DNA of 64,000 nt from Ignavibacteriaceae bacterium. GTDB taxonomy: Bacteria; Bacteroidota; Ignavibacteria; Ignavibacteriales; Ignavibacteriaceae. Numbering within the stretch: position 1 is the first letter of the stretch; each line of letters begins with the position of its first letter. The notes beneath the pieces are model-generated. The model searched no databases and was not told where the DNA came from. It was given only the letters and a program-made list of their open reading frames with translations. Below are positions 1 through 64,000 of the stretch, one piece after another. The stretch spans positions 1 to 64,000 of the forward strand of contig JACAFB010000002.1 in NCBI GenBank assembly GCA_013388545.1, given 5' to 3'. Both the position numbers and the translations under genes were made by a program.

Positions 1-389
1 CCATGTGAATATACTATGTCAAACTTATCAGAGGGTAATTCGAGTTTCTCTGCATTTCCTTGCAAGATATCTCCCTTTAATCCCTTGAACCCGAAATGTA
101 ATTTGGTCGCATTTACTGCTTCTCTGGTCAGATCAACACCCGTATAAGTTTTAGCAAATTCAGCCCATCTTGTACCGTCTGCCCCGATACCTATACCAAT
201 TTCAAGAACATCTTTTCCTCTGGCAGAAGACCAATCAATATACACGTCGAGATGATGAGTTTTTGTGTATCTGAATTTTGTGTAATCATCAAAAAATTCT
301 CTTGATAAATATTTCTTATCGACAAAATGATGTCCGCAAAGATTTTCATCCCAGAATTCTTCAACTTGTTTGAGATTTTGCTCAACCAT
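1..389 (-). CDS. Class I SAM-dependent methyltransferase, truncated by window edge (C-terminus missing)
   Basis: Reverse-strand translation from ATG at 389: MVEQNLKQVEEFWDENLCGHHFVDKKYLSREFF...GKDVLEIGIGIGADGTRWAEFAKTYTGVDLTREAV; SAM-binding motif VLEIGIGIGADG. Confidence 0.85.
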   Translation of the reverse strand, partial: MVEQNLKQVEEFWDENLCGHHFVDKKYLSREFFDDYTKFRYTKTHHLDVYIDWSSARGKDVLEIGIGIGADGTRWAEFAKTYTGVDLTREAVNATKLHFGFKGLKGDILQGNAEKLELPSDKFDIVYSH

Positions 390-440
390 TATTTTTCTTT
401 CCTGCCATATGACAACAAATGATTTCCTTACAATGAATGA

Positions 441-536
441 CTACTGACTTAGTAACAACCAATTTCCCAATGACTATCAATGACTTAATGACAACCAATT
501 CCCAGCATCAAGTATCCAGCATCCAGCATCTGTCCT
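441..536. repeat. Dispersed copy of the composite 8-mer/7-mer intergenic repeat
   Basis: CAATGACTATCAATGACTTAATGACAACC followed by CCAGCAT CAAGTAT CCAGCAT CCAGCAT at 502-529. Confidence 0.85.
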
Positions 537-1668
537 ACTGACCTCTAACTTCCCCCATCACTTCATCAAAAACCTTAGCAAGTCTCTCCACCATAATGTC
601 CTCCGTAAAATTCTCCTCATACAATCTCCGGCTTTCTTTTCCCATTCTTCTTCTCATCTCCTCATCATTAACAAGCATTGTAATCTTTTCTGCAATTTGT
701 TCAGGATTATTCGGTGCTGCAATAAACCCGTTAACACCATCAAGAACTGATTCAGTTATTGCACCCTGATCTGTGGAAATGATCGGCAGACCTGCCGCCA
801 TCGCTTCTATAATTACCCAGGGATGTCCTTCAGGTTCACGGGGAGGGAACACAAATATATCAGCCTTTGAAAGTAGTTCCATCTTCAGAGCTTTTCCGGC
901 GGGAGGGAACAAATTCACAGGTAAATCAAAATTTATTATTTCCCTTATGATTTCAATTTTATCTTCCGGTGCTCTGAAAGCTCCCACAACATTTAAAGTC
1001 ACTTTCGAAATAGTTTCATTATCCAGACAAACAAGCGCGCCCAGAATATCCTTTATCCCCTTGGAGTATTGAAGATTCCCTAAGTACAATAACCTGACTT
1101 TCTTTTCATCATCTTCCGTCGGCTTTTGCTTCTCACCCGGTTGAATATCATAATTGCCGCCGTTTGGCACAACAAATATCTTATCATCACTAAAATAATC
1201 TGCAAAAAGGTATCTCAGTTTCTGACCGAGCACTATCACAGCATTCGAAATTTTCATGCATAAACGGAAGTAGATGTTAATAAACCATCCCGCACCTGCA
1301 AGCCAGTTTTTAATATTGCTGCCTCTCAGGTGTATGATCACCTTTCTTCCAAACAGCTTGCTTATAAGAATAAAAATTCCGTCCTTGAAAAATCCCCAGC
1401 TTGACTGACTTATCGGTACCAGTACGAGTGAAGGCATTTCCTTTATCATTACTTTGAAAAACTTTAAGTACTGAACAGGGAGTTCATAAAACTTTTGAGG
1501 ATGAAGTTTGCCAATCCCCGAAATCTCCCGGTTCAGCTTTGTATCAAAGTAAACTAAATCAAATCTTTCTTTTAACCGGGAATTTAGAATAATTTCTGTA
1601 GCGATTGCCGGGCCCACGTACGGCGGCGGCAGCTTGCCAAGGATAACGACCTTCTTTTTGTGTTTCAT
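535..1668 (-). CDS. Glycosyltransferase family 4 (GT-B)
   Basis: ORF 377 aa; N-terminal GKLPPPYVGPAIAT, C-terminal FPPREPEGHPWVIIEAMAAGLPIISTDQGAITE typical of GT4. Confidence 0.9.
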   Translation of the reverse strand: MKHKKKVVILGKLPPPYVGPAIATEIILNSRLKERFDLVYFDTKLNREISGIGKLHPQKFYELPVQYLKFFKVMIKEMPSLVLVPISQSSWGFFKDGIFILISKLFGRKVIIHLRGSNIKNWLAGAGWFINIYFRLCMKISNAVIVLGQKLRYLFADYFSDDKIFVVPNGGNYDIQPGEKQKPTEDDEKKVRLLYLGNLQYSKGIKDILGALVCLDNETISKVTLNVVGAFRAPEDKIEIIREIINFDLPVNLFPPAGKALKMELLSKADIFVFPPREPEGHPWVIIEAMAAGLPIISTDQGAITESVLDGVNGFIAAPNNPEQIAEKITMLVNDEEMRRRMGKESRRLYEENFTEDIMVERLAKVFDEVMGEVRGQ

Positions 1669-2923
1669 TTAGTGGCTCTTTTAATGAAGCATAAGCAAAT
1701 ATAGCATAAACTAAATACAATAAATTGGGATAGAATGTAGGTATTGCAGACACAGAATATAGAAATATTATAAACACTGAACTGATTATTAAAAATTTAT
1801 GATGTAATCTTTTTTTGAATGATTTAATTAATACGCTAAATAAAAAAATAAAATAAAAAGTTAATCCCCATAAGCCGGTTAAAAATAAAATTCTTAAAAA
1901 ATCATTGTGCATATGACCGCTGATCATAGCCGTTGCTTCATGCAATCCAGACGGACCAATTCCAAAAAGTTTTATATAAAGTGGTGTATCTGACCAAACC
2001 CCAGTATATTTAATCCACCTTGTCATCCTACCATTAAAAGATCGCTCCACACCTTCTTCCCCCTCCGCTACTCGTAGTTCTTTTTTTACAAGTGGATGTA
2101 TTTGGCTTTCGTAGATATATTGACCTAAAAAGGGCAGGAATAAAAAAATAAATACTAATCCCACTACCCAACCTCTGAGGTTTGTAAATTGGAATAACGT
2201 AAACAATCCAATTAACATAATAAATACTGACCAGGTTGCTACGTGTTTTATTGCGATTAAACCAAGAATAACAAACAAAAACAGTAGAAAGATTTTTTTT
2301 TGTGTCATTGTTAATGATTTAGATTCTCGTCTTTTTAGAATAGTATATAAAATAAAAAGAATAACACTTATTATATAAATAGCATAATTAAAGATATCTG
2401 CATATAAACCAACAAATCTAGTCCCACCTCCTCTTGCTCCTGATAGTATTTGTGGATCGATAGGGCCAACTAGATATTCGTAACAAAGTGTAAAAAATGG
2501 AAATATTGCAGCTATCAGAAAAGTAAAAAATATTCCTTCAAGATCCCTTTCATCTTCAATAAATCTTTTTGTGTAACTGTATAAAAACAGCGGTAATATA
2601 GATTTTGAGGTATTCTGAATATTGTTGATAGTTGGAGACACTATTACAAGTATTGATGAATTTATAATTATAAAAACTCCCCATATAAAAAAATAAAAAT
2701 CGGTCATTGATCGTTTTTTATTTTGCAGATATTTTGAATTTAAGCTTAAAACGATAAAAATTATTGTTAATAGTGCAAGTATATTTAAAGGAGAATAATA
2801 AACCTCCACTCGTTTTAAGAAAAAAAATGGGTCAATAATTGGCCTTATCAGAATTAAAATTACAAACCATTTCTTGGCCCAGGGCAGTTCACGATACCAT
2901 ATTTTCCACTCACTAAATTTCAT
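1559..2923 (-). CDS. O-antigen polymerase/ligase-like multi-pass membrane protein (Wzy/WaaL type)
   Basis: ORF 454 aa, many hydrophobic segments; late periplasmic-type segment GRMTRWIKYTGVWSDTPLYIKLFGIGPSGLHEATAMISGHMHNDFLRILFLTG typical of Wzy/O-antigen ligase proteins. Confidence 0.8.
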   Translation of the reverse strand: MKFSEWKIWYRELPWAKKWFVILILIRPIIDPFFFLKRVEVYYSPLNILALLTIIFIVLSLNSKYLQNKKRSMTDFYFFIWGVFIIINSSILVIVSPTINNIQNTSKSILPLFLYSYTKRFIEDERDLEGIFFTFLIAAIFPFFTLCYEYLVGPIDPQILSGARGGGTRFVGLYADIFNYAIYIISVILFILYTILKRRESKSLTMTQKKIFLLFLFVILGLIAIKHVATWSVFIMLIGLFTLFQFTNLRGWVVGLVFIFLFLPFLGQYIYESQIHPLVKKELRVAEGEEGVERSFNGRMTRWIKYTGVWSDTPLYIKLFGIGPSGLHEATAMISGHMHNDFLRILFLTGLWGLTFYFIFLFSVLIKSFKKRLHHKFLIISSVFIIFLYSVSAIPTFYPNLLYLVYAIFAYASLKEPLNETQKEGRYPWQAAAAVRGPGNRYRNYSKFPVKRKI

Positions 2924-4035
2924 CTGTTTATTGCCCTAATAAATCCTTCAACACTTTTTTCTAATGAAGCGTTTGCCATAATAAATCTCCTTGCATTTTC
3001 ACCAATCCTTTTACACAAAGCTGGGTTGGATATCAAATAGCTAAGTATTTGCACCACATTATCGGTATTTTCAAAATCAATTTTATTTCCTGTTTCGCCA
3101 TCAATTATCAAATCATCTGTTGCGCCTGCATGAATTGATGATAAACAGCATAACCCTGATGCCATTGCTTCAATTAAAACCAATCCCCAGATATCATATT
3201 CTGAAGGGAAAAGAAAAATATCAGCTTTTGAATAGTATTCAGGCAGCTCGCTTTTTTGTTTATATCCATGAAAGATTATTTTATTATTTAATTTAAAGCG
3301 CTGAACTAATTCAGTGATTTCGTTTTTGCTATCGCCATCGCCCACTACATCAAATCTGAAATCAATTCCTTTATCTGATAATATTTTCAGAGCATTTATT
3401 ATCAGGTCCAGTCTTTTTCTTTTAGTTATGTAACCAACATATAGAATATTTTTACTGCCGCCTGAAACTGATTTTGTGTTTCTGTCTGCATTTATAAAAT
3501 AATCTGTATCAACTGTATTTATAGCAATTTCAATTTTATCCGGGGGGATACCAAGAGAAATCAAATACTTTTTCGCTCTGCTGCCATATGCAATGAATCC
3601 TTCAGCTCTTCTTGCTAATAACTTTCTGAAATATTCTCTGAAGATTGACGAATTGTAACCCTCAGTGGGTGTACTTCCTGTCCAGATAATATAACTGATT
3701 TTTTTTATTAAAGACAGGAAATAAAGTTTTAATGTCGCTATTGAGAATCCAACAACAATTATTTTATACGGTCTGAATTCTTTCAAAGTTTTAAGTATGC
3801 CCCCGTAAGTAAAGAGCATCTTTTCAACCGAACCTAATTTTATTTTTTTTGATTTCAGGTAGGAGTGAGAAAAATTAAATTCTGATTCATCCACTTCCCA
3901 CTTTCTTCTTTCATACCCTTTAGCTGCGAATGCAACGTGAAAGCTGCAACCTCTTTCCTCTAATTTCTTATTCAGCAGGTTAAACAGCGGGATGCGGTAG
4001 GGAGTGGGTATGTTTGTGACAATTAAGATATTCAT
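2920..4035 (-). CDS. Glycosyltransferase family 4
   Basis: ORF 371 aa; NILYVGYITKRKRLDLIINAL, FPSEYDIWGLVLIEAMASGLCCLSS. Confidence 0.9.
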   Translation of the reverse strand: MNILIVTNIPTPYRIPLFNLLNKKLEERGCSFHVAFAAKGYERRKWEVDESEFNFSHSYLKSKKIKLGSVEKMLFTYGGILKTLKEFRPYKIIVVGFSIATLKLYFLSLIKKISYIIWTGSTPTEGYNSSIFREYFRKLLARRAEGFIAYGSRAKKYLISLGIPPDKIEIAINTVDTDYFINADRNTKSVSGGSKNILYVGYITKRKRLDLIINALKILSDKGIDFRFDVVGDGDSKNEITELVQRFKLNNKIIFHGYKQKSELPEYYSKADIFLFPSEYDIWGLVLIEAMASGLCCLSSIHAGATDDLIIDGETGNKIDFENTDNVVQILSYLISNPALCKRIGENARRFIMANASLEKSVEGFIRAINR

Positions 4036-4053
4036 GAACTATTCGTAAATCAT

Positions 4054-5184
4054 CTATTCATTTAATACTTCTTTATATAATTCAATGTAATCATTTATAG
4101 AATTACTTAAAGAATAATTTTTAACCATAAAATCGGAACCATTAGAAGCAATAGATTTTGCATAATCAAAATCATCATGCACTTTTTGTAAAGTATTTGT
4201 TAAATCAAGCTCATTATTAGCAATAAAACCTGTGAAATTATCAATAATAAAATCCTGTGAGCCAAAATTATCTGACATGATAATTGTTGGAATTCCTAGA
4301 AACAGTGCTTCTGCAGCTGAATTACTCCAACCTTCTCTTGAATTAGATGGCAGTACGAAACATTTTAGAACCTGGTAATAATCAAAAATTTCTTTCTTTT
4401 CTTCTAATAGTATTACTTTTTCTTTTAGGTTAAGTTTATCTATGATACGAGCCAATTCATCTCTTTCAGGACCTCTTCCAATTATTAATAATTTTTTTTC
4501 ACTGATTTTCAATTTGGAAAATGCTCTTATAAGTAAGTCAATTCTTTTAAGTTTAACTAGATGACCAAAATAACCAATGACAAAATCGTTGTTAGAAAGA
4601 TTTAGTTCAAGATTTACTGCTTCTCTCTGACGATTAAAGTTAATTCTTTTATGGTCAAAATAATTTCTGGTTAATAATTTTTTTTTGTTAACTATTCTAT
4701 AGTCTTTTTCAAGTGATAGTATAGATACTCTTGAGATTCCGGAAAATCCTAAAAAGTATTTATTATATAAAAAACTTCTTATCCAAATTTTTAGTTTCTT
4801 CTTAAAGGATTGTCTGTCTACATATTCAAGACCACCTCTTCGGGTTTGAACAAGTTTATTTTTTTTTCGGCAAAACAGTGATAATAATATCAACCTTGGA
4901 GTAGAGTCATGGTGATGGTAAATCTTATATTCTGTAAGTATTTTTGCTAGGCCTGGCTTAGGTATTAGATCAAAAAATGAATTGGTTTTAAGATCAATTG
5001 CTTGAAATCCCAGTTCTCTAATTCTTCTAACATAATGAGAATCAATATTGAATGTAGCAATTGCTAATTGATAATCAGGTTGATCTTTAAATGCCAGGAA
5101 AAGATTATAAAGAGCTCTTTCTTTACCGCCAACGTCACCTGACCCGAGAAAATGAATGATTGAATACTTAACCTTCTTATTCAC
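4054..5184 (-). CDS. Glycosyltransferase family 4
   Basis: ORF 376 aa; FLGSGDVGGKERALYNL, VIGYFGHLVKLKRIDLLIRAF, LPSNSREGWSNSAAEALFLGIPTI. Confidence 0.88.
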   Translation of the reverse strand: MNKKVKYSIIHFLGSGDVGGKERALYNLFLAFKDQPDYQLAIATFNIDSHYVRRIRELGFQAIDLKTNSFFDLIPKPGLAKILTEYKIYHHHDSTPRLILLSLFCRKKNKLVQTRRGGLEYVDRQSFKKKLKIWIRSFLYNKYFLGFSGISRVSILSLEKDYRIVNKKKLLTRNYFDHKRINFNRQREAVNLELNLSNNDFVIGYFGHLVKLKRIDLLIRAFSKLKISEKKLLIIGRGPERDELARIIDKLNLKEKVILLEEKKEIFDYYQVLKCFVLPSNSREGWSNSAAEALFLGIPTIIMSDNFGSQDFIIDNFTGFIANNELDLTNTLQKVHDDFDYAKSIASNGSDFMVKNYSLSNSINDYIELYKEVLNE

Positions 5185-5187
5185 AAT

Positions 5188-6123
5188 TTATTCGATAAAA
5201 TTATTTAGCCTTGTTTTTATCAAGGATTCTGTTGCAAAAAATAGATTCTCTCTAATTTCATTTTTCTCAATTGCAATAAGCTTTTTTAATTTATTTTTTT
5301 TATCCAGATAAAATGGATGAAAATTATTTTTTCTGAATAATTCCAATACATCATCAGGCTTGCGATTGAATTGCGATAATGAGCTTTCATTTAATTCCAT
5401 CATAAATAAGCAATCATTAAATTTTGCAAGATACTCTCCGCATCCTATCAGAAAATCAAATTCCCCTCCCTCAATATCCACTTTAATAAAATCTACTTTG
5501 GTAATATTATTTTTATCAAGGTAATTACTAAGAGTATCAATTTTAATATTATGCTCAATATAATCGTTTCTGCCTCTTTTTGACAATGAACTGTACCCGT
5601 GATGCAAAAACTTGAAAGTATAAAATTTGTCTGTTCCTTTTTCTTTTCCTAAAGCAATAGTATTGAGCTTTGTCTTTGAGGATAAACCATTTAACGATAC
5701 GTTTTCGTTAAGTCTGTTGAAAACATCCTCATTCGGCTCAAATGCATGACAGATTTTACCATAGTCAGCCATCATTACAGTAAACCATCCAATATTTGCA
5801 CCAACGTCAAAAGTTATGTCTGTATTTCTTAAATATTCCTTTATAAATTTTGAATGTTCCTTTTCAAAATACCCTGTAGTATATATAATAACCCTGTTAT
5901 TGTCATCAGGAAACTTTAGTAAAAATTTGTGGCCAAATTTCGAAATTGTAATGACTGGATTTGATAGTTCATTTAATAAAAATCTTATGTACCTTGTTAA
6001 GCGATGTTTACCTCTTATTATCGGAGAATGCTGAGTATAAAAACGAAGAATATAAATTATTACTTTAATTATTGTTTTTTTAAAAGTATTTGATGACATT
6101 TTATTTTTGAATATCACAATCAA
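5188..6123 (-). CDS. FkbM family methyltransferase
   Basis: ORF 311 aa; TFDVGANIGWFTVMMADY, VDFIKVDIEGGEFDFLIG motifs. Confidence 0.88.
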   Translation of the reverse strand: MIVIFKNKMSSNTFKKTIIKVIIYILRFYTQHSPIIRGKHRLTRYIRFLLNELSNPVITISKFGHKFLLKFPDDNNRVIIYTTGYFEKEHSKFIKEYLRNTDITFDVGANIGWFTVMMADYGKICHAFEPNEDVFNRLNENVSLNGLSSKTKLNTIALGKEKGTDKFYTFKFLHHGYSSLSKRGRNDYIEHNIKIDTLSNYLDKNNITKVDFIKVDIEGGEFDFLIGCGEYLAKFNDCLFMMELNESSLSQFNRKPDDVLELFRKNNFHPFYLDKKNKLKKLIAIEKNEIRENLFFATESLIKTRLNNFIE

Positions 6124-7284
6124 TTATCTTTTATGATTAATAAACTGTATAATTCCCTCTGCTCTCTTTTCCCAGGTAAACCTCTGCACTTTTTCCATTG
6201 CATTTTGTGCCAGGATTTTCCTCCGTTCCGTATCCCGGGCAAGTTCATCAATCTTTGAGGCTAGTTTAGCCGGATTATCCTTTTCGACAAAGAGAGCTTC
6301 CTTGTTTGATTCTAATATTTCCTCAAGCACAGGATAGTCGGCTGCAATAATTGGATTACCGCTTGCCATGTAGTCAAATATTTTGCCCGGTGACCTGTAA
6401 TTATTCAAAATAAAACCCGAAGGATAATAGATAAGCAGGATATCTGCGGCAAAGTGGTAATAATAAATTTCGTTCGGAGGTACAAAACTGATAAATCTCA
6501 GATTACCTGCATTTTCATTTTCATTTCTAATTCTATCCACATGATCTTTACGTCCTCCTACAATCAGAACAAGGTATTTATCACTTAATAATTTGGCAGT
6601 ACTGATATAATAATCAATCTCTTTGTAACCATAATAAACTTTTCCGGTGTAGAGTACAATTATTTTATCTTTGGGAAGATTAAGTCTGGCTCTTGCTTCA
6701 TATTTCGGTATCCTGATTGAATTAACATAATTAAGATTAATTCCCTGATGAGTTCCAAGTATCTTATACGAAATACCTTGATAGGTTTCCATCAACTCCT
6801 TTGCCAGCACATTAGAATTTGCAATTATTTTATCGAATTTTTTCATCAAGTAAGCTTGATAATATTTTTTAGGAGGATTGTGAATTTCAAAAATTATCTT
6901 GATTTTCTTATTGAAGAACTTTAGAAACAAAAAGGGAATTGAGTAAGCATAGTTCTTTAAATAAATATAAGTCTCTTCCTTGCATTTGCGAATATTTCTA
7001 AATGCAAAAACCGAATATGCCCATAAAATTTTTAATGCATCGAATTTTTTTGGATTTTTTTGATAAATATTAACAGGAAGCTGTACAAATTCAAAAGTTC
7101 TTTTAACACCATATAATTGGTATAAGTCATCAGATTTTATTTCCTCTTCAGCTAACTTAATTTTAACCGAGATTAAAAACAGTTTATCAAAATATTTTCC
7201 AAAGGCTTCACAAAACCTGACTATGCATTGACGATCAACTCTTGCAACCTGCAAATCACGGGGAGTGAAATAGTATAAATACAT
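6124..7284 (-). CDS. Glycosyltransferase (GT4-like)
   Basis: ORF 386 aa; IVLYTGKVYYGYKEIDYYI, NNYRSPGKIFDYMASGNPIIAADYPVLEEIL. Confidence 0.87.
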   Translation of the reverse strand: MYLYYFTPRDLQVARVDRQCIVRFCEAFGKYFDKLFLISVKIKLAEEEIKSDDLYQLYGVKRTFEFVQLPVNIYQKNPKKFDALKILWAYSVFAFRNIRKCKEETYIYLKNYAYSIPFLFLKFFNKKIKIIFEIHNPPKKYYQAYLMKKFDKIIANSNVLAKELMETYQGISYKILGTHQGINLNYVNSIRIPKYEARARLNLPKDKIIVLYTGKVYYGYKEIDYYISTAKLLSDKYLVLIVGGRKDHVDRIRNENENAGNLRFISFVPPNEIYYYHFAADILLIYYPSGFILNNYRSPGKIFDYMASGNPIIAADYPVLEEILESNKEALFVEKDNPAKLASKIDELARDTERRKILAQNAMEKVQRFTWEKRAEGIIQFINHKR

Positions 7285-7333
7285 TTACTGAAATAAATAA
7301 GTTATTTTTAGTAGTAATCAATTATGAGCTTTG

Positions 7334-8443
7334 TTATTTGTGCTTTTCTGGAAAAAAATTAACAAAAGCTGCTTTAGTGTCATATATTCGAAATAAAATC
7401 CATTTAGGTATCCTGAAGTTCTTAAGTGATAACAGATGATTTTTAGATTTAATTATTATTGCGGCAATTTTTGCAGTAATTTTATTTTTAGCCAGCAGCA
7501 GTTTTATTCTACCGGTTTGGTCTGAGTAATTTGTTTCGGAAAGTAATTTGAGAAATTCTCTTGCTTCTGCTGAACCATTATAAAGCAAAATATTTTGTAC
7601 AAGATAATGGTAATATTTTTTTTTAAGTATCATCCTGGTTTGCTCTGAACATTCATATTTTTCGCTAAAAAAAAGCCTTATCTGAATATTATTTAATCCA
7701 AAATTTATAATTTTATTAGATCCGCCTGTTCTACTTATCCCTGATTGGTGATTCCTATAAGTTGCCATTGATTTATTTAGATATTTCACTTTTGAATAAT
7801 ATCCAATCTCCAACCATATAATCAAATCCTGTTGTAACCAGTCATTTTTGAATAGTCCTTGATTCAGAGCATTTTCAAAGTACTTTTTCCTAAAACACAC
7901 TGTCAAGGTTCTTATAAAATTTCCTTTGAGCAATTCTTCGAAAATATTACCTGATGGGGGTTCCTTTTTACCCCAATAGTATTTATTCCTCGCCTTTAAA
8001 GTAACCGGATTCTTTCGTTCATATAATATGTCATAATCAGTATAGACCATCCCATAATCCGGATTTGCCTCTAAAAAATCCACCTGCTTCTGGAGTTTGT
8101 ATGGGTCTGTCCAGTAGTCGTCGCCTTCGAGTAATGCAATATATTTACCGGTGCAGCTTAAAAGTGTTCGTATTCCATTTTCATGTATACCAACATTTTT
8201 TTCTGAAGTGATTATTCTAATTATTTCGGGATATTTTTTTGCATAATCAAAAACAATTTCTCTTGTGCCGTCTGTTGAGCAGTCTTCACCTATTACCAGC
8301 TCGATAGGGAAGTTAGTCTTTTGCATCAGTACACTCTCTATTGCCTGTCCGATGTACGATACATGATTGTAAGTAATCATTTGAATACTTACCAGTGGAT
8401 TCTTTGAGTTTTTCAGTCCGTTAGTTTCAATTTCTGTATTCAT
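7334..8443 (-). CDS. Glycosyltransferase family 2
   Basis: ORF 369 aa; PLVSIQMITYNHVSYIGQAIESVLMQ...ELVIGEDCSTDGTREI, YIALLEGDDYWTDPYKLQKQ. Confidence 0.92.
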   Translation of the reverse strand: MNTEIETNGLKNSKNPLVSIQMITYNHVSYIGQAIESVLMQKTNFPIELVIGEDCSTDGTREIVFDYAKKYPEIIRIITSEKNVGIHENGIRTLLSCTGKYIALLEGDDYWTDPYKLQKQVDFLEANPDYGMVYTDYDILYERKNPVTLKARNKYYWGKKEPPSGNIFEELLKGNFIRTLTVCFRKKYFENALNQGLFKNDWLQQDLIIWLEIGYYSKVKYLNKSMATYRNHQSGISRTGGSNKIINFGLNNIQIRLFFSEKYECSEQTRMILKKKYYHYLVQNILLYNGSAEAREFLKLLSETNYSDQTGRIKLLLAKNKITAKIAAIIIKSKNHLLSLKNFRIPKWILFRIYDTKAAFVNFFPEKHK

Positions 8444-8454
8444 CAGTCCGGTTA

Positions 8455-9801
8455 TCAGTTTTTATTAAGCATATCTGCAAGTTCGAATGCAAGATCAACA
8501 ACCTGCTCTCCGTTTAGTCTTGGATCGCAGGTTGTTTGATAATTCAAATCAAGATGATGTTCTAAAAGATTTCGTGTACCTCCTGTGCATTCAGTAACCT
8601 CATCTCCTGTGAGTTCGAGATGTACTCCTCCGGCAATTGTCCCTTCAGCTTTATGTGCCTGAAGAAAAATTTTAATCTCCTTTAATATATCTTCAAATCT
8701 CCTGGTCTTTTTTGCATCTTTGTTTAAAATTGTATTACCGTGCATAGGGTCACAAATCCAAACTACTTCAAATCCTTCGCTTTTAATAGCTGAAATAAGT
8801 TTCGGGAAAAAACTTTCAGCTCGCTCTGCCCCGAAACGTGTAATCAGCGAAAGGCGTCCGGCTTCATTTAAAGGATTTAGTTTTTCTATAACTTTTTTTA
8901 TTTCATCTGCTTTAAAACCTGGCCCGATTTTTACTCCTATAGGATTACCTACACCTCTCATAAATTCTACGTGTGCCCCATCTGGATGTCTTGTACGGTC
9001 ACCTATCCAGAGCATATGTGCACTAGTATCGTACCATAATCCTGTTGTTGTGTCTATGCGTGTCATTGCTTCTTCATATTCAAGAAGCAGTGCTTCATGG
9101 GATGTGTAAAGTGTTATAAAATTCAACTGCGGATTGTTTACATCCAGCCCAATTGCATTTGAAAAGTTTATTGTTTTTCTGATACCATTTATCAGGTCCT
9201 GGTATTTCTTACCAAGGATTGACTCTTCAAAATTTCCACGATGCCAGGCCTGAATATGATCAAGTGCTGCGTATCCGCCGCTTGTAAATGCACGCACTAA
9301 GTTTAAAGTTGCTGCAGAGCGAAAGTATCCTTCAAGCATTCGTTTTGGATCCGGAGTTCTTGCAGCAACTGTTGGTTCAACACTATTAACCATATCGCCG
9401 CGGTAGCTGGGCAAAGTAATCCCATTCACAATTTCAGTATCTGAAGTACGCGGTTTTGCATATTGCCCGGCTATTCTTCCGATTTTTACGATCTTTTTTT
9501 CGCAACCGTAAGAAAGAATTATCGACATTTGTAAAATAACGTCAAGCAGACGGTGAATAATTGGACCATTACATCTGTCAAAATCTTCTGAGCAATCGCC
9601 GCCCTGCAGAACAAAAGCATCTCCTCTAGCCGCTTCTGCAAGGTGCTGTTTTAATGCTCGTGTTTCTCCAGCAAATACAAGTGCAGGCAGTTTTGAAATC
9701 TTTTCGAGTATTTCTGTTGTTGTTTTTTTATCCGGCCAAACTGGTTGCTGCAAAGCATTAAACCTGCGCCAGCTTGTTTTACTCCACTCAGTACTGGTCA
9801 T
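8455..9801 (-). CDS. Class II 3-deoxy-7-phosphoheptulonate (DAHP) synthase
   Basis: ORF 448 aa; WSKTSWRRFNALQQPVWPD, FVLQGGDCSEDFDRC, KIGRIAGQYAKPRTS, LPSYRGDMVN, WICDPMHGNT: plant-type/AroAII hallmarks. Confidence 0.95.
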   Translation of the reverse strand: MTSTEWSKTSWRRFNALQQPVWPDKKTTTEILEKISKLPALVFAGETRALKQHLAEAARGDAFVLQGGDCSEDFDRCNGPIIHRLLDVILQMSIILSYGCEKKIVKIGRIAGQYAKPRTSDTEIVNGITLPSYRGDMVNSVEPTVAARTPDPKRMLEGYFRSAATLNLVRAFTSGGYAALDHIQAWHRGNFEESILGKKYQDLINGIRKTINFSNAIGLDVNNPQLNFITLYTSHEALLLEYEEAMTRIDTTTGLWYDTSAHMLWIGDRTRHPDGAHVEFMRGVGNPIGVKIGPGFKADEIKKVIEKLNPLNEAGRLSLITRFGAERAESFFPKLISAIKSEGFEVVWICDPMHGNTILNKDAKKTRRFEDILKEIKIFLQAHKAEGTIAGGVHLELTGDEVTECTGGTRNLLEHHLDLNYQTTCDPRLNGEQVVDLAFELADMLNKN

Positions 9802-9852
9802 TTTTTTAATAAATTATTTTTTTATTTCCTAAAAATTTAACTGTCTTTTTAA

Positions 9853-10965
9853 TTAATCCGGAATAAAATACATTACTGTTTCGCTCCATCCCTCTGTGTA
9901 ATGCCGCAAATAGATTTTATAATCTGTTCTTAATTCAGAAATAAATTCGTAAATCTGCCAAAAGTCAGAAGGCTTATGGTACACCGTGATGGCGAGGATT
10001 GGATGATCCTTTATTATATGTTTTTTTGCACCTTTGAGGGCATTTAGTTCCCAGCCCTCGAGATCCATTTTAATAAAAGATATCTTTTCTTTTACTATTT
10101 CATCTATTGTTGTTACATCAATAAAACTTGTTCCACTTTCGCTGATGAAACTTGCTGAACCCGAATCCGAATTAAATTTTAGTTTACCTGCTTTGTCAGA
10201 TAGACCAAGTTCGAAAAATTCAATGTTTTTAAGATTTGAAAGTTTTATTCTAGCTTTTTTCATATTAAAAACAGAAGGTTCAAATAGATAAACCTTTCCG
10301 TAATAAGGATAGCGTGTGCAAAATTGCTCTGTCGTATCTCCATCAAATCCACCTGCATCAATAAAAATGTCCCCCTTTTTTATTGATATGAATTTTTCAA
10401 AATATTGTTCTTTCAATCGCACACTATAATCTTTCATCATTCTGTAATCACCCGTTAGCCGAAAGCTTAGAATATCGTTCAATGTTTTCTTAGACTCTTC
10501 ATCACAGAGCTTTTCATAGATATTATTCCACTTTTCTTTATTTTTTTCAACATCAAATCTTGTTTTAATTACAAAATCAGCTAAGGGTAATTTATCAGGA
10601 AAGGCCTCACATAAGTCTGAATAACTAAGCAAACCTTTTATTTTTAATTTCTCAAGCAATTTGTGTGCACTTAAAGGACTAATTGATGTAGAGCAATTAA
10701 TGACTATAGCGTTTTCCGGGACAGCATTACTTTTAATGACCGGTTTATTCATCCAGTATGAATTATCGGTATAAAAATCATCAATGAACCCATCCAGGAA
10801 TATTGAATTTGTCAAAGCAATAGAATGTTCATTCCTTCCCAGTGCATAACGACAAACAGAACAATCATTTGAAAAGAATTGCTCTGTTAACTCTTTTTTT
10901 TCGATTAAAGATTTTTTCCAATCTGTAATAATGTCTAAAGGATCAATCACTTTAAGATGCTTCAA
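9853..10965 (-). CDS. FkbM family methyltransferase with N-terminal extension
   Basis: ORF 370 aa; GDIFIDAGGFDGDTTEQFC, FIKMDLEGWELNALKGAKKHI. Confidence 0.85.
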   Translation of the reverse strand: MKHLKVIDPLDIITDWKKSLIEKKELTEQFFSNDCSVCRYALGRNEHSIALTNSIFLDGFIDDFYTDNSYWMNKPVIKSNAVPENAIVINCSTSISPLSAHKLLEKLKIKGLLSYSDLCEAFPDKLPLADFVIKTRFDVEKNKEKWNNIYEKLCDEESKKTLNDILSFRLTGDYRMMKDYSVRLKEQYFEKFISIKKGDIFIDAGGFDGDTTEQFCTRYPYYGKVYLFEPSVFNMKKARIKLSNLKNIEFFELGLSDKAGKLKFNSDSGSASFISESGTSFIDVTTIDEIVKEKISFIKMDLEGWELNALKGAKKHIIKDHPILAITVYHKPSDFWQIYEFISELRTDYKIYLRHYTEGWSETVMYFIPD

Positions 10966-11203
10966 TTTTTTTTTTAATTATCTTTATAATTCCACCAATA
11001 GTTCTGAAGTCGGGGGATTCTATATCTTCTTCAGATATTGAAATATTGAATTCGGATTCAATCATAACAATAAACTTTATAATGCCCATCGAATCGATAT
11101 AACCGGTATCAATGTAATTGAAAGAATAAATATCAATATCCGCTGGAATCTTGCCTTTCTTTTGTATGTGCTTTAAAACAAATTCTTCTACTTTATCAAT
11201 CAT
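10952..11203 (-). CDS. Acyl carrier protein (phosphopantetheine attachment domain)
   Basis: ORF 83 aa; FNYIDTGYIDSMGIIKFIVMIESEFNISISEEDIESPDF with DSMG attachment-site motif. Confidence 0.88.
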   Translation of the reverse strand: MIDKVEEFVLKHIQKKGKIPADIDIYSFNYIDTGYIDSMGIIKFIVMIESEFNISISEEDIESPDFRTIGGIIKIIKKKIEAS

Positions 11204-11223
11204 AACTTTAATAAATTTTAATT

Positions 11224-12366
11224 CTATTTAACCCGTTCCCATTTTTTGCTTTTGCAGGAATCGATCATTGCTTCAAAAAATTTTAAACCTTCAATAGCTA
11301 GTTCAGCACTAAATACCTGTTCCGATTTCCACGTTCCGCTTTCTCTATATTGATGAAGAGCGTCTGCTATATCATAATATAAATTTGCAAAGGCTTCAAT
11401 AAATCCAGCCGGATGCCCTGACTTAAATCGGTTGTACCTATGAAGATTGACAACTTCAAGTGCGGCGCCTCTTTCAAGAATTTCTTTTCTTCCGTCTGAA
11501 TAAGAAACTATTAATTCTTCAGGTGTTGCCTGGTACCATTCTGCCGAGGCTTTCCTGCCATAAATTCTTAGCCTAAGTCCGTTTCTGTGTCCGATGGCTG
11601 ATTTACTGAACCAGTATTGTCCATGAATTCCATTTGTATAACGACTCAGGCAGGTTACATTATCAATTACTTCAGGGAACCACCCGAAACTGTTTTGATC
11701 TGAAATAGTTTCAATTGGTCTTTGTCCTGTTAAATAATAAATCAATTCGTGCAAATGAACTGCAAGATCCAAATGTATTGTGGGGACAAAGCCGTCGTGA
11801 AGTCTCCAGGTTTGAGGAATGATTTTATTTCCTGATGCGTCAATTCTTAAATATCCTTCTTGCGGCATCTCTGCCTGAAAATGAATGATGTCGCCGAGTA
11901 TTCCTTTTTTGATCAGATTCTGTAGTTCTCTTACCATAGGGTAGGCTGAATAATTATAAATTACAGCAAGGAATCCATTCGTTCTATCTCTTGTCTTCAA
12001 AATTTGTTCTGCCTCGGAGCTGGTGGTGCCGAGTGCTTTTTCACAGATTACAGGGAAACCAGCTTCAAGTGTCTCAATAACCATTTCATAATGCGATTGC
12101 GTTGGAGTTAGAATTATAACAGCATCAAGTCTATCTTTTTCTTTTTTCAACATTTCACGCCAGTTATCGTAAACTCTTCCCGGTTCAACTCCGTAAGCCT
12201 CTGCAGTTTTATGGTTTCTTTCAGTATTTAGGCTGAAACATCCAGCATCAACAACCCATAAATTGTCCATGGTACTCGAAACAAAATGCGCATATCCAAC
12301 TGCTGAATTAATCGAGCCACCGATAAAGGCTGCCCTTAAAGGTTTAATATTTAAATTATTTGTCAT
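11224..12366 (-). CDS. Gfo/Idh/MocA family oxidoreductase
   Basis: ORF 380 aa; AAFIGGSINSAVGYAHF, VIILTPTQSHYEMVIETLEAGFPVICEKALGTTSSEA. Confidence 0.9.
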   Translation of the reverse strand: MTNNLNIKPLRAAFIGGSINSAVGYAHFVSSTMDNLWVVDAGCFSLNTERNHKTAEAYGVEPGRVYDNWREMLKKEKDRLDAVIILTPTQSHYEMVIETLEAGFPVICEKALGTTSSEAEQILKTRDRTNGFLAVIYNYSAYPMVRELQNLIKKGILGDIIHFQAEMPQEGYLRIDASGNKIIPQTWRLHDGFVPTIHLDLAVHLHELIYYLTGQRPIETISDQNSFGWFPEVIDNVTCLSRYTNGIHGQYWFSKSAIGHRNGLRLRIYGRKASAEWYQATPEELIVSYSDGRKEILERGAALEVVNLHRYNRFKSGHPAGFIEAFANLYYDIADALHQYRESGTWKSEQVFSAELAIEGLKFFEAMIDSCKSKKWERVK

Positions 12367-12382
12367 ACTAGTAAATCCCTTT

Positions 12383-13918
12383 TTAATTAGCTGTTTTTAT
12401 ACTGCAGATTTCGGGTAGCATTCTTTTCATAATTTTTCCCATATCATTTTTGGGCAATTCAGTTAGAATATAATATTTTCTTGGCTGCTGAAAATCAGCT
12501 AGTACTTTTGCACAATGAATTTTTAAACTTCTAAGATTGAATTCATTTTCATTCACTGGAACCAATGCCACCGCAACAATCTCTCCAAGGTTGTCGTCAG
12601 GAAGTGAAAAAGTAGCACATTCTTTTATGCCGTTGAATTCTTTTATTGCTGAATCAATATCCTGTGGATAAACATTAATTCCTCCGGTGATGATAATTTC
12701 CTTTTTCCTTCCAATATAGTATAAATAGCCTTCATCATCCATCTTGCCTAAATCACCTGTTTTGAAATAATTTTTCCACATTGCCTTTTTAGTTTGCTCA
12801 GGCTGCAGATAATATCCTGCAAAAAGCATTGGTGTGCTGCAAACAATTTCTCCGATCTCACCTGTTTTTATTTCCTCTTCTTTATCGTTGATTATCTTAA
12901 CAACTATACCGGGACCAGGCTTTCCAACTGAATCAAGTTTAGATAGTTCTTTAGTTACATTTAATGTCGTTGCAATGGCAATTTCAGATGTACCATAACA
13001 CTCGTGAAATTCGCATTTCAGTTTTGAAAGTAGATCTGATTTAATACTTGAATCAAGTTGTGCGGATGATGAAACGATGCATCTCATACTTTTCATCAAG
13101 TTATTATTATTCATCATTAATTGCTTTGAAATCTGCGCAAGCTGGGATGATACGGCAATAGTAAATGACACTGATTTTTCTTCAACTGTCCTGAGCCATT
13201 CATTAGGTGAATATCTTTCCATAAGTACTGATGTTCCACCTATTAATAAAGGAATGAGCACAAGTCTTTCTGCAAGTGAATGATACAAGGGTGTGGCAGC
13301 AAGTACTCTGTCCTCGGGTGTAACATTGTACATTTCTATTGCGGAGTGTGCACGGTTGAATTTTGTAATCTGTTTTAATGTAATTGGTTTTGGATCTCCG
13401 GTTGAACCTGATGTCATTGTAAGTATGAATGGATCATCGTCTGTACCCTGAAATAAAGGCTGAAAGTCTTCACCCGTGTAATTAATCAAATCTTTTTTTG
13501 AATTAATTCCAATAACTTCTTCGTCTATACTAAGCCAGAGTCCATTTACAAATGTAAAATCGTAATCCTTATCTTTAATTATACTTTCTATAACATCTGC
13601 ATTTGCAATAACGTGCTTAACTCCGGAAGCTTTAAAAGCTTTGTGAACAGCATTCAATGGCAGAGAATTGTTTAACGGTACAAGTGTTACTCCAATATCA
13701 GCTGCCATTATCATAAAAGCTACAAAGTCTATGCTGTTAGGTAATAGAAGTCCAATAGCGTCTCCTCTTTTTACATTTTTAAGATTAAAGAAATGTATAT
13801 ACTTTTTTATCACTGCAGAGAACTGCCTGTATGTTAGCGAAACACTTCCGCAGCAAATAGCTGTTTTTTCTGGATTTTTTTCCGAATTACTGAAAAAAGC
13901 TCTGGATATTTTAGACAA
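12383..13918 (-). CDS. AMP-binding acyl-CoA synthetase / acyl-AMP ligase (ANL superfamily)
   Basis: ORF 511 aa; ILTMTSGSTGDPKPITLK, ECYGTSEIAIAT, YFKTGDLGKMDDEGYLYYIGRKKEIIITGGINVYPQDI, NDMGKIMKRML. Confidence 0.95.
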   Translation of the reverse strand: MSKISRAFFSNSEKNPEKTAICCGSVSLTYRQFSAVIKKYIHFFNLKNVKRGDAIGLLLPNSIDFVAFMIMAADIGVTLVPLNNSLPLNAVHKAFKASGVKHVIANADVIESIIKDKDYDFTFVNGLWLSIDEEVIGINSKKDLINYTGEDFQPLFQGTDDDPFILTMTSGSTGDPKPITLKQITKFNRAHSAIEMYNVTPEDRVLAATPLYHSLAERLVLIPLLIGGTSVLMERYSPNEWLRTVEEKSVSFTIAVSSQLAQISKQLMMNNNNLMKSMRCIVSSSAQLDSSIKSDLLSKLKCEFHECYGTSEIAIATTLNVTKELSKLDSVGKPGPGIVVKIINDKEEEIKTGEIGEIVCSTPMLFAGYYLQPEQTKKAMWKNYFKTGDLGKMDDEGYLYYIGRKKEIIITGGINVYPQDIDSAIKEFNGIKECATFSLPDDNLGEIVAVALVPVNENEFNLRSLKIHCAKVLADFQQPRKYYILTELPKNDMGKIMKRMLPEICSIKTAN

Positions 13919-13933
13919 TTATTACCTTAAATT

Positions 13934-14623
13934 TTAATCAAGAACATTTACAAACTTCAAAAATGATTTACTCTTTAGTCTGAATCGTTGACCGGATTCT
14001 GATAAGTATACTTCATCATCAAGTGTGTTTTTGTTTATAAGTGTGTTGGCGGCAATGAAATTTCTTTTTCCTAGTCTGATTCCATGACCTACAGATGAAT
14101 TTATTCCCAAGAAACATTTCTCTCCGATTTTGCTGCCCCCGGCAATTGATACACCTGAGGTTATATAATTAAATGCTTCAATCGTGCAATCGTGCCCTAT
14201 GTTTACATTGCTCGAAATGAATGTCCCTTGTTTTACAATCGTCCCGGGGTGAATGGATACATGATCGAGTATTATACAATCTGACTCAATTATTAAATCA
14301 TCGTGTATCATAACTGATGGATGAATATAGCTATCAAGTTTATAACCCTTATCAATTGCTTCAAAATGCTTTTTCTCTCTCAGTTCGTTCATATCAATAA
14401 ATCCAATTGAGATTATCATATTGCATTCACTTGGTTTAAATACTTTATCAGCTTTACTGAATGGAACCAAAGGCAGCCCGCAAAATGATTCAGTCTCATT
14501 CTTCATCACTGAGTCGTCAACTGTAAATCCGCAAACATCTTTTTTATGTTTGGAGTATGAATAAAGAACTTTTGCCATTGCTCCATTGCCAAAAATTACA
14601 GTTTTCATTTTTAAGTTATTCAA
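13934..14623 (-). CDS. NeuD/PglD-like sugar O-/N-acyltransferase (left-handed beta-helix)
   Basis: ORF 229 aa; VIFGNGAMAKVLYSY plus hexapeptide repeats (SIHPGTIVKQGTFISSNVNIGHDCTIEAFNYITSGVSIAGGSKIGEKCFLGINSSVGHGI). Confidence 0.88.
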   Translation of the reverse strand: MNNLKMKTVIFGNGAMAKVLYSYSKHKKDVCGFTVDDSVMKNETESFCGLPLVPFSKADKVFKPSECNMIISIGFIDMNELREKKHFEAIDKGYKLDSYIHPSVMIHDDLIIESDCIILDHVSIHPGTIVKQGTFISSNVNIGHDCTIEAFNYITSGVSIAGGSKIGEKCFLGINSSVGHGIRLGKRNFIAANTLINKNTLDDEVYLSESGQRFRLKSKSFLKFVNVLD

Positions 14624-14647
14624 TGATTGTTTGTTAGAAATTAAAAA

Positions 14648-15793
14648 TTATTTTTTTGTATTAATGTTTTCAATGATACCTATAACTTTTGAAATAGTTT
14701 CTACTTCAAGTGCGCCATAAATCGGTAAACATAAAACTTGCTCACCAATTTTGTTTGCAACTGGTAAATTTTCTTTCCCGGCACTTGGCAGACTTCTGTA
14801 AGTTGGCATATTGCTGATCAAAGGATAAAAATATCTCCTTGCATAAATGTTATGTTTTTTCAGTTCATCATATAATTTTTCTCTGCTTGCACCAAATTCA
14901 TTCTCATCAATTAAAACGGGTAAATAAGCATAGTTATAATCATATCCATCAAAATTATTAAATACTTTTATGCCTTTTATATCCTTTAACTTTTCAAAAT
15001 ATGTTTCAGCAGCTTTCTTTCTGTTTGCAATTTCTTCTTCCACTATTTCAAGACTTAGTAAGCCAATTACACTCTGAAATTCATTCATTTTACCGTTAAT
15101 ACCGGGTGCAATAACAGTAAGCTCATCTGCAAAACCAAAATTTTTCAGATAATCAATTCGCTTTTTAAGTTTTTCATCTTTTGATATTATCGCGCCGCCT
15201 TCAAAAGTGGTAAACAATTTAGTCCCATGGAAACTTAAAACCGACATATCACCTTCAAGCAGCAAATTTTTATTTTTCATTTTTATGCCAAAAGCGTGAG
15301 CTGCATCGTAAATTACTTTTAATCCATACTTATCTGCTATATCCTGTATCGCTTCAGTATCACAAGGATGGCCGTATACATGAACAGGCATAATGGCAGT
15401 GGTTTTAGGTGTAATAAGCGCTTCTATCTTAGTCGGATCTATATTCATAGTTTTCTCTTCAATATCACAAAACACCGGTGTAATGCCGTTCCATTTCAAA
15501 GCGTGTGTTGTTGCAACAAAACTAAAGGGAGTTGTGATAACTTCACCGGTTATTCTTAATGCCTGTAATCCAACAACAAGCGCCAGAGTAGCATTAGCAA
15601 ATAAATTAATATGTTCAACATTAAAATATTTTGCTAATTCTTTTTCAAACTGCTGATGGAAAGGACCATTGTTTGTAAGAATTTTATTTTGCCAGATCTG
15701 TTCAAGATATGGATGCAGTTTTTCCAGCGGTGGTAGATTTGGTCGCGTTACATAAATTGTTAGTTCTTTTTTCTGCATAAAATTATCGGGCAA
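14648..15793 (-). CDS. DegT/DnrJ/EryC1/StrS family PLP-dependent sugar aminotransferase
   Basis: ORF 381 aa; ILTNNGPFHQQFEKELAKYF, AIMPVHVYGHPCDTEAIQDIADKYGLKVIYDAAHAFG, VLSFHGTKLFTTFEGGAI (PLP-Lys motif). Confidence 0.93.
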   Translation of the reverse strand: MPDNFMQKKELTIYVTRPNLPPLEKLHPYLEQIWQNKILTNNGPFHQQFEKELAKYFNVEHINLFANATLALVVGLQALRITGEVITTPFSFVATTHALKWNGITPVFCDIEEKTMNIDPTKIEALITPKTTAIMPVHVYGHPCDTEAIQDIADKYGLKVIYDAAHAFGIKMKNKNLLLEGDMSVLSFHGTKLFTTFEGGAIISKDEKLKKRIDYLKNFGFADELTVIAPGINGKMNEFQSVIGLLSLEIVEEEIANRKKAAETYFEKLKDIKGIKVFNNFDGYDYNYAYLPVLIDENEFGASREKLYDELKKHNIYARRYFYPLISNMPTYRSLPSAGKENLPVANKIGEQVLCLPIYGALEVETISKVIGIIENINTKK

Positions 15794-17249
15794 AAATAGC
15801 TTTAAGTTTTTGAATCGGGATCATTTTCTTAAGTTCCAGGTACGGCTCAAGCCTAAAGATTTCAGATAAAACAGCTGCGATTAAAAATCCTGTCGCTGTC
15901 TGAACAATCAGCATTGGAATTGGATTCAGTTTTACCAGGAAATTAAGTGAATAAACTACTAATCCCATTATTAAAGAAATCAACAGCGTTGGTATGATAT
16001 CGGATACCTGCTCTTTAATTCCATAATTTATTAATACACCTGACCATAAACTATTTAAATAATAACTGATAAAAGAGGCAACTAAAATACCAATAAGCAT
16101 AGGTATTATTCCAAGCCAGATTCCAATTAGTATGAGAGGCACTCCAAGTAAAATTTTAATTATTTCAAGCTTTAGAAAAAGATCAGAACGTCCTCTGACT
16201 TTCAATATATTCAGATTTAATGAATGCAGTGGATAAGACATTCCTGATAAAGCCATTAGTTGAAGATATGGTACAGCAGGACGCCATTTTTCGCCAACAA
16301 GTGAAATAATCATTGCTTCGGAAGAAGCTGCCATCCCGATCATCAATGTAAATGACAATAAAGTCGCAGTTTTAATAAGCTTTTTATATCCTTTTTTTAG
16401 TGTTTCAGTATCTTCATTAATACTTGAAAGTAACGGATAGCTTATCCTGCTGAATACTGCTGTGATATTTTGCGAAGGCAGTCTGTTAAATCCCTCTGCC
16501 CTGGTGTAATATCCAAGCTCGGCAGGAGAGAAGAACTTTCCGATTACCAGGTAATAAATATTTCTGTATGTAGTATAAATCAGCCCTGATAAAATAAGTT
16601 TTGAACCAAAAGGAAATAATTCTTTTAATACCTTTCTGTTGAACATCGCTTTTGGTAGCCAGTTGTTCCAGTACCATAATAAAGCCGAAGAGAATAGAGA
16701 TCTGAATACAGATTGCCAGACTAAACTCCATACTCCATAACCAAAATATGCCATCCCTATTCCGGCAGCTCCGGATAAAGAGTTAGCTATTATTGATACT
16801 TTTGTCTGCATCTTAAAATCAAGACGTTTGGTTCTTATTGTTCCCTGTATTATTGATACTGAACTGATGATCAGGTTTATTCCCATTACTCTGATAATTG
16901 GCACAAGTTCGGGCTGGTTAAAGAAACTGCTTATTAAAGGAGCAGCGAAAAAAAGTATTAAATAAAAAACAATACCGGCAAATAAATTAAAATAGAAAAC
17001 AGTTGAGTAATCTTCGTCCGTGCAATCATTTTTTCTTACTAATGCCTGGCTGAATCCGCTGTCAATAAATGACTGTGATACAGCAAAAACAATCGCAATC
17101 ATTCCGACCAGTCCGAATTCATAAGGGGAGAGGAGCCGGGCAAGAACAATTCCTATTACAAAATGAATAACCTGGTAGGAGATATTGTCAATAAATCCCC
17201 ACTTAAAACTGGAGATTGTTTTCTTTCTGAAGCTTGCTTTTTCGTTCAA
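15783..17249 (-). CDS. Lipopolysaccharide/oligosaccharide flippase (Wzx-like, MOP superfamily)
   Basis: ORF 488 aa, multi-pass; RKKTISSFKWGFIDNISYQVIHFVIGIVLARLLSPYEFGLVGMIAIVFAVSQSFIDSGFSQALVRK. Confidence 0.92.
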   Translation of the reverse strand: MNEKASFRKKTISSFKWGFIDNISYQVIHFVIGIVLARLLSPYEFGLVGMIAIVFAVSQSFIDSGFSQALVRKNDCTDEDYSTVFYFNLFAGIVFYLILFFAAPLISSFFNQPELVPIIRVMGINLIISSVSIIQGTIRTKRLDFKMQTKVSIIANSLSGAAGIGMAYFGYGVWSLVWQSVFRSLFSSALLWYWNNWLPKAMFNRKVLKELFPFGSKLILSGLIYTTYRNIYYLVIGKFFSPAELGYYTRAEGFNRLPSQNITAVFSRISYPLLSSINEDTETLKKGYKKLIKTATLLSFTLMIGMAASSEAMIISLVGEKWRPAVPYLQLMALSGMSYPLHSLNLNILKVRGRSDLFLKLEIIKILLGVPLILIGIWLGIIPMLIGILVASFISYYLNSLWSGVLINYGIKEQVSDIIPTLLISLIMGLVVYSLNFLVKLNPIPMLIVQTATGFLIAAVLSEIFRLEPYLELKKMIPIQKLKAIFAR

Positions 17250-17291
17250 TTAAAATCTTTTAATTATTCAGTTCAACAATTCATCAATTTT

Positions 17292-17817
17292 CTATTTACT
17301 CCACCGGAGTTTTGAAAAATGCTTATCCGTTATCAAGCATCCGGTATCCAGCATCTGGAATCAGGTCTCCGGCATCGATTCAATCCCAACAAATGACTCA
17401 ATGACCTAATGACTAAATGTCTGTAATTTTAAATTTCCCTCTGTGTAATCTGTAGTAAAATCCTATTTAACCCCTCCGGTGTTTTGAAAAATGCTTATCC
17501 AGCATCAAGCATCCAGTATCCAGTATCAAGCATCCAGCATCAGGCATCTGGAATCAGGTCTCCGGCATCGATTCAATCCCAACAAATGACTCAATGACCT
17601 AATGACTAAATTTCTAAAATTTTAAATTTCCCTCTGTGTAATCTGTGATAAAATCCTATTTAACCCCTCCGGTGTTTTGAAAAATGCTTATCCAGCATCA
17701 AGCATCCAGTATCCAGTATCAAGCATCCGGTATCTGGCATCCGGCATCGATTCAGTCTCAACAAATGACTCAATGACCTGATGACTAAATGACTTATTGA
17801 CTCAATGACTAATAAAC
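17292..17817. repeat. Three tandem copies of a ~170-193 bp composite intergenic repeat (7-mer array + spacer + 8-mer array)
   Basis: Copies begin CTATTTA(C/A)(T/C)CC... at 17292, 17463 and 17656. Each holds GTTTTGAAAAATGCTTATCC, a phased 7-mer array and AATGACT 8-mers. The first two also share AATTTCCCTCTGTGTAATCTGT. Confidence 0.95.
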
Positions 17818-20061
17818 TCAATGCCCCCCTTTATCTTCACCCCGATGATAATAATAGTAGTAATTGTAGTAATAGCCGTAAGACTTTTGATAGTTGAAAT
17901 CATTCAGCACAGTGCCAAGCAGATTATGAGGATTCAGTTCAAACATTCTTCCATATGCACGTAAAAATACATCCATTGGAGTGCTTTCTGCTTTAGATAC
18001 CAGCACAGTTCCGTCAGAAATATTGAAAAGTATTTCTGCATCCGTTACTGCGATAAAAGGAGGGGAGTCAAGCACGATATAATCAAACTTGCTTTTAAGT
18101 TCCTGGATCAGCTCTTTCATCCTGTTCGAGCCCAATAATTCCGATGGGTTGGTAGGAATTGACCCGCTTGTTATAAAACTTAGATTTTCAAGATTTGATT
18201 TCCTGACTAAAGAGTCCGCCGTTCCTTTTGAAAAAAGTAAATCCGTAAGTCCGGGTGACTTTTCACTTTGAAATAAATTATGAACTCTTGGCTTTCTCAA
18301 ATCACAATCCAGAAGCAAAGTATTGTGTCCTGCCTGTGCAAAGCTGCCCGCAAGGTTAAGCGAAACGATTGTTTTACCCTCGGATGGAAGCGAGCTTGTA
18401 ATCAGTACTGTCTTAATCGGTTCTTCATCTACCCTTGCATATTGAATGCGGGTCCTTAAGGCTTTAAATGACTCCGATGCATTGGAATTCGGCTTCACTG
18501 AAACAATGAATTCATCACCTTTATTTTTATTATCAACAAGGCTGTCAATATGGGGAATCCAGGATAAAACCTCAACACCTTTTTTCTCAAGTTCTGCCGG
18601 ATCTTTGATTGAAGTATCGAATGCATACCTGACAAAAACAAACAAAGCTGCTAATCCGAAGCCGGCCAGTATCCCGATAAGCATGACTGAAGTTCTGTTA
18701 GGTTTAACAAGCGTAGCTGTATCTGTTCCCGGATCAAGAATATATGCATCTGAAAGTCTTGTTCTCTCTTTGATCTCAGTTTCCTGGTACTTTTCTTCAA
18801 TTTGGGTGTAAAGCTTTTCATTTGTTGATTTCTCTCTTAATAATTTTGCAAGCTCCAGTCCAAGATCGGGCAGGGCATTAAGTTTTGTCCGGTTTATTTC
18901 TATCTCTTTGGTGTATTCCTCAATAGTCGAATTCAGTGTAATACGCTGCATATTAGCGTCAAATATTCTCTGAATTATCTCTTTCTTTTCTATTGGTGTG
19001 TTCGCACTTAGGTTTGCAAGTACTATGTCTGACTGGCTTTTTCTTATTTTCTCCAGCGTAGTCAACCTCTCATTGAAAGCATTATCGATCATTCTCTTTT
19101 CTTCAGGACTCCTGGCATTGCTTTTATCAATATCGCGCTGTATTTCCAGAGTATTAATCTTCTTTTGTATCTCGATTAATGATGCTTCGTTTATCTGCAG
19201 TTCAACATAGTTTACCAGTGTCGAATCATATTCAGCAAGTTCTCTTTCAAGCGAACTGATTGATTGCTGATTTGTCTTTAATCCTAATCGTGCCTGCCTG
19301 ATTGCTTCTTCAGCGCTGCGGATGTTTTCGGTAAGGTAAATGCTGTATGAATTTATATCTGAAAATCCATTTCTTTTCTGAAAATCACCAATTTCTGTTT
19401 CAATTGAATTTAGTTCGTTCAATTTGTTTTCACGTTCAACTAAAAGGAATTTCTTCAGTGTCGAAAGGTCCTGTTTCTTTAATTCATTTGAATAATCTAT
19501 GTATGCCTGGGCATATGTATTAGTAATAAGCAGCAGTTCTTCTGAAAAAGCACCCTCGCAGGAAATAGTAATTACATTGAGTTCTTCAATTTGCTCAATG
19601 TTGACTGCCTTGGATAATTTCTTTCTGAGATTGTTAACACCTATGGGTGTAAGGTCGCTGCTTCCGGGATATTTTCTTAAGAAGGAGAAGCTGCTTTTGT
19701 CTTTAACAGTCAGGAATGAATCTATTAATGCTAAAGCTACTTTATTACGGATTTCATAACTTTGAAGGAGCTGGATAAGGTTTGGTATTAATCCGTAATT
19801 ATAAAATCCCGGCTCACTCATAAAATTGCCCTCAAGCACGTCCTTATTTGCCTGTTCGATTTTAAGAGTTGTAGTTGCGCGATAAATTCTGTCGGCAGTT
19901 CTCCAGTATATAAATGTTGCTACTGCTGCGGCAAGTAAAATCAGTGCAACTGCTATCCAGTTTTGTTTTATTATATGAAAATATTTCAGGATTTGATCTT
20001 TTACTTCATTATCCTGAAGATTAGGATTTGTCTGCTTGTTTAATTCAGTATTCATTTGCAT
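17818..20061 (-). CDS. Polysaccharide biosynthesis tyrosine autokinase (Wzz domain + BY-kinase, Wzc-like)
   Basis: ORF 747 aa; N-terminal Wzz-type TM region, coiled coil, VLITSSLPSEGKTIVSLNLAGSFAQAGHNTLLLDCDLRKPRVH (Walker A/A'), C-terminal Tyr cluster YGYYYNYYYYYHRGEDKGGH. Confidence 0.96.
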   Translation of the reverse strand: MQMNTELNKQTNPNLQDNEVKDQILKYFHIIKQNWIAVALILLAAAVATFIYWRTADRIYRATTTLKIEQANKDVLEGNFMSEPGFYNYGLIPNLIQLLQSYEIRNKVALALIDSFLTVKDKSSFSFLRKYPGSSDLTPIGVNNLRKKLSKAVNIEQIEELNVITISCEGAFSEELLLITNTYAQAYIDYSNELKKQDLSTLKKFLLVERENKLNELNSIETEIGDFQKRNGFSDINSYSIYLTENIRSAEEAIRQARLGLKTNQQSISSLERELAEYDSTLVNYVELQINEASLIEIQKKINTLEIQRDIDKSNARSPEEKRMIDNAFNERLTTLEKIRKSQSDIVLANLSANTPIEKKEIIQRIFDANMQRITLNSTIEEYTKEIEINRTKLNALPDLGLELAKLLREKSTNEKLYTQIEEKYQETEIKERTRLSDAYILDPGTDTATLVKPNRTSVMLIGILAGFGLAALFVFVRYAFDTSIKDPAELEKKGVEVLSWIPHIDSLVDNKNKGDEFIVSVKPNSNASESFKALRTRIQYARVDEEPIKTVLITSSLPSEGKTIVSLNLAGSFAQAGHNTLLLDCDLRKPRVHNLFQSEKSPGLTDLLFSKGTADSLVRKSNLENLSFITSGSIPTNPSELLGSNRMKELIQELKSKFDYIVLDSPPFIAVTDAEILFNISDGTVLVSKAESTPMDVFLRAYGRMFELNPHNLLGTVLNDFNYQKSYGYYYNYYYYYHRGEDKGGH

Positions 20062-20077
20062 TGCTTTATTGTTATTT

Positions 20078-20605
20078 TCAGTTATTGCGGAGTATCAGAT
20101 AGATTAGCGTACCGAGTGAAGTTAAAAGCGATAAAATTGTCGTAACCGGTGCAATACTCTCATACCAGTATGAAGCCACCGGCGCTACTATAACATCTCC
20201 GTTTTTTAATATTGTTTTTTTCATCTCTGCAGATTTAATAAAATCTTCGCTGAAAAGATCATCGTAATCAATCACGATTATTTCGTCTTCTTTCACTCCA
20301 AGTGTGTCGTTCTTGAAACGTACTATCCTGATGTCTTCAAGATCGGCTGTTTCGGTTAATCCCCCTGAATAGGAGAGTAATTCAAGCAGGTTAATTCCAT
20401 CCTGAATTTTATAAATACCCGGATTCTTTACCGAGCCCCAGAGTTTCACCTCTATTGAAGGTAAAAACCTTTTGCTGTAATCGAAAATGTTTGGTGCGGT
20501 TTTTAATTCTTCGCCTTCAAAATTTATATCTAACTGACCGTAAACAGGTATAGTCAGCAGTACCGTTATAGTCAGGAAAAGAAAATTCTTAATAGTGTTT
20601 TTCAT
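20078..20605 (-). CDS. SLBB-domain polysaccharide export-associated protein
   Basis: ORF 175 aa; signal peptide, VKLWGSVKNPGIYKIQDGINLLELLSYSGGLTETADLEDIRIVR (SLBB), C-terminal hydrophobic helix. Confidence 0.82.
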   Translation of the reverse strand: MKNTIKNFLFLTITVLLTIPVYGQLDINFEGEELKTAPNIFDYSKRFLPSIEVKLWGSVKNPGIYKIQDGINLLELLSYSGGLTETADLEDIRIVRFKNDTLGVKEDEIIVIDYDDLFSEDFIKSAEMKKTILKNGDVIVAPVASYWYESIAPVTTILSLLTSLGTLIYLILRNN

Positions 20606-20664
20606 TTTTTGTCTTTGTTAGTTGTATAATATTCTTTTTTTAATGGATCATCCATTGGTTTGAT

Positions 20665-21717
20665 TCACTTCAAATTATAATACGCTTTGTACCAGTTGAT
20701 GAATTCTTCTATACCGTATTCAAGGTTGCGGTGATTTAAAGTAATTCCTGCTGAGTTTAGTTTACTTATGTCGGCATAGGTATTTTCAACATCACCGGCG
20801 GGAATAGGGAGGAGCTCAAGCTTTGCTTTTCTGCCGGTTTTGTTTTCAAGCATTGAAATCATTGTCATTAGTTCAACGGATTGATGATTACCGATATTAA
20901 ATATTCTGGATTCAGAATTTCCCTTCGTCTCTTCATTCCTGGAAATCTTTTCGATCAGTCCCGATAATCCTTTAATGATATCATCAATGTAAGTAAAATC
21001 CCTTTTCATTTTACCATAATTAAAAACCTTAATTGGTTCATTATCGAAGATGGCTTTGGTGAAAATAAAAAGCGCCATATCAGGTCTGCCCCACGGTCCG
21101 TAAACGGTAAAGAATCTCAGTCCCGTTGATGGTATTCCGAATAAATGCGAATATGTATGTGCCATCAGTTCATTCGACTTCTTTGTAACGGCATACATTG
21201 AGATCGGGTTATCAGTTCTGTCATCTTCGGAAAATGGTATCTTTTTATTTGACCCGTAAACTGAACTCGATGAGGCATAAAGTAAATGCCTCAGGGGATA
21301 TTTTCTGCAGGCTTCCAGTATATTCAGAAACCCTGTAACGTTGCTGTCAATATATGCCTGTGGATTTTCCAGAGAGTATCTTACCCCGGCTTGTGCAGCA
21401 AGATTTACAACCAGATCAAATTTTTCGCGTTTGAATAATTCATTCAGACTATTTCCGTCACTTAAATCAAGCTTAATAAATCTGTAATTATTAAATCGGC
21501 TGCTTTGTACAACTTTATTTTCAATTTGTGAATTCTTCTCAGCTTTAAGGATGGCAGCTTTATCGATTCCTGATTCTTTTAACCTGTCGTACTTTAGGTT
21601 TACATCATAATAATCATTGATGTTATCCAATCCAACAACATCGTATCCTTCCTGCAGAAGCTTATTAGCAAGATGAAATCCGATAAATCCTGCAGTTCCG
21701 GTTATTAATGTTTTCAA
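20665..21717 (-). CDS. NAD-dependent epimerase, UDP-glucuronate 4-epimerase-like
   Basis: ORF 350 aa; MKTLITGTAGFIGFHLANKLLQEGYDVVGLDNINDYYDVNLKYDRL, YASSSSVYG, YAVTKKSNELMAHTYSHLFG. Confidence 0.92.
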   Translation of the reverse strand: MKTLITGTAGFIGFHLANKLLQEGYDVVGLDNINDYYDVNLKYDRLKESGIDKAAILKAEKNSQIENKVVQSSRFNNYRFIKLDLSDGNSLNELFKREKFDLVVNLAAQAGVRYSLENPQAYIDSNVTGFLNILEACRKYPLRHLLYASSSSVYGSNKKIPFSEDDRTDNPISMYAVTKKSNELMAHTYSHLFGIPSTGLRFFTVYGPWGRPDMALFIFTKAIFDNEPIKVFNYGKMKRDFTYIDDIIKGLSGLIEKISRNEETKGNSESRIFNIGNHQSVELMTMISMLENKTGRKAKLELLPIPAGDVENTYADISKLNSAGITLNHRNLEYGIEEFINWYKAYYNLK

Positions 21718-21765
21718 ATCAATTATGCTTTATTAAAAATTTCTGTTTCTAATTTTAATTCTAAC

Positions 21766-21865
21766 CCGGCATCCGGTATCTGACTTAATGACTTTCATTA
21801 CAACAAATGACCTGATGAGTACAATTGTCTACCAATGACTCAATTACAACGAATGACAAGTATTC
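21766..21865. repeat. Dispersed, partly degraded copy of the composite intergenic repeat
   Basis: CCGGCAT CCGGTAT at 21766-21779 followed by TTAATGACT...AAATGACCTGATGA...CAATGACTCAATTACAACGAATGAC. Confidence 0.75.
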
Positions 21866-21898
21866 TAATAACCTCATCTTTCCGGAAAGATTCATCAT

Positions 21899-22111
21899 TT
21901 ATGCAGCAGTGCTCTTTAATAAAATAGAGATTGGTAAGTTTTTAATTTCACTAACTTTAAGAATAGAAAAACCCAGGATATTCCCCTGATCGTCTACTTT
22001 CTCCATAACAGCATCATTTTCCGTTTCCTTATAGTACCCCTCTTTCTGATCAAATATCACTTCCAGAAAATCTGCTTCTTTATCAAACCAAACTTTTATT
22101 GCTTTTTCCAT
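21899..22111 (-). CDS. DUF2283 domain protein
   Basis: ORF 70 aa; KVWFDKEADFLEVIFDQKEGYYKETENDAVMEKVDDQGNILGFSIL. Confidence 0.75.
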   Translation of the reverse strand: MEKAIKVWFDKEADFLEVIFDQKEGYYKETENDAVMEKVDDQGNILGFSILKVSEIKNLPISILLKSTAA

Positions 22112-22410
22112 ATTGTTGCGCCTTTTTTAATTGTGTCGGTAAAATATGCAGTTATTATAAAGATTTCAGCACCTTTTACTTTCACAACCACACAAAGATA
22201 TTTTTCATTAACAGGTGTAGATTTATAAAATTTATAGTGTAATTCAACTTCAGCATCAGTTTTAGATCTTATCACAAAATCTGGCAAAGCCAATGTATCT
22301 TCAATCTTGTTTATTTGTTATCTCCTTTCAGGGTGGCTTTCTTCCAGATGCTTTCTGCGTTAATCTGTAAATCGTATTCTTCGGTTCTGGTAATCAGCGA
22401 AAATGGTCAT
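22096..22410 (-). pseudogene. Probable degraded small protein (HPE...ETL..PDFV.RSKTD family, upstream partner of DUF2283) with two in-frame TAA codons
   Basis: One reading frame from ATG at 22410: MTIFADYQNRRIRFTD*RRKHLEESHPERR*QINKIEDTLALPDFVIRSKTDAEVELHYKFY...IITAYFTDTIKKGATIWKKQ; TAA at 22362-22360 and 22320-22318. Confidence 0.65.
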
Positions 22411-22451
22411 TTCATTAAACTTCGGGTCTTAATGACCTTGTGGTTCCTTCT

Positions 22452-22598
22452 TTTCTTTAACAACAAATGACCTAATGACTAAATTATAACAAATGACCCA
22501 ATGACTACAATTGTCTACCAATAACTCATTGACCACAAATATTCTGGCACCAAATTCAGGTTCCCAGTATCAAGTATCAGGCATCCAGCATCCGATAC
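22452..22598. repeat. Dispersed copy of the composite intergenic repeat
   Basis: AACAAATGACCTAATGACTAAATTATAACAAATGACCCAATGACT ... then CCAGTAT CAAGTAT CAGGCAT CCAGCAT at 22564-22591. Confidence 0.85.
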
Positions 22599-22614
22599 AG
22601 TCTGTGTCTGCTTT

Positions 22615-23910
22615 TTATAACCTGTTATCAACCAGCTCCTTCGGAAGAACTCCTTTCACATCAAAAATAACTTTACCGTTTTTTGATATCTCACTAAAAT
22701 CGAGATTCTTAAATTCATTATGAGCTACCGCAAGAACAATTCCATCATAAGATTTAAGCGACAGATCTTCAGCTTTGAGAAGTTCAATTCCATATTCATG
22801 CTTTACCTCTGCCGGGTCAGCCCATGGATCAAGCACATTAACCAAACATCCAAACTGATTAAGCTCATTGATAATGTCAATCACACGTGAATTTCTGATA
22901 TCGGGACAATTTTCCTTAAAAGTAATTCCTAAAACCAGCACTTTTGCATTATGAATTTTATGTTCTTTCTTTATCATAAGTTTAACAAGCTGATTTGCAA
23001 CAAACACTCCCATTCCGTCGTTGATTCGTCTTCCGGCAAGAATTATTTCGGGGTTGTATCCAAGATGAACTGCTTTATGTGTGAGGTAATACGGATCAAC
23101 TCCGATGCAGTGACCACCAACCAGTCCCGGTCTGAATGGAAGAAAGTTCCACTTTGTACCCGCTGCTTCAAGAACTTCAAGTGTATCTATATTCATTAAA
23201 TCAAAAAGCTTTGACAGTTCATTAACGAAAGCAATATTGATATCTCTTTGTGTATTTTCAATTACCTTAGCCGCTTCTGCAACCTTTATTGAAGACGCAA
23301 GGTGTGTCCCGGCAGTTATTATAGATTTATAAAGCTCATTTACAGTTTCTGCTGATTCCTGATTGCTTCCGCTGACCACTTTCTTTATGTTATGAACTCT
23401 GTGTTCTTTATCTCCCGGGTTTATTCTTTCAGGACTGTAGCCGCAGAAAAAGTCTTTGTTAAACTTCATTCCACTGAATTTCTCAAGCACAGGAACGCAC
23501 ACTTCTTCTGTGCAGCCGGGGTAAACTGTTGATTCATAAATTACAATATCTCCAGAGGATAATACTTTTCCAACTGTTTCGCTTGCCTTGATAAGAGGAA
23601 TTAAATCCGGTCTTTTATATTCATCTATTGGTGTTGGTACAGTTACAATAAAAATCTCAACTGCCCTTAAATCCTCGATTCGATCGGTGTATTCAAGTTT
23701 TTTTGACGATGCAAGTTCTTCTTTACTTACTTCAAGTGTTCTGTCTGAACCTGATCTGAGCTCTTTGATTCTGTTTGAGTTGATATCAAATCCAATGACC
23801 TTAAATTTCTTTCCGAATTCGACTGCAAGAGGGAGACCAACATAACCTAGTCCTATTACTCCGATAATTATTGATTTGTCTTCAATTTTTTTTCTTAATT
23901 GGTTGCTCAT
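22615..23910 (-). CDS. Nucleotide-sugar dehydrogenase (UDP-GlcNAc/GalNAc 6-dehydrogenase type, TviB/WbpO/WbpA-like)
   Basis: ORF 431 aa; [79 protein letters not shown]. Confidence 0.94.
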
Positions 23911-24001
23911 TTATTAAATACCTGTATTTATCGGAACGATATCCGGGATAAAGAGAATAATTTATTTATGATAGTTTTTTCCGAAATGTTCAAACACATC
24001 T

Positions 24002-24035
24002 TCGCCACGTCAGTCACATTCGGCTGATTTGGCGA
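24002..24035. other. Intergenic inverted repeat (hairpin) of unknown role
   Basis: TCGCCA-CG-TCAG / CTGA-TT-TGGCGA with 10-nt loop TCACATTCGG. Confidence 0.5.
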
Positions 24036-24343
24036 GGGCGAATTTATTTCTGAATGCACAGTATTATTGCATTTCCCCTGACTTATTTTTTCAAATAGGA
24101 GTATCTTATCACAAGAAATGCTAAATCATTCATCAAATCTGAACCGGTAATAGTTGCAGATCATTTGTTATCAAATAACGAGCCGAAATTTAGTAATTTA
24201 TTTGTAATAATTAAAGAATTCTGGATTTTGAAGAAGAATAGGAGTTATGATGTAAAACTTCAAAATTTCGTAAAATCTAAGCTCTGACAGGAGTGTTCGG
24301 ATTTAATATAACTTCCCCTGATTTTATTGAAAGATTTACTTAT

Positions 24344-24919
24344 TTATAACTCCGTTACTATTCCATCTTTTAGCTTGTACTTTTTACCTGTTCTCTCACA
24401 CTCTGCAATTCCTGAATTATCAAATTTCAATCTCTTGCCTGCCTCGCTGACCCACCCGATTAGTTTTCCCGGATTACCAACTATGAGCGCAAAATCAGGA
24501 ACATCTTTAGTAACTACAGCTCCTGCCCCGATAAAACAATGCTTCCCAAGTGTATTCCCGCAAACTATCGTTGCATTTGCTCCGATAGAAGCTCCCTCTT
24601 TTACCAGAGTCTTAATATAGTGTTCGCTTGTTGCCTGAGGATACTTGCATCTGGGATCAAGGATGTTGGTAAATACCATCGATGGTCCGCAAAAAACATA
24701 GTCTTCAAGGATCACTCCTTCATAAATAGAAACGTTATTCTGAATTTTACAATAGTCCCCGATGGTTACATTTGGTCCAACATTAACATTCTGACCCAGT
24801 ACACAATTTTTACCTATCTTTGCATTCTTTTGCACATGTGAAAAATGCCATATCTTCGTTCCATCTCCTATCTCGCAGGGATCGTCAATATAAGATGACT
24901 CATGTTTGTAGTAACTCAT
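24344..24919 (-). CDS. Hexapeptide-repeat N-acetyltransferase, WbpD-like
   Basis: ORF 191 aa; CEIGDGTKIWHFSHVQKNAKIGKNCVLGQNVNVGPNVTIGDYCKIQNNVSIYEGVILEDYVFCGPSMVFTN. Confidence 0.9.
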   Translation of the reverse strand: MSYYKHESSYIDDPCEIGDGTKIWHFSHVQKNAKIGKNCVLGQNVNVGPNVTIGDYCKIQNNVSIYEGVILEDYVFCGPSMVFTNILDPRCKYPQATSEHYIKTLVKEGASIGANATIVCGNTLGKHCFIGAGAVVTKDVPDFALIVGNPGKLIGWVSEAGKRLKFDNSGIAECERTGKKYKLKDGIVTEL

Positions 24920-25881
24920 TTGCTCCTCATTAATATATCTTGTACAAATGGATGAATTAAACCCTGATAATTATTGCCTTTAGTGTTTCTTATCTGGTAA
25001 GCAATTTCTATTGATGGCCGGGCATCGTCAATTCCAAATCCTTTTGAATCAAGGATTTCCCGGTAAACTTTAGTATGAAGCTCTGTAAATCCATCGGAAA
25101 ATTCAATTTCTGAATTATTTACAGTTATTGATCTGAAAGTTGATTGGTTTTTTTCAATGGAAGACTTTGGCAGATCCTCTCTTGCTGTGGAGAGAAACCA
25201 TCTGACTTCAGCATTTTGTAAAACTAAAAAGCCTCCAACTCTGCGTTTTTCTGAAAGATGTACGTAGTTTTCCTGAACATTCCCGAATAACCAGATCAGT
25301 AAATCAAAAAAATGAATACCAATATTGGTAGCTATTCCCCCGGACTTTTCAATTACCCCTTTCCAGGAATAGTCATACCAGATTCCACGTGATGTAATAT
25401 AAGTTAAGTCAACCTTATATTTCTTTTCATTTATTGATTTTGACAATTTTTCCTTCAGTTGAATCAAGCTTGGGTGAACTCTTAATTGAAGTATGTTATA
25501 AACTTTCAATCCTGTTTCTTTTTCTAATTCCTCTAGTGCATCAAGATTCCAGGGATTTAAGACTAAAGGTTTCTCACAAATTGCATTTGCTCCGGTTCTT
25601 AATGCAGTCCGAATATGTGCATCATGAAGAAAGTTAGGGGAGCAGATGCTTAAATAATGAAGATGCTCAGAAGCATTTCTTCTTCTGATCATTTCAAGAT
25701 GTCTGTCAAACCTCTCATACTCAGTAAAAAAACTAACTTCCGGGAAATACTTATCTAATATCCCCACTGAATCATGAGGATCAACTGCTGCAATAAGATT
25801 GTTCCCGGTATCTTTTATTGCCTGAAGATGACGGGGAGCTATGTAACCAGCTACTCCTGTAATAGCAAAATTTTTACTCAT
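24916..25881 (-). CDS. Gfo/Idh/MocA oxidoreductase, WbpB-like
   Basis: ORF 321 aa; FAITGVAGYIAPRHLQAIKDTGNNLIAAVDPHDSVGILDKYFPEVSFFTEYERFDRHLE, HYLSICSPNFLHDAHIRTALRTGANAICEKPLVLNP. Confidence 0.9.
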   Translation of the reverse strand: MSKNFAITGVAGYIAPRHLQAIKDTGNNLIAAVDPHDSVGILDKYFPEVSFFTEYERFDRHLEMIRRRNASEHLHYLSICSPNFLHDAHIRTALRTGANAICEKPLVLNPWNLDALEELEKETGLKVYNILQLRVHPSLIQLKEKLSKSINEKKYKVDLTYITSRGIWYDYSWKGVIEKSGGIATNIGIHFFDLLIWLFGNVQENYVHLSEKRRVGGFLVLQNAEVRWFLSTAREDLPKSSIEKNQSTFRSITVNNSEIEFSDGFTELHTKVYREILDSKGFGIDDARPSIEIAYQIRNTKGNNYQGLIHPFVQDILMRSK

Positions 25882-25985
25882 TTTATTTTTGATGGTAATT
25901 TATTATAACAAATTATGAATTTATCTCATTTTATCTAAATGATGCTATCTTTCAAAGATATTTTTACTGAGCAATTTCGAATAGT

Positions 25986-27650
25986 TTAAATAAATACGTG
26001 TTCCTTATATTCTCCAAATACTTCTCTTAAAGTATTGCTTATCTCTCCAATGCTGCAGTAATTTCTTACGCAATTTAAAATAAATGGCATCATATTCACA
26101 TCATTTTCTGCAGCTTTTCTAAGCTCACTTAAAGATTTGCTCACTTCAATGCTATTTCTTTCACTCTTCACTTTATTCAGGAATTTAATTTGTTCCTCCT
26201 GAACTTTTAAATCAATTTTCAGCAAATCTTTATGCTCATCCTCGCGGATCTGAAATTTATTTACCCCGACAATTACTCTTTTGCCGCGTTCAATTTCAAG
26301 TTCGTATTTATAGGCAGCCTGCTGAATTTCAGTCTGTACATATCCAGATTCGATAGCACTGATCATTCCTCCCAGAGATTCTATTTTTTCGATATACTCT
26401 TCAGCTTCTTTTTCAATACTGTCAGTCAGGTGCTCAATATAATATGATCCGGCAAGAGGATCGATTGTGTTTGCAACACCACTTTCATATGCAACTATCT
26501 GCTGAGTCCTCAGAGCAATTCTTACTGATTCCTCTGTTGGAAGTGCAAGTGCCTCATCACGTGAATTAGTATGCAAACTTTGGGTTCCTCCGAGCACAGC
26601 AGCCAGCGTTTGGATAGTAACCCTTACGATGTTATTGTCCACCTGCTGAGCAGTTAATGTAGATCCTGCTGTTTGTGAATGAAATCTGAGCATAAGTGAA
26701 CGAGGGTCCTTTGCCTTAAACCTGTTTTTCATAATCTTAGCCCACAATCGTCTTGCAGCTCTGAATTTAGCTATTTCTTCGAGCAGATCGTTATGAGCAT
26801 TAAAAAAGAATGATAATCTTTTTGCAAAATCATCAACATCAAGGCCGGCTTTTAATGCCGCTTCCACGTATGCTATTCCGTTTGCAAGTGTGAATCCGAC
26901 TTCCTGTGAAGCAGTAGACCCGGCTTCCCTGATATGATAACCGGAAATTGAAATTGTATTCCATTTAGGAACTTCTTTTGAACAATACTCAAATATATTT
27001 GTGATTAAACGCATTGAAGGCTTTGGTGGAAAAATATATGTCCCCCGTGCAATATATTCTTTAAGTATATCGTTCTGAATCGTTCCGCTGACCTGATCTT
27101 TTCCGACACCCTGTTTCTCGGCTACGGCTAAATACATTGCCAGAAGTATTGAAGCCGGTGCATTGATTGTCATAGATGTTGATACTTTATCAAGCGGGAT
27201 TTTATCGAATAGTATCTCCATATCTGCCAGCGTATCAATAGCTACTCCAACTTTTCCTACCTCTCCGGAAGCTATGGGATCATCGCTGTCATAACCAATC
27301 TGGGTTGGAAGATCAAACGCAACAGAAAGTCCTGATTGTCCTTGTTTGAGCAGGTAGCGGTATCTTTCATTTGATTCTTTTGCTGTGCCAAAACCGGCAT
27401 ATTGCCTCATAGTCCAGAATCGACCTCTGTACATTGTAGGTTGTATACCGCGGGTAAATGGATATAACCCGGGATACCCGATTTTTTCTTCGTAATTTGA
27501 GTCAGCTTTATCAGGTATATATAAAGGCTCAACAGGTTTAAAAGAACAGGTGGTGAATTCTTCTTCCCGTTCCGGTGATTTAATAAGCGACTTTTTATAA
27601 ATATTTTCGTACCAATTTGTGAATTGGGGATTTTCATCTTTTGATTTCAA
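25986..27650 (-). CDS. Methylmalonyl-CoA mutase, large/catalytic-domain subunit
   Basis: ORF 554 aa; [61 protein letters not shown]; ends without an evident C-terminal B12-binding domain. Confidence 0.94.
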
Positions 27651-27957
27651 AATTATTCTCCTTTTAATGCTGTGGATTGTTTACAGGATGTTTTCAATTC
27701 ATTTGTGACTCTTAAATGCCTGGATATTACTTCTAACTGACATCATTTTTAAGATAAATTTGGAATTTTTATTATCTCAATTTCAAATCTAATGAAAAGC
27801 AAAATGAAATTAGAGGTTTCAGCAGCGTTATGTTTGCTCTAAATAAACAAAAATTTTCAAAATATCCGGTTGAGTTTTTTTCTGAATATCTTTTATAATA
27901 AGTACTTAGTAAAAGATATTTAACTCACCACTTAAGAAAAACAAGGGTAACGGTTTC

Positions 27958-27988
27958 TTGGAAATCTATTGTTCAATATCTATATTTG
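27958..27988 (+). promoter_or_regulatory. Candidate Bacteroidota-type promoter upstream of tRNA-Leu
   Basis: TTG (27958-27960) - N20 - TATATTTG (27981-27988), matches TTTG-N19-21-TAnnTTTG. Confidence 0.6.
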
Positions 27989-28011
27989 CACGCTAAAATA
28001 AAGAATTTGAT

Positions 28012-28100
28012 GCCGGGGTGGCGGAATTGGTAGACGCACAGGACTTAAAATCCTGTGGGAACTTGTTCCCGTGCCGGTTCGAGTCCGGCCCTCGGTACCA
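28012..28100 (+). tRNA. tRNA-Leu (anticodon UAA), CCA encoded
   Basis: GCCGGGGTGGCGGAATTGGTAGACGCACAGGACTTAAAATCCTG...GGTTCGAGTCCGGCCCTCGGTACCA; class II tRNA with variable arm; anticodon loop CTTAAAA. Confidence 0.97.
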
Positions 28101-28275
28101 GATTTTTCAAGCTTCTTGAAAGGCGAATATTTTTCTGATTGTTTGTTCGCCAGTCGAAGAAAAATGTACTGAATAATCAAACGCTCCTGACTCATTCTTT
28201 AGTTAATTGGGTTTAGGATGTTCTGATTTTTTATAGAGATTGAAAGCTGATAATTTATTAGTTAATTAAGTTATT

Positions 28276-28349
28276 GGGCTCTTAGCTCAGTTGGTTAGAG
28301 CGTCTGTTTGACGTACAGAAGGTCAAAGGTTCGACTCCTTTAGAGCCCA
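28276..28349 (+). tRNA. tRNA-Val (anticodon GAC)
   Basis: GGGCTCTTAGCTCAGTTGGTTAGAGCGTCTGTTTGACGTACAGAAGGTCAAAGGTTCGACTCCTTTAGAGCCCA; cloverleaf closes; anticodon loop TTGACGT. Confidence 0.97.
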
Positions 28350-28389
28350 CTTATCGGAGTATTCTCCGTTTTTTTTTACAAATTAGTTT

Positions 28390-30327
28390 ATGAACGAAAA
28401 AATTAAAATAAAATTTCCTGACGGTGCAGTTCGTGAATTTGAGAAGGGTATTACTCCTCTTCAGATTGCAAAGTCAATTTCTGAAAGACTTGCTGGTGAT
28501 ACTCTCGCAGTCAAAGTTAATGGTGTTGTTAAGGATTTGCATCGTCCTTTGAATGAAGATTCTGAGATCAGGTTTTTATTGTTTGATGATGAAGAGGGAA
28601 AGGAAGTTTATTGGCATTCTTCTTCCCATCTGATGGCACATGCAATAAAGTCTCTTTTTCCGGAAGCAAAATTTGGTGTCGGCCCTGCTATTGAAAATGG
28701 CTTTTATTATGATTTCGACATCAATAAAAAACTCGATGAAGAGGATCTTCTTAAAATTGAAGAAAAGATGGAAGCTATTGCCAAAGAGGACAATTCCTTC
28801 TTGCGTACTGAATTATCTAAAAACAGCGCTATTGATTTTTTCAGGAAACAGGATGATCAGTACAAGCTTGAAATCCTGAGTGAACTTGACGATAACAACG
28901 AAGTAATCAGCATCTACAAAGAAGGTGATTTCACTGATTTGTGCACCGGTCCCCATCTTCCTTCAGCAGGGAAAATAAAATATGTTAAGCTATTGAGCGT
29001 TTCGGGTTCTTACTGGAGGGGTGATGAAAAGAATAAGCAGATGCAAAGAATATATGGCATTTCATTTCCTAAAAAGAAAATGCTTGATGACTATATCCTG
29101 ATGCTTGAAGAAGCTAAAAGAAGAGATCATCGTAAGCTTGGCAAACAACTTGATCTGTTTAGTGTGCACGAAGAAGCCGGAGCCGGCTTAATTTACTGGC
29201 ATCCCAAAGGAGCCCGCATCAGGGTTGAGATTGAAAACTTCTGGCGTAATGCACATCTTGAAAATGGTTATGAAATTCTTTACTCGCCACATATGGGCAA
29301 AAGCTGGCTTTGGGAAACCAGCGGCCATCTGGATTTTTATAAAGACAGTATGTATGCAGGAATGAAAATCGATGAACAGGACTATTATATCAAACCTATG
29401 AATTGTCCCTTTCATATTATGATATATAAATCTCATCTTCGTTCCTATCGGGATTTACCATTGCGCTGGGCTGAGTTAGGTACTGTTTACAGGTACGAAA
29501 AAAGCGGGGTTCTTCATGGATTACTCAGAGTCCGCGGGTTTACTCAGGATGATGCTCATATTTTCTGTACTAATGAACAAATTGAAAATGAAATTCGGCG
29601 AACTCTTAATTTTGCAAGAATGATTCTCGGCACCTTCGGCTTTGATCAAATGAATTTTTACCTGGCAACAAAACCGGAAGAATCAGTGGGTGCTGTTGAA
29701 CTGTGGGATAAAGCAGTATTATCATTGAAAAAAGCTCTTGATGCTGAAAACCTTAAGTATGAAATCGATGAGGGTGGTGGTGCTTTCTATGGCCCTAAAA
29801 TAGATATCAAAATTAAAGATGCTCTCGGAAGGGAATGGCAGTTAAGCACAATTCAATTCGACTTTAATCTTCCCGAGAGATTTGATCTTCACTACATTGG
29901 TGAAGATGGTAAAGAACACAGACCTTTTATGGTTCATCGTGCCCTGCTTGGATCTATTGAAAGATTTTTTGGAATTTTAATTGAACACTATGCCGGTGAT
30001 TTTCCATTATGGCTTGCACCTGTTCAGGCAGTAGTTATTCCGGTTTCACAAAATTTCTCTCAGTACGCTGAAATGATTCATCAACAACTGGTTTCCGAAG
30101 GAATAAGAAGCCACTTTGATCAGAGAAATGAGAAAATCGGATATAAAATAAGAGATTGGGAAACGCATAAAGTTCCTTATATGATTATTGTCGGTGAAAA
30201 AGAAAAATCGGCAAACTCGATCTCGGTTCGCCAGCATCGAAAGGGTGATCTTGGGAGTTTTCAGACCGGGGAGTTTATAACTAAATTAAAATCAGAAATT
30301 GAAAACAAATTAATACTAACAACTTAG
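28390..30327 (+). CDS. thrS: Threonyl-tRNA synthetase
   Basis: ORF 645 aa; TGS domain, HSSSHLMAHAIK, YIKPMNCPFHIMIYK, class II aaRS motifs. Confidence 0.98.
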   Translation: MNEKIKIKFPDGAVREFEKGITPLQIAKSISERLAGDTLAVKVNGVVKDLHRPLNEDSEIRFLLFDDEEGKEVYWHSSSHLMAHAIKSLFPEAKFGVGPAIENGFYYDFDINKKLDEEDLLKIEEKMEAIAKEDNSFLRTELSKNSAIDFFRKQDDQYKLEILSELDDNNEVISIYKEGDFTDLCTGPHLPSAGKIKYVKLLSVSGSYWRGDEKNKQMQRIYGISFPKKKMLDDYILMLEEAKRRDHRKLGKQLDLFSVHEEAGAGLIYWHPKGARIRVEIENFWRNAHLENGYEILYSPHMGKSWLWETSGHLDFYKDSMYAGMKIDEQDYYIKPMNCPFHIMIYKSHLRSYRDLPLRWAELGTVYRYEKSGVLHGLLRVRGFTQDDAHIFCTNEQIENEIRRTLNFARMILGTFGFDQMNFYLATKPEESVGAVELWDKAVLSLKKALDAENLKYEIDEGGGAFYGPKIDIKIKDALGREWQLSTIQFDFNLPERFDLHYIGEDGKEHRPFMVHRALLGSIERFFGILIEHYAGDFPLWLAPVQAVVIPVSQNFSQYAEMIHQQLVSEGIRSHFDQRNEKIGYKIRDWETHKVPYMIIVGEKEKSANSISVRQHRKGDLGSFQTGEFITKLKSEIENKLILTT

Positions 30328-30338
30328 AGAGGTATAAC

Positions 30339-30881
30339 ATAGCACAAAAAGAAAGCGTCAGGGTTAACGAAGAAATTAAAGCCCCTAAAATAAGGGTGAT
30401 TGATTCAGATGGTTCACAATTAGGGATATACACAGTAAAAGATGGATTGAGACTTGCAGAAGAAAGAGGACTTGATTTGGTTGAAATAGCTCCCCAGGCA
30501 TCTCCTCCGGTTTGTAAAATAATTGATTTCGGTAAGTTTAAATATGAACAGCAGAAGCGGGAAAAAATTCAAAGAAAGAATCAACAGATTTCACTTCTTA
30601 AAGAAATCCGGCTTCACCCAAACACTGACGTTCACGACTTCGAGTTCAAGCTTAAACACTCAGTCAACTTTCTTGAAGAAGGAAACAAAGTAAAAGTTGT
30701 TGTAATGTTTAAAGGAAGAGAGCTTGCATATACTGAACAGGGCGAGGAACTTTTGAATAGGTTTATAGAAAGAACTCAGGATGTTTCAAAACTTGAGTCA
30801 CCTATCAAAATGGAAGGCCGGAATATGAGTATTATACTTGTGCCTTCCAGTAAAACTAAAAGCAAAAAAAAGCAACAATAA
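30339..30881 (+). CDS. infC: Translation initiation factor IF-3, apparently starting at AUA
   Basis: In-frame extension upstream of the tracked GTG (30396): ATA GCA CAA AAA GAA AGC GTC AGG GTT AAC GAA GAA ATT... = (I/M)AQKESVRVNEEIKAPKIRVIDSDGSQLGIY; SD-like GAGAGG at 30327-30332; in-frame stop TGA at 30300-30302. Confidence 0.92.
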   Translation: MAQKESVRVNEEIKAPKIRVIDSDGSQLGIYTVKDGLRLAEERGLDLVEIAPQASPPVCKIIDFGKFKYEQQKREKIQRKNQQISLLKEIRLHPNTDVHDFEFKLKHSVNFLEEGNKVKVVVMFKGRELAYTEQGEELLNRFIERTQDVSKLESPIKMEGRNMSIILVPSSKTKSKKKQQ

Positions 30882-30896
30882 TAACAGGATTCATAT

Positions 30897-31088
30897 ATGC
30901 CTAAAATGAAAAGCAATAAAGGTGCAAAAAAAACCTTTAGGGAAACCGCAGGAGGGAAGTATAAACGAAAGAAGGCTTATAAAAGTCATATACTTACTTC
31001 CAAATCAACAAAACGCAAAAGAAAATTAAGACGCGCAACTCTTGTATCTAAATCAGAAGAAAAGCGCTTAAAGATAATGCTTCAATAA
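30897..31088 (+). CDS. rpmI: 50S ribosomal protein L35
   Basis: ORF 63 aa; [45 protein letters not shown]. Confidence 0.97.
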
Positions 31089-31106
31089 TGAGAAAGGTTA
31101 GTATTT

Positions 31107-31454
31107 ATGCCAAGATCAAAAAATAAAGTTGCTTCGCACAGAAGAAGGAAAAAAGTATTAAAAAGAGCAAAAGGTTACTGGGGTGCACGAAGTAAAGTAT
31201 TAACAGTTGCTAAAAATGCTGTTGATAAAGGTTTGGTTCATGCTTATCGTGACAGAAAAAATAAAAAGCGTTCATTCCGCCAGTTGTGGATTGCAAGAAT
31301 AAACGCCGCAGCCCGGTTAAATGGAACCACTTATTCAAAGCTTATTTCCGCTCTTGAAAGCAAAGGCGTTGTAATCAACAGAAAAATATTAGCCAGCCTT
31401 GCTGTTGATAATCCTTCTACCTTTGCTGACGTTGTGAAATTTGCATTAAATTAA
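31107..31454 (+). CDS. rplT: 50S ribosomal protein L20
   Basis: ORF 115 aa; [73 protein letters not shown]. Confidence 0.98.
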
Positions 31455-31459
31455 TTTAC

Positions 31460-31501
31460 ATACCCCCTCAGAGCTTTTATTGAAACGAGGGGGTATTTTT
31501 T
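31460..31501 (+). terminator. Rho-independent terminator between rplT and pheS
   Basis: Perfect 10-bp stem ATACCCCCTC / GAGGGGGTAT, 17-nt loop, followed by T-run. Confidence 0.85.
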
Positions 31502-31516
31502 AAATTCAAGATTAAT

Positions 31517-32530
31517 ATGCTTACTGATAAAGCCAACAGCATAAAGTCCGAATTCGAAAAAGAACTTTCTTCTGCTAAAACACTGGCCAGTCTGGAAGAA
31601 ATCAGAATAAAGTATCTTTAAAAAAACGGATCTGTAACTCAACTCTTTGAAGAGTTAAAATCAATTCCTAAAGAAGATAAACCTGCAATCGGTAAAATTC
31701 TGAATGAAGTCCGATCTTCAATAACTGATCAGTTCGAAAAATTAAAAACCGAAATTCAAAAAACTGAGTTATCCGGTTCATCAAAGATTGATCTTACTTT
31801 GCCCGGGACAAGAAGAGAAATCGGAAGCAAACATATTTTAACTCAAACGATGGATGAAATTAAAAACATATTCAAGGGTTTGGGATTCTCTGTTGTCGAA
31901 GGTCCTGAGCTTGAATCAGATTATTACAATTTTGAAGCGCTTAACTTTGCACCTGATCATCCTGCACGTGATATGCAAGACACTTTTTTCGTTAGTAAGG
32001 ATTTCCTTCTTCGAACGCATACAACTCCGGTCCAGGTAAGAATTATGGAGAAGCAGGCTCCTCCGGTTCGTGCAATTATGCCGGGAGTGGTTTACCGCAA
32101 TGAAGCAGTTAGCGCCAGAAGCTATTGTATGTTTCATCAGATTGATGGTATTTATGTGGATACTGATGTGACATTCGCAGAATTAAAAGGAACTTTGGTT
32201 TCCTTTGCTCATCAGTTCTACGGAGCTGATTTGCAATATCGTTTCAGACCAAGCTTCTTTCCCTTCACAGAACCAAGCGCTGAAATGGATATCACTTGCT
32301 ATTTATGCAAGGGTAAAGGCTGCAAGGTTTGCAAGCAAACCGGATGGCTTGAAATTCTTGGCTGTGGAATGGTGGATCCAAACGTCTTTAAAGCAGTCGG
32401 ATATGATTCCGAGCTTTATACAGGTTATGCTTTCGGAATGGGTATAGAAAGAATAGCCATGTTAAAGTATGGAATAACTGATATCCGGATTTTCTTCGAA
32501 AATGATATCAGATTTCTTAAACAGTTCTAA
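31517..32530 (+). CDS. pheS: Phenylalanyl-tRNA synthetase alpha subunit, interrupted by in-frame TAA at codon 35 (31619-31621)
   Basis: Same frame from ATG 31517: MLTDKANSIKSEFEKELSSAKTLASLEEIRIKYL*KNGSVTQLFEELKSIPKEDKPAIGKILNEV...LTLPGTRREIGSKHILTQTMDEI...; the ORF track only shows the part from TTG 31799. Confidence 0.93.
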
Positions 32531-32544
32531 ATCGGAGAATATAA

Positions 32545-34950
32545 TTGAAGGTATCTCTTAACTGGTTAGCTGATTACATTGATTTAACAGGAATTTCTGT
32601 GGATGAGATTGTTCACAGATTAACCATGTCGGGGCTTGAAGTTGAAGATTTAATTAATCAACGTGAGATCTATAAGGACTTTGTTGTAGGCTTCGTAAAA
32701 GAAAAAAAGAAGCATCCTAATGCAGATAAGCTTTCGGTTTGCATTGTAAATGATGGATTAAATGACCTTCAGGTAGTTTGTGGTGCCCCGAATGTTGAAG
32801 CTGGTCAAAAAGTTGTATTTGCACCTGTTGGATGCACAATTCCCAAAGGAAACTTCAAGCTTTCAAAAGCTAAAATCAGAGGTGTTGAGTCATTCGGAAT
32901 GATCTGTGCTGAAGATGAACTTGAATTAAGCGATGATCACTCCGGAATAATGATACTTAATCCGGAATTAAAAGAGGGAACACCTGTTACTGAGGCTTTA
33001 TCTCTTAACGATGTGATTATTGAAGTAGCGATAACTCCAAATCGTCCGGATGCTCTTTCACACATCGGAATAGCAAGAGATCTTTCTGCTTTGTTTAACC
33101 GGGAGATGAAAGTAATTTTTCCTCAAACCAAAGAATCAAAAACTGCTGTCACCGGTTTTGCTTCAGTTGAGATTTTGGATCAGGTTAATTGTCCAAGGTA
33201 CGTTGCCAAAGTTGTTAGAAACGTTGAGATAAAAGATTCTCCTGAATGGATGAAAAAAAGATTAATAAACATAGGGTTACGTCCAATCAATAATTTAGTT
33301 GATGTAACTAATTATGTTATGGCCGAATTTGGTCAACCGCTTCACGCATTCGATTTAAAGCTACTTGCAAAAAATAAAATCGTTGTAAGAAGTACAACAG
33401 AGAAATCAAAATTCACAACTTTGGATTCGAAAGAAAGAGAATTACCTGCGGGTACATTGATGATTTGTGATGGCGAAAAGGAAGTTGCGATTGCAGGAGT
33501 TATGGGAGGCGAAAACTCGGAGATCAAAGCAGATACGAAAGACATATTGATAGAAAGTGCATACTTCAATCCCTCAAGTATTCGCAGAACATCAAAGTCA
33601 TTAATGCTAAGCACAGAATCTTCATATAGATTTGAAAGAGGAGTTGATCCGTCCGGAACCAGAACAGCAGCAGAACGAGCTGCTCAGTTGATCGCCGAAG
33701 TCAGCTGTGGTGAAATACTTAACGGAGTTATTGATGTTTATCCTTCAAAGATAGAAAGCAAACTGACCAAACTAAGATACTCACGAATTACTAAAATACT
33801 TGGGTACAGTGTTCCTGAAAATAAAATTAAACAGATACTATCCCGGTTGGGATTTGAAATTGCTGAAGAAAAAGCAGATGAGCTTCTGATAAAAATTCCA
33901 ACTTTCAGGCCTGATATTGAGCGTGAGATAGACTTGATTGAAGAGATTGCAAGAATTGATGGTTATGATAATATACCCGCTGTACCGAAAATTTCTGTTT
34001 CACTTGATAAAAAGTACGATGAATCTGAGTTTAGCGATAAGCTCCGGAATATTGCTACAGGCTTAGGATTATATGAACTTGTGACAAATCCTCTTCAAAG
34101 TGAAAAAACTTCATCATTGATTGGAAAAAGAATTCAGATTCTTAATCCTCAAAGCTTTGATATGAATAATTTAAGAACATCTCTGATTCCGGGAAATCTG
34201 ATGGTTATATCTCAAAACATAAAATACGGTGAAAAAGATTTAGCCCTTTTTGAAATCGGAAATGTATTTAACAAAAAAGTTGAGAACGATATAAAGAGCT
34301 TCGAAGATTTCGATGAAGATTCAAAGATGATTATTTCGCTTACGGGCAGAATCAATAAAAAATCCTGGAATACTCCTGAAAAGTTTTATGATTTCTACCT
34401 GCTCAAGGGAATTGTTGACGATTTTATCTCTAAAATTCTTCTTGACAATGTTTCAATTGATTTATATAATAGCACTGAAAATAGTGTTTATGAATTTCAG
34501 CTAACAAAAAGCTTGAATAACAGGATACTTGGGGCTGGCGGTAAAATTAAAAATAATGTTCTTAAACAATTTGATATTGAGCAGGATGTCTTCTGTTTTG
34601 AGTTTGATTTGAATGTGCTGAGGGACATTCCTTCTTCACAGAAGAAATTCAAAGAACCATTGCGGTATCCTAAGGTTAACCGTGACTTCGCTTTCATTTT
34701 TGAGAAGAGCATTTCTGCCAAAGAAATTACAGACTTTATTCAATCCGAAGGTAATGAATTATTAAAATCTGTAAAATTATTCGATTTATTTGAAAGTAAA
34801 TCATTAGGCGAGAATAACAAAAGTCTTGCGTTTGCTTTGGAATTTTATTCAGAAGAAAGAACATTAACTGAAGAGGAAGTTGAAAAAGAATTTAATCGCC
34901 TCATTGAACTAGTTTGTAAAAAATTTAAATCAACACTCAGAGGAAAATAA
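32545..34950 (+). CDS. pheT: Phenylalanyl-tRNA synthetase beta subunit (TTG start)
   Basis: ORF 801 aa; MKVSLNWLADYIDLTG, VVCGAPNVEAGQKVVFAPVG, ITPNRPDALSHIGIARDLSALF. Confidence 0.98.
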   Translation: MKVSLNWLADYIDLTGISVDEIVHRLTMSGLEVEDLINQREIYKDFVVGFVKEKKKHPNADKLSVCIVNDGLNDLQVVCGAPNVEAGQKVVFAPVGCTIPKGNFKLSKAKIRGVESFGMICAEDELELSDDHSGIMILNPELKEGTPVTEALSLNDVIIEVAITPNRPDALSHIGIARDLSALFNREMKVIFPQTKESKTAVTGFASVEILDQVNCPRYVAKVVRNVEIKDSPEWMKKRLINIGLRPINNLVDVTNYVMAEFGQPLHAFDLKLLAKNKIVVRSTTEKSKFTTLDSKERELPAGTLMICDGEKEVAIAGVMGGENSEIKADTKDILIESAYFNPSSIRRTSKSLMLSTESSYRFERGVDPSGTRTAAERAAQLIAEVSCGEILNGVIDVYPSKIESKLTKLRYSRITKILGYSVPENKIKQILSRLGFEIAEEKADELLIKIPTFRPDIEREIDLIEEIARIDGYDNIPAVPKISVSLDKKYDESEFSDKLRNIATGLGLYELVTNPLQSEKTSSLIGKRIQILNPQSFDMNNLRTSLIPGNLMVISQNIKYGEKDLALFEIGNVFNKKVENDIKSFEDFDEDSKMIISLTGRINKKSWNTPEKFYDFYLLKGIVDDFISKILLDNVSIDLYNSTENSVYEFQLTKSLNNRILGAGGKIKNNVLKQFDIEQDVFCFEFDLNVLRDIPSSQKKFKEPLRYPKVNRDFAFIFEKSISAKEITDFIQSEGNELLKSVKLFDLFESKSLGENNKSLAFALEFYSEERTLTEEEVEKEFNRLIELVCKKFKSTLRGK

Positions 34951-35265
34951 TTGGTTGACCTTACTAAATATGAAGCACTTTTAGATGATCTCACTATAAT
35001 TGAGAAGCAGATTGCTGTGCTGAGCAGCAAAAACAAGGATACTTTAAGGCGCAACCTTGAACTGGAGGAAGAGCTTTCAGAAGTGAAAAGAGAAAAAGCT
35101 TTAATGAGTGAAAAAATCAGTGCTCTTGAGAAGGAGTTGGAAAGAATTAAACTCGAAAATGAGCATTTCACAGGGAAGAGTGTTTTAAGTATTCAGGATG
35201 CTGAATTGCTTAAAGCCAGAGTTAGGGATCTTATAGAAAAATTAGATTTTCATCTAAGTTCTTAA
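34951..35265 (+). CDS. Small coiled-coil protein upstream of zapA
   Basis: ORF 104 aa, heptad-rich; position immediately 5' of zapA. Confidence 0.65.
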   Translation: MVDLTKYEALLDDLTIIEKQIAVLSSKNKDTLRRNLELEEELSEVKREKALMSEKISALEKELERIKLENEHFTGKSVLSIQDAELLKARVRDLIEKLDFHLSS

Positions 35266-35297
35266 AATATTGTTAGTATGATGGTTTAAGATAATTT

Positions 35298-35594
35298 ATG
35301 TCCGAAAAAAAGAAGCTGAAAATAAAAATATTTGATAAAGAATATTCTTTATTGGTCGAAAATGAAGAGATTGCTAAAGAATTAGCGATTTATGTAAATA
35401 AAGTTATGGAAGAAAACAAAGAAGATTTGCCAGATCAACCAGCACAAACTATTGCGATAATTGCTTGTTTAAATATTGCTTACGATCTCTTTATGGAAAA
35501 GAACAGGAACCGTGAATTTTTTATTCAGACCAGCGAAAAAGTCAAAAAGCTGAAGCTTCTTTTAAACGAACCTGAACTATCTGACCCATCTTAA
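35298..35594 (+). CDS. zapA: Cell division protein ZapA
   Basis: ORF 98 aa; KLKIKIFDKEYSLLVENEEIAKELAIYVNKVMEEN...QTIAIIACLNIAYDLFMEKNR. Confidence 0.88.
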   Translation: MSEKKKLKIKIFDKEYSLLVENEEIAKELAIYVNKVMEENKEDLPDQPAQTIAIIACLNIAYDLFMEKNRNREFFIQTSEKVKKLKLLLNEPELSDPS

Positions 35595-35604
35595 AATTTC
35601 ATTG

Positions 35605-35807
35605 CCGCTCTGTCAATTCCGGACTAAATGAAAAACTAACTCAAATCAATAGGGAGTTTGACTTACGGCGCGTAACACAGGCCTCATTCAATTGCTTTGC
35701 AGTTGAAATGCTTTGCAGCATCAGTGGAAGTGAGAAACGTTCGAGCAGATTCCCACATTGGCGATTTAAATGAGGTTTTTCTGCGTCTTGGCAATTGACA
35801 GATGCGG
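35605..35807 (+). ncRNA. ssrS: Probable 6S RNA
   Basis: ~203-nt non-coding gap directly downstream of zapA; long terminal stem CCGCTCTGTCAATT...AATTGACAGATGCGG followed by TTTT; syntenic with zapA-ssrS in many bacteria. Confidence 0.65.
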
Positions 35808-35837
35808 TTTTATCAGACACCATACACCGGAGGATAT

Positions 35838-37400
35838 ATGGAGCTTTATATTATTATTCCGATGATAGTTGTTATTGTAGCTTTGTTTTTTTACCTGGGC
35901 TGGATGTTCAATTCTAAGGTTGGGAAAAAAAGCATTATTTCAGCCGAGGAGCGCGCTAAACAAATATTAGCCGACACGCAGAAGGAAGCCAATAATCTTA
36001 AACGGGAAAAATTACTTGAAGTAAAAGATGAATGGTATAAAAAGAAACTTGAATTTGACAGCGAAGTAAATGCAAAAAAACAAAAACTTAGTCATCTCGA
36101 AAAGCAGTTAATTGCACGTGAAGAAAATATCGAAAAGAAATTCGATATCGTTATTAAAAAAGAAAAAGAAAATAAGCAGTTTGAAAAAGAGCTCAATGAT
36201 CTGAAAAAAGAATATGAAAACAGATTAATTGAAATTCAAAAGCTGGAATCAGAGCAAAATATCAGGCTGGAGAGAATTTCAGGACTGAGTGCGGAAGAAG
36301 CTAAAAATATGCTGATGGAAAACATGGTTAACCAGGCTAAATCCGAAGTCAGTCATATCATAAAAGAGATCCACGATAAAGCAAAAGCTGAAGCAAAAAA
36401 AGAAGCTCAGAAAATAATTGTTCAGGCTATTCAACGAACTGCCGCTGATCACTCTATTGAAACCACCGTTTCGGTTGTTCAAATTCAAAATGATGAACTG
36501 AAAGGAAGAATAATCGGAAAAGAAGGAAGGAACATCCGCTCATTTGAAGCAGCAACCGGAGTCGATGTAATTGTTGACGATACTCCCGAAGCAGTGATCC
36601 TTTCCTCATTCGACCAATTCAGAAGGGAAGTAGCGCGTGTTTCTCTTGAACGACTGATTCTGGATGGAAGAATTCATCCTGCAAGAATCGAGGAAGTAGT
36701 TGAAAAAGTTCGGCAGGAATTAGAAGAAGAAATGATCCGTGAAGGTGAAAACACCGCACTTCAGCTTGGTTTGCACAATGTTCACCCGGAATTGGTTAAA
36801 CACATAGGCAAAATGAAATATCGGTCAAGCTATGGCCAAAACCTTTTGCAGCATAGTGTTGAAGTTGCATATCTGACAGGAGTAATGGCTGCTGAACTTG
36901 GATTAGATCCGATGCTTGCAAAACGTGCTGGTTTACTTCACGATATTGGTAAAACCGTGGATAAAAATGTTGAAGGTCCTCACGCTTTAATTGGCTACGA
37001 TCTAACAAAAAAATTCAAAGAGCATCCGATTGTTGTAAATGCAGTTGGTTCTCATCATGAAGATATTGAGATGGAACATCCCATTGCTGCTTTGGTTCAA
37101 TCTGCTGATGCTATCAGCGGTGCAAGACCCGGTGCAAGACGTGAACCGCTTGAAGGTTATGTTAAGAGACTTGAAAGTCTTGAATCAATTGCGAAATCTT
37201 TCGAGGGAGTAGCAAAAACATATGCTATTCAGGCTGGAAGAGAAATAAGGGTTGTAGTTGAACACGATAAAATTGACGATATGGAAGCAGAAAGATTAGC
37301 AAAAGATTTAGCTACAAAAATTGAAACTGAGATGGAGTATCCCGGCCAGATTAAAGTTACTGTAATTCGTGAAGTAAGAAAAATAAATTACGCCAAGTAA
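35838..37400 (+). CDS. rny: Ribonuclease Y
   Basis: ATG at 35838 preceded by CCGGAGG; N-terminal TM, coiled coil, KH (LKGRIIGKEGRNIRSFEAATGVDVIVDDTPEAV) and HD (AGLLHDIGK) domains. Confidence 0.97.
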   Translation: MELYIIIPMIVVIVALFFYLGWMFNSKVGKKSIISAEERAKQILADTQKEANNLKREKLLEVKDEWYKKKLEFDSEVNAKKQKLSHLEKQLIAREENIEKKFDIVIKKEKENKQFEKELNDLKKEYENRLIEIQKLESEQNIRLERISGLSAEEAKNMLMENMVNQAKSEVSHIIKEIHDKAKAEAKKEAQKIIVQAIQRTAADHSIETTVSVVQIQNDELKGRIIGKEGRNIRSFEAATGVDVIVDDTPEAVILSSFDQFRREVARVSLERLILDGRIHPARIEEVVEKVRQELEEEMIREGENTALQLGLHNVHPELVKHIGKMKYRSSYGQNLLQHSVEVAYLTGVMAAELGLDPMLAKRAGLLHDIGKTVDKNVEGPHALIGYDLTKKFKEHPIVVNAVGSHHEDIEMEHPIAALVQSADAISGARPGARREPLEGYVKRLESLESIAKSFEGVAKTYAIQAGREIRVVVEHDKIDDMEAERLAKDLATKIETEMEYPGQIKVTVIREVRKINYAK

Positions 37401-37408
37401 TTATTTGG

Positions 37409-38026
37409 ATGAAAAACAAAAAATTAAAAGTTGCCGTTACAGGGAATATTGGTTCGGGCAAATCAACTTTTTGTAATTTTTTATCCGAATCGGGATATCC
37501 GGTTATAAATGCAGATAATATTGCAAAATATTTACTTGATAGTGATGATTCTCTGAAACAGAATATCATATCAGCCTTTGGGAAAAATCTTTATTCCGAC
37601 AATAAAATCAATCGTAAACTCTTTTCAGAAACAATCTTTTCCAACAGGCAGAATCTTATTAAAGCAAACGCTTTGATTCATCCTGCTGTTAAAAAAGTTA
37701 TAGCAAAAAAGATAGAAACTGAATATGAAAATCGTGAAATGGTTTTTGTTGAAGCTGCTTTAACGTTTGAAGCCGGATCAGTGAGCTTTTACGATTTTAT
37801 AGTTTTAGTTACTTCTCAAATTCAGTTGAGAATGAAAAGAAAGACAAAGGATAATTTATTGACCGAAGCAGAGTTTTTAATAAGAGACAGTTTCCAGATG
37901 AAAGAGGAAGAAAAAATAAAGAAAGCCGATTTTGTAATTAAAAATGACGGCACAATTGATGAGTTAAAATCAAAAGCACTATTCTTAATTCAACTTCTGA
38001 AAAGTCTTAGCCCATCATCTGCATAG
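37409..38026 (+). CDS. coaE: Dephospho-CoA kinase
   Basis: ORF 205 aa; KLKVAVTGNIGSGKSTFCNFLSESGYPVINADNIAKYLL. Confidence 0.94.
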   Translation: MKNKKLKVAVTGNIGSGKSTFCNFLSESGYPVINADNIAKYLLDSDDSLKQNIISAFGKNLYSDNKINRKLFSETIFSNRQNLIKANALIHPAVKKVIAKKIETEYENREMVFVEAALTFEAGSVSFYDFIVLVTSQIQLRMKRKTKDNLLTEAEFLIRDSFQMKEEEKIKKADFVIKNDGTIDELKSKALFLIQLLKSLSPSSA

Positions 38027-38108
38027 TAAAAAAAATAAAAGTTCGTTAAGTTTCATTCAGGAAAAATTTTTTTTCAGGATTATCAGGCAGTTCAAACAGG
38101 AGACTACA

Positions 38109-39011
38109 GTGTCAATCTTCAATAAAATTATTGTATCGGTTACTCTTCGCCTTCCTAAAAAAGTGGTCGGCTTTTTTTCAAGAAAATATATTGCCGGGGA
38201 AACTCTTCAGGATGCCATTAACGTGGTAAAACAGCTTAACTCTAAAGGAATTTTTGCCACTCTTGATGTTTTGGGTGAATCTATTAAAACGAGGGAAGAA
38301 TCGGACGAAGCTAAAAAACAGGTTATGCAGGTTCTTGATGCAATTAATAAAAACAATTTAATGGCCAATCTCTCTGTTAAGCCTACCCAGATGGGTTTAT
38401 CAATCGATGAAGAATTTTGCTTTAAACAGATTTCCGAAGTGGTCGCAAAAGCAAATGAGATGAATATCTTTGTAAGAATGGATATGGAGGATTCAAGCTG
38501 CACAGACGGCACTATTAGAATTTATAGAAATATTTTTGAGAAGTTTAAAAACGTAGGTATAGTTCTTCAATCATATTTGAAGCGAACTTACAGCGATACA
38601 CTGACACTAAATCAGATTGGTACTAATTACAGATTGTGCAAAGGTATTTATATTGAGTCCCCGTCGATTGCTTATAAAGATAAGCAGGCAATAAGAGATA
38701 ACTTTATGAAAGCTCTTGAAGCCATGCTGAAAAACGGAAATTATGTTGGTATCGCAACACACGACGAATACCTGGTTAAGAAGTCTTACCAATTAATTAA
38801 GGACTTGAATATTTCAAAAGATAAATTTGAATTCCAGATGCTGCTTGGTGTAAGAGAAGATCTAAGAGATAAAATTAATTCTGATGGATATAAAATCAGG
38901 ATTTACGTTCCTTTTGGTAAAGATTGGTATGCTTATTCGATGCGAAGGTTAAAAGAAAATCCGAATGTTGCTGGTCATATAGTTAAAAACATTTTCAGTT
39001 TCAGAAAATGA
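38109..39011 (+). CDS. Proline dehydrogenase
   Basis: ORF 300 aa, GTG start; FVRMDMEDSSCTDGTIRIY, VGIVLQSYLKRTYSDTL, YRLCKGIYIESPSIAYKDK, GIATHDEYLV, FQMLLGVREDLRD, IYVPFGKDWYAYSMRRLKENPNVA. Confidence 0.93.
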   Translation: MSIFNKIIVSVTLRLPKKVVGFFSRKYIAGETLQDAINVVKQLNSKGIFATLDVLGESIKTREESDEAKKQVMQVLDAINKNNLMANLSVKPTQMGLSIDEEFCFKQISEVVAKANEMNIFVRMDMEDSSCTDGTIRIYRNIFEKFKNVGIVLQSYLKRTYSDTLTLNQIGTNYRLCKGIYIESPSIAYKDKQAIRDNFMKALEAMLKNGNYVGIATHDEYLVKKSYQLIKDLNISKDKFEFQMLLGVREDLRDKINSDGYKIRIYVPFGKDWYAYSMRRLKENPNVAGHIVKNIFSFRK

Positions 39012-40021
39012 ATGTACTTGGAATTGAAACTTCCTGTGATGAAACTTCAGTTGCAATAATTTCGGAAAATGTTATTGCTGCGAATTTGATTTCTTCACAG
39101 GATTTTCACAATCAATACGGAGGCGTAGTACCTGAATTATCCAGCAGAGCGCATCTCCAGATTATAATTCCTCTTCTAAAAGCTGCGTTAAGTAAGTCGG
39201 GATTAAATTTAAACCAGATTGATTTAATAAGTGCCACTGCAGGACCGGGACTGATAGGCGCATTATTAGTCGGTTTGACTTTTGCAAAGGGATTATCATT
39301 TTCATTGAACAAACCATTTGTGCCTGTCAATCATATTGAAGGACATATTTTCTCCGGTTTCCTGATGAATGACAAGCCGGAGTTTCCTTTTCTTGTTCTT
39401 GTTGTTTCAGGGGGTCACACTCTTCTTCTTCTGGTTAATAATTTTACTGATATTAAAAAGTTAGGAACAACTGTTGACGATGCTGCCGGAGAGGCTTTTG
39501 ATAAAGCTTCAAAAATGCTTGGACTCGGTTATCCCGGTGGACCAAAAATCCAGAATTCAGCTGCCATGGGTGAAATCGGGAAAATCTCATTTCCAATATC
39601 TGAGTTAAAAGATCCTTTTAATTTTTCTTTCAGCGGATTAAAGACTGCTGTACTGAGATTTATTCAGAATCATAATTCGCTACACGGTCAACTTTCAGAG
39701 AATGATATTAACGATATAGCTGCTGCATTTCAGGCGGCTGTAATAAAAGCTTTGATAAGAAAGACAGAGAAAGCTATTAATTCTTTCGAAGTGAAATCGA
39801 TTTCATTAGTTGGTGGTGTTGCTGCAAACAATGTTCTTCGTGAAGAATTTCAGAAACTGGGAGATAAACATTCACTAAAGGTTGTTATTCCTTCAATGGA
39901 TTTTTGCGGTGATAATGCTGCAATGATTGCCATCAGAGCTAAACAGCTTTATGAAAGCGGTTCAAGATTTGATCTGGATTTTGTTCCTTTTCCCGGTTTA
40001 ACTAATCAGCATTTTTCTTAA
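39008..40021 (+). CDS. tsaD: tRNA N6-adenosine threonylcarbamoyltransferase
   Basis: ORF 337 aa; MNVLGIETSCDETSVAII, VNHIEGHIFSGF, VSGGHTLLLLV, LVGGVAANNVLREEF. Confidence 0.98.
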   Translation: MNVLGIETSCDETSVAIISENVIAANLISSQDFHNQYGGVVPELSSRAHLQIIIPLLKAALSKSGLNLNQIDLISATAGPGLIGALLVGLTFAKGLSFSLNKPFVPVNHIEGHIFSGFLMNDKPEFPFLVLVVSGGHTLLLLVNNFTDIKKLGTTVDDAAGEAFDKASKMLGLGYPGGPKIQNSAAMGEIGKISFPISELKDPFNFSFSGLKTAVLRFIQNHNSLHGQLSENDINDIAAAFQAAVIKALIRKTEKAINSFEVKSISLVGGVAANNVLREEFQKLGDKHSLKVVIPSMDFCGDNAAMIAIRAKQLYESGSRFDLDFVPFPGLTNQHFS

Positions 40022-40060
40022 TTTCTCTTCAGGTTAAAGTAAAATTTATTTTGTTGATTT

Positions 40061-40417
40061 ATGAACATAATTAAAAAATATTCATCTGTTGACTTTAATT
40101 CGTTATCAGTAAAAGAAAATGAAGAAATATTAAACGAAATGAGAAAACAAGTCGATAAGATTGACAAGCAGCTGGTTGAGCTTTTAATTAGAAGAACAAG
40201 TTTCTCATTACTTATTGGAAGAATAAAAAGGGCGCTTTCTCTTCCAACTTATTCTCCTGAAAGGGAAAGAGATATAAACAAAAAAATTGCTACTTACCTG
40301 AAAAAACCGCTGAATAAAATTTCTCTTGCAAGGATTTATGAAAGAATTCTTGACCAGTCAAGAGCTATTCAGCGTGAAGAAGCATTAAAAGGAAACATTT
40401 ATAACCTCGATGAATAG
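40061..40417 (+). CDS. Chorismate mutase (AroQ-type)
   Basis: ORF 118 aa; MRKQVDKIDKQLVELLIRRTSFSLLIGRIKRALSLPTYSPERERDI. Confidence 0.88.
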   Translation: MNIIKKYSSVDFNSLSVKENEEILNEMRKQVDKIDKQLVELLIRRTSFSLLIGRIKRALSLPTYSPERERDINKKIATYLKKPLNKISLARIYERILDQSRAIQREEALKGNIYNLDE

Positions 40418-41456
40418 TCTGCCACCCGTAAAAGTTAAATTCAAAGATCTATTGAGCAGAAAGGAAACTATTGTTGTGATTGTTTTTTTTATGGCAGTAC
40501 TTTCAGTTTTATATTACATTTATTTTACTCCAAATTATTTCGAAGGAAAATCACCTCAAAATTTTGAAATAAATTATGGAGATAACCTTTCAGAAATAAC
40601 CGAAAAACTTTTTACCCAGGGAATTATTAAAAGCAAATTCAATTTCAGAGTTGCCTCTTTTATAATGGGAGCTGACAGAAAAATAAAAGCGGCTCGTTAC
40701 AAAATCCCTAACGGTTTAAGTTATGTTGGATTGATTGACTTTTTTCTAAATGCTGATGCAGATTTTTTAATTCAGATTAAAATCAATAATGGACAAACAA
40801 TAAAATGGCTTGCATCAAAGCTTAAAAGGGAAGCAAAGATTGATTCAACAGAATTTGTTTTGAAAGCAAATGACAGGAATATAATTAAGTCGTTTAATAT
40901 AGACGCCGGTTCTCTTGAAGGATATCTTTTTGCAAGCAGATATTACATTTTTCAGCGAAGCAAACCGGAAGATATTCTTAAAATATTCGTTCAAAGAACT
41001 TTCAAATTTTTTAGTGATACGCTACTTCGCAAAGTTGAAGAAAAAGGTTTTACTATTCACAAGGTTTTAACTCTGGCTTCAATTGTAAAAGGCGAGACTG
41101 ATTTGGTTGAAGAGATGCCCATAATTTCACAGGTTTATCTTAACCGTTTGAAAATAGGTATGAGGCTTCAGGCTGATCCGACTATCCAGTATATTCTTCC
41201 TGAAGGATGGCGCAAACTCTATTATAAAGATCTGAAGATTAACTCACCGTACAATACGTATCTTTATTCAGGATTACCCCCGGGGCCTATCAATTCTCCC
41301 GGCAAAGATGCAATACTTTCAGTAATTTATCCAAAGAAACATAAATATTTATTTTTTGTTGCCGATGGAAACGGAAAACATAAATTTGCAGAAACTCATA
41401 TACAGCATCTCAAAAATGTAAAAGAGTACAGAAAATGGATAGAAAAAAATCAGTAG
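40410..41456 (+). CDS. mltG: Endolytic transglycosylase MltG
   Basis: ORF 348 aa; LASIVKGETDLVEEMPIISQVYLNRLKIGMRLQADPTIQYIL, NTYLYSGLPPGPINSPGKDAILSV. Confidence 0.94.
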   Translation: MNSLPPVKVKFKDLLSRKETIVVIVFFMAVLSVLYYIYFTPNYFEGKSPQNFEINYGDNLSEITEKLFTQGIIKSKFNFRVASFIMGADRKIKAARYKIPNGLSYVGLIDFFLNADADFLIQIKINNGQTIKWLASKLKREAKIDSTEFVLKANDRNIIKSFNIDAGSLEGYLFASRYYIFQRSKPEDILKIFVQRTFKFFSDTLLRKVEEKGFTIHKVLTLASIVKGETDLVEEMPIISQVYLNRLKIGMRLQADPTIQYILPEGWRKLYYKDLKINSPYNTYLYSGLPPGPINSPGKDAILSVIYPKKHKYLFFVADGNGKHKFAETHIQHLKNVKEYRKWIEKNQ

Positions 41457-43120
41457 CACTCGCAGTATCAATATTTACCCTGGTTATTATATTAAGCGGA
41501 TGTGCAAATCAGCTTCCCCCCGGCGGAGGTGAACCTGATAAAACTCCTCCCGAAATAGTTGAAGCCTATCCACCAAGTGGAACCACAAATTTTAAGGATG
41601 ACTATTTCTACTTCGATTTTTCAGAATATGTTGATAAGAGATCATTTCGGGATGCAATTTTTATCTCGCCTGCTATTGAAGGTCAAATGGAATTTAGCTG
41701 GACAGGGAAATCTGTAGAAATATATTTCCCTGAAAAATTTAAAGACAGCATTACTTACGTTGTAACAATAGGAACTGATGTTGAAGACCTCAATAACAGA
41801 AATAAAATGGCTCAATCTTACAATCTTATTTTTTCTACCGGCGACAAAATTGATACAAGAGTCATCTCAGGAAAAGTATTTAATACAAAACCTGAAGGAA
41901 TTATGATTTATGCTTATAAACTAAAAGATGCACAGGAAAATGTTTTCAAACGAAAACCGGATTATATTTCCCAAACTGGTTCAGATGGGACTTATTCTCT
42001 TAAAGGGTTAGCAAAAGGTTTTTATAGAATTTTCGCAGTTCAGGATGCATTAAAAGATTTTGAATTTCAACCAGAGCAGGATAAAATTGGTATACCTCCA
42101 TTTGATGTTGAATTGACTGATACTGACACTTTAAGATCAGGTCTGAATTTTTTTGTTTCAACTGTTGACACAGTTAAACCAAGGCTTTTAAGTGCAACAA
42201 TGACCGATAAAAATCATATTCTGATTTCGGTAAGTGAGGAATTTGACTCAACAATTATAACTTCATTGAATTTTGCCATTGTAGACTCAACATCAGATTC
42301 AGTTTATTTGCCGCGGCACGCTTACAAAGGAAATACTAAATCCACTGAAATGGTTTTAACTACTTCCGATGATCTGAAAGAAGAGAATAATATTTACCTG
42401 TTTGTTAAACGATTGACAGATAAAAACAAGAATGAAACCTTAAATGATTATTCCAAAATAACTGTTAGTACGAAACCAGATACATTACCTTCAAAATTAT
42501 TTAAAGCTGATCCTCCTGCATTTAACTCCACTTCCGATATAGATAATCAGCAATTCGTATTTTCGTTTGATGATGCATTTGATTCAAATCTTGTAAAGCA
42601 AGCAATTGAGTTAACGGATTCAATGAAAACCCTTTATTCTTATACTATTAAATTTTTAGATGATGCCACTTTTTCGATTACATCTCAGAAATCACTTAGC
42701 CCTAAAAAGAATTATCAGATAAAAATTAACCTGAAAAATCTTAAAGATCCTGCAGGTAATTTCAGAGATTCTATATATACATATAATTTTAGGACAATTT
42801 CCGGATTTGACTTCACCGGTTTATCAGGCAGTTTAAAGAATGCAGTACTAAGCTTGAACCCTGTACTCGTAATTGCAAGCACAACCAATCCAAAAGCAAT
42901 TTACAGAACAAAACCCGACAGCTTATTCAATTTTTCATTTGAAAGGGTGGAAGCAGGTAATTACAAACTGATTTGTTTTTATGACGAAGATAAAAACGAA
43001 CGATATTCGTTTGGCTGGCCGTACCCATTCGGTTTTTCTGAAAGATTTTATTTTTATCCTGATCCAATTGATTTAAAACCGCGATGGACTTTAACAGATG
43101 TGGTGTTTGAGCTAAAGTAG
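41435..43120 (+). CDS. Lipoprotein with Ig-like (SbsA/Big_5-type) domain
   Basis: ORF 561 aa; lipobox LSGC, NQLPPGGGEPDKTPPEIVEAYPPSGTTNFKDDYFYFDFSEYVDKRSF. Confidence 0.82.
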   Translation: MDRKKSVALAVSIFTLVIILSGCANQLPPGGGEPDKTPPEIVEAYPPSGTTNFKDDYFYFDFSEYVDKRSFRDAIFISPAIEGQMEFSWTGKSVEIYFPEKFKDSITYVVTIGTDVEDLNNRNKMAQSYNLIFSTGDKIDTRVISGKVFNTKPEGIMIYAYKLKDAQENVFKRKPDYISQTGSDGTYSLKGLAKGFYRIFAVQDALKDFEFQPEQDKIGIPPFDVELTDTDTLRSGLNFFVSTVDTVKPRLLSATMTDKNHILISVSEEFDSTIITSLNFAIVDSTSDSVYLPRHAYKGNTKSTEMVLTTSDDLKEENNIYLFVKRLTDKNKNETLNDYSKITVSTKPDTLPSKLFKADPPAFNSTSDIDNQQFVFSFDDAFDSNLVKQAIELTDSMKTLYSYTIKFLDDATFSITSQKSLSPKKNYQIKINLKNLKDPAGNFRDSIYTYNFRTISGFDFTGLSGSLKNAVLSLNPVLVIASTTNPKAIYRTKPDSLFNFSFERVEAGNYKLICFYDEDKNERYSFGWPYPFGFSERFYFYPDPIDLKPRWTLTDVVFELK

Positions 43121-43126
43121 TTTTAC

Positions 43127-44371
43127 TTAGTTACGGTTGTAAATTACTACTCCATTCTTAATGGTCATACAATTGAGGTTCATTCCAACATTGTAAATAA
43201 GATCGGAATATTCTTTGGTATCAAGAACTGCAAAATCTGCTTTCTTACCTGGTTCAATGCTTCCAATTTCTTTTTCTAGGCAAACAGATTTAGCAGCATT
43301 TATTGTAACAGCTGAAATTGTTTCTTCAATTGTCATTTTCATCTTCAGAGCTGCAATACTCATTATTAAATTTAATCCGGAAATGTTTGAAGAACCCGGG
43401 TTGTAATCAGTTGAAAGAGCGACTAATGCACCGGCATCAATAAGTTTTCTTGCCGGAGCAAAATTATGATTGAGGAAAAAAGAAACTCCCGGAAGAAGAT
43501 CACAGACCGTTTCGCTTCCGGCTAATTTTTCAATATATGATTCAGGAATTACTTCAAGATGATCAACACTTACGGCATTATGTTTCAGTGCAATATCGAT
43601 TCCGCCGATTGAATTGAACTGGTCAGTGTGCAGTTTAAGTTTGATTCCAAATTCTTTTGCTGTAGAAAAGATTTTATCAGTTTCTTCAGATGAAAATGCC
43701 GATGATTCACAGAAACAATCACAAAACTCAGCAAGCTTGTTCTTTGCGATATATGGCAGCATTTCATTTCTTATTAAACGGATATATCCTTCGTGATTCT
43801 CCTTAAATTCAGAGGGGAATGTATGAGCGCCCAGAAAAGTAGGAATTATTTTAATCGGATATAATTCTGAGCAGAAACGAATAACCTGTAAAAGCTTGAT
43901 TTCATTTTCAAAATCGAGTCCATAGCCGCTTTTAATTTCAAGAGTTGTGATTCCCTGTGCAATGAAATATTCTATTCGCAGTGAAAGCAATTTAACCAGT
44001 TCCTCGAATTCAGCTTCTCTGACAGCTTTTACTGTAGTGTTTATTCCGCCGCCTGCTCTTGCGATCTCTTCATAGGAAACTCCCTTAAGTTTCAGCCTGA
44101 ATTCATTTGCACGGCTACCCGAAAAGACGCTGTGAGTATGACATTCAACAAATCCGGGAAGAACTGTTTTATTATTCAGATCAATTTCTTTGTCAAATGA
44201 ATATTTATTGATGGCAGAATTTGGAACTAAATCCTTTATCAAATCATCTTCAACTATAATTGAATGATCAAGTATCAATCCGATTTCAGATAATTCACTT
44301 CCTCGCTTTGAGTTTTTTCCTTTAGTATCTACTGAAACGATTTGGAAGGGATTTTTAAGAAGAGTTATCAT
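43127..44371 (-). CDS. hutI: Imidazolonepropionase
   Basis: ORF 414 aa; VLPGFVECHTHSVFSGSRANEFRLKLKGVSYEEIARAGGGINTTVKAVREA. Confidence 0.95.
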   Translation of the reverse strand: MITLLKNPFQIVSVDTKGKNSKRGSELSEIGLILDHSIIVEDDLIKDLVPNSAINKYSFDKEIDLNNKTVLPGFVECHTHSVFSGSRANEFRLKLKGVSYEEIARAGGGINTTVKAVREAEFEELVKLLSLRIEYFIAQGITTLEIKSGYGLDFENEIKLLQVIRFCSELYPIKIIPTFLGAHTFPSEFKENHEGYIRLIRNEMLPYIAKNKLAEFCDCFCESSAFSSEETDKIFSTAKEFGIKLKLHTDQFNSIGGIDIALKHNAVSVDHLEVIPESYIEKLAGSETVCDLLPGVSFFLNHNFAPARKLIDAGALVALSTDYNPGSSNISGLNLIMSIAALKMKMTIEETISAVTINAAKSVCLEKEIGSIEPGKKADFAVLDTKEYSDLIYNVGMNLNCMTIKNGVVIYNRN

Positions 44372-45012
44372 TGAGAAAAAATATTAATAATATCTTTTAC
44401 AACTTTGGATTCTTTATACCCCATTTGTTTCATCTTGAAGTACAGTGAATTAGCATCTGCGGCTTGCTGGAAATCACCAACTCTTAACTTATAAAACGGA
44501 GGATCAAAAATCAGGTAGATATCTTTAACACCGGTTTTGAAATAAATATCTGACTTAACGTTATTAGCTTCATTTAAATCATCAGTTGAAAAAACCTGCA
44601 CCCTGTAACCTTCGGCAGAACGAAGTATTACTCTCTGGTTATTTAATGAACTCGTTTTTTCGTTTTCATACCCATACCAGACTGATTCATTTCGTGTTCT
44701 TGGTTTTAGTTCAGGAGATTCTGGTAAATCAAGCTTTGAACTATAGGGAGTCATATCAAATTCTTCAGTAGTGATTTCCTCTTTTATTGATACTTGATTT
44801 TCAGGTGTTTGATTTTCCTGTTTTTCAATATCAGAAGACTGATTTTCACGGGAGTATCTTGTCCCGGTTGAAGTTCCACAATGAAATGAAATAAAAAGTA
44901 AAAGACAAATACTGAGAATAAGAGACGAATGAATTATATTTTTCATTTTTCTGCACATCAATTTCAATCCAAAGATAATAAAAATCACATAATTCCGAAT
45001 ATCTTTTACCAA
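44368..45012 (-). CDS. SPOR-domain-containing protein
   Basis: ORF 214 aa; SAEGYRVQVFSTDDLNEANNVKSDIYFKTGVKDIYLIFDPPFYKLRVGDFQQAADANSLYFKMKQMGY. Confidence 0.85.
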   Translation of the reverse strand: MVKDIRNYVIFIIFGLKLMCRKMKNIIHSSLILSICLLLFISFHCGTSTGTRYSRENQSSDIEKQENQTPENQVSIKEEITTEEFDMTPYSSKLDLPESPELKPRTRNESVWYGYENEKTSSLNNQRVILRSAEGYRVQVFSTDDLNEANNVKSDIYFKTGVKDIYLIFDPPFYKLRVGDFQQAADANSLYFKMKQMGYKESKVVKDIINIFSQ

Positions 45013-45044
45013 CCTGGCAAATGGGATTTTAATTCACTCCATTT

Positions 45045-45076
45045 TTTGGGTTCAAATCTTAAAATGCTTAAATTTG
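45045..45076 (+). promoter_or_regulatory. Candidate Bacteroidota-type promoter upstream of glgA
   Basis: TTTG (45045-45048) - N20 - TAAATTTG (45069-45076). Confidence 0.7.
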
Positions 45077-45103
45077 CTTGTTAAATAAAGAGAAGTGTTT
45101 AAA

Positions 45104-46597
45104 ATGGCTTCAAAAAGATATAGAATCCTGTTTGTATCATCTGAAGTATATCCATTTGTAAAAACAGGTGGTTTAGCAGATGTATCCTCGGCACTCCCGC
45201 AAATGTTATCTGAATTAGGGCACGAAGTCAGAATTGTGGTACCAAAATATGGCGCCGTTGATGACAGGAAATTCAAAATCCACGAAGTGGTCAGGCTTAA
45301 GGATTTGAAAATTAATATCGGTGAAAAAGAAGTCATTTTTTCAATCAAATCCTGTTTTCTACCGGGACAAAAAGTCAGAGTTCAGATTTATTTTCTTGAT
45401 AATCATGAATATTTTGGAAGCAGAAATAGTCTTTACACTGATCCAATGACCGGTAAAGATTATCCGGATAATGATGAACGATTCATTCTTCTTGCCCGAT
45501 CTGTTTTCGAACTTATCTCCAAGTTGGGATGGACTCCCGATATTATTCATTGTAATGACTGGCAATGTGGACTTATACCTGTTTACCTTAAGAATTTATT
45601 TAACAATGATCCATTTTTCACTCAGTTCAAAACGCTTTTGACAATTCATAATCTGGCATATCAGGGAGAATTTCCGAAAACTACCTTTAAAAAAACCTCT
45701 CTGCCTGAATACCTGAATTCTGAAAAAGGATTGCTGCACGATGGAAAAATAAACTATATGAAAGGCGGACTCGAATACGCTGATGTGATAAATACCGTAA
45801 GCGAAACATACGCAAATGAAATAAGAACAGATGATAATCTGGGTGCAGGCCTGAAAAAAATTCTTGCTAAACGAAAAGATGCACTTTACGGTATCATAAA
45901 TGGAATTGATGTTCATACCTGGAATCCTGAAAAAGATAAGCACATTGTTAAAAAGTTTAACTCAAAATCACTTGAAGCTAAAGAAGAAAATAAAATTGAG
46001 CTTGCAGAAAAGTTTGGATTGAAGTACGATCCCAAAATTCCCATTGTTGGCTTTATTGCAAGACTCTATGATTCAAAAGGAACAGATTTAATTGCCGAAG
46101 CATTTGACGAAATGATGAAACTAAATCTTCAGTTTATCCTTCTCGGAAACGGCGATAAAAAATATCATGCGATTTTTGAAAAGAAATCACAAAAATATTC
46201 AAATAAATTTTCTTGTTTCCTTGGCTTCAGTGATGAACTTGCTCACATCATAGAAGCTGGTGCTGATATTTTCCTGATGCCTTCTAAATATGAGCCTTGC
46301 GGCCTGAATCAAATGTATAGTTTATCCTACGGAACTGTTCCGGTCGTACGTGAAACCGGCGGTTTGGCAGATACTGTAAAAAATTTTGATGAAAAAACAG
46401 AGGAAGGAAATGGTTTCGTATTTAAAAAATATGATTCTGCTACGATGCTTAAAGAATTGAAACGCGCACTTAAAATTTATGAAGATAAAAATCTCTGGAG
46501 AAAAATTCAGAGAACTGGTATGAAATCCGATTTCAGCTGGAATGCTTCTGCAAAAAAATATATTGATCTTTATAAGAATATTTTAGATCAAAATTAA
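45104..46597 (+). CDS. glgA: Glycogen synthase (GT5)
   Basis: ORF ~497 aa; ILFVSSEVYPFVKTGGLADVSSALPQMLSELGHEVRIVVPKYG, SKYEPCGLNQMYSLSYGTVPVVRETGGLADTV. Confidence 0.95.
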   Translation: MASKRYRILFVSSEVYPFVKTGGLADVSSALPQMLSELGHEVRIVVPKYGAVDDRKFKIHEVVRLKDLKINIGEKEVIFSIKSCFLPGQKVRVQIYFLDNHEYFGSRNSLYTDPMTGKDYPDNDERFILLARSVFELISKLGWTPDIIHCNDWQCGLIPVYLKNLFNNDPFFTQFKTLLTIHNLAYQGEFPKTTFKKTSLPEYLNSEKGLLHDGKINYMKGGLEYADVINTVSETYANEIRTDDNLGAGLKKILAKRKDALYGIINGIDVHTWNPEKDKHIVKKFNSKSLEAKEENKIELAEKFGLKYDPKIPIVGFIARLYDSKGTDLIAEAFDEMMKLNLQFILLGNGDKKYHAIFEKKSQKYSNKFSCFLGFSDELAHIIEAGADIFLMPSKYEPCGLNQMYSLSYGTVPVVRETGGLADTVKNFDEKTEEGNGFVFKKYDSATMLKELKRALKIYEDKNLWRKIQRTGMKSDFSWNASAKKYIDLYKNILDQN

Positions 46598-47172
46598 TGT
46601 CCTATCGAGCTGTATTTTTAGACAGAGACGGAACTCTGAACGAAGACCCCGGTTATTTAAAAGATCCAGAACAATTAAAACTCTTCCCGGAAACCGGAAA
46701 TGCGCTCAGGTTATTAAAACAAAATAATTTTAAGCTCATTGTCGTTTCAAATCAGTCAGGTGTTGCCAGAGGTTTAATGACTACCGGTGACGTTGATTCT
46801 GTTAATTATAAATTAAATGAGTTACTAAAAGAATTTGATGTTCAGATTGATGCTTTCTACTATTGCCCGTTTCATCCTGATTACAACTCTGCAGAAGAAG
46901 CCCTTTGCAGAAAACCTTCACCTATGCTTGTGTTTCAGGCAGCAAAAGAGAATGAAATTTCTCTTAAGCAATCTTACTTTATTGGAGATTCAGAGGCAGA
47001 TATTGAATGTGGAATGAATGCTGGCTTAAAAACGGTACTTGTTAAAACGGGCAGGGGATCAGAAAGTATTTCTATCTTGCAAAAGCAAAATAAATTTCCA
47101 AGCTTTATCGCAGAAAATATTTTAGATGCTGCAAAGCTTATTATTGATGATTTTAATGGAGCTAATTCGTGA
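46597..47172 (+). CDS. HAD-IIIA family phosphatase, D-glycero-manno-heptose 1,7-bisphosphate 7-phosphatase-like (GmhB)
   Basis: ORF 191 aa; AVFLDRDGTLNEDPGYLKDPEQL, VSNQSGVARGLMT, YYCPFHPD, CRKPSPMLVFQAA, YFIGDSEADIECGMNAGLKTVLVKTGRG. Confidence 0.92.
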   Translation: MSYRAVFLDRDGTLNEDPGYLKDPEQLKLFPETGNALRLLKQNNFKLIVVSNQSGVARGLMTTGDVDSVNYKLNELLKEFDVQIDAFYYCPFHPDYNSAEEALCRKPSPMLVFQAAKENEISLKQSYFIGDSEADIECGMNAGLKTVLVKTGRGSESISILQKQNKFPSFIAENILDAAKLIIDDFNGANS

Positions 47173-48350
47173 CCGCTAAAAAGTTATTTTATATTTTTCT
47201 GTTGTTAAATTCGTTTTTTTTTATTGCTTGCAATGATTCTCCTTCCTCAATAGGCGATGATTTGATAACCGGTGATCTGGTTGATGTAAAAAAACTGGAC
47301 TCAAATACTGACTCTTTGACTCAAACATCTTATAGCTTTAAAAAAGTAATTCCCCTTGGATCGTCAAGCCTTTTACTTCTTGGAAGGAAAGACAGTATTG
47401 AAGCCTCAATGCTTCTGCGATTTGCTTACACTTTGCCAGATTCAATTGAAGAAGCAATTAAATTAAATGAATTGACTGTACAGTCATCCTGGGTTGAAAT
47501 GATTGGTATCTATAACTATGGTCAAAAAAACGAGCCTCTTAATTATTCTGTTCATAAAATCAACAGTAATTGGACTTCAACGGGATTTACAATCGACAGT
47601 CTTCCTTTTCTTGATATCGGAACTGAAAACATTTCAATCGATCCTCAGGTTCAGGATTCGCTTTATTCTTATAATCTCGATAATCAGGTTGTTCTTGAGT
47701 GGATGAAAGCATCTTTCGATTCAACTGTTGCAGACAACAACGGAATGTTATTAAAACCATTAACTTCTTCAGGAAAAATTGTTGGATTTCAGGCCTTTTC
47801 GACTTCAGAACCAGGATATGCCCGTTTAAAGACTGTGATAAGTAAACCCGGAGTTTATATTGATACAATTGAAGCTTCTCTGGTTACAGATCTTAGTGTT
47901 GTTAAGGGCAGCATCCCTGATTTTGCTTCTGAAAGGATTATTGTACAATCAAGTGTAGCAATTAATGCAAAATTATGGTTCGATGTTTCTATGATTCCAT
48001 CGAATGCTGTTATAAATTACGCAAGTGTTACATTATTTAACGATGCAAATAAGAGCGTTTTAAGCGATGATGCTATCAGTGCAATCAGTATTTATTTCGT
48101 AAAAGATACTGTAGTAAAAAATATAATTGAAGAAGATGATCCGGTAATCATAGAAGGAGTTGAAACTAAGTACACAGGAGAAATAACTTCTTTTGTAAGA
48201 AGATGGGTTACTGATAAAAGAAATTTCGGTATCATCATTAGAAATGCTTTTCAAGTCCGCGGAATAGATTTATTAGCATTTTATCCCAGCAGTCATCCTG
48301 ATCCGCTTCTCAAACCAAAATTAACAGTTATTTATTCAGTTAAAAAGTAA
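47169..48350 (+). CDS. Lipoprotein, possibly DNRLRE-like
   Basis: ORF 393 aa, GTG start; FFFIAC lipobox; C-terminal SFVRRWVTDKRNFGIIIRNAF...LLAFYPSSHPDPLLKPKLTVIYS. Confidence 0.6.
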   Translation: MTAKKLFYIFLLLNSFFFIACNDSPSSIGDDLITGDLVDVKKLDSNTDSLTQTSYSFKKVIPLGSSSLLLLGRKDSIEASMLLRFAYTLPDSIEEAIKLNELTVQSSWVEMIGIYNYGQKNEPLNYSVHKINSNWTSTGFTIDSLPFLDIGTENISIDPQVQDSLYSYNLDNQVVLEWMKASFDSTVADNNGMLLKPLTSSGKIVGFQAFSTSEPGYARLKTVISKPGVYIDTIEASLVTDLSVVKGSIPDFASERIIVQSSVAINAKLWFDVSMIPSNAVINYASVTLFNDANKSVLSDDAISAISIYFVKDTVVKNIIEEDDPVIIEGVETKYTGEITSFVRRWVTDKRNFGIIIRNAFQVRGIDLLAFYPSSHPDPLLKPKLTVIYSVKK

Positions 48351-48351
48351 T

Positions 48352-49602
48352 ATGAAAAAATTTATAATAGCTTTTATAATAATTTTACTTGCTTACTGTG
48401 ATGTGATTTTTCCTCAGTCCGGGTCAAGTTATACAAGATTAGGTTTGGGAGATTTAACGCTCAGCTACTCGGGAAGAAAAATTGGAATGGGTCAACTTGG
48501 AGTTTCTGTGGCAGATTATGATTATCTCAGCAACATAAACCCGGCAAGCTGGTACAGAATCAATAAAACAAGAGTTGAATTTGGCTTAGGTTATAACGGA
48601 GCAATTTTTTCTGACAACCAGCAAAGCAAGTTCTATTCAGAAACTGACTTTGAAGGATTTACTTTTGGCTTTCCTGTCAGCAAACCAAATGGAATATTTG
48701 TTGCACTTGGACTTCTTCCGGTAACTGACGTCAGCTACAATATTGTTCAATCTTATTCAGCTTTGGATCCTCAAGCTGGTGACTATTCAATCAACTTTGA
48801 AGGTAAGGGTGGGCTATCAAAATTATTCATCGGTGGTACATATGAATTGCCTTTTGGAGTAGTTACCGGAGCTCAATTTGATTATTACTTTGGAAGTATT
48901 AATTACCTTTCAAAAATTCGCTTCAATGGTGAATCAGGATTCCCGGTTGATTTTACTAAATCATACGAGATTTCAGGTGTTGGCGGTACCTTTGGAATTA
49001 TTTCTCCCGACTTTTCTAAATTGCTCGACCTTAACTTAATTAGTGACCTTAGGTTCGGTGTCTCTTTTGCTACTAATGCAAAGTTATATGTTGATACTGT
49101 AATTACCAGTCTTGCTTTCTTTAGCCTCGATACTCTCAATTACGGAAAAAGTAAAATAGAAATGCCATTCAGGATAATCACCGGGATGAGTTTAGTTCTG
49201 AACAAAAAATACTTATTATCTCTTGATTATCTTTATCAGCCGTGGTCAAAATATTCTATGTCCGGGAATCAATCAGGCTACCTTCGTGATGCAATGAAAG
49301 TGAGTTTGGGATTTGAATATCGACCTGAAAAGGCTTTGGGTCTTTCATTCTGGGAAGAGATTTTATGGCGTGCCGGAGTAAGTTATGAACAAACTCAATA
49401 TAAGTTAAACAATGAAGGCATTGATCACTATACAATTGCAGGCGGCTTTTCAGTTCCCTTAAGTCAGGAAAATTTTTTGGACGTAGGGCTTCAATATGGA
49501 ATTAAAGGAACTACAGAATACAATTTGATAAAAGAAAATACATTTAAGCTTTACTTAGGCATCAGCTTAGGAGAATTGTGGTTCATAAGATTTGATAAAT
49601 GA
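48352..49602 (+). CDS. Outer membrane beta-barrel protein
   Basis: ORF 416 aa; signal peptide, GSSYTRLGLGDLTLSYSGRKIGMGQLGVSVADYDYLSNINPASWYRINKTRVEFGLGYNG; amphipathic strands. Confidence 0.7.
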   Translation: MKKFIIAFIIILLAYCDVIFPQSGSSYTRLGLGDLTLSYSGRKIGMGQLGVSVADYDYLSNINPASWYRINKTRVEFGLGYNGAIFSDNQQSKFYSETDFEGFTFGFPVSKPNGIFVALGLLPVTDVSYNIVQSYSALDPQAGDYSINFEGKGGLSKLFIGGTYELPFGVVTGAQFDYYFGSINYLSKIRFNGESGFPVDFTKSYEISGVGGTFGIISPDFSKLLDLNLISDLRFGVSFATNAKLYVDTVITSLAFFSLDTLNYGKSKIEMPFRIITGMSLVLNKKYLLSLDYLYQPWSKYSMSGNQSGYLRDAMKVSLGFEYRPEKALGLSFWEEILWRAGVSYEQTQYKLNNEGIDHYTIAGGFSVPLSQENFLDVGLQYGIKGTTEYNLIKENTFKLYLGISLGELWFIRFDK

Positions 49603-49672
49603 AAACATTTTTTTCTGAAACACAATCATCTGATAAATCAAAAAAATTAATTCAAACTGCGAGAAAATATTT

Positions 49673-50968
49673 ATGTACGCTCATCTGAAAAATGATTCCG
49701 AAATTTTCCAGGTACTACAATCAGAAGTTGAAAGACAACAATTCAAATTAGAACTAATTGCTTCAGAAAATTTCGTAAGTCAAGCTGTACTGGCTGCAGC
49801 TGGTTCCGTTCTAACTAACAAATACGCTGAGGGGTATCCGGGTAAAAGATATTACGGCGGATGTGAATTTGTTGACATGGCCGAAGACCTTGCAAGAGAA
49901 AGATTAAAAAAATTATTTAATGCTGAATATGTAAATGTTCAGCCACATAGCGGATCTCAGGCAAATATGGCTGTTTTGATGACACTATTAAAACCGGGTG
50001 ATAAATTCCTTGGATTAAGTCTTGCACACGGAGGCCATTTAACTCACGGTTCTCCCGTAAATTTTTCAGGTCAACTTTATAATGTTATCGGATATACACT
50101 TAATAAAGATACTCAGCTTCTCGATTATGACCTCATTGAAGATCTTGCAAAAAAGGAAAAACCAAAGCTGATTATTACAGGTGCTAGCGCTTATTCAAGA
50201 GATTGGGATTACGAAAAGTTCAGACAAATCGCTGACTCAGTCGGCGCTTTTCTTGTTTGCGATATGGCTCACCCTGCAGGACTAATTGCTAAAGGCTGGC
50301 TTAAAAATCCTCTTGAATTTTGTGATATAGTAACCTCAACAACACATAAAACATTAAGAGGTCCCAGAGGCGGGATAATTCTAATGGGAAAGGATAGAGA
50401 AAATCCATTTGGAATTAAAACTCCGAAAGGCGACAGATTGAAACTTATGTCCGAACTTCTTGATAGTATGGTTATGCCTGGAATTCAGGGCGGTCCTTTA
50501 ATGCATATAATTATGGCCAAAGCGGTTGCTTTTGGTGAAGCATTGAAGGATGACTTCAAGGTTTATACTCAGCAGGTAATACAAAATGCAAAATCATTAG
50601 CTGCAAATCTGCAAAAGCATGATTTCAAAGTTATTTCAGATGGAACCGATAATCATTTGATGCTTATTGATCTTACAAATAAAAATATTACCGGCAAGCA
50701 GGCAGAAAACTCTCTTGAGAAAGCCGGTATAACAGTAAACAAAAATATGATCCCATTCGATAACAGGAGTCCATTTGTAACCAGTGGAATTAGAATCGGA
50801 ACCCCCGCTTTAACAACTCGTGGAATGAAAGAGAATGAAATGCAGATAATTGCAGGTTTCATAAATAAGGCAATTAAGAACTTTGATGATGAAAACGAGC
50901 TAAATGACATTAAAAAAGATGTCAGAACACTTTGTGAGAAATTTCCCTTATACGCTGATTTGATTTAA
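49673..50968 (+). CDS. glyA: Serine hydroxymethyltransferase
   Basis: ORF 431 aa; [56 protein letters not shown]. Confidence 0.98.
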
Positions 50969-50973
50969 CGAAA

Positions 50974-51735
50974 GTGGCAGAAGATAATTTACTCCGGAAA
51001 AAAATTGTTGAAGAGGATGATCACGAAGTTGAAATGTCATTTCTCGATCATCTTGAAGAGCTCAGATGGAGAATAATTTATTCACTTATCGGAATTCTTG
51101 TTGGTACCATTGCCTGCTGGATTTTCATTGATTTTTTAATTGAGCAAATTCTTTTAAAGCCTGCCAGAGAATCTGGTGCTCTTCTTCAGAATTTAAAACC
51201 CTTCGGACAACTATTCCTCTATTTTCAGGTTGCAATAATTTCTGGCATAATTCTAAGCATTCCGAATTCCTTTTATCAGATCTGGCAGTTCATCAGCCCC
51301 GCATTGCGGTACAGAGAACGAAAATATATTCTTGCAATAGTTGTATTCTCAACTATTTGTTTTCTTGCGGGAATAGTTTTCGCTTACTTTGTAATGCTTC
51401 CGTTAACTTTGAAATTTGCAGTTCAATTCGGTTCGGGAGCAATTAAGAATGAATTCGCTATTGATGAATACATTTCAATTATTATTAGTGTTATGCTTGC
51501 GGCCGGGGTTATCTTCGAACTTCCGATGGTATCTTTTTTCCTTTCAAAACTTGGCATTCTTACTCCCCAGTTCATGCGTAAATACAGGAGACATTCAATT
51601 ATAATTATTTTAGTGCTTGCAGCTATTTTAACTCCGGGAACAGATCCTGTTTCACAGATCATCCTGGCCGTTCCATTGGTTCTCTTATACGAAATAAGTA
51701 TATTTATCAGCAAACTTTCAGTCAAAAGAAATTGA
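50974..51735 (+). CDS. tatC: Sec-independent protein translocase TatC
   Basis: ORF 253 aa, GTG start; MSFLDHLEELRWRIIYSLIGILVG, multi-pass. Confidence 0.95.
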   Translation: MAEDNLLRKKIVEEDDHEVEMSFLDHLEELRWRIIYSLIGILVGTIACWIFIDFLIEQILLKPARESGALLQNLKPFGQLFLYFQVAIISGIILSIPNSFYQIWQFISPALRYRERKYILAIVVFSTICFLAGIVFAYFVMLPLTLKFAVQFGSGAIKNEFAIDEYISIIISVMLAAGVIFELPMVSFFLSKLGILTPQFMRKYRRHSIIIILVLAAILTPGTDPVSQIILAVPLVLLYEISIFISKLSVKRN

Positions 51736-52715
51736 TAAACAGTAACTCCTTAACTGACATAAGCCGCCCGATTAAATCTGAACTTGATACATTTGATGCC
51801 ATTTTCAGGCAAACTATGAGATCAAAAATTGGTTTATTAGATTTGGTAGCGCGGTATATTATCAGACAAAAGGGTAAAAAAATCAGACCTCTGTTGAGCT
51901 TGCTTTCAGCAAAGATTTCAGGTGGAATCAATGAAAGAACTTATCGCGGATCAGTTTTAATCGAACTTTTACACACCGCCACTCTTATTCACGATGATGT
52001 GGTTGATAACGCTGATAAAAGAAGGGGAATGTGGTCAATCAATAAAGTGTTCAAGAATAAAGTTTCAGTTTTAATGGGTGATTATCTTTTAGCCAGAGGA
52101 CTTATGATCGCTGTTGACGGAAAAGACTACGACTTTCTTGGGGTTATCAGCAATGCCGTAAAGCGAATGTCAGAAGGTGAATTACTGCAGATTCAGAAGA
52201 CAAGAAAATTGGATATTGATGAAGAAACCTATTTCCAGGTAATTTCAGATAAAACTGCCTCTTTGATTGAGACGTGCTGCCTGATCGGTTCACTAAGTGC
52301 AACTGAAAACACAGATTATCATTCTGCAATGAAAGAATTCGGTCAAAACCTTGGTTTAGCATTTCAAATCAGGGATGATATTCTTGATTATGAAGGAAGT
52401 ACTTTGTTAATTGGCAAACCGGTTGGAGGGGACATTAAAGAAAAAAAGATTACTCTTCCGCTGATATATTCGCTTAATAGGGTATCAAAGAATAAATCAA
52501 GTGAAATAAAGAAGATAATAAAGAACGGAGCAAATAAATCTGATTTAAAAGCTGTAATTGATTTTGTAAGAGCTAACAATGGAATTGAGTATGCGCTTGT
52601 AAAAGCTAAAGATTATTCCACAAAAGCAAAAGCAAGCCTGGAAATATTTCCAGACTCTCCAACTAAACTTGCACTTCAGGCATTGGTTGACTTTGTGATT
52701 GAAAGAAAAAACTAA
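51732..52715 (+). CDS. Polyprenyl (trans-prenyl) diphosphate synthase
   Basis: ORF 327 aa; GKKIRPLLSLLSAKISGG, LIHDDVVDNADKRRG, FQIRDDILDYEG. Confidence 0.95.
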   Translation: MINSNSLTDISRPIKSELDTFDAIFRQTMRSKIGLLDLVARYIIRQKGKKIRPLLSLLSAKISGGINERTYRGSVLIELLHTATLIHDDVVDNADKRRGMWSINKVFKNKVSVLMGDYLLARGLMIAVDGKDYDFLGVISNAVKRMSEGELLQIQKTRKLDIDEETYFQVISDKTASLIETCCLIGSLSATENTDYHSAMKEFGQNLGLAFQIRDDILDYEGSTLLIGKPVGGDIKEKKITLPLIYSLNRVSKNKSSEIKKIIKNGANKSDLKAVIDFVRANNGIEYALVKAKDYSTKAKASLEIFPDSPTKLALQALVDFVIERKN

Positions 52716-53206
52716 TCCTTTTTTTCTTTTTTAATAGCTTCCTTTAAAGAAAAACCTTTAACAGGTTCTCTCAAAGTCAGTACAGGACAGGGAGCTTTCC
52801 TTACCACTTTTTCAGCGGTACTACCGAATAAAATATGTTCCATCCCGGTGTGGCCATGAGTTGCAATGATTATTAAATCTACGTTTTCCTCCTGAGCAGT
52901 TTCTATTATCTCAACAAAAGGCTTTCCGGTTTTTACCAATACACTAACTTTTATCTCAGGAGGAATCTCAGTTTTTGCAAGTTTGTTCAGTTCTTCATTT
53001 GCACGGGTATTCCATTCAGTATTCATCGAAGGAATTGCAATTTGCCCCATACTGAAATCCGGAGGATAAATAACCGGTTCAACCACATAAATCAGAATAA
53101 GTTCAGCTTTAAAGAAATTCGAAAAATTAACAGCATACTTTAATGCGCTTTTTGAGTAATCAGAAAAATCAATCGGTATCAGAATTTTTTTTATGTCAGG
53201 TTCCAT
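52712..53206 (-). CDS. Universal stress protein (UspA family)
   Basis: ORF 164 aa; KKILIPIDFSDYSKSALKYAVNFS, LIIIATHGHTGMEHILFGSTAEKVVRKAPCPVLTLR. Confidence 0.93.
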   Translation of the reverse strand: MEPDIKKILIPIDFSDYSKSALKYAVNFSNFFKAELILIYVVEPVIYPPDFSMGQIAIPSMNTEWNTRANEELNKLAKTEIPPEIKVSVLVKTGKPFVEIIETAQEENVDLIIIATHGHTGMEHILFGSTAEKVVRKAPCPVLTLREPVKGFSLKEAIKKEKKD

Positions 53207-53753
53207 GTTCAGATCCTTTTTTAATTTTACTTTTTGTTAATTCTGAAATATAGTCTTCATTTAGATTTCTGAGTCTTTCTGTCAGGACAGTAGATATTGC
53301 CTGAAGAATTTTAACCCCCGGTTTGGGATGTTTTTCAATAAACTCATCAAGGTCAGGTTTAAATATAACTGCAAGCTTACAATCAGTTTCTGCAATTGCT
53401 GATGCAGATCTTTTTTCTCCATCAACTAAAGCAAGCTCACCAAAAAATTCATTTTCAACCAGTGAGGCTAAAGTTATTATTTCCTGATTTGCCAGCACTC
53501 TTTGAATTATCACTCTGCCGTCAAGTATTATATATAATCCCATTCCCGGTTCACCCTGATGAAATATGTACTCGCCCAGAAGATAATTCCTGTTATGAAT
53601 GATGCTTATTAAATGAGAAAGCTCACGTTTATTTAATTGGGAGAATAAAGGCAAAGTGTTTAAATACTTTTTCAGGTCAGCTTTATTCGGTGCGGGATAA
53701 AAAACATTTGACCAGAAGCTGCTGTGAACCGAATTAATTTTTTTTTCTTCCAT
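53196..53753 (-). CDS. Cyclic nucleotide-binding domain protein
   Basis: ORF 185 aa; LFSQLNKRELSHLISIIHNRNYLLGEYIFHQGEPGMGLYIILDGRVIIQ, NEFFGELALVDGEKRSASAIAETDCKLAVI. Confidence 0.9.
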   Translation of the reverse strand: MEEKKINSVHSSFWSNVFYPAPNKADLKKYLNTLPLFSQLNKRELSHLISIIHNRNYLLGEYIFHQGEPGMGLYIILDGRVIIQRVLANQEIITLASLVENEFFGELALVDGEKRSASAIAETDCKLAVIFKPDLDEFIEKHPKPGVKILQAISTVLTERLRNLNEDYISELTKSKIKKGSEHGT

Positions 53754-53759
53754 ATACTA

Positions 53760-54521
53760 TTAATTAAATATTCCGGATTCGGCTAATCGCCATAATTTTT
53801 GGCAGGGGAATCTGTTTTCATAAAGCGCTCTGCCCACAATTACTGAATCAATTCCAAAAGGAATAAGATTTTGAAGATCCATAAGTTCATCTTTATTTCT
53901 TACACCGCCCGAATGAGTTACTTTTGAGTTTGTTGTAACTGCTATTTCTTTTGATAGTTGAATGTTTGGGCCACCAAGAACTCCATTTCTTTTTACATCA
54001 GTCACAACAAACCTTTGTACACCTAAATCAGCTATTTTCTTAGCAAAGTCGATATAAGGTATTCCGGCTTTTATTCTTCTTCCTCTGCTGACGAGTTCAT
54101 TATCAATTACATCAATGGCTACCACGATTTTTGTAGGACCATAAAGCTCAAATAATTTTTTGAATTCATCAAAATTTTCTATTGCCATTGTTCCAATTAC
54201 AATTCTGTAAACACCACAATCAAAAACAGAGTTAGCATCATCTATTGTAGCAATTCTGCCTGCATATTCAATCGGTATAACTACTGAAGAACACATTTTT
54301 TTCATGAGTGGAAGATTTCTTCTAGATTTGTCAACAATACCATCAAAATCAACTACATGAAGGATTTTTGCATTTTCAGCCCGCCAGATTTTTGCCATTT
54401 CAACGGGATCATCGCCATACTGCTCACAGTCAAGTTCAGGAATTCCCTGTACAACTCTAACTGTTTTCCCGTTTTTAATGTCAATTGAGGGAATTACTAA
54501 TAATAGCTTATGTGAATTCAT
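53760..54521 (-). CDS. HisA/HisF-like TIM-barrel protein (divergent HisA paralogue)
   Basis: ORF 253 aa; VIPSIDIKNGKTVRVVQG, LHVVDFDGI, FVVTDVKRNGVLGGPN, HSGGVRNKDELMDLQ, VIVGRALYENRF. Confidence 0.82.
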   Translation of the reverse strand: MNSHKLLLVIPSIDIKNGKTVRVVQGIPELDCEQYGDDPVEMAKIWRAENAKILHVVDFDGIVDKSRRNLPLMKKMCSSVVIPIEYAGRIATIDDANSVFDCGVYRIVIGTMAIENFDEFKKLFELYGPTKIVVAIDVIDNELVSRGRRIKAGIPYIDFAKKIADLGVQRFVVTDVKRNGVLGGPNIQLSKEIAVTTNSKVTHSGGVRNKDELMDLQNLIPFGIDSVIVGRALYENRFPCQKLWRLAESGIFN

Positions 54522-54644
54522 TACAAACTTTTATCAATTTTCTGCATTTAATTTAAGATAAATTATCAGTAAAGAAAACTGCAGTTTTTATGCATGATTA
54601 AAAATTTTCAGATTATTTATTGAAAATAGGTTTTTAATCAATTC

Positions 54645-54675
54645 TTGACTTTTCTGAACATAATCAGCATATTTG
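54645..54675 (+). promoter_or_regulatory. Candidate Bacteroidota-type promoter immediately upstream of alpha/beta hydrolase
   Basis: TTG (54645-54647) - N20 - CATATTTG (54668-54675). Confidence 0.5.
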
Positions 54676-54681
54676 ATTCAA

Positions 54682-55515
54682 ATGAGGAAAGATTTTATAC
54701 TTATAACCTCAAATAATGAAAAACTTAGTTTATCAACCTATGGAATTGATAACTTAGCTGATGCACCATGTATCATTTTTGTTCATGGCTTTAAGGGATT
54801 CAAAGATTGGGGTTTTATTCCTTATACTGCTGCTTCGCTGGCTGGAAAAGGATATTTTGTTATTACATTTAATTTTTCTCATAATGGGGTTTCAATTGGT
54901 TCTACAGATATTGATGATTTCGAAAAATTTTCGAAAAACACAATTTCTCTCGAAGTGAGTGAACTTAAGCAAGTAATTAAAAACTATCTTGAGGGATACT
55001 TTGGAAAAAATCCTTCCAGAAAAATCGGGATAGTCGGTCACAGCAGAGGCGGGGCGATTACACTTTTAAGTTCAGAAGATTTCGAAGAAGTAAAAGCCCT
55101 GGTACTTTGGGCTTCAATAGCAAAACTTAACAGATACACTGAACGTCAACTGCTGGAGTGGAAAGAAAAAGGCGTAATTGAAGTACTTAATTCACGTACA
55201 AACCAGTTGATGAAACTTGGAATAGAATTATTAAATGATATTGAAAAAAACTTATCAACTACCTTAAATTTGGAACAAGCTATCAGAAATTCTAAACAAA
55301 AACTTTTAATTGCTCACGGAGAACAAGACCTGACAGTGCCTTTAGATGAAGCCCGGATGATTTTTAACTGGTCAAATAAATCAAATTCTGAGTTATTTAT
55401 CCTGCCTAATACCGGTCATACATTTGGAATTGTTCATCCCTTCAGTGGTTCTAACCAATACTTTGATAAATTATTGAACAAGACTATTACATTTTTCAAT
55501 CAAAATATAAACTGA
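54682..55515 (+). CDS. Alpha/beta hydrolase
   Basis: ORF; CIIFVHGFKGFKDWGFIPYTAASLA, IGIVGHSRGGAITLL, LLIAHGEQDLTVPLDEA, NTGHTFG. Confidence 0.9.
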   Translation: MRKDFILITSNNEKLSLSTYGIDNLADAPCIIFVHGFKGFKDWGFIPYTAASLAGKGYFVITFNFSHNGVSIGSTDIDDFEKFSKNTISLEVSELKQVIKNYLEGYFGKNPSRKIGIVGHSRGGAITLLSSEDFEEVKALVLWASIAKLNRYTERQLLEWKEKGVIEVLNSRTNQLMKLGIELLNDIEKNLSTTLNLEQAIRNSKQKLLIAHGEQDLTVPLDEARMIFNWSNKSNSELFILPNTGHTFGIVHPFSGSNQYFDKLLNKTITFFNQNIN

Positions 55516-55522
55516 GGAAATA

Positions 55523-56107
55523 ATGCTTCTAAATAATAAATCCAATTTAGCCGCTATTAACATTGCTGCTTCGATTTTATCTTCTTCAACTTTCTGGATT
55601 ATTACATTTACTGTTCTAACTGCTATCAGCGCACAGATAACTATTCCCGCTAAACCTGTACCTTTTACATTACAAACATTAATGGTTGTACTTTCCGGTG
55701 CTTTACTTGGTTCAAAAAACGGGGCTTACAGTCAATTCCTGTATTTATTTTTAGGAGCTGTTGGATTACCGGTATTTGCCGCTACCCCTGAGGGTGCAGT
55801 TGGTTTTGCCCGTTTATTTGGCCCAACCGGTGGTTACTTGCTGGCTTTTCCGATTGCTGCATTCATTACAGGATTAATCTTAGAGAAAAAGAACAATTAC
55901 TTTATGGTGGCTTCTGCAATGTTAGCAGGAAACCTGATAGTAATTCTTTTTGGTGTTTTATACCTTAATGTTTTCTTACTTAAAGATATTAATCAATCTT
56001 TGGCACTGGGTGCAGCAATATTTTCTGTTTGGACAGTTGTGAAAGTAATTGCTGCAACAGTAATTTATTTTTCAGTTAAAAATTCATTTAAGAAGTTAAA
56101 AAGCTGA
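55523..56107 (+). CDS. bioY: Biotin transporter BioY
   Basis: ORF 194 aa; AQITIPAKPVPFTLQTLMVVLSGALLGSKNGAYSQFLYLFLGAVGLPVFA, RLFGPTGGYLLAFPIAAFITG. Confidence 0.95.
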   Translation: MLLNNKSNLAAINIAASILSSSTFWIITFTVLTAISAQITIPAKPVPFTLQTLMVVLSGALLGSKNGAYSQFLYLFLGAVGLPVFAATPEGAVGFARLFGPTGGYLLAFPIAAFITGLILEKKNNYFMVASAMLAGNLIVILFGVLYLNVFLLKDINQSLALGAAIFSVWTVVKVIAATVIYFSVKNSFKKLKS

Positions 56108-56129
56108 TCATTACATCTTAACGAAATTG

Positions 56130-58130
56130 ATGGATCTGAAAAACATAATATTTATAATATTTTTTCTCTCTGCGATTGGATTTTTCACATACTCTTGCAG
56201 CAGGCTTTATAAATACCTGAAAGTAGCAAAGAAAAAAGATGACCGGTCATCAAATATTGCTTCCAGAATAAAACGAGTTCTTGTTGTTGCATTCGGGCAA
56301 TCTAAACTTCTCCGGGATCCGATAGCCGGTTCAATTCACTTTCTGATTTTCTGGGGATTTATGCTTTTTCTCTTCGCTGTTATTGAAGCAATTATTCAGG
56401 GATTCAATTCTGATTTTAATCTTTCGTTTTTAGGTATACTTTATACGGCTATAACTTTCGTTCAAGACTTTTTTGGCGTACTTGTAATTTTGGCTGTGCT
56501 GTTTTCTTTGTATCGCAGATTCATTCAACGGGTACCTCGACTTGAAGTTGAAAAGGGTGGAAAACTTGATGCTGCTTTTATTCTGCTGATGATTCTGATG
56601 GTTTGTTTAACAATGTTTGGTCAGAATATTTCTTTGGCGTCAATTCAAAACTTCATTCCGCACGAATTTGAATACAGGCCAATATCATATGCACTAAGTC
56701 AAATATTATTTTTACCCGGCGCAGAATCCGCACGAATTTCTTATGAAGTTTCCTGGTGGCTTCATATAATTTTTGTTTTTGGTTTCCTTAACTATTTGCC
56801 TTATTCAAAACATTTGCACGTAATTACGTCAATTCCGAATACTTATTTTGCAAATACAGATGACATCAGGAATACTATAAAACCGCTCGACCTTGAGGAC
56901 GAATCAGTTGAGATTTATGGTGCTGCTGATATTGAACACCTTTCCTGGAAACAGCTTTTTGATGGATACTCCTGCACGGAGTGTGGAAGATGCACCGATT
57001 CCTGTCCTGCAGCAACAGTAGGGAAATCACTTTCACCCCGAAAAATCATTGTTGATATAAGACGAAGAACTGAAGAAAAGGCTCCACTGCTTCTATCCGG
57101 AGTAAACGAAGATGAAATTTTTAATAAAAAACTTGTTCACGATTACATAACCGATATGGAACTTTGGGAGTGCACCACCTGCATGGCCTGCGTACAGGAA
57201 TGTCCGGTTATGATAGAACATCTTGATTCAATAATTGATCTGAGAAGAAACCTGGTGCTGACTGAATCTGAGTTTCCATCAAATCTCAACAATGTTTTCA
57301 AAAGTCTTGAAACAAATTATACACCCTGGGCATTCAATCATAACGACAGAGCATTATGGGCGGAAGGTATGAATATAAAAACATTGGCTGAGGATAATGG
57401 AGGAGAAGTCTTATTCTGGGTTGGATGTGCTGGGTCATTTGATGACCGCTATAAGAAAGTAAGCCGGGCTTTTGCATCCTTACTTCAAATTGCAGGAGTT
57501 GATTTCAGAATTCTTGGTACCGAAGAAAAATGTAATGGGGATACTGCCCGAAGACTGGGAAATGAGTACCTTGCTCAAATGCTGATTAAAGAGAACGTAG
57601 AAACTCTCAATAGCTATGGTGTTAAAAATATTGTGACCGCTTGTCCACATTGCTATCATTCACTTAAGAATGAGTTCAGACAATTCGGCGGTAATTATAA
57701 TGTAAAACATCATACGGAATTGCTTGATGAGCTAATTTCAACGGGGAGATTAAAAGTTGATAAAAATTTAAGTCATACTAAGGTAACTTATCACGATTCT
57801 TGTTATCTTGGCAGGTACAATTCAATTTATAATTCTCCTAGAAACGCTATAAGTGCTTTAAGAGCAGTTGAATTGGTAGAAATGAAAAGAAATCGCAGCA
57901 AAGGATTTTGCTGCGGCGCCGGAGGAGGAAGGATGTTCCTCGAGGATGAAGAAGGCGGCAGAATAAACGAGGAAAGAACAAAAGAAGCGCTTGAAACAAA
58001 TGCAAATACTATTGCTTCGGCCTGCCCCTTTTGTATGACTATGCTTACAGACGGCGTAAAGCATTTTGATAAAACTGATTCTGTTGAAGTAAAAGATATT
58101 GCAGAAATAATTCTTGAAAACTCTAAATAA
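56130..58130 (+). CDS. Membrane (Fe-S)-binding oxidoreductase, HdrD/GlpC-like with CCG domains
   Basis: ORF ~666 aa; N-terminal TM region, two CxxCxxCxxxCP clusters (CTECGRCTDSCP, CTTCMACVQECP), ACPHCYHS and CCGAGGGRMF motifs. Confidence 0.92.
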   Translation: MDLKNIIFIIFFLSAIGFFTYSCSRLYKYLKVAKKKDDRSSNIASRIKRVLVVAFGQSKLLRDPIAGSIHFLIFWGFMLFLFAVIEAIIQGFNSDFNLSFLGILYTAITFVQDFFGVLVILAVLFSLYRRFIQRVPRLEVEKGGKLDAAFILLMILMVCLTMFGQNISLASIQNFIPHEFEYRPISYALSQILFLPGAESARISYEVSWWLHIIFVFGFLNYLPYSKHLHVITSIPNTYFANTDDIRNTIKPLDLEDESVEIYGAADIEHLSWKQLFDGYSCTECGRCTDSCPAATVGKSLSPRKIIVDIRRRTEEKAPLLLSGVNEDEIFNKKLVHDYITDMELWECTTCMACVQECPVMIEHLDSIIDLRRNLVLTESEFPSNLNNVFKSLETNYTPWAFNHNDRALWAEGMNIKTLAEDNGGEVLFWVGCAGSFDDRYKKVSRAFASLLQIAGVDFRILGTEEKCNGDTARRLGNEYLAQMLIKENVETLNSYGVKNIVTACPHCYHSLKNEFRQFGGNYNVKHHTELLDELISTGRLKVDKNLSHTKVTYHDSCYLGRYNSIYNSPRNAISALRAVELVEMKRNRSKGFCCGAGGGRMFLEDEEGGRINEERTKEALETNANTIASACPFCMTMLTDGVKHFDKTDSVEVKDIAEIILENSK

Positions 58131-58161
58131 CACAAACACTCAATTATCCGAGGAGGACTAA

Positions 58162-58356
58162 ATGAAACAATTTGAAGACCTTGTAAATTTTGTAAAGTCT
58201 CTTGAATCCGACTTTCAAAAATTTTATGAAAAAGGCCAGGCAGCTGCTGGTACAAGACTGCGCAAAGGCTTGAGTGAATTACGTAAACTCGCTCAGGAAG
58301 TTCGGAAAGATGTTCAGGCTGTAAAACTCCAAAGAAAATCTCAAAAAGATTCCTAA
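58162..58356 (+). CDS. Histone H1-like (Hc1-type) small basic protein
   Basis: ORF 64 aa; MKQFEDLVNFVKSLESDFQKFYEKGQAAAGTRLRKGLSELRKLAQEVRKDVQAVKLQRKSQKDS. Confidence 0.75.
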   Translation: MKQFEDLVNFVKSLESDFQKFYEKGQAAAGTRLRKGLSELRKLAQEVRKDVQAVKLQRKSQKDS

Positions 58357-58374
58357 CATTTTACTTTTCTATTT

Positions 58375-58407
58375 AAGGGCTGGCTAAAATTAGTTCAGCC
58401 CTTTTTT
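58375..58407 (+). terminator. Rho-independent terminator
   Basis: AAGGGCTG ... CAGCCCTT stem followed by TTTT. Confidence 0.85.
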
Positions 58408-58411
58408 AATT

Positions 58412-59575
58412 ATGAAAAAGTCATTTTTAATTATCTCAATTTCTATAATAATATTTTTAGTATTCTTTACTTTTTTTATCAACAGTAAAGTGAATACTGA
58501 ATCTTACGAAAGCAGAGCGGATTCATTAGTAACTATTAAAATATCTGCTGTGGGTGACTTGATGTGCCATTCGGTACAATTCAATTATGCACGGGTTGGT
58601 GAAGATAGTTTCGACTTTAACAGTGTTTATCGGTTCGTCGGTCATTACTTAAAATCATCTGATTTTACTTTTGGCAATCTGGAAACTGTTCTTGGAGGAA
58701 GCAGAGAAGGTTATTCAGGTTATCCTTTCTTCAATTCACCGGATGAATTTGCTTTAGCTTTGAAAAATGCCGGATTTGATCTTTTAACAACTTCAAATAA
58801 TCATTCATTGGATCAGGGTGAAAAGGGATTATTAAGAACGCTTGAGACTCTTAAAAATTTTGGAATAAATTATAATGGTTCTTTCAACTCACAAAGAGAC
58901 CGAGACTCTATCAGGGTATTCAATATAAAAGGAATCAGAGTTGCTTTTCTGGCTTATAGTTACGGAACTAATGGCATTCCTGTTCCTGCAAAAAAAGAAT
59001 TTCTTATAAATTTAATAGATCTTGATTTAATCAAATCAGATATTCAAAAAGCGCGTTCGTTAAAAGTTGACATTGTGCTTGTGCACTATCATTTTGGAAG
59101 TGAATATCAACGCGAACCAAATCAATATCAAAGAGATGTGGTGGATAAAACTTTTAAGGCTGGTGCGGATATTATTATCGGAGGTCATCCTCATGTAATT
59201 CAACCATATGAATTCTTTAAATTGAAGAATAGCAAATTGGAATCAGGTTTTGCCGCTTACTCTTTAGGTAATTTCATTTCCAATCAACGAAAAAGGTACA
59301 CTGATGCCGGTGTTGTTCTTACACTTGAAATTACGAAAAATAAAAACAATGATTCTCTCTGGATCAATAAAGTTGATTTCATACCAACCTGGGTTTACAA
59401 AGGAAGAACAATTCACGGAAACGAATACATCATTATCCCTGAAGTAGAAAATTATATCGATAGTATAAAGGCTATCACCCATTTTTCTGAAATATCGAAA
59501 ATGGAAGAAGCTTTTGATGATACACGAAAAATTTTAACAAAATATACTGGCATCGTTTCGAAGATTCATAAATAA
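58412..59575 (+). CDS. CapA family protein (poly-gamma-glutamate/metallophosphatase-like)
   Basis: ORF 387 aa; ISAVGDLMCHSVQFNYAR, GNLETVLGG, TTSNNHSLDQGEKGLLRTLETL, GADIIIGGHPHVIQPYE, AYSLGNFISNQ. Confidence 0.93.
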   Translation: MKKSFLIISISIIIFLVFFTFFINSKVNTESYESRADSLVTIKISAVGDLMCHSVQFNYARVGEDSFDFNSVYRFVGHYLKSSDFTFGNLETVLGGSREGYSGYPFFNSPDEFALALKNAGFDLLTTSNNHSLDQGEKGLLRTLETLKNFGINYNGSFNSQRDRDSIRVFNIKGIRVAFLAYSYGTNGIPVPAKKEFLINLIDLDLIKSDIQKARSLKVDIVLVHYHFGSEYQREPNQYQRDVVDKTFKAGADIIIGGHPHVIQPYEFFKLKNSKLESGFAAYSLGNFISNQRKRYTDAGVVLTLEITKNKNNDSLWINKVDFIPTWVYKGRTIHGNEYIIIPEVENYIDSIKAITHFSEISKMEEAFDDTRKILTKYTGIVSKIHK

Positions 59576-59683
59576 ATAACTTATCTCTTTGCAAAACCGA
59601 TTTGCAATTTAATCCCAAAAATCCGATTTTCAGACCGTAATTCTCACCGCATAATTTAAAATTCTTCTTCAAGGAGGGCATAA

Positions 59684-60286
59684 GTGAAATTTATCCTGAG
59701 AGCAATAATTTTCATTCTTATCTTCTGTTCTTTTACTTATGGACAGAACCTGGAAATTAGAGAGGGCACAAAACTAATTTATTCTGTCAATACTCAAGAC
59801 GAAAACTATGAATTCATTGTCCAGATTTTACAGATGGAGCCGGACAGAATTTTTGCTTACAGTATGACTAATTCAACTCAAACAACCGGCAAAGTATCAA
59901 TTAAAAAGAAAGCCATTGAAAGCGCTAAAAAACAAATAAATTATTTTAGTGGTGGCAACTTAGTTCTTGATGATGCCTCTACTATCTGGTTGAGCAAACA
60001 GAACTTTCACGATTTATTAACTTTTGGCTCTACTGAACTTGTTTATGATGATGGTTATAAGTCAATACTTTCATCTTCGGGTGAAAGTATATTCCCGGTA
60101 AAAATTGGAGAGAGTATTTACGATATCCCGGTTTTTATTGCAGGCGAACGAGTAACTAATGCAGATAATTTACCATTCAAAAAAAGTTATTTGTTACTTA
60201 ATGACAGATCAAATCCATTGATCATTTCTATGGATCTGGGGTGGAAAGTAAAATTAAAGGAAATAATTCCACCCTATGAATATTAA
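59684..60286 (+). CDS. Hypothetical secreted protein
   Basis: ORF 200 aa with N-terminal signal-peptide-like segment; GTG start with upstream AAGGAGG. Confidence 0.6.
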   Translation: MKFILRAIIFILIFCSFTYGQNLEIREGTKLIYSVNTQDENYEFIVQILQMEPDRIFAYSMTNSTQTTGKVSIKKKAIESAKKQINYFSGGNLVLDDASTIWLSKQNFHDLLTFGSTELVYDDGYKSILSSSGESIFPVKIGESIYDIPVFIAGERVTNADNLPFKKSYLLLNDRSNPLIISMDLGWKVKLKEIIPPYEY

Positions 60287-60405
60287 ATTTATTTGAACCT
60301 GTACTAATATCCCTGATAACATGGACTGAAGAATTGAATAAATATTGATATATTTGCCCCTGTTTTAAACAAGTTAATATTTATTCACTTACAAATTCTT
60401 TTTAT

Positions 60406-61584
60406 TTGAAAAGATTAACTCCTCTTTTCCTAATTTTTCTTACTGTATTCATTGACCTGCTGGGTTTTGGAATATTAATTCCAATTCTTCCAACATTTGC
60501 ACTTAACGAACTGCACGTTGATGAAACTGCAATCGGCATAGCTATTTCAATCTACTCATTAACTCAATTTTTGTTCAATCCGATTTTTGGTGAATTATCC
60601 GACAAATATGGCCGGAGACCAATAATCATCTTATCATTATTTCTTAATGCAATAGGTTACTTAATATTTTCATTCACTTCATCGTACTTACTGCTTCTTA
60701 TTTCAAGAATTATTGCAGGCATTGGTGGAAGCAGCATTGGTGTTGCTCAGGCATACATCGCCGATGTAACAACAAAAGAAGAGAGATCGAAAGGAATGGG
60801 TTTGATTGGTGCAGCCTTCGGCTTAGGATTTGTGTTCGGACCATTGATTGGCGGTTTGCTTTCAAAAGCAGGTTATATGGTTACAGGCTTTGTAGCTGCC
60901 GGCTTTTCACTGCTTGCGTTTATTCTTACATTGATTTTATTACCTGAATCTAATCTGAACAGAAGTTCTAAAACAGGTAAAAGAAAGCTGTTTGATATTG
61001 AAGGAGCAAAAAAAGTTTTCGTAAAACCGGATCTATCAATTATAATATTTCTTTTTTTCGTTCTTACTTTTTCTGTAGCTAACATCTACGGGACTTTTGC
61101 TCTTTTAGGTTTAAAGATTTACCAATTCACAGATCTTCAAAACGGATATATGTTTGGTATAGTTGGAATAACCTCGGCTATCGTTCAAGGGGCATTACTG
61201 AATTATGTAGTAAAGTTTCTGAAAAAGAAAAAAACAATTATTTACGGTTCATTGTTTATGATGGTGGGCCTGGGAATGATTCCTTACGGTGGAAATTTTT
61301 TAGGGCTGGCAGTAGTATCTGTAATCCTTTCTGTTGGAACAGGAATGCTTCAGCCAACTTTGCTAAGTCTGATTTCCGAAGTCTCTTCTGAATCTGAACA
61401 AGGAATAACACTTGGTTTGAATCAATCTCTCTCAGCTTTTGCCCGAGTACTTGGTCCACTATGGGGAGGATTTGCATTTGAGTTTATAGGATATCAGTTT
61501 CCATTTCTTACTGGAGCCGCATTTACATTAATTATCTTGTTGATAAGCATTACTTATCTTCCCAGGAAATTAAAAATACAGTAG
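60406..61584 (+). CDS. MFS transporter (TetA/DHA1-like)
   Basis: ORF 392 aa, TTG start; FGILIPILPTFALNELHVDETAIGIAISIYSLTQFLFNPIFGELSDKYGRRPIIILSLF. Confidence 0.92.
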   Translation: MKRLTPLFLIFLTVFIDLLGFGILIPILPTFALNELHVDETAIGIAISIYSLTQFLFNPIFGELSDKYGRRPIIILSLFLNAIGYLIFSFTSSYLLLLISRIIAGIGGSSIGVAQAYIADVTTKEERSKGMGLIGAAFGLGFVFGPLIGGLLSKAGYMVTGFVAAGFSLLAFILTLILLPESNLNRSSKTGKRKLFDIEGAKKVFVKPDLSIIIFLFFVLTFSVANIYGTFALLGLKIYQFTDLQNGYMFGIVGITSAIVQGALLNYVVKFLKKKKTIIYGSLFMMVGLGMIPYGGNFLGLAVVSVILSVGTGMLQPTLLSLISEVSSESEQGITLGLNQSLSAFARVLGPLWGGFAFEFIGYQFPFLTGAAFTLIILLISITYLPRKLKIQ

Positions 61585-61593
61585 AGTATTCCC

Positions 61594-62598
61594 ATGATCC
61601 AAATAGGAAATACAAAACTAATAAATGCTGTTGTTCTGGCACCAATGGAAGATGTCACCGATCTGTCTTTCAGATTAATTTGTAAGGAACTGGGTGCGGA
61701 TATAGTATATACTGAATTCGTCAACTCTGAAGGTTTAGTGCGAGCTACGGAAAAAACACATAAGAAATTAAAGATTTCAGAATCCGAAAGACCCGTTGGA
61801 ATTCAGATTTACGGAAGTAATATTGAATCAATGGTTAATGCCGCAATTATCGCTGAGAGTGAACAACCCGATTTGATTGATATTAATGCAGGATGCTGGG
61901 TAAAAAATGTAGTAGGGTGTGGAGCCGGAGCAAGTCTGCTTAAGGACCCCGTCTATTTCCAGAACCTGGTTAAGAAGGTTGTTGATGCAGTTAAGATTCC
62001 TGTAACTGTAAAAACACGGCTTGGCTGGGATTCTAAAAGTATTCAAATACTGGATGTAGCGAAAAGAATTGAAGATGCGGGTGCAAAAATACTTACTGTT
62101 CATTGCCGTACAAGGGCACAAGGTCATAAAGGAGATGCTGATTGGAGCTGGATACCAAGGATAAAGCAAACTATTGATATACCTGTCATTCTTAATGGAA
62201 ATGTACTTACTGCTATGGATGTAATTAATGCTTTTAATCAAACAGGAGCTGATGGAATAATGATTGCTCGTGGTGCAATCGGTAATCCATGGATATTCAA
62301 AGAGGCGAAAGAACTTTTAGCTAAAAATGATCTTCAATATGAAGTTAGTAATGAACTCAAAATCAAAACTTGTCTTAGGCATCTTGAACTTGCTATAGAA
62401 ATAAAAGGGGAGAGGCGTGCTGTTATTGAACATAGAAAATTTTATTCAGGTTATCTTAAAGGAATGCCCAATTCTTCAGCTGTCAGAAATAATTTGATGG
62501 CATTATCTGATTTCATCTCTGTACGCGAAGTTCTGCTTAATTATTCAGAGATTCTTCTAAATAATCAACATATTTATGGCTTCGGTCAATCAGTTTAA
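61594..62598 (+). CDS. dus: tRNA-dihydrouridine synthase
   Basis: ORF 334 aa; LAPMEDVTDLSFRLICKELGADIVYTEFVNSEGL, QIYGSNIESM, DINAGCWVKNVVGCGAGASLLKDP, VKTRLGWD, VHCRTRAQGHKGDADW. Confidence 0.95.
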   Translation: MIQIGNTKLINAVVLAPMEDVTDLSFRLICKELGADIVYTEFVNSEGLVRATEKTHKKLKISESERPVGIQIYGSNIESMVNAAIIAESEQPDLIDINAGCWVKNVVGCGAGASLLKDPVYFQNLVKKVVDAVKIPVTVKTRLGWDSKSIQILDVAKRIEDAGAKILTVHCRTRAQGHKGDADWSWIPRIKQTIDIPVILNGNVLTAMDVINAFNQTGADGIMIARGAIGNPWIFKEAKELLAKNDLQYEVSNELKIKTCLRHLELAIEIKGERRAVIEHRKFYSGYLKGMPNSSAVRNNLMALSDFISVREVLLNYSEILLNNQHIYGFGQSV

Positions 62599-63184
62599 GA
62601 GAAAATTTGCAAGAGTTATTTCAACTCTTTTTGTACCGCCATCATTCACAATAATAGTTTTTACAATCTTTGCATTTTCAATTGAGTCTTCTATTTTGAA
62701 AAAGACAATAGTTTTATTATCCGCATATATTTTTGGTTTTGCTTTGCCGATTTATTCCTTTCTGAAGATGCGCAAGCTTGGTAAAATCAGCGACCAGGAT
62801 GCGATGATTAAAGAACAAAGAACAAAACCTTTCTTAATATCAATTGCTTATTATTTTGCTGGTCTTTTTTTATTATTACTTTTTGAGGTTAGTGTTGTCT
62901 CAATTGCATTTTGGATTTGCCATATTACAACCACTGCTATTGTAATTCTCGTTAATAAATTTTGGAAGATAAGTGTTCACTCGATTAGTTCAGCCGGCGG
63001 AATTACTGCATTGTTTGTTGCCTTTGGAAGTTCTGTTTTACCTCTGTTCATATTACCTGTCCTGGTTGGCTGGACAAGATTTGAATTAAAATGCCATTCC
63101 ACTATGCAGATAATTGCAGGATTATTTTTTGGAACATTGTTAACATACTTACCAATGATTCTGTTAATAAAACATTTTTCCTGA
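62576..63184 (+). CDS. PAP2-like integral membrane protein
   Basis: ORF 202 aa; KISVHSISSAGGITALFVAFG...GWTRFELKCHSTMQIIAGLFFG. Confidence 0.75.
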   Translation: MASVNQFKRKFARVISTLFVPPSFTIIVFTIFAFSIESSILKKTIVLLSAYIFGFALPIYSFLKMRKLGKISDQDAMIKEQRTKPFLISIAYYFAGLFLLLLFEVSVVSIAFWICHITTTAIVILVNKFWKISVHSISSAGGITALFVAFGSSVLPLFILPVLVGWTRFELKCHSTMQIIAGLFFGTLLTYLPMILLIKHFS

Positions 63185-63275
63185 AGCAATTTAACTAACT
63201 TATAAGATTCATTTATTTATTTAATTAAATATTTGCTAACTTATTGTATCCTAATGCAAATTATAACAGTCATAG

Positions 63276-64000
63276 ATGATTAAATATCAAACAATTGACG
63301 ACATCGGATTAATTTCGCTCAACAGGCCTGAAAAACGAAATGCTCTTCATCCTGAGATGTGCATACAAATAACTAACTTGCTTGAAAAGCTAGAAACCGA
63401 AAAAAGTATTAAAGCTATTATTATTACCGGAGAGGGAACAAGCTTTTGTGCAGGTGCTGATTTGGAAAATCTGAATGAATTAACTAACGCCGGCGTGAAA
63501 GAGAATCTTTCAGATTCCGAAATAGTTTCAAGATTATTTTTGAAACTTTACAATTTTAATAAACCAACTTTTGCAGCTGTAAATGGACCTGCAATTGCCG
63601 GAGGTTGTGGGTTGGCAAGTGTTTGTGATTTTATAGTTGCAGATGAATTAAAAGCAAAATTTGGATATTCTGAAGTTAAGATCGGATTTATTCCTGCAAT
63701 AGTATCAACTTTTTTTATAAGGAGGATTGGTGAAGGACGGGCTCTGCATTATCTTCTTTCAGGAGAATTATTTGATGCGAAACGAGGGAAGGAAATAGGA
63801 TTTGTAAATTACATCTCTTCTAATCTTATTGATGAAACCATACAAATGGCAAAGACTATTGGCTCTCTGCCACAACAAAGTTTTTTAATCACTAAACAAA
63901 TGATAAAAAACATATCGAATCTTCCGGTTGAAGATTCAATTAAATATTGTTTGAATCTTAATACAATTACCAGGACAACAAAAGATTTCAAAGAAAACCT
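63276..64000 (+). CDS. Enoyl-CoA hydratase/isomerase family protein, truncated by window edge
   Basis: Manual translation from ATG 63276: MIKYQTIDDIGLISLNRPEKRNALHPEMC...IIITGEGTSFCAGADLENL...FAAVNGPAIAGGCGLASVCDFIVADELKAKFGYSEVKIGFIPA; absent from ORF track because no stop in window. Confidence 0.93.
   Translation, partial: MIKYQTIDDIGLISLNRPEKRNALHPEMCIQITNLLEKLETEKSIKAIIITGEGTSFCAGADLENLNELTNAGVKENLSDSEIVSRLFLKLYNFNKPTFAAVNGPAIAGGCGLASVCDFIVADELKAKFGYSEVKIGFIPAIVSTFFIRRIGEGRALHYLLSGELFDAKRGKEIGFVNYISSNLIDETIQMAKTIGSLPQQSFLITKQMIKNISNLPVEDSIKYCLNLNTITRTTKDFKEN

Follow-up and report, generated by a model that had tools for sequence, protein, structure and literature searches.

Tandem heptamer and octamer arrays in the wzc-wzx gap of an Ignavibacteriaceae exopolysaccharide cluster: a probable intergenic VNTR with local segmental duplication

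In an exopolysaccharide gene cluster of an Ignavibacteriaceae bacterium, the wzc-type gene is separated from that of a wzx-type flippase by a block of short tandem repeats of two different periods, which fills the gap. Is this block, which a first-pass annotation assigned to no recognised feature class, a novel type of element, or does it belong to a kind of repetitive DNA already described in other bacteria? The cluster also encodes a glycosyltransferase, an aminotransferase, SLBB export, an epimerase and a UDP-sugar dehydrogenase. The window analysed is the whole 64,000-nt stretch at positions 1 to 64,000 of contig JACAFB010000002.1. The source assembly (2.9 Mb, 88 contigs, 83% complete) was searched genome-wide by patterns and BLAST.

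Direct reading of the sequence revealed a composite unit present three times in tandem (window 17292-17817; Table 1), with the numbers of heptads (7, 10 and 8) and the six octads of copy 3 as originally annotated. The composite is made up of an array of the heptamer CMRGYAT, an array of the octamer NAATGACY and a non-repeat linker. In copies 1 and 2, the end consists of 3-4 octads and the linker, and octads take the place of the linker in copy 3. Degenerate heptads, such as CTGGAAT, CAGGTCT and CCGTTAT, occur among the units.

The lengths of the copies are defined by two anchors. The lead common to all copies, TTTTGAAAAATGCTTATCC, begins at 17310, 17482 and 17675, corresponding to start-to-start spacings of 172 and 193 nt; GGCATCGATTCA, which spans the end of the heptamer array and the spacer, starts at 17371, 17564 and 17743, with spacings of 193 and 179 nt. 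The length difference between neighbouring copies is exactly 3 heptads in one case (21 nt) and exactly 2 heptads in the other (14 nt). The first-pass annotation correctly reported that the first two arrays differ by three heptads, but its period difference of 22 nt is 21 nt by the anchors. Alignment of the three copies located all indels in the heptamer array, the copies being otherwise 85-94% identical. TRF output features a 193-nt unit in 2.2 copies with 93% matches, in addition to 7- and 8-nt arrays. A 9-nt doublet, CTGTGTAATCTGTR, lies within the linker (window 17441-17454 and 17634-17647).

Table 1. Coordinates of the repeat block, adjoining genes and sister sites in the window
Feature	Position	Strand	Remarks
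Block copy 1	17310..17481	.	172 nt by anchor; lead, 7 heptads, octads, linker
Block copy 2	17482..17674	.	193 nt; lead, 10 heptads, octads, linker
Block copy 3, truncated	17675..17817	.	Lead, 8 heptads, 6 octads replacing linker; end is the wzc stop codon
Heptamer array CMRGYAT	17327..17375	+	7 units (3 degenerate)
Heptamer array	17499..17568	+	10 units
Heptamer array	17692..17747	+	8 units
Octamer array AATGACYN	17392..17421	+	About 4 units
Octamer array	17585..17611	+	3 units
Octamer array	17764..17811	+	6 units
Block linker	17623..17693	.	71 nt; other copy 17430-17500, partial 17292-17328
Wzc-type chain-length determinant/tyrosine kinase gene	17818..20061	-	Tyr-rich tail; Wzz, GNVR, AAA_31 domains
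Wzx-type flippase gene	15783..17249	-	PF13440/PF01943, Polysacc_synt_3; next gene in transcription direction
Sister site	436..530	+	Octamers then 4 heptads, same orientation, without linker
Sister site	21766..21860	+	2 heptads then degenerate AATGAC words
Sister site	22462..22591	+	Two octamer pairs then 4 heptads

Both words exceed chance expectation in the window. Measured against shuffled sequence, CMRGYATCMRGYAT has 28 matches at no more than one mismatch (0.71 expected), and AATGACNNAATGAC has 14 matches (0.61 expected). When periods 5-12 were scanned over the whole window, only period 7 (two places) and period 8 (two places) rose above threshold. All of these places fall inside the block region, and Markov shuffles give approximately zero.

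Three further gaps of the exopolysaccharide cluster feature both words, in either order and in the same orientation, without the linker. Elsewhere in the assembly, the heptamer is found in a handful of places (contigs C37, C60, C68 and C88) that have no shared flanks, and the octamer pair in one (C64). The 2.9-Mb genome carries about 10 repeat sites, four of which are within 23 kb of the exopolysaccharide locus. The 71-nt linker has no other match of meaningful score genome-wide, which indicates that the tandem block results from local duplication and is not a dispersed element.

The search of relatives proposed in the first-pass annotation was also run, and showed that the words recur patchily. 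The heptamer, repeated three times, is present in 8 of 41 near relatives, a set that includes the window's own genome and no second genome of the host genus. At the level of the phylum, four heptamers occur in 16 of 297 genomes and three octamers in 5 of 297, and reversed control patterns score zero in almost all of these genomes. Over the 297 genomes, co-occurrence of the two words per genome is not significant when the window's own genome is omitted (Fisher p 0.19; p 0.025 when it is included). The octamer is carried by 15 of 31 species in a single distant genus of the phylum, with 0 to 84 trimers per genome.

Of the non-redundant arrays at non-viral loci, 80/86 fall outside any ORF of 100 aa or longer, in surrounding DNA that is 82% ORF. 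The corresponding binomial p of 2e-51 assumes independent arrays and is therefore overstated, though the direction is clear. Random placement within coding regions, which the first-pass annotation had named as evidence against its view, is accordingly not what was found. Arrays between co-directional genes exhibit no strand preference (octamer 17:16, heptamer 9:12, non-viral loci). Placement statistics were computed without IMG/VR viral loci. Octamer matches in IMG/VR (36 loci) were dropped as evidence, since the reversed control word gives 29 loci; the composite was found in neither order in viral contigs, where the reversed control was likewise absent.

A few arrays lie inside genes and stay in frame. 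For instance, hypF of a relative (G010; L029 1500-1535) carries an in-frame heptamer array accounting for about 13 extra residues, SFIRHQASSIQHP, relative to solved HypF proteins. Lipoprotein-like genes of the window's genome and of another relative, G001 (L072 ~4082-4109 and L017 ~1501-1528), share the heptamer-derived stretch QVSSIQHQVSS; these genes of two genera are apparently orthologous. Inverted arrays were also noted. At L069 (G000:C88; 6845-7048 and contig end), inverted heptamer arrays produce an extended hairpin (DNA fold z -8.6), beyond which GC climbs from ~0.25-0.45 to 0.51-0.56, and an ABM-domain gene occurs at the contig end. This site possibly reflects acquired DNA or a chimeric join in which a shared repeat was the point of fusion. 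In the octamer-rich genus (L115, L121, L124 and other loci), octamer arrays are often arranged as inverted pairs ~20-100 nt apart and are hairpin-capable. Other degenerate 7-9-nt words, such as AAATTCCAAGCACC, CACCGATTACCGAT, TTTCGAATTTCGAG and CACTAAGGCACCAAGG, adjoin the arrays in the flanks of L081, L095, L098 and L134-L137.

Taken together, these data suggest that the block is probably a non-coding intergenic VNTR of the LSSR/STRR kind, made by slippage and combined with local segmental duplication. Whole-unit copy differences, degenerate units, intergenic placement, the lack of strand preference and patchy presence all argue for this origin. The VNTR reading is also supported by several null results: RNA folding at the block is unremarkable (z -1.18 and +0.98), Rfam covariance models gave nothing near gathering scores at 16500-23000, and neither a promoter nor a terminator signal was recognised at the block. 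Short degenerate 7-mer and 8-mer words would grow and shrink by whole units via replication slippage, tolerating substitution at fixed positions (M, R and Y in the heptad, the last two positions in the octad). One stretch comprising heptads, octads and linker may then have been duplicated in tandem twice, producing the higher-order repeat, the copies of which would subsequently have gained or lost heptads independently. Arrays would persist where they are harmless, mainly in gaps between genes. The block may also affect wzc-wzx co-expression as a side effect.

Slipped-strand gain or loss of whole units, already advanced in the first-pass annotation, is supported by the exact differences of three and two heptads. 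Its strongest outside support comes from published array changes in Burkholderia pseudomallei. In this species, an intergenic array of the same heptamer, written CTGGATG, lost exactly 8 units within one patient during one infection (PMC4313173), and 6-9-bp intergenic arrays have change rates of ~5e-5 to 2e-4 per locus per generation, with only the motif being copied to other sites (PMC1853098). Two observations stand against the slippage and duplication model. Slippage alone fails to account for the recurrence of the two words, and for their occurrence side by side, in several phyla, and the clustering of four of about 10 sites near the exopolysaccharide locus is not predicted by neutrality on its own.

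The location of the block invites a functional interpretation, in which the number of heptads and octads in the wzc-wzx gap would modulate the flippase and downstream genes at the level of transcription or translation, and thus vary the surface polysaccharide. Such a contingency (phase-variation) element would fit a site within an exopolysaccharide operon, as products of this type vary in many bacteria, and an array that starts ~80 bp upstream of the wzx start with unit lengths that are not multiples of 3. It is nonetheless unlikely, because arrays elsewhere have no strand preference and are also found downstream of genes, the block has no recognised promoter and, being outside a reading frame, it would provide no on/off frameshift. 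The phased words may alternatively serve as sites for a DNA- or RNA-binding regulator, similar to what has been proposed for the TAACTGA repeats of Beggiatoaceae (PMC4679880). Each unit has conserved core positions and free positions, and the words recur across genera. We consider this role very unlikely, as the arrays feature neither a strand bias nor a fixed distance to start codons, 33 of 41 close relatives do not have three heptamers in a row, and no defined gene set adjoins the arrays.

The presence of the same words in distant phyla, the concentration of four sites at the exopolysaccharide locus and the in-frame insertion of a heptamer array in hypF of a family member could also denote a mobile or transmissible repeat, either MITE-like or brought in together with exopolysaccharide genes by horizontal transfer. 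The pattern expected of a MITE or another dispersed mobile element, one element with conserved ends at several sites, was not observed. Neither the composite block nor its linker is dispersed. Terminal inverted repeats and shared flanks were likewise not seen, and sister sites have only the words in common. This is the least probable of the interpretations considered.

The recurrence of the words outside the phylum was analysed by scanning the species genomes of GTDB for a pair of AATGAC words with two heptads following within 32 nt. Ten stretches were identified in about seven genomes, belonging to Acidobacteriota (2 MAGs, several contigs), Chloroflexi (2), Desulfobacterales, WOR-3 and one Ignavibacteria MAG; less than one match would be expected by chance, according to a rough estimate that assumes independent bases and 40% GC. 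We regard this cross-phylum pairing as a lead rather than a result. Slippage in one genome does not explain why these words, and their pairing, recur in unrelated lineages. It is conceivable, if rather improbable, that both words are part of a small recurring vocabulary of degenerate 7-9-nt words written into the intergenic DNA of many phyla by some process (a particular polymerase, an end-joining pathway or horizontal spread), the CMRGYAT-AATGAC pairing being one signature of it. The recurrence of the words and of the word pair in unrelated phyla can be tested with public genomes. As for the block itself, reading it as a slippage-made VNTR assigns an element of striking appearance to the ordinary VNTR DNA of bacteria, and provides a ready-made length marker within a surface-polysaccharide operon.

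Intergenic VNTRs have already been reported from other bacteria. Published intergenic arrays have units of 6-9 nt, among them imperfect heptamers with variable positions (PMC1853098, PMC4692102, PMC4679880), and the claim that the block represents no recognised feature class finds no support. The first-pass annotation had also stated that a match to described repeats would count against it. Such a match was largely obtained for the kind of repeat and, in the case of the heptamer word, by sequence as well. As in long simple sequence repeats and VNTRs, the tandem units fall within 5-11 nt and the arrays are longer than chance, the three paralogous copies of the block differ from one another by whole units (21 and 14 nt), and the arrays are predominantly intergenic (80/86). 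A literature search for the words as text returned two results, the deletion in B. pseudomallei and a yeast paper on an unrelated subject.

Several known systems resemble the block in part. The Xanthomonas GGGAATC/(GGGANTN)n and Nostoc GGGGA(C/T)T heptamer SSRs likewise form imperfect intergenic arrays with conserved and free positions; they consist of 2-26 units, vary in length and sequence among close relatives and show no replication-strand preference (PMC4692102). However, these heptamers are G-rich, quadruplex-forming and position-biased relative to ORFs, and have no described octamer partner (PMC4692102), whereas neither word of the block contains a run of at least three G or C. The TAACTGA repeats of Beggiatoaceae, Cyanobacteria and some Bacteroidetes are 7-base intergenic arrays distributed patchily over unrelated phyla (PMC4679880). 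They differ in featuring another word, in an invariant unit usually located just upstream of start codons and in one orientation in the main host (PMC4679880), while the CMRGYAT and NAATGACY arrays have no strand bias and occupy varied positions. PMC4692102 and PMC4679880 cite cyanobacterial STRRs (Calothrix heptanucleotides) and the long simple sequence repeats of Mrazek et al. These are short tandem intergenic units among which heptamers are prominent, and a slippage origin has been proposed for them; in these citing accounts the words are different and mixed 7+8 composites are not mentioned. A further resemblance is to the VNTRs of B. pseudomallei. These belong to another phylum, and degenerate units, two mixed periods and higher-order amplification distinguish the block from them. 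In both cases, however, 6-9 bp units are mainly intergenic, the motif occurs at several sites without flanks and change involves whole units (PMC1853098). Moreover, the B. pseudomallei CTGGATG array (PMC4313173) is built of the same heptamer, as its reverse complement, CATCCAG, is a rotation of CCAGCAT.
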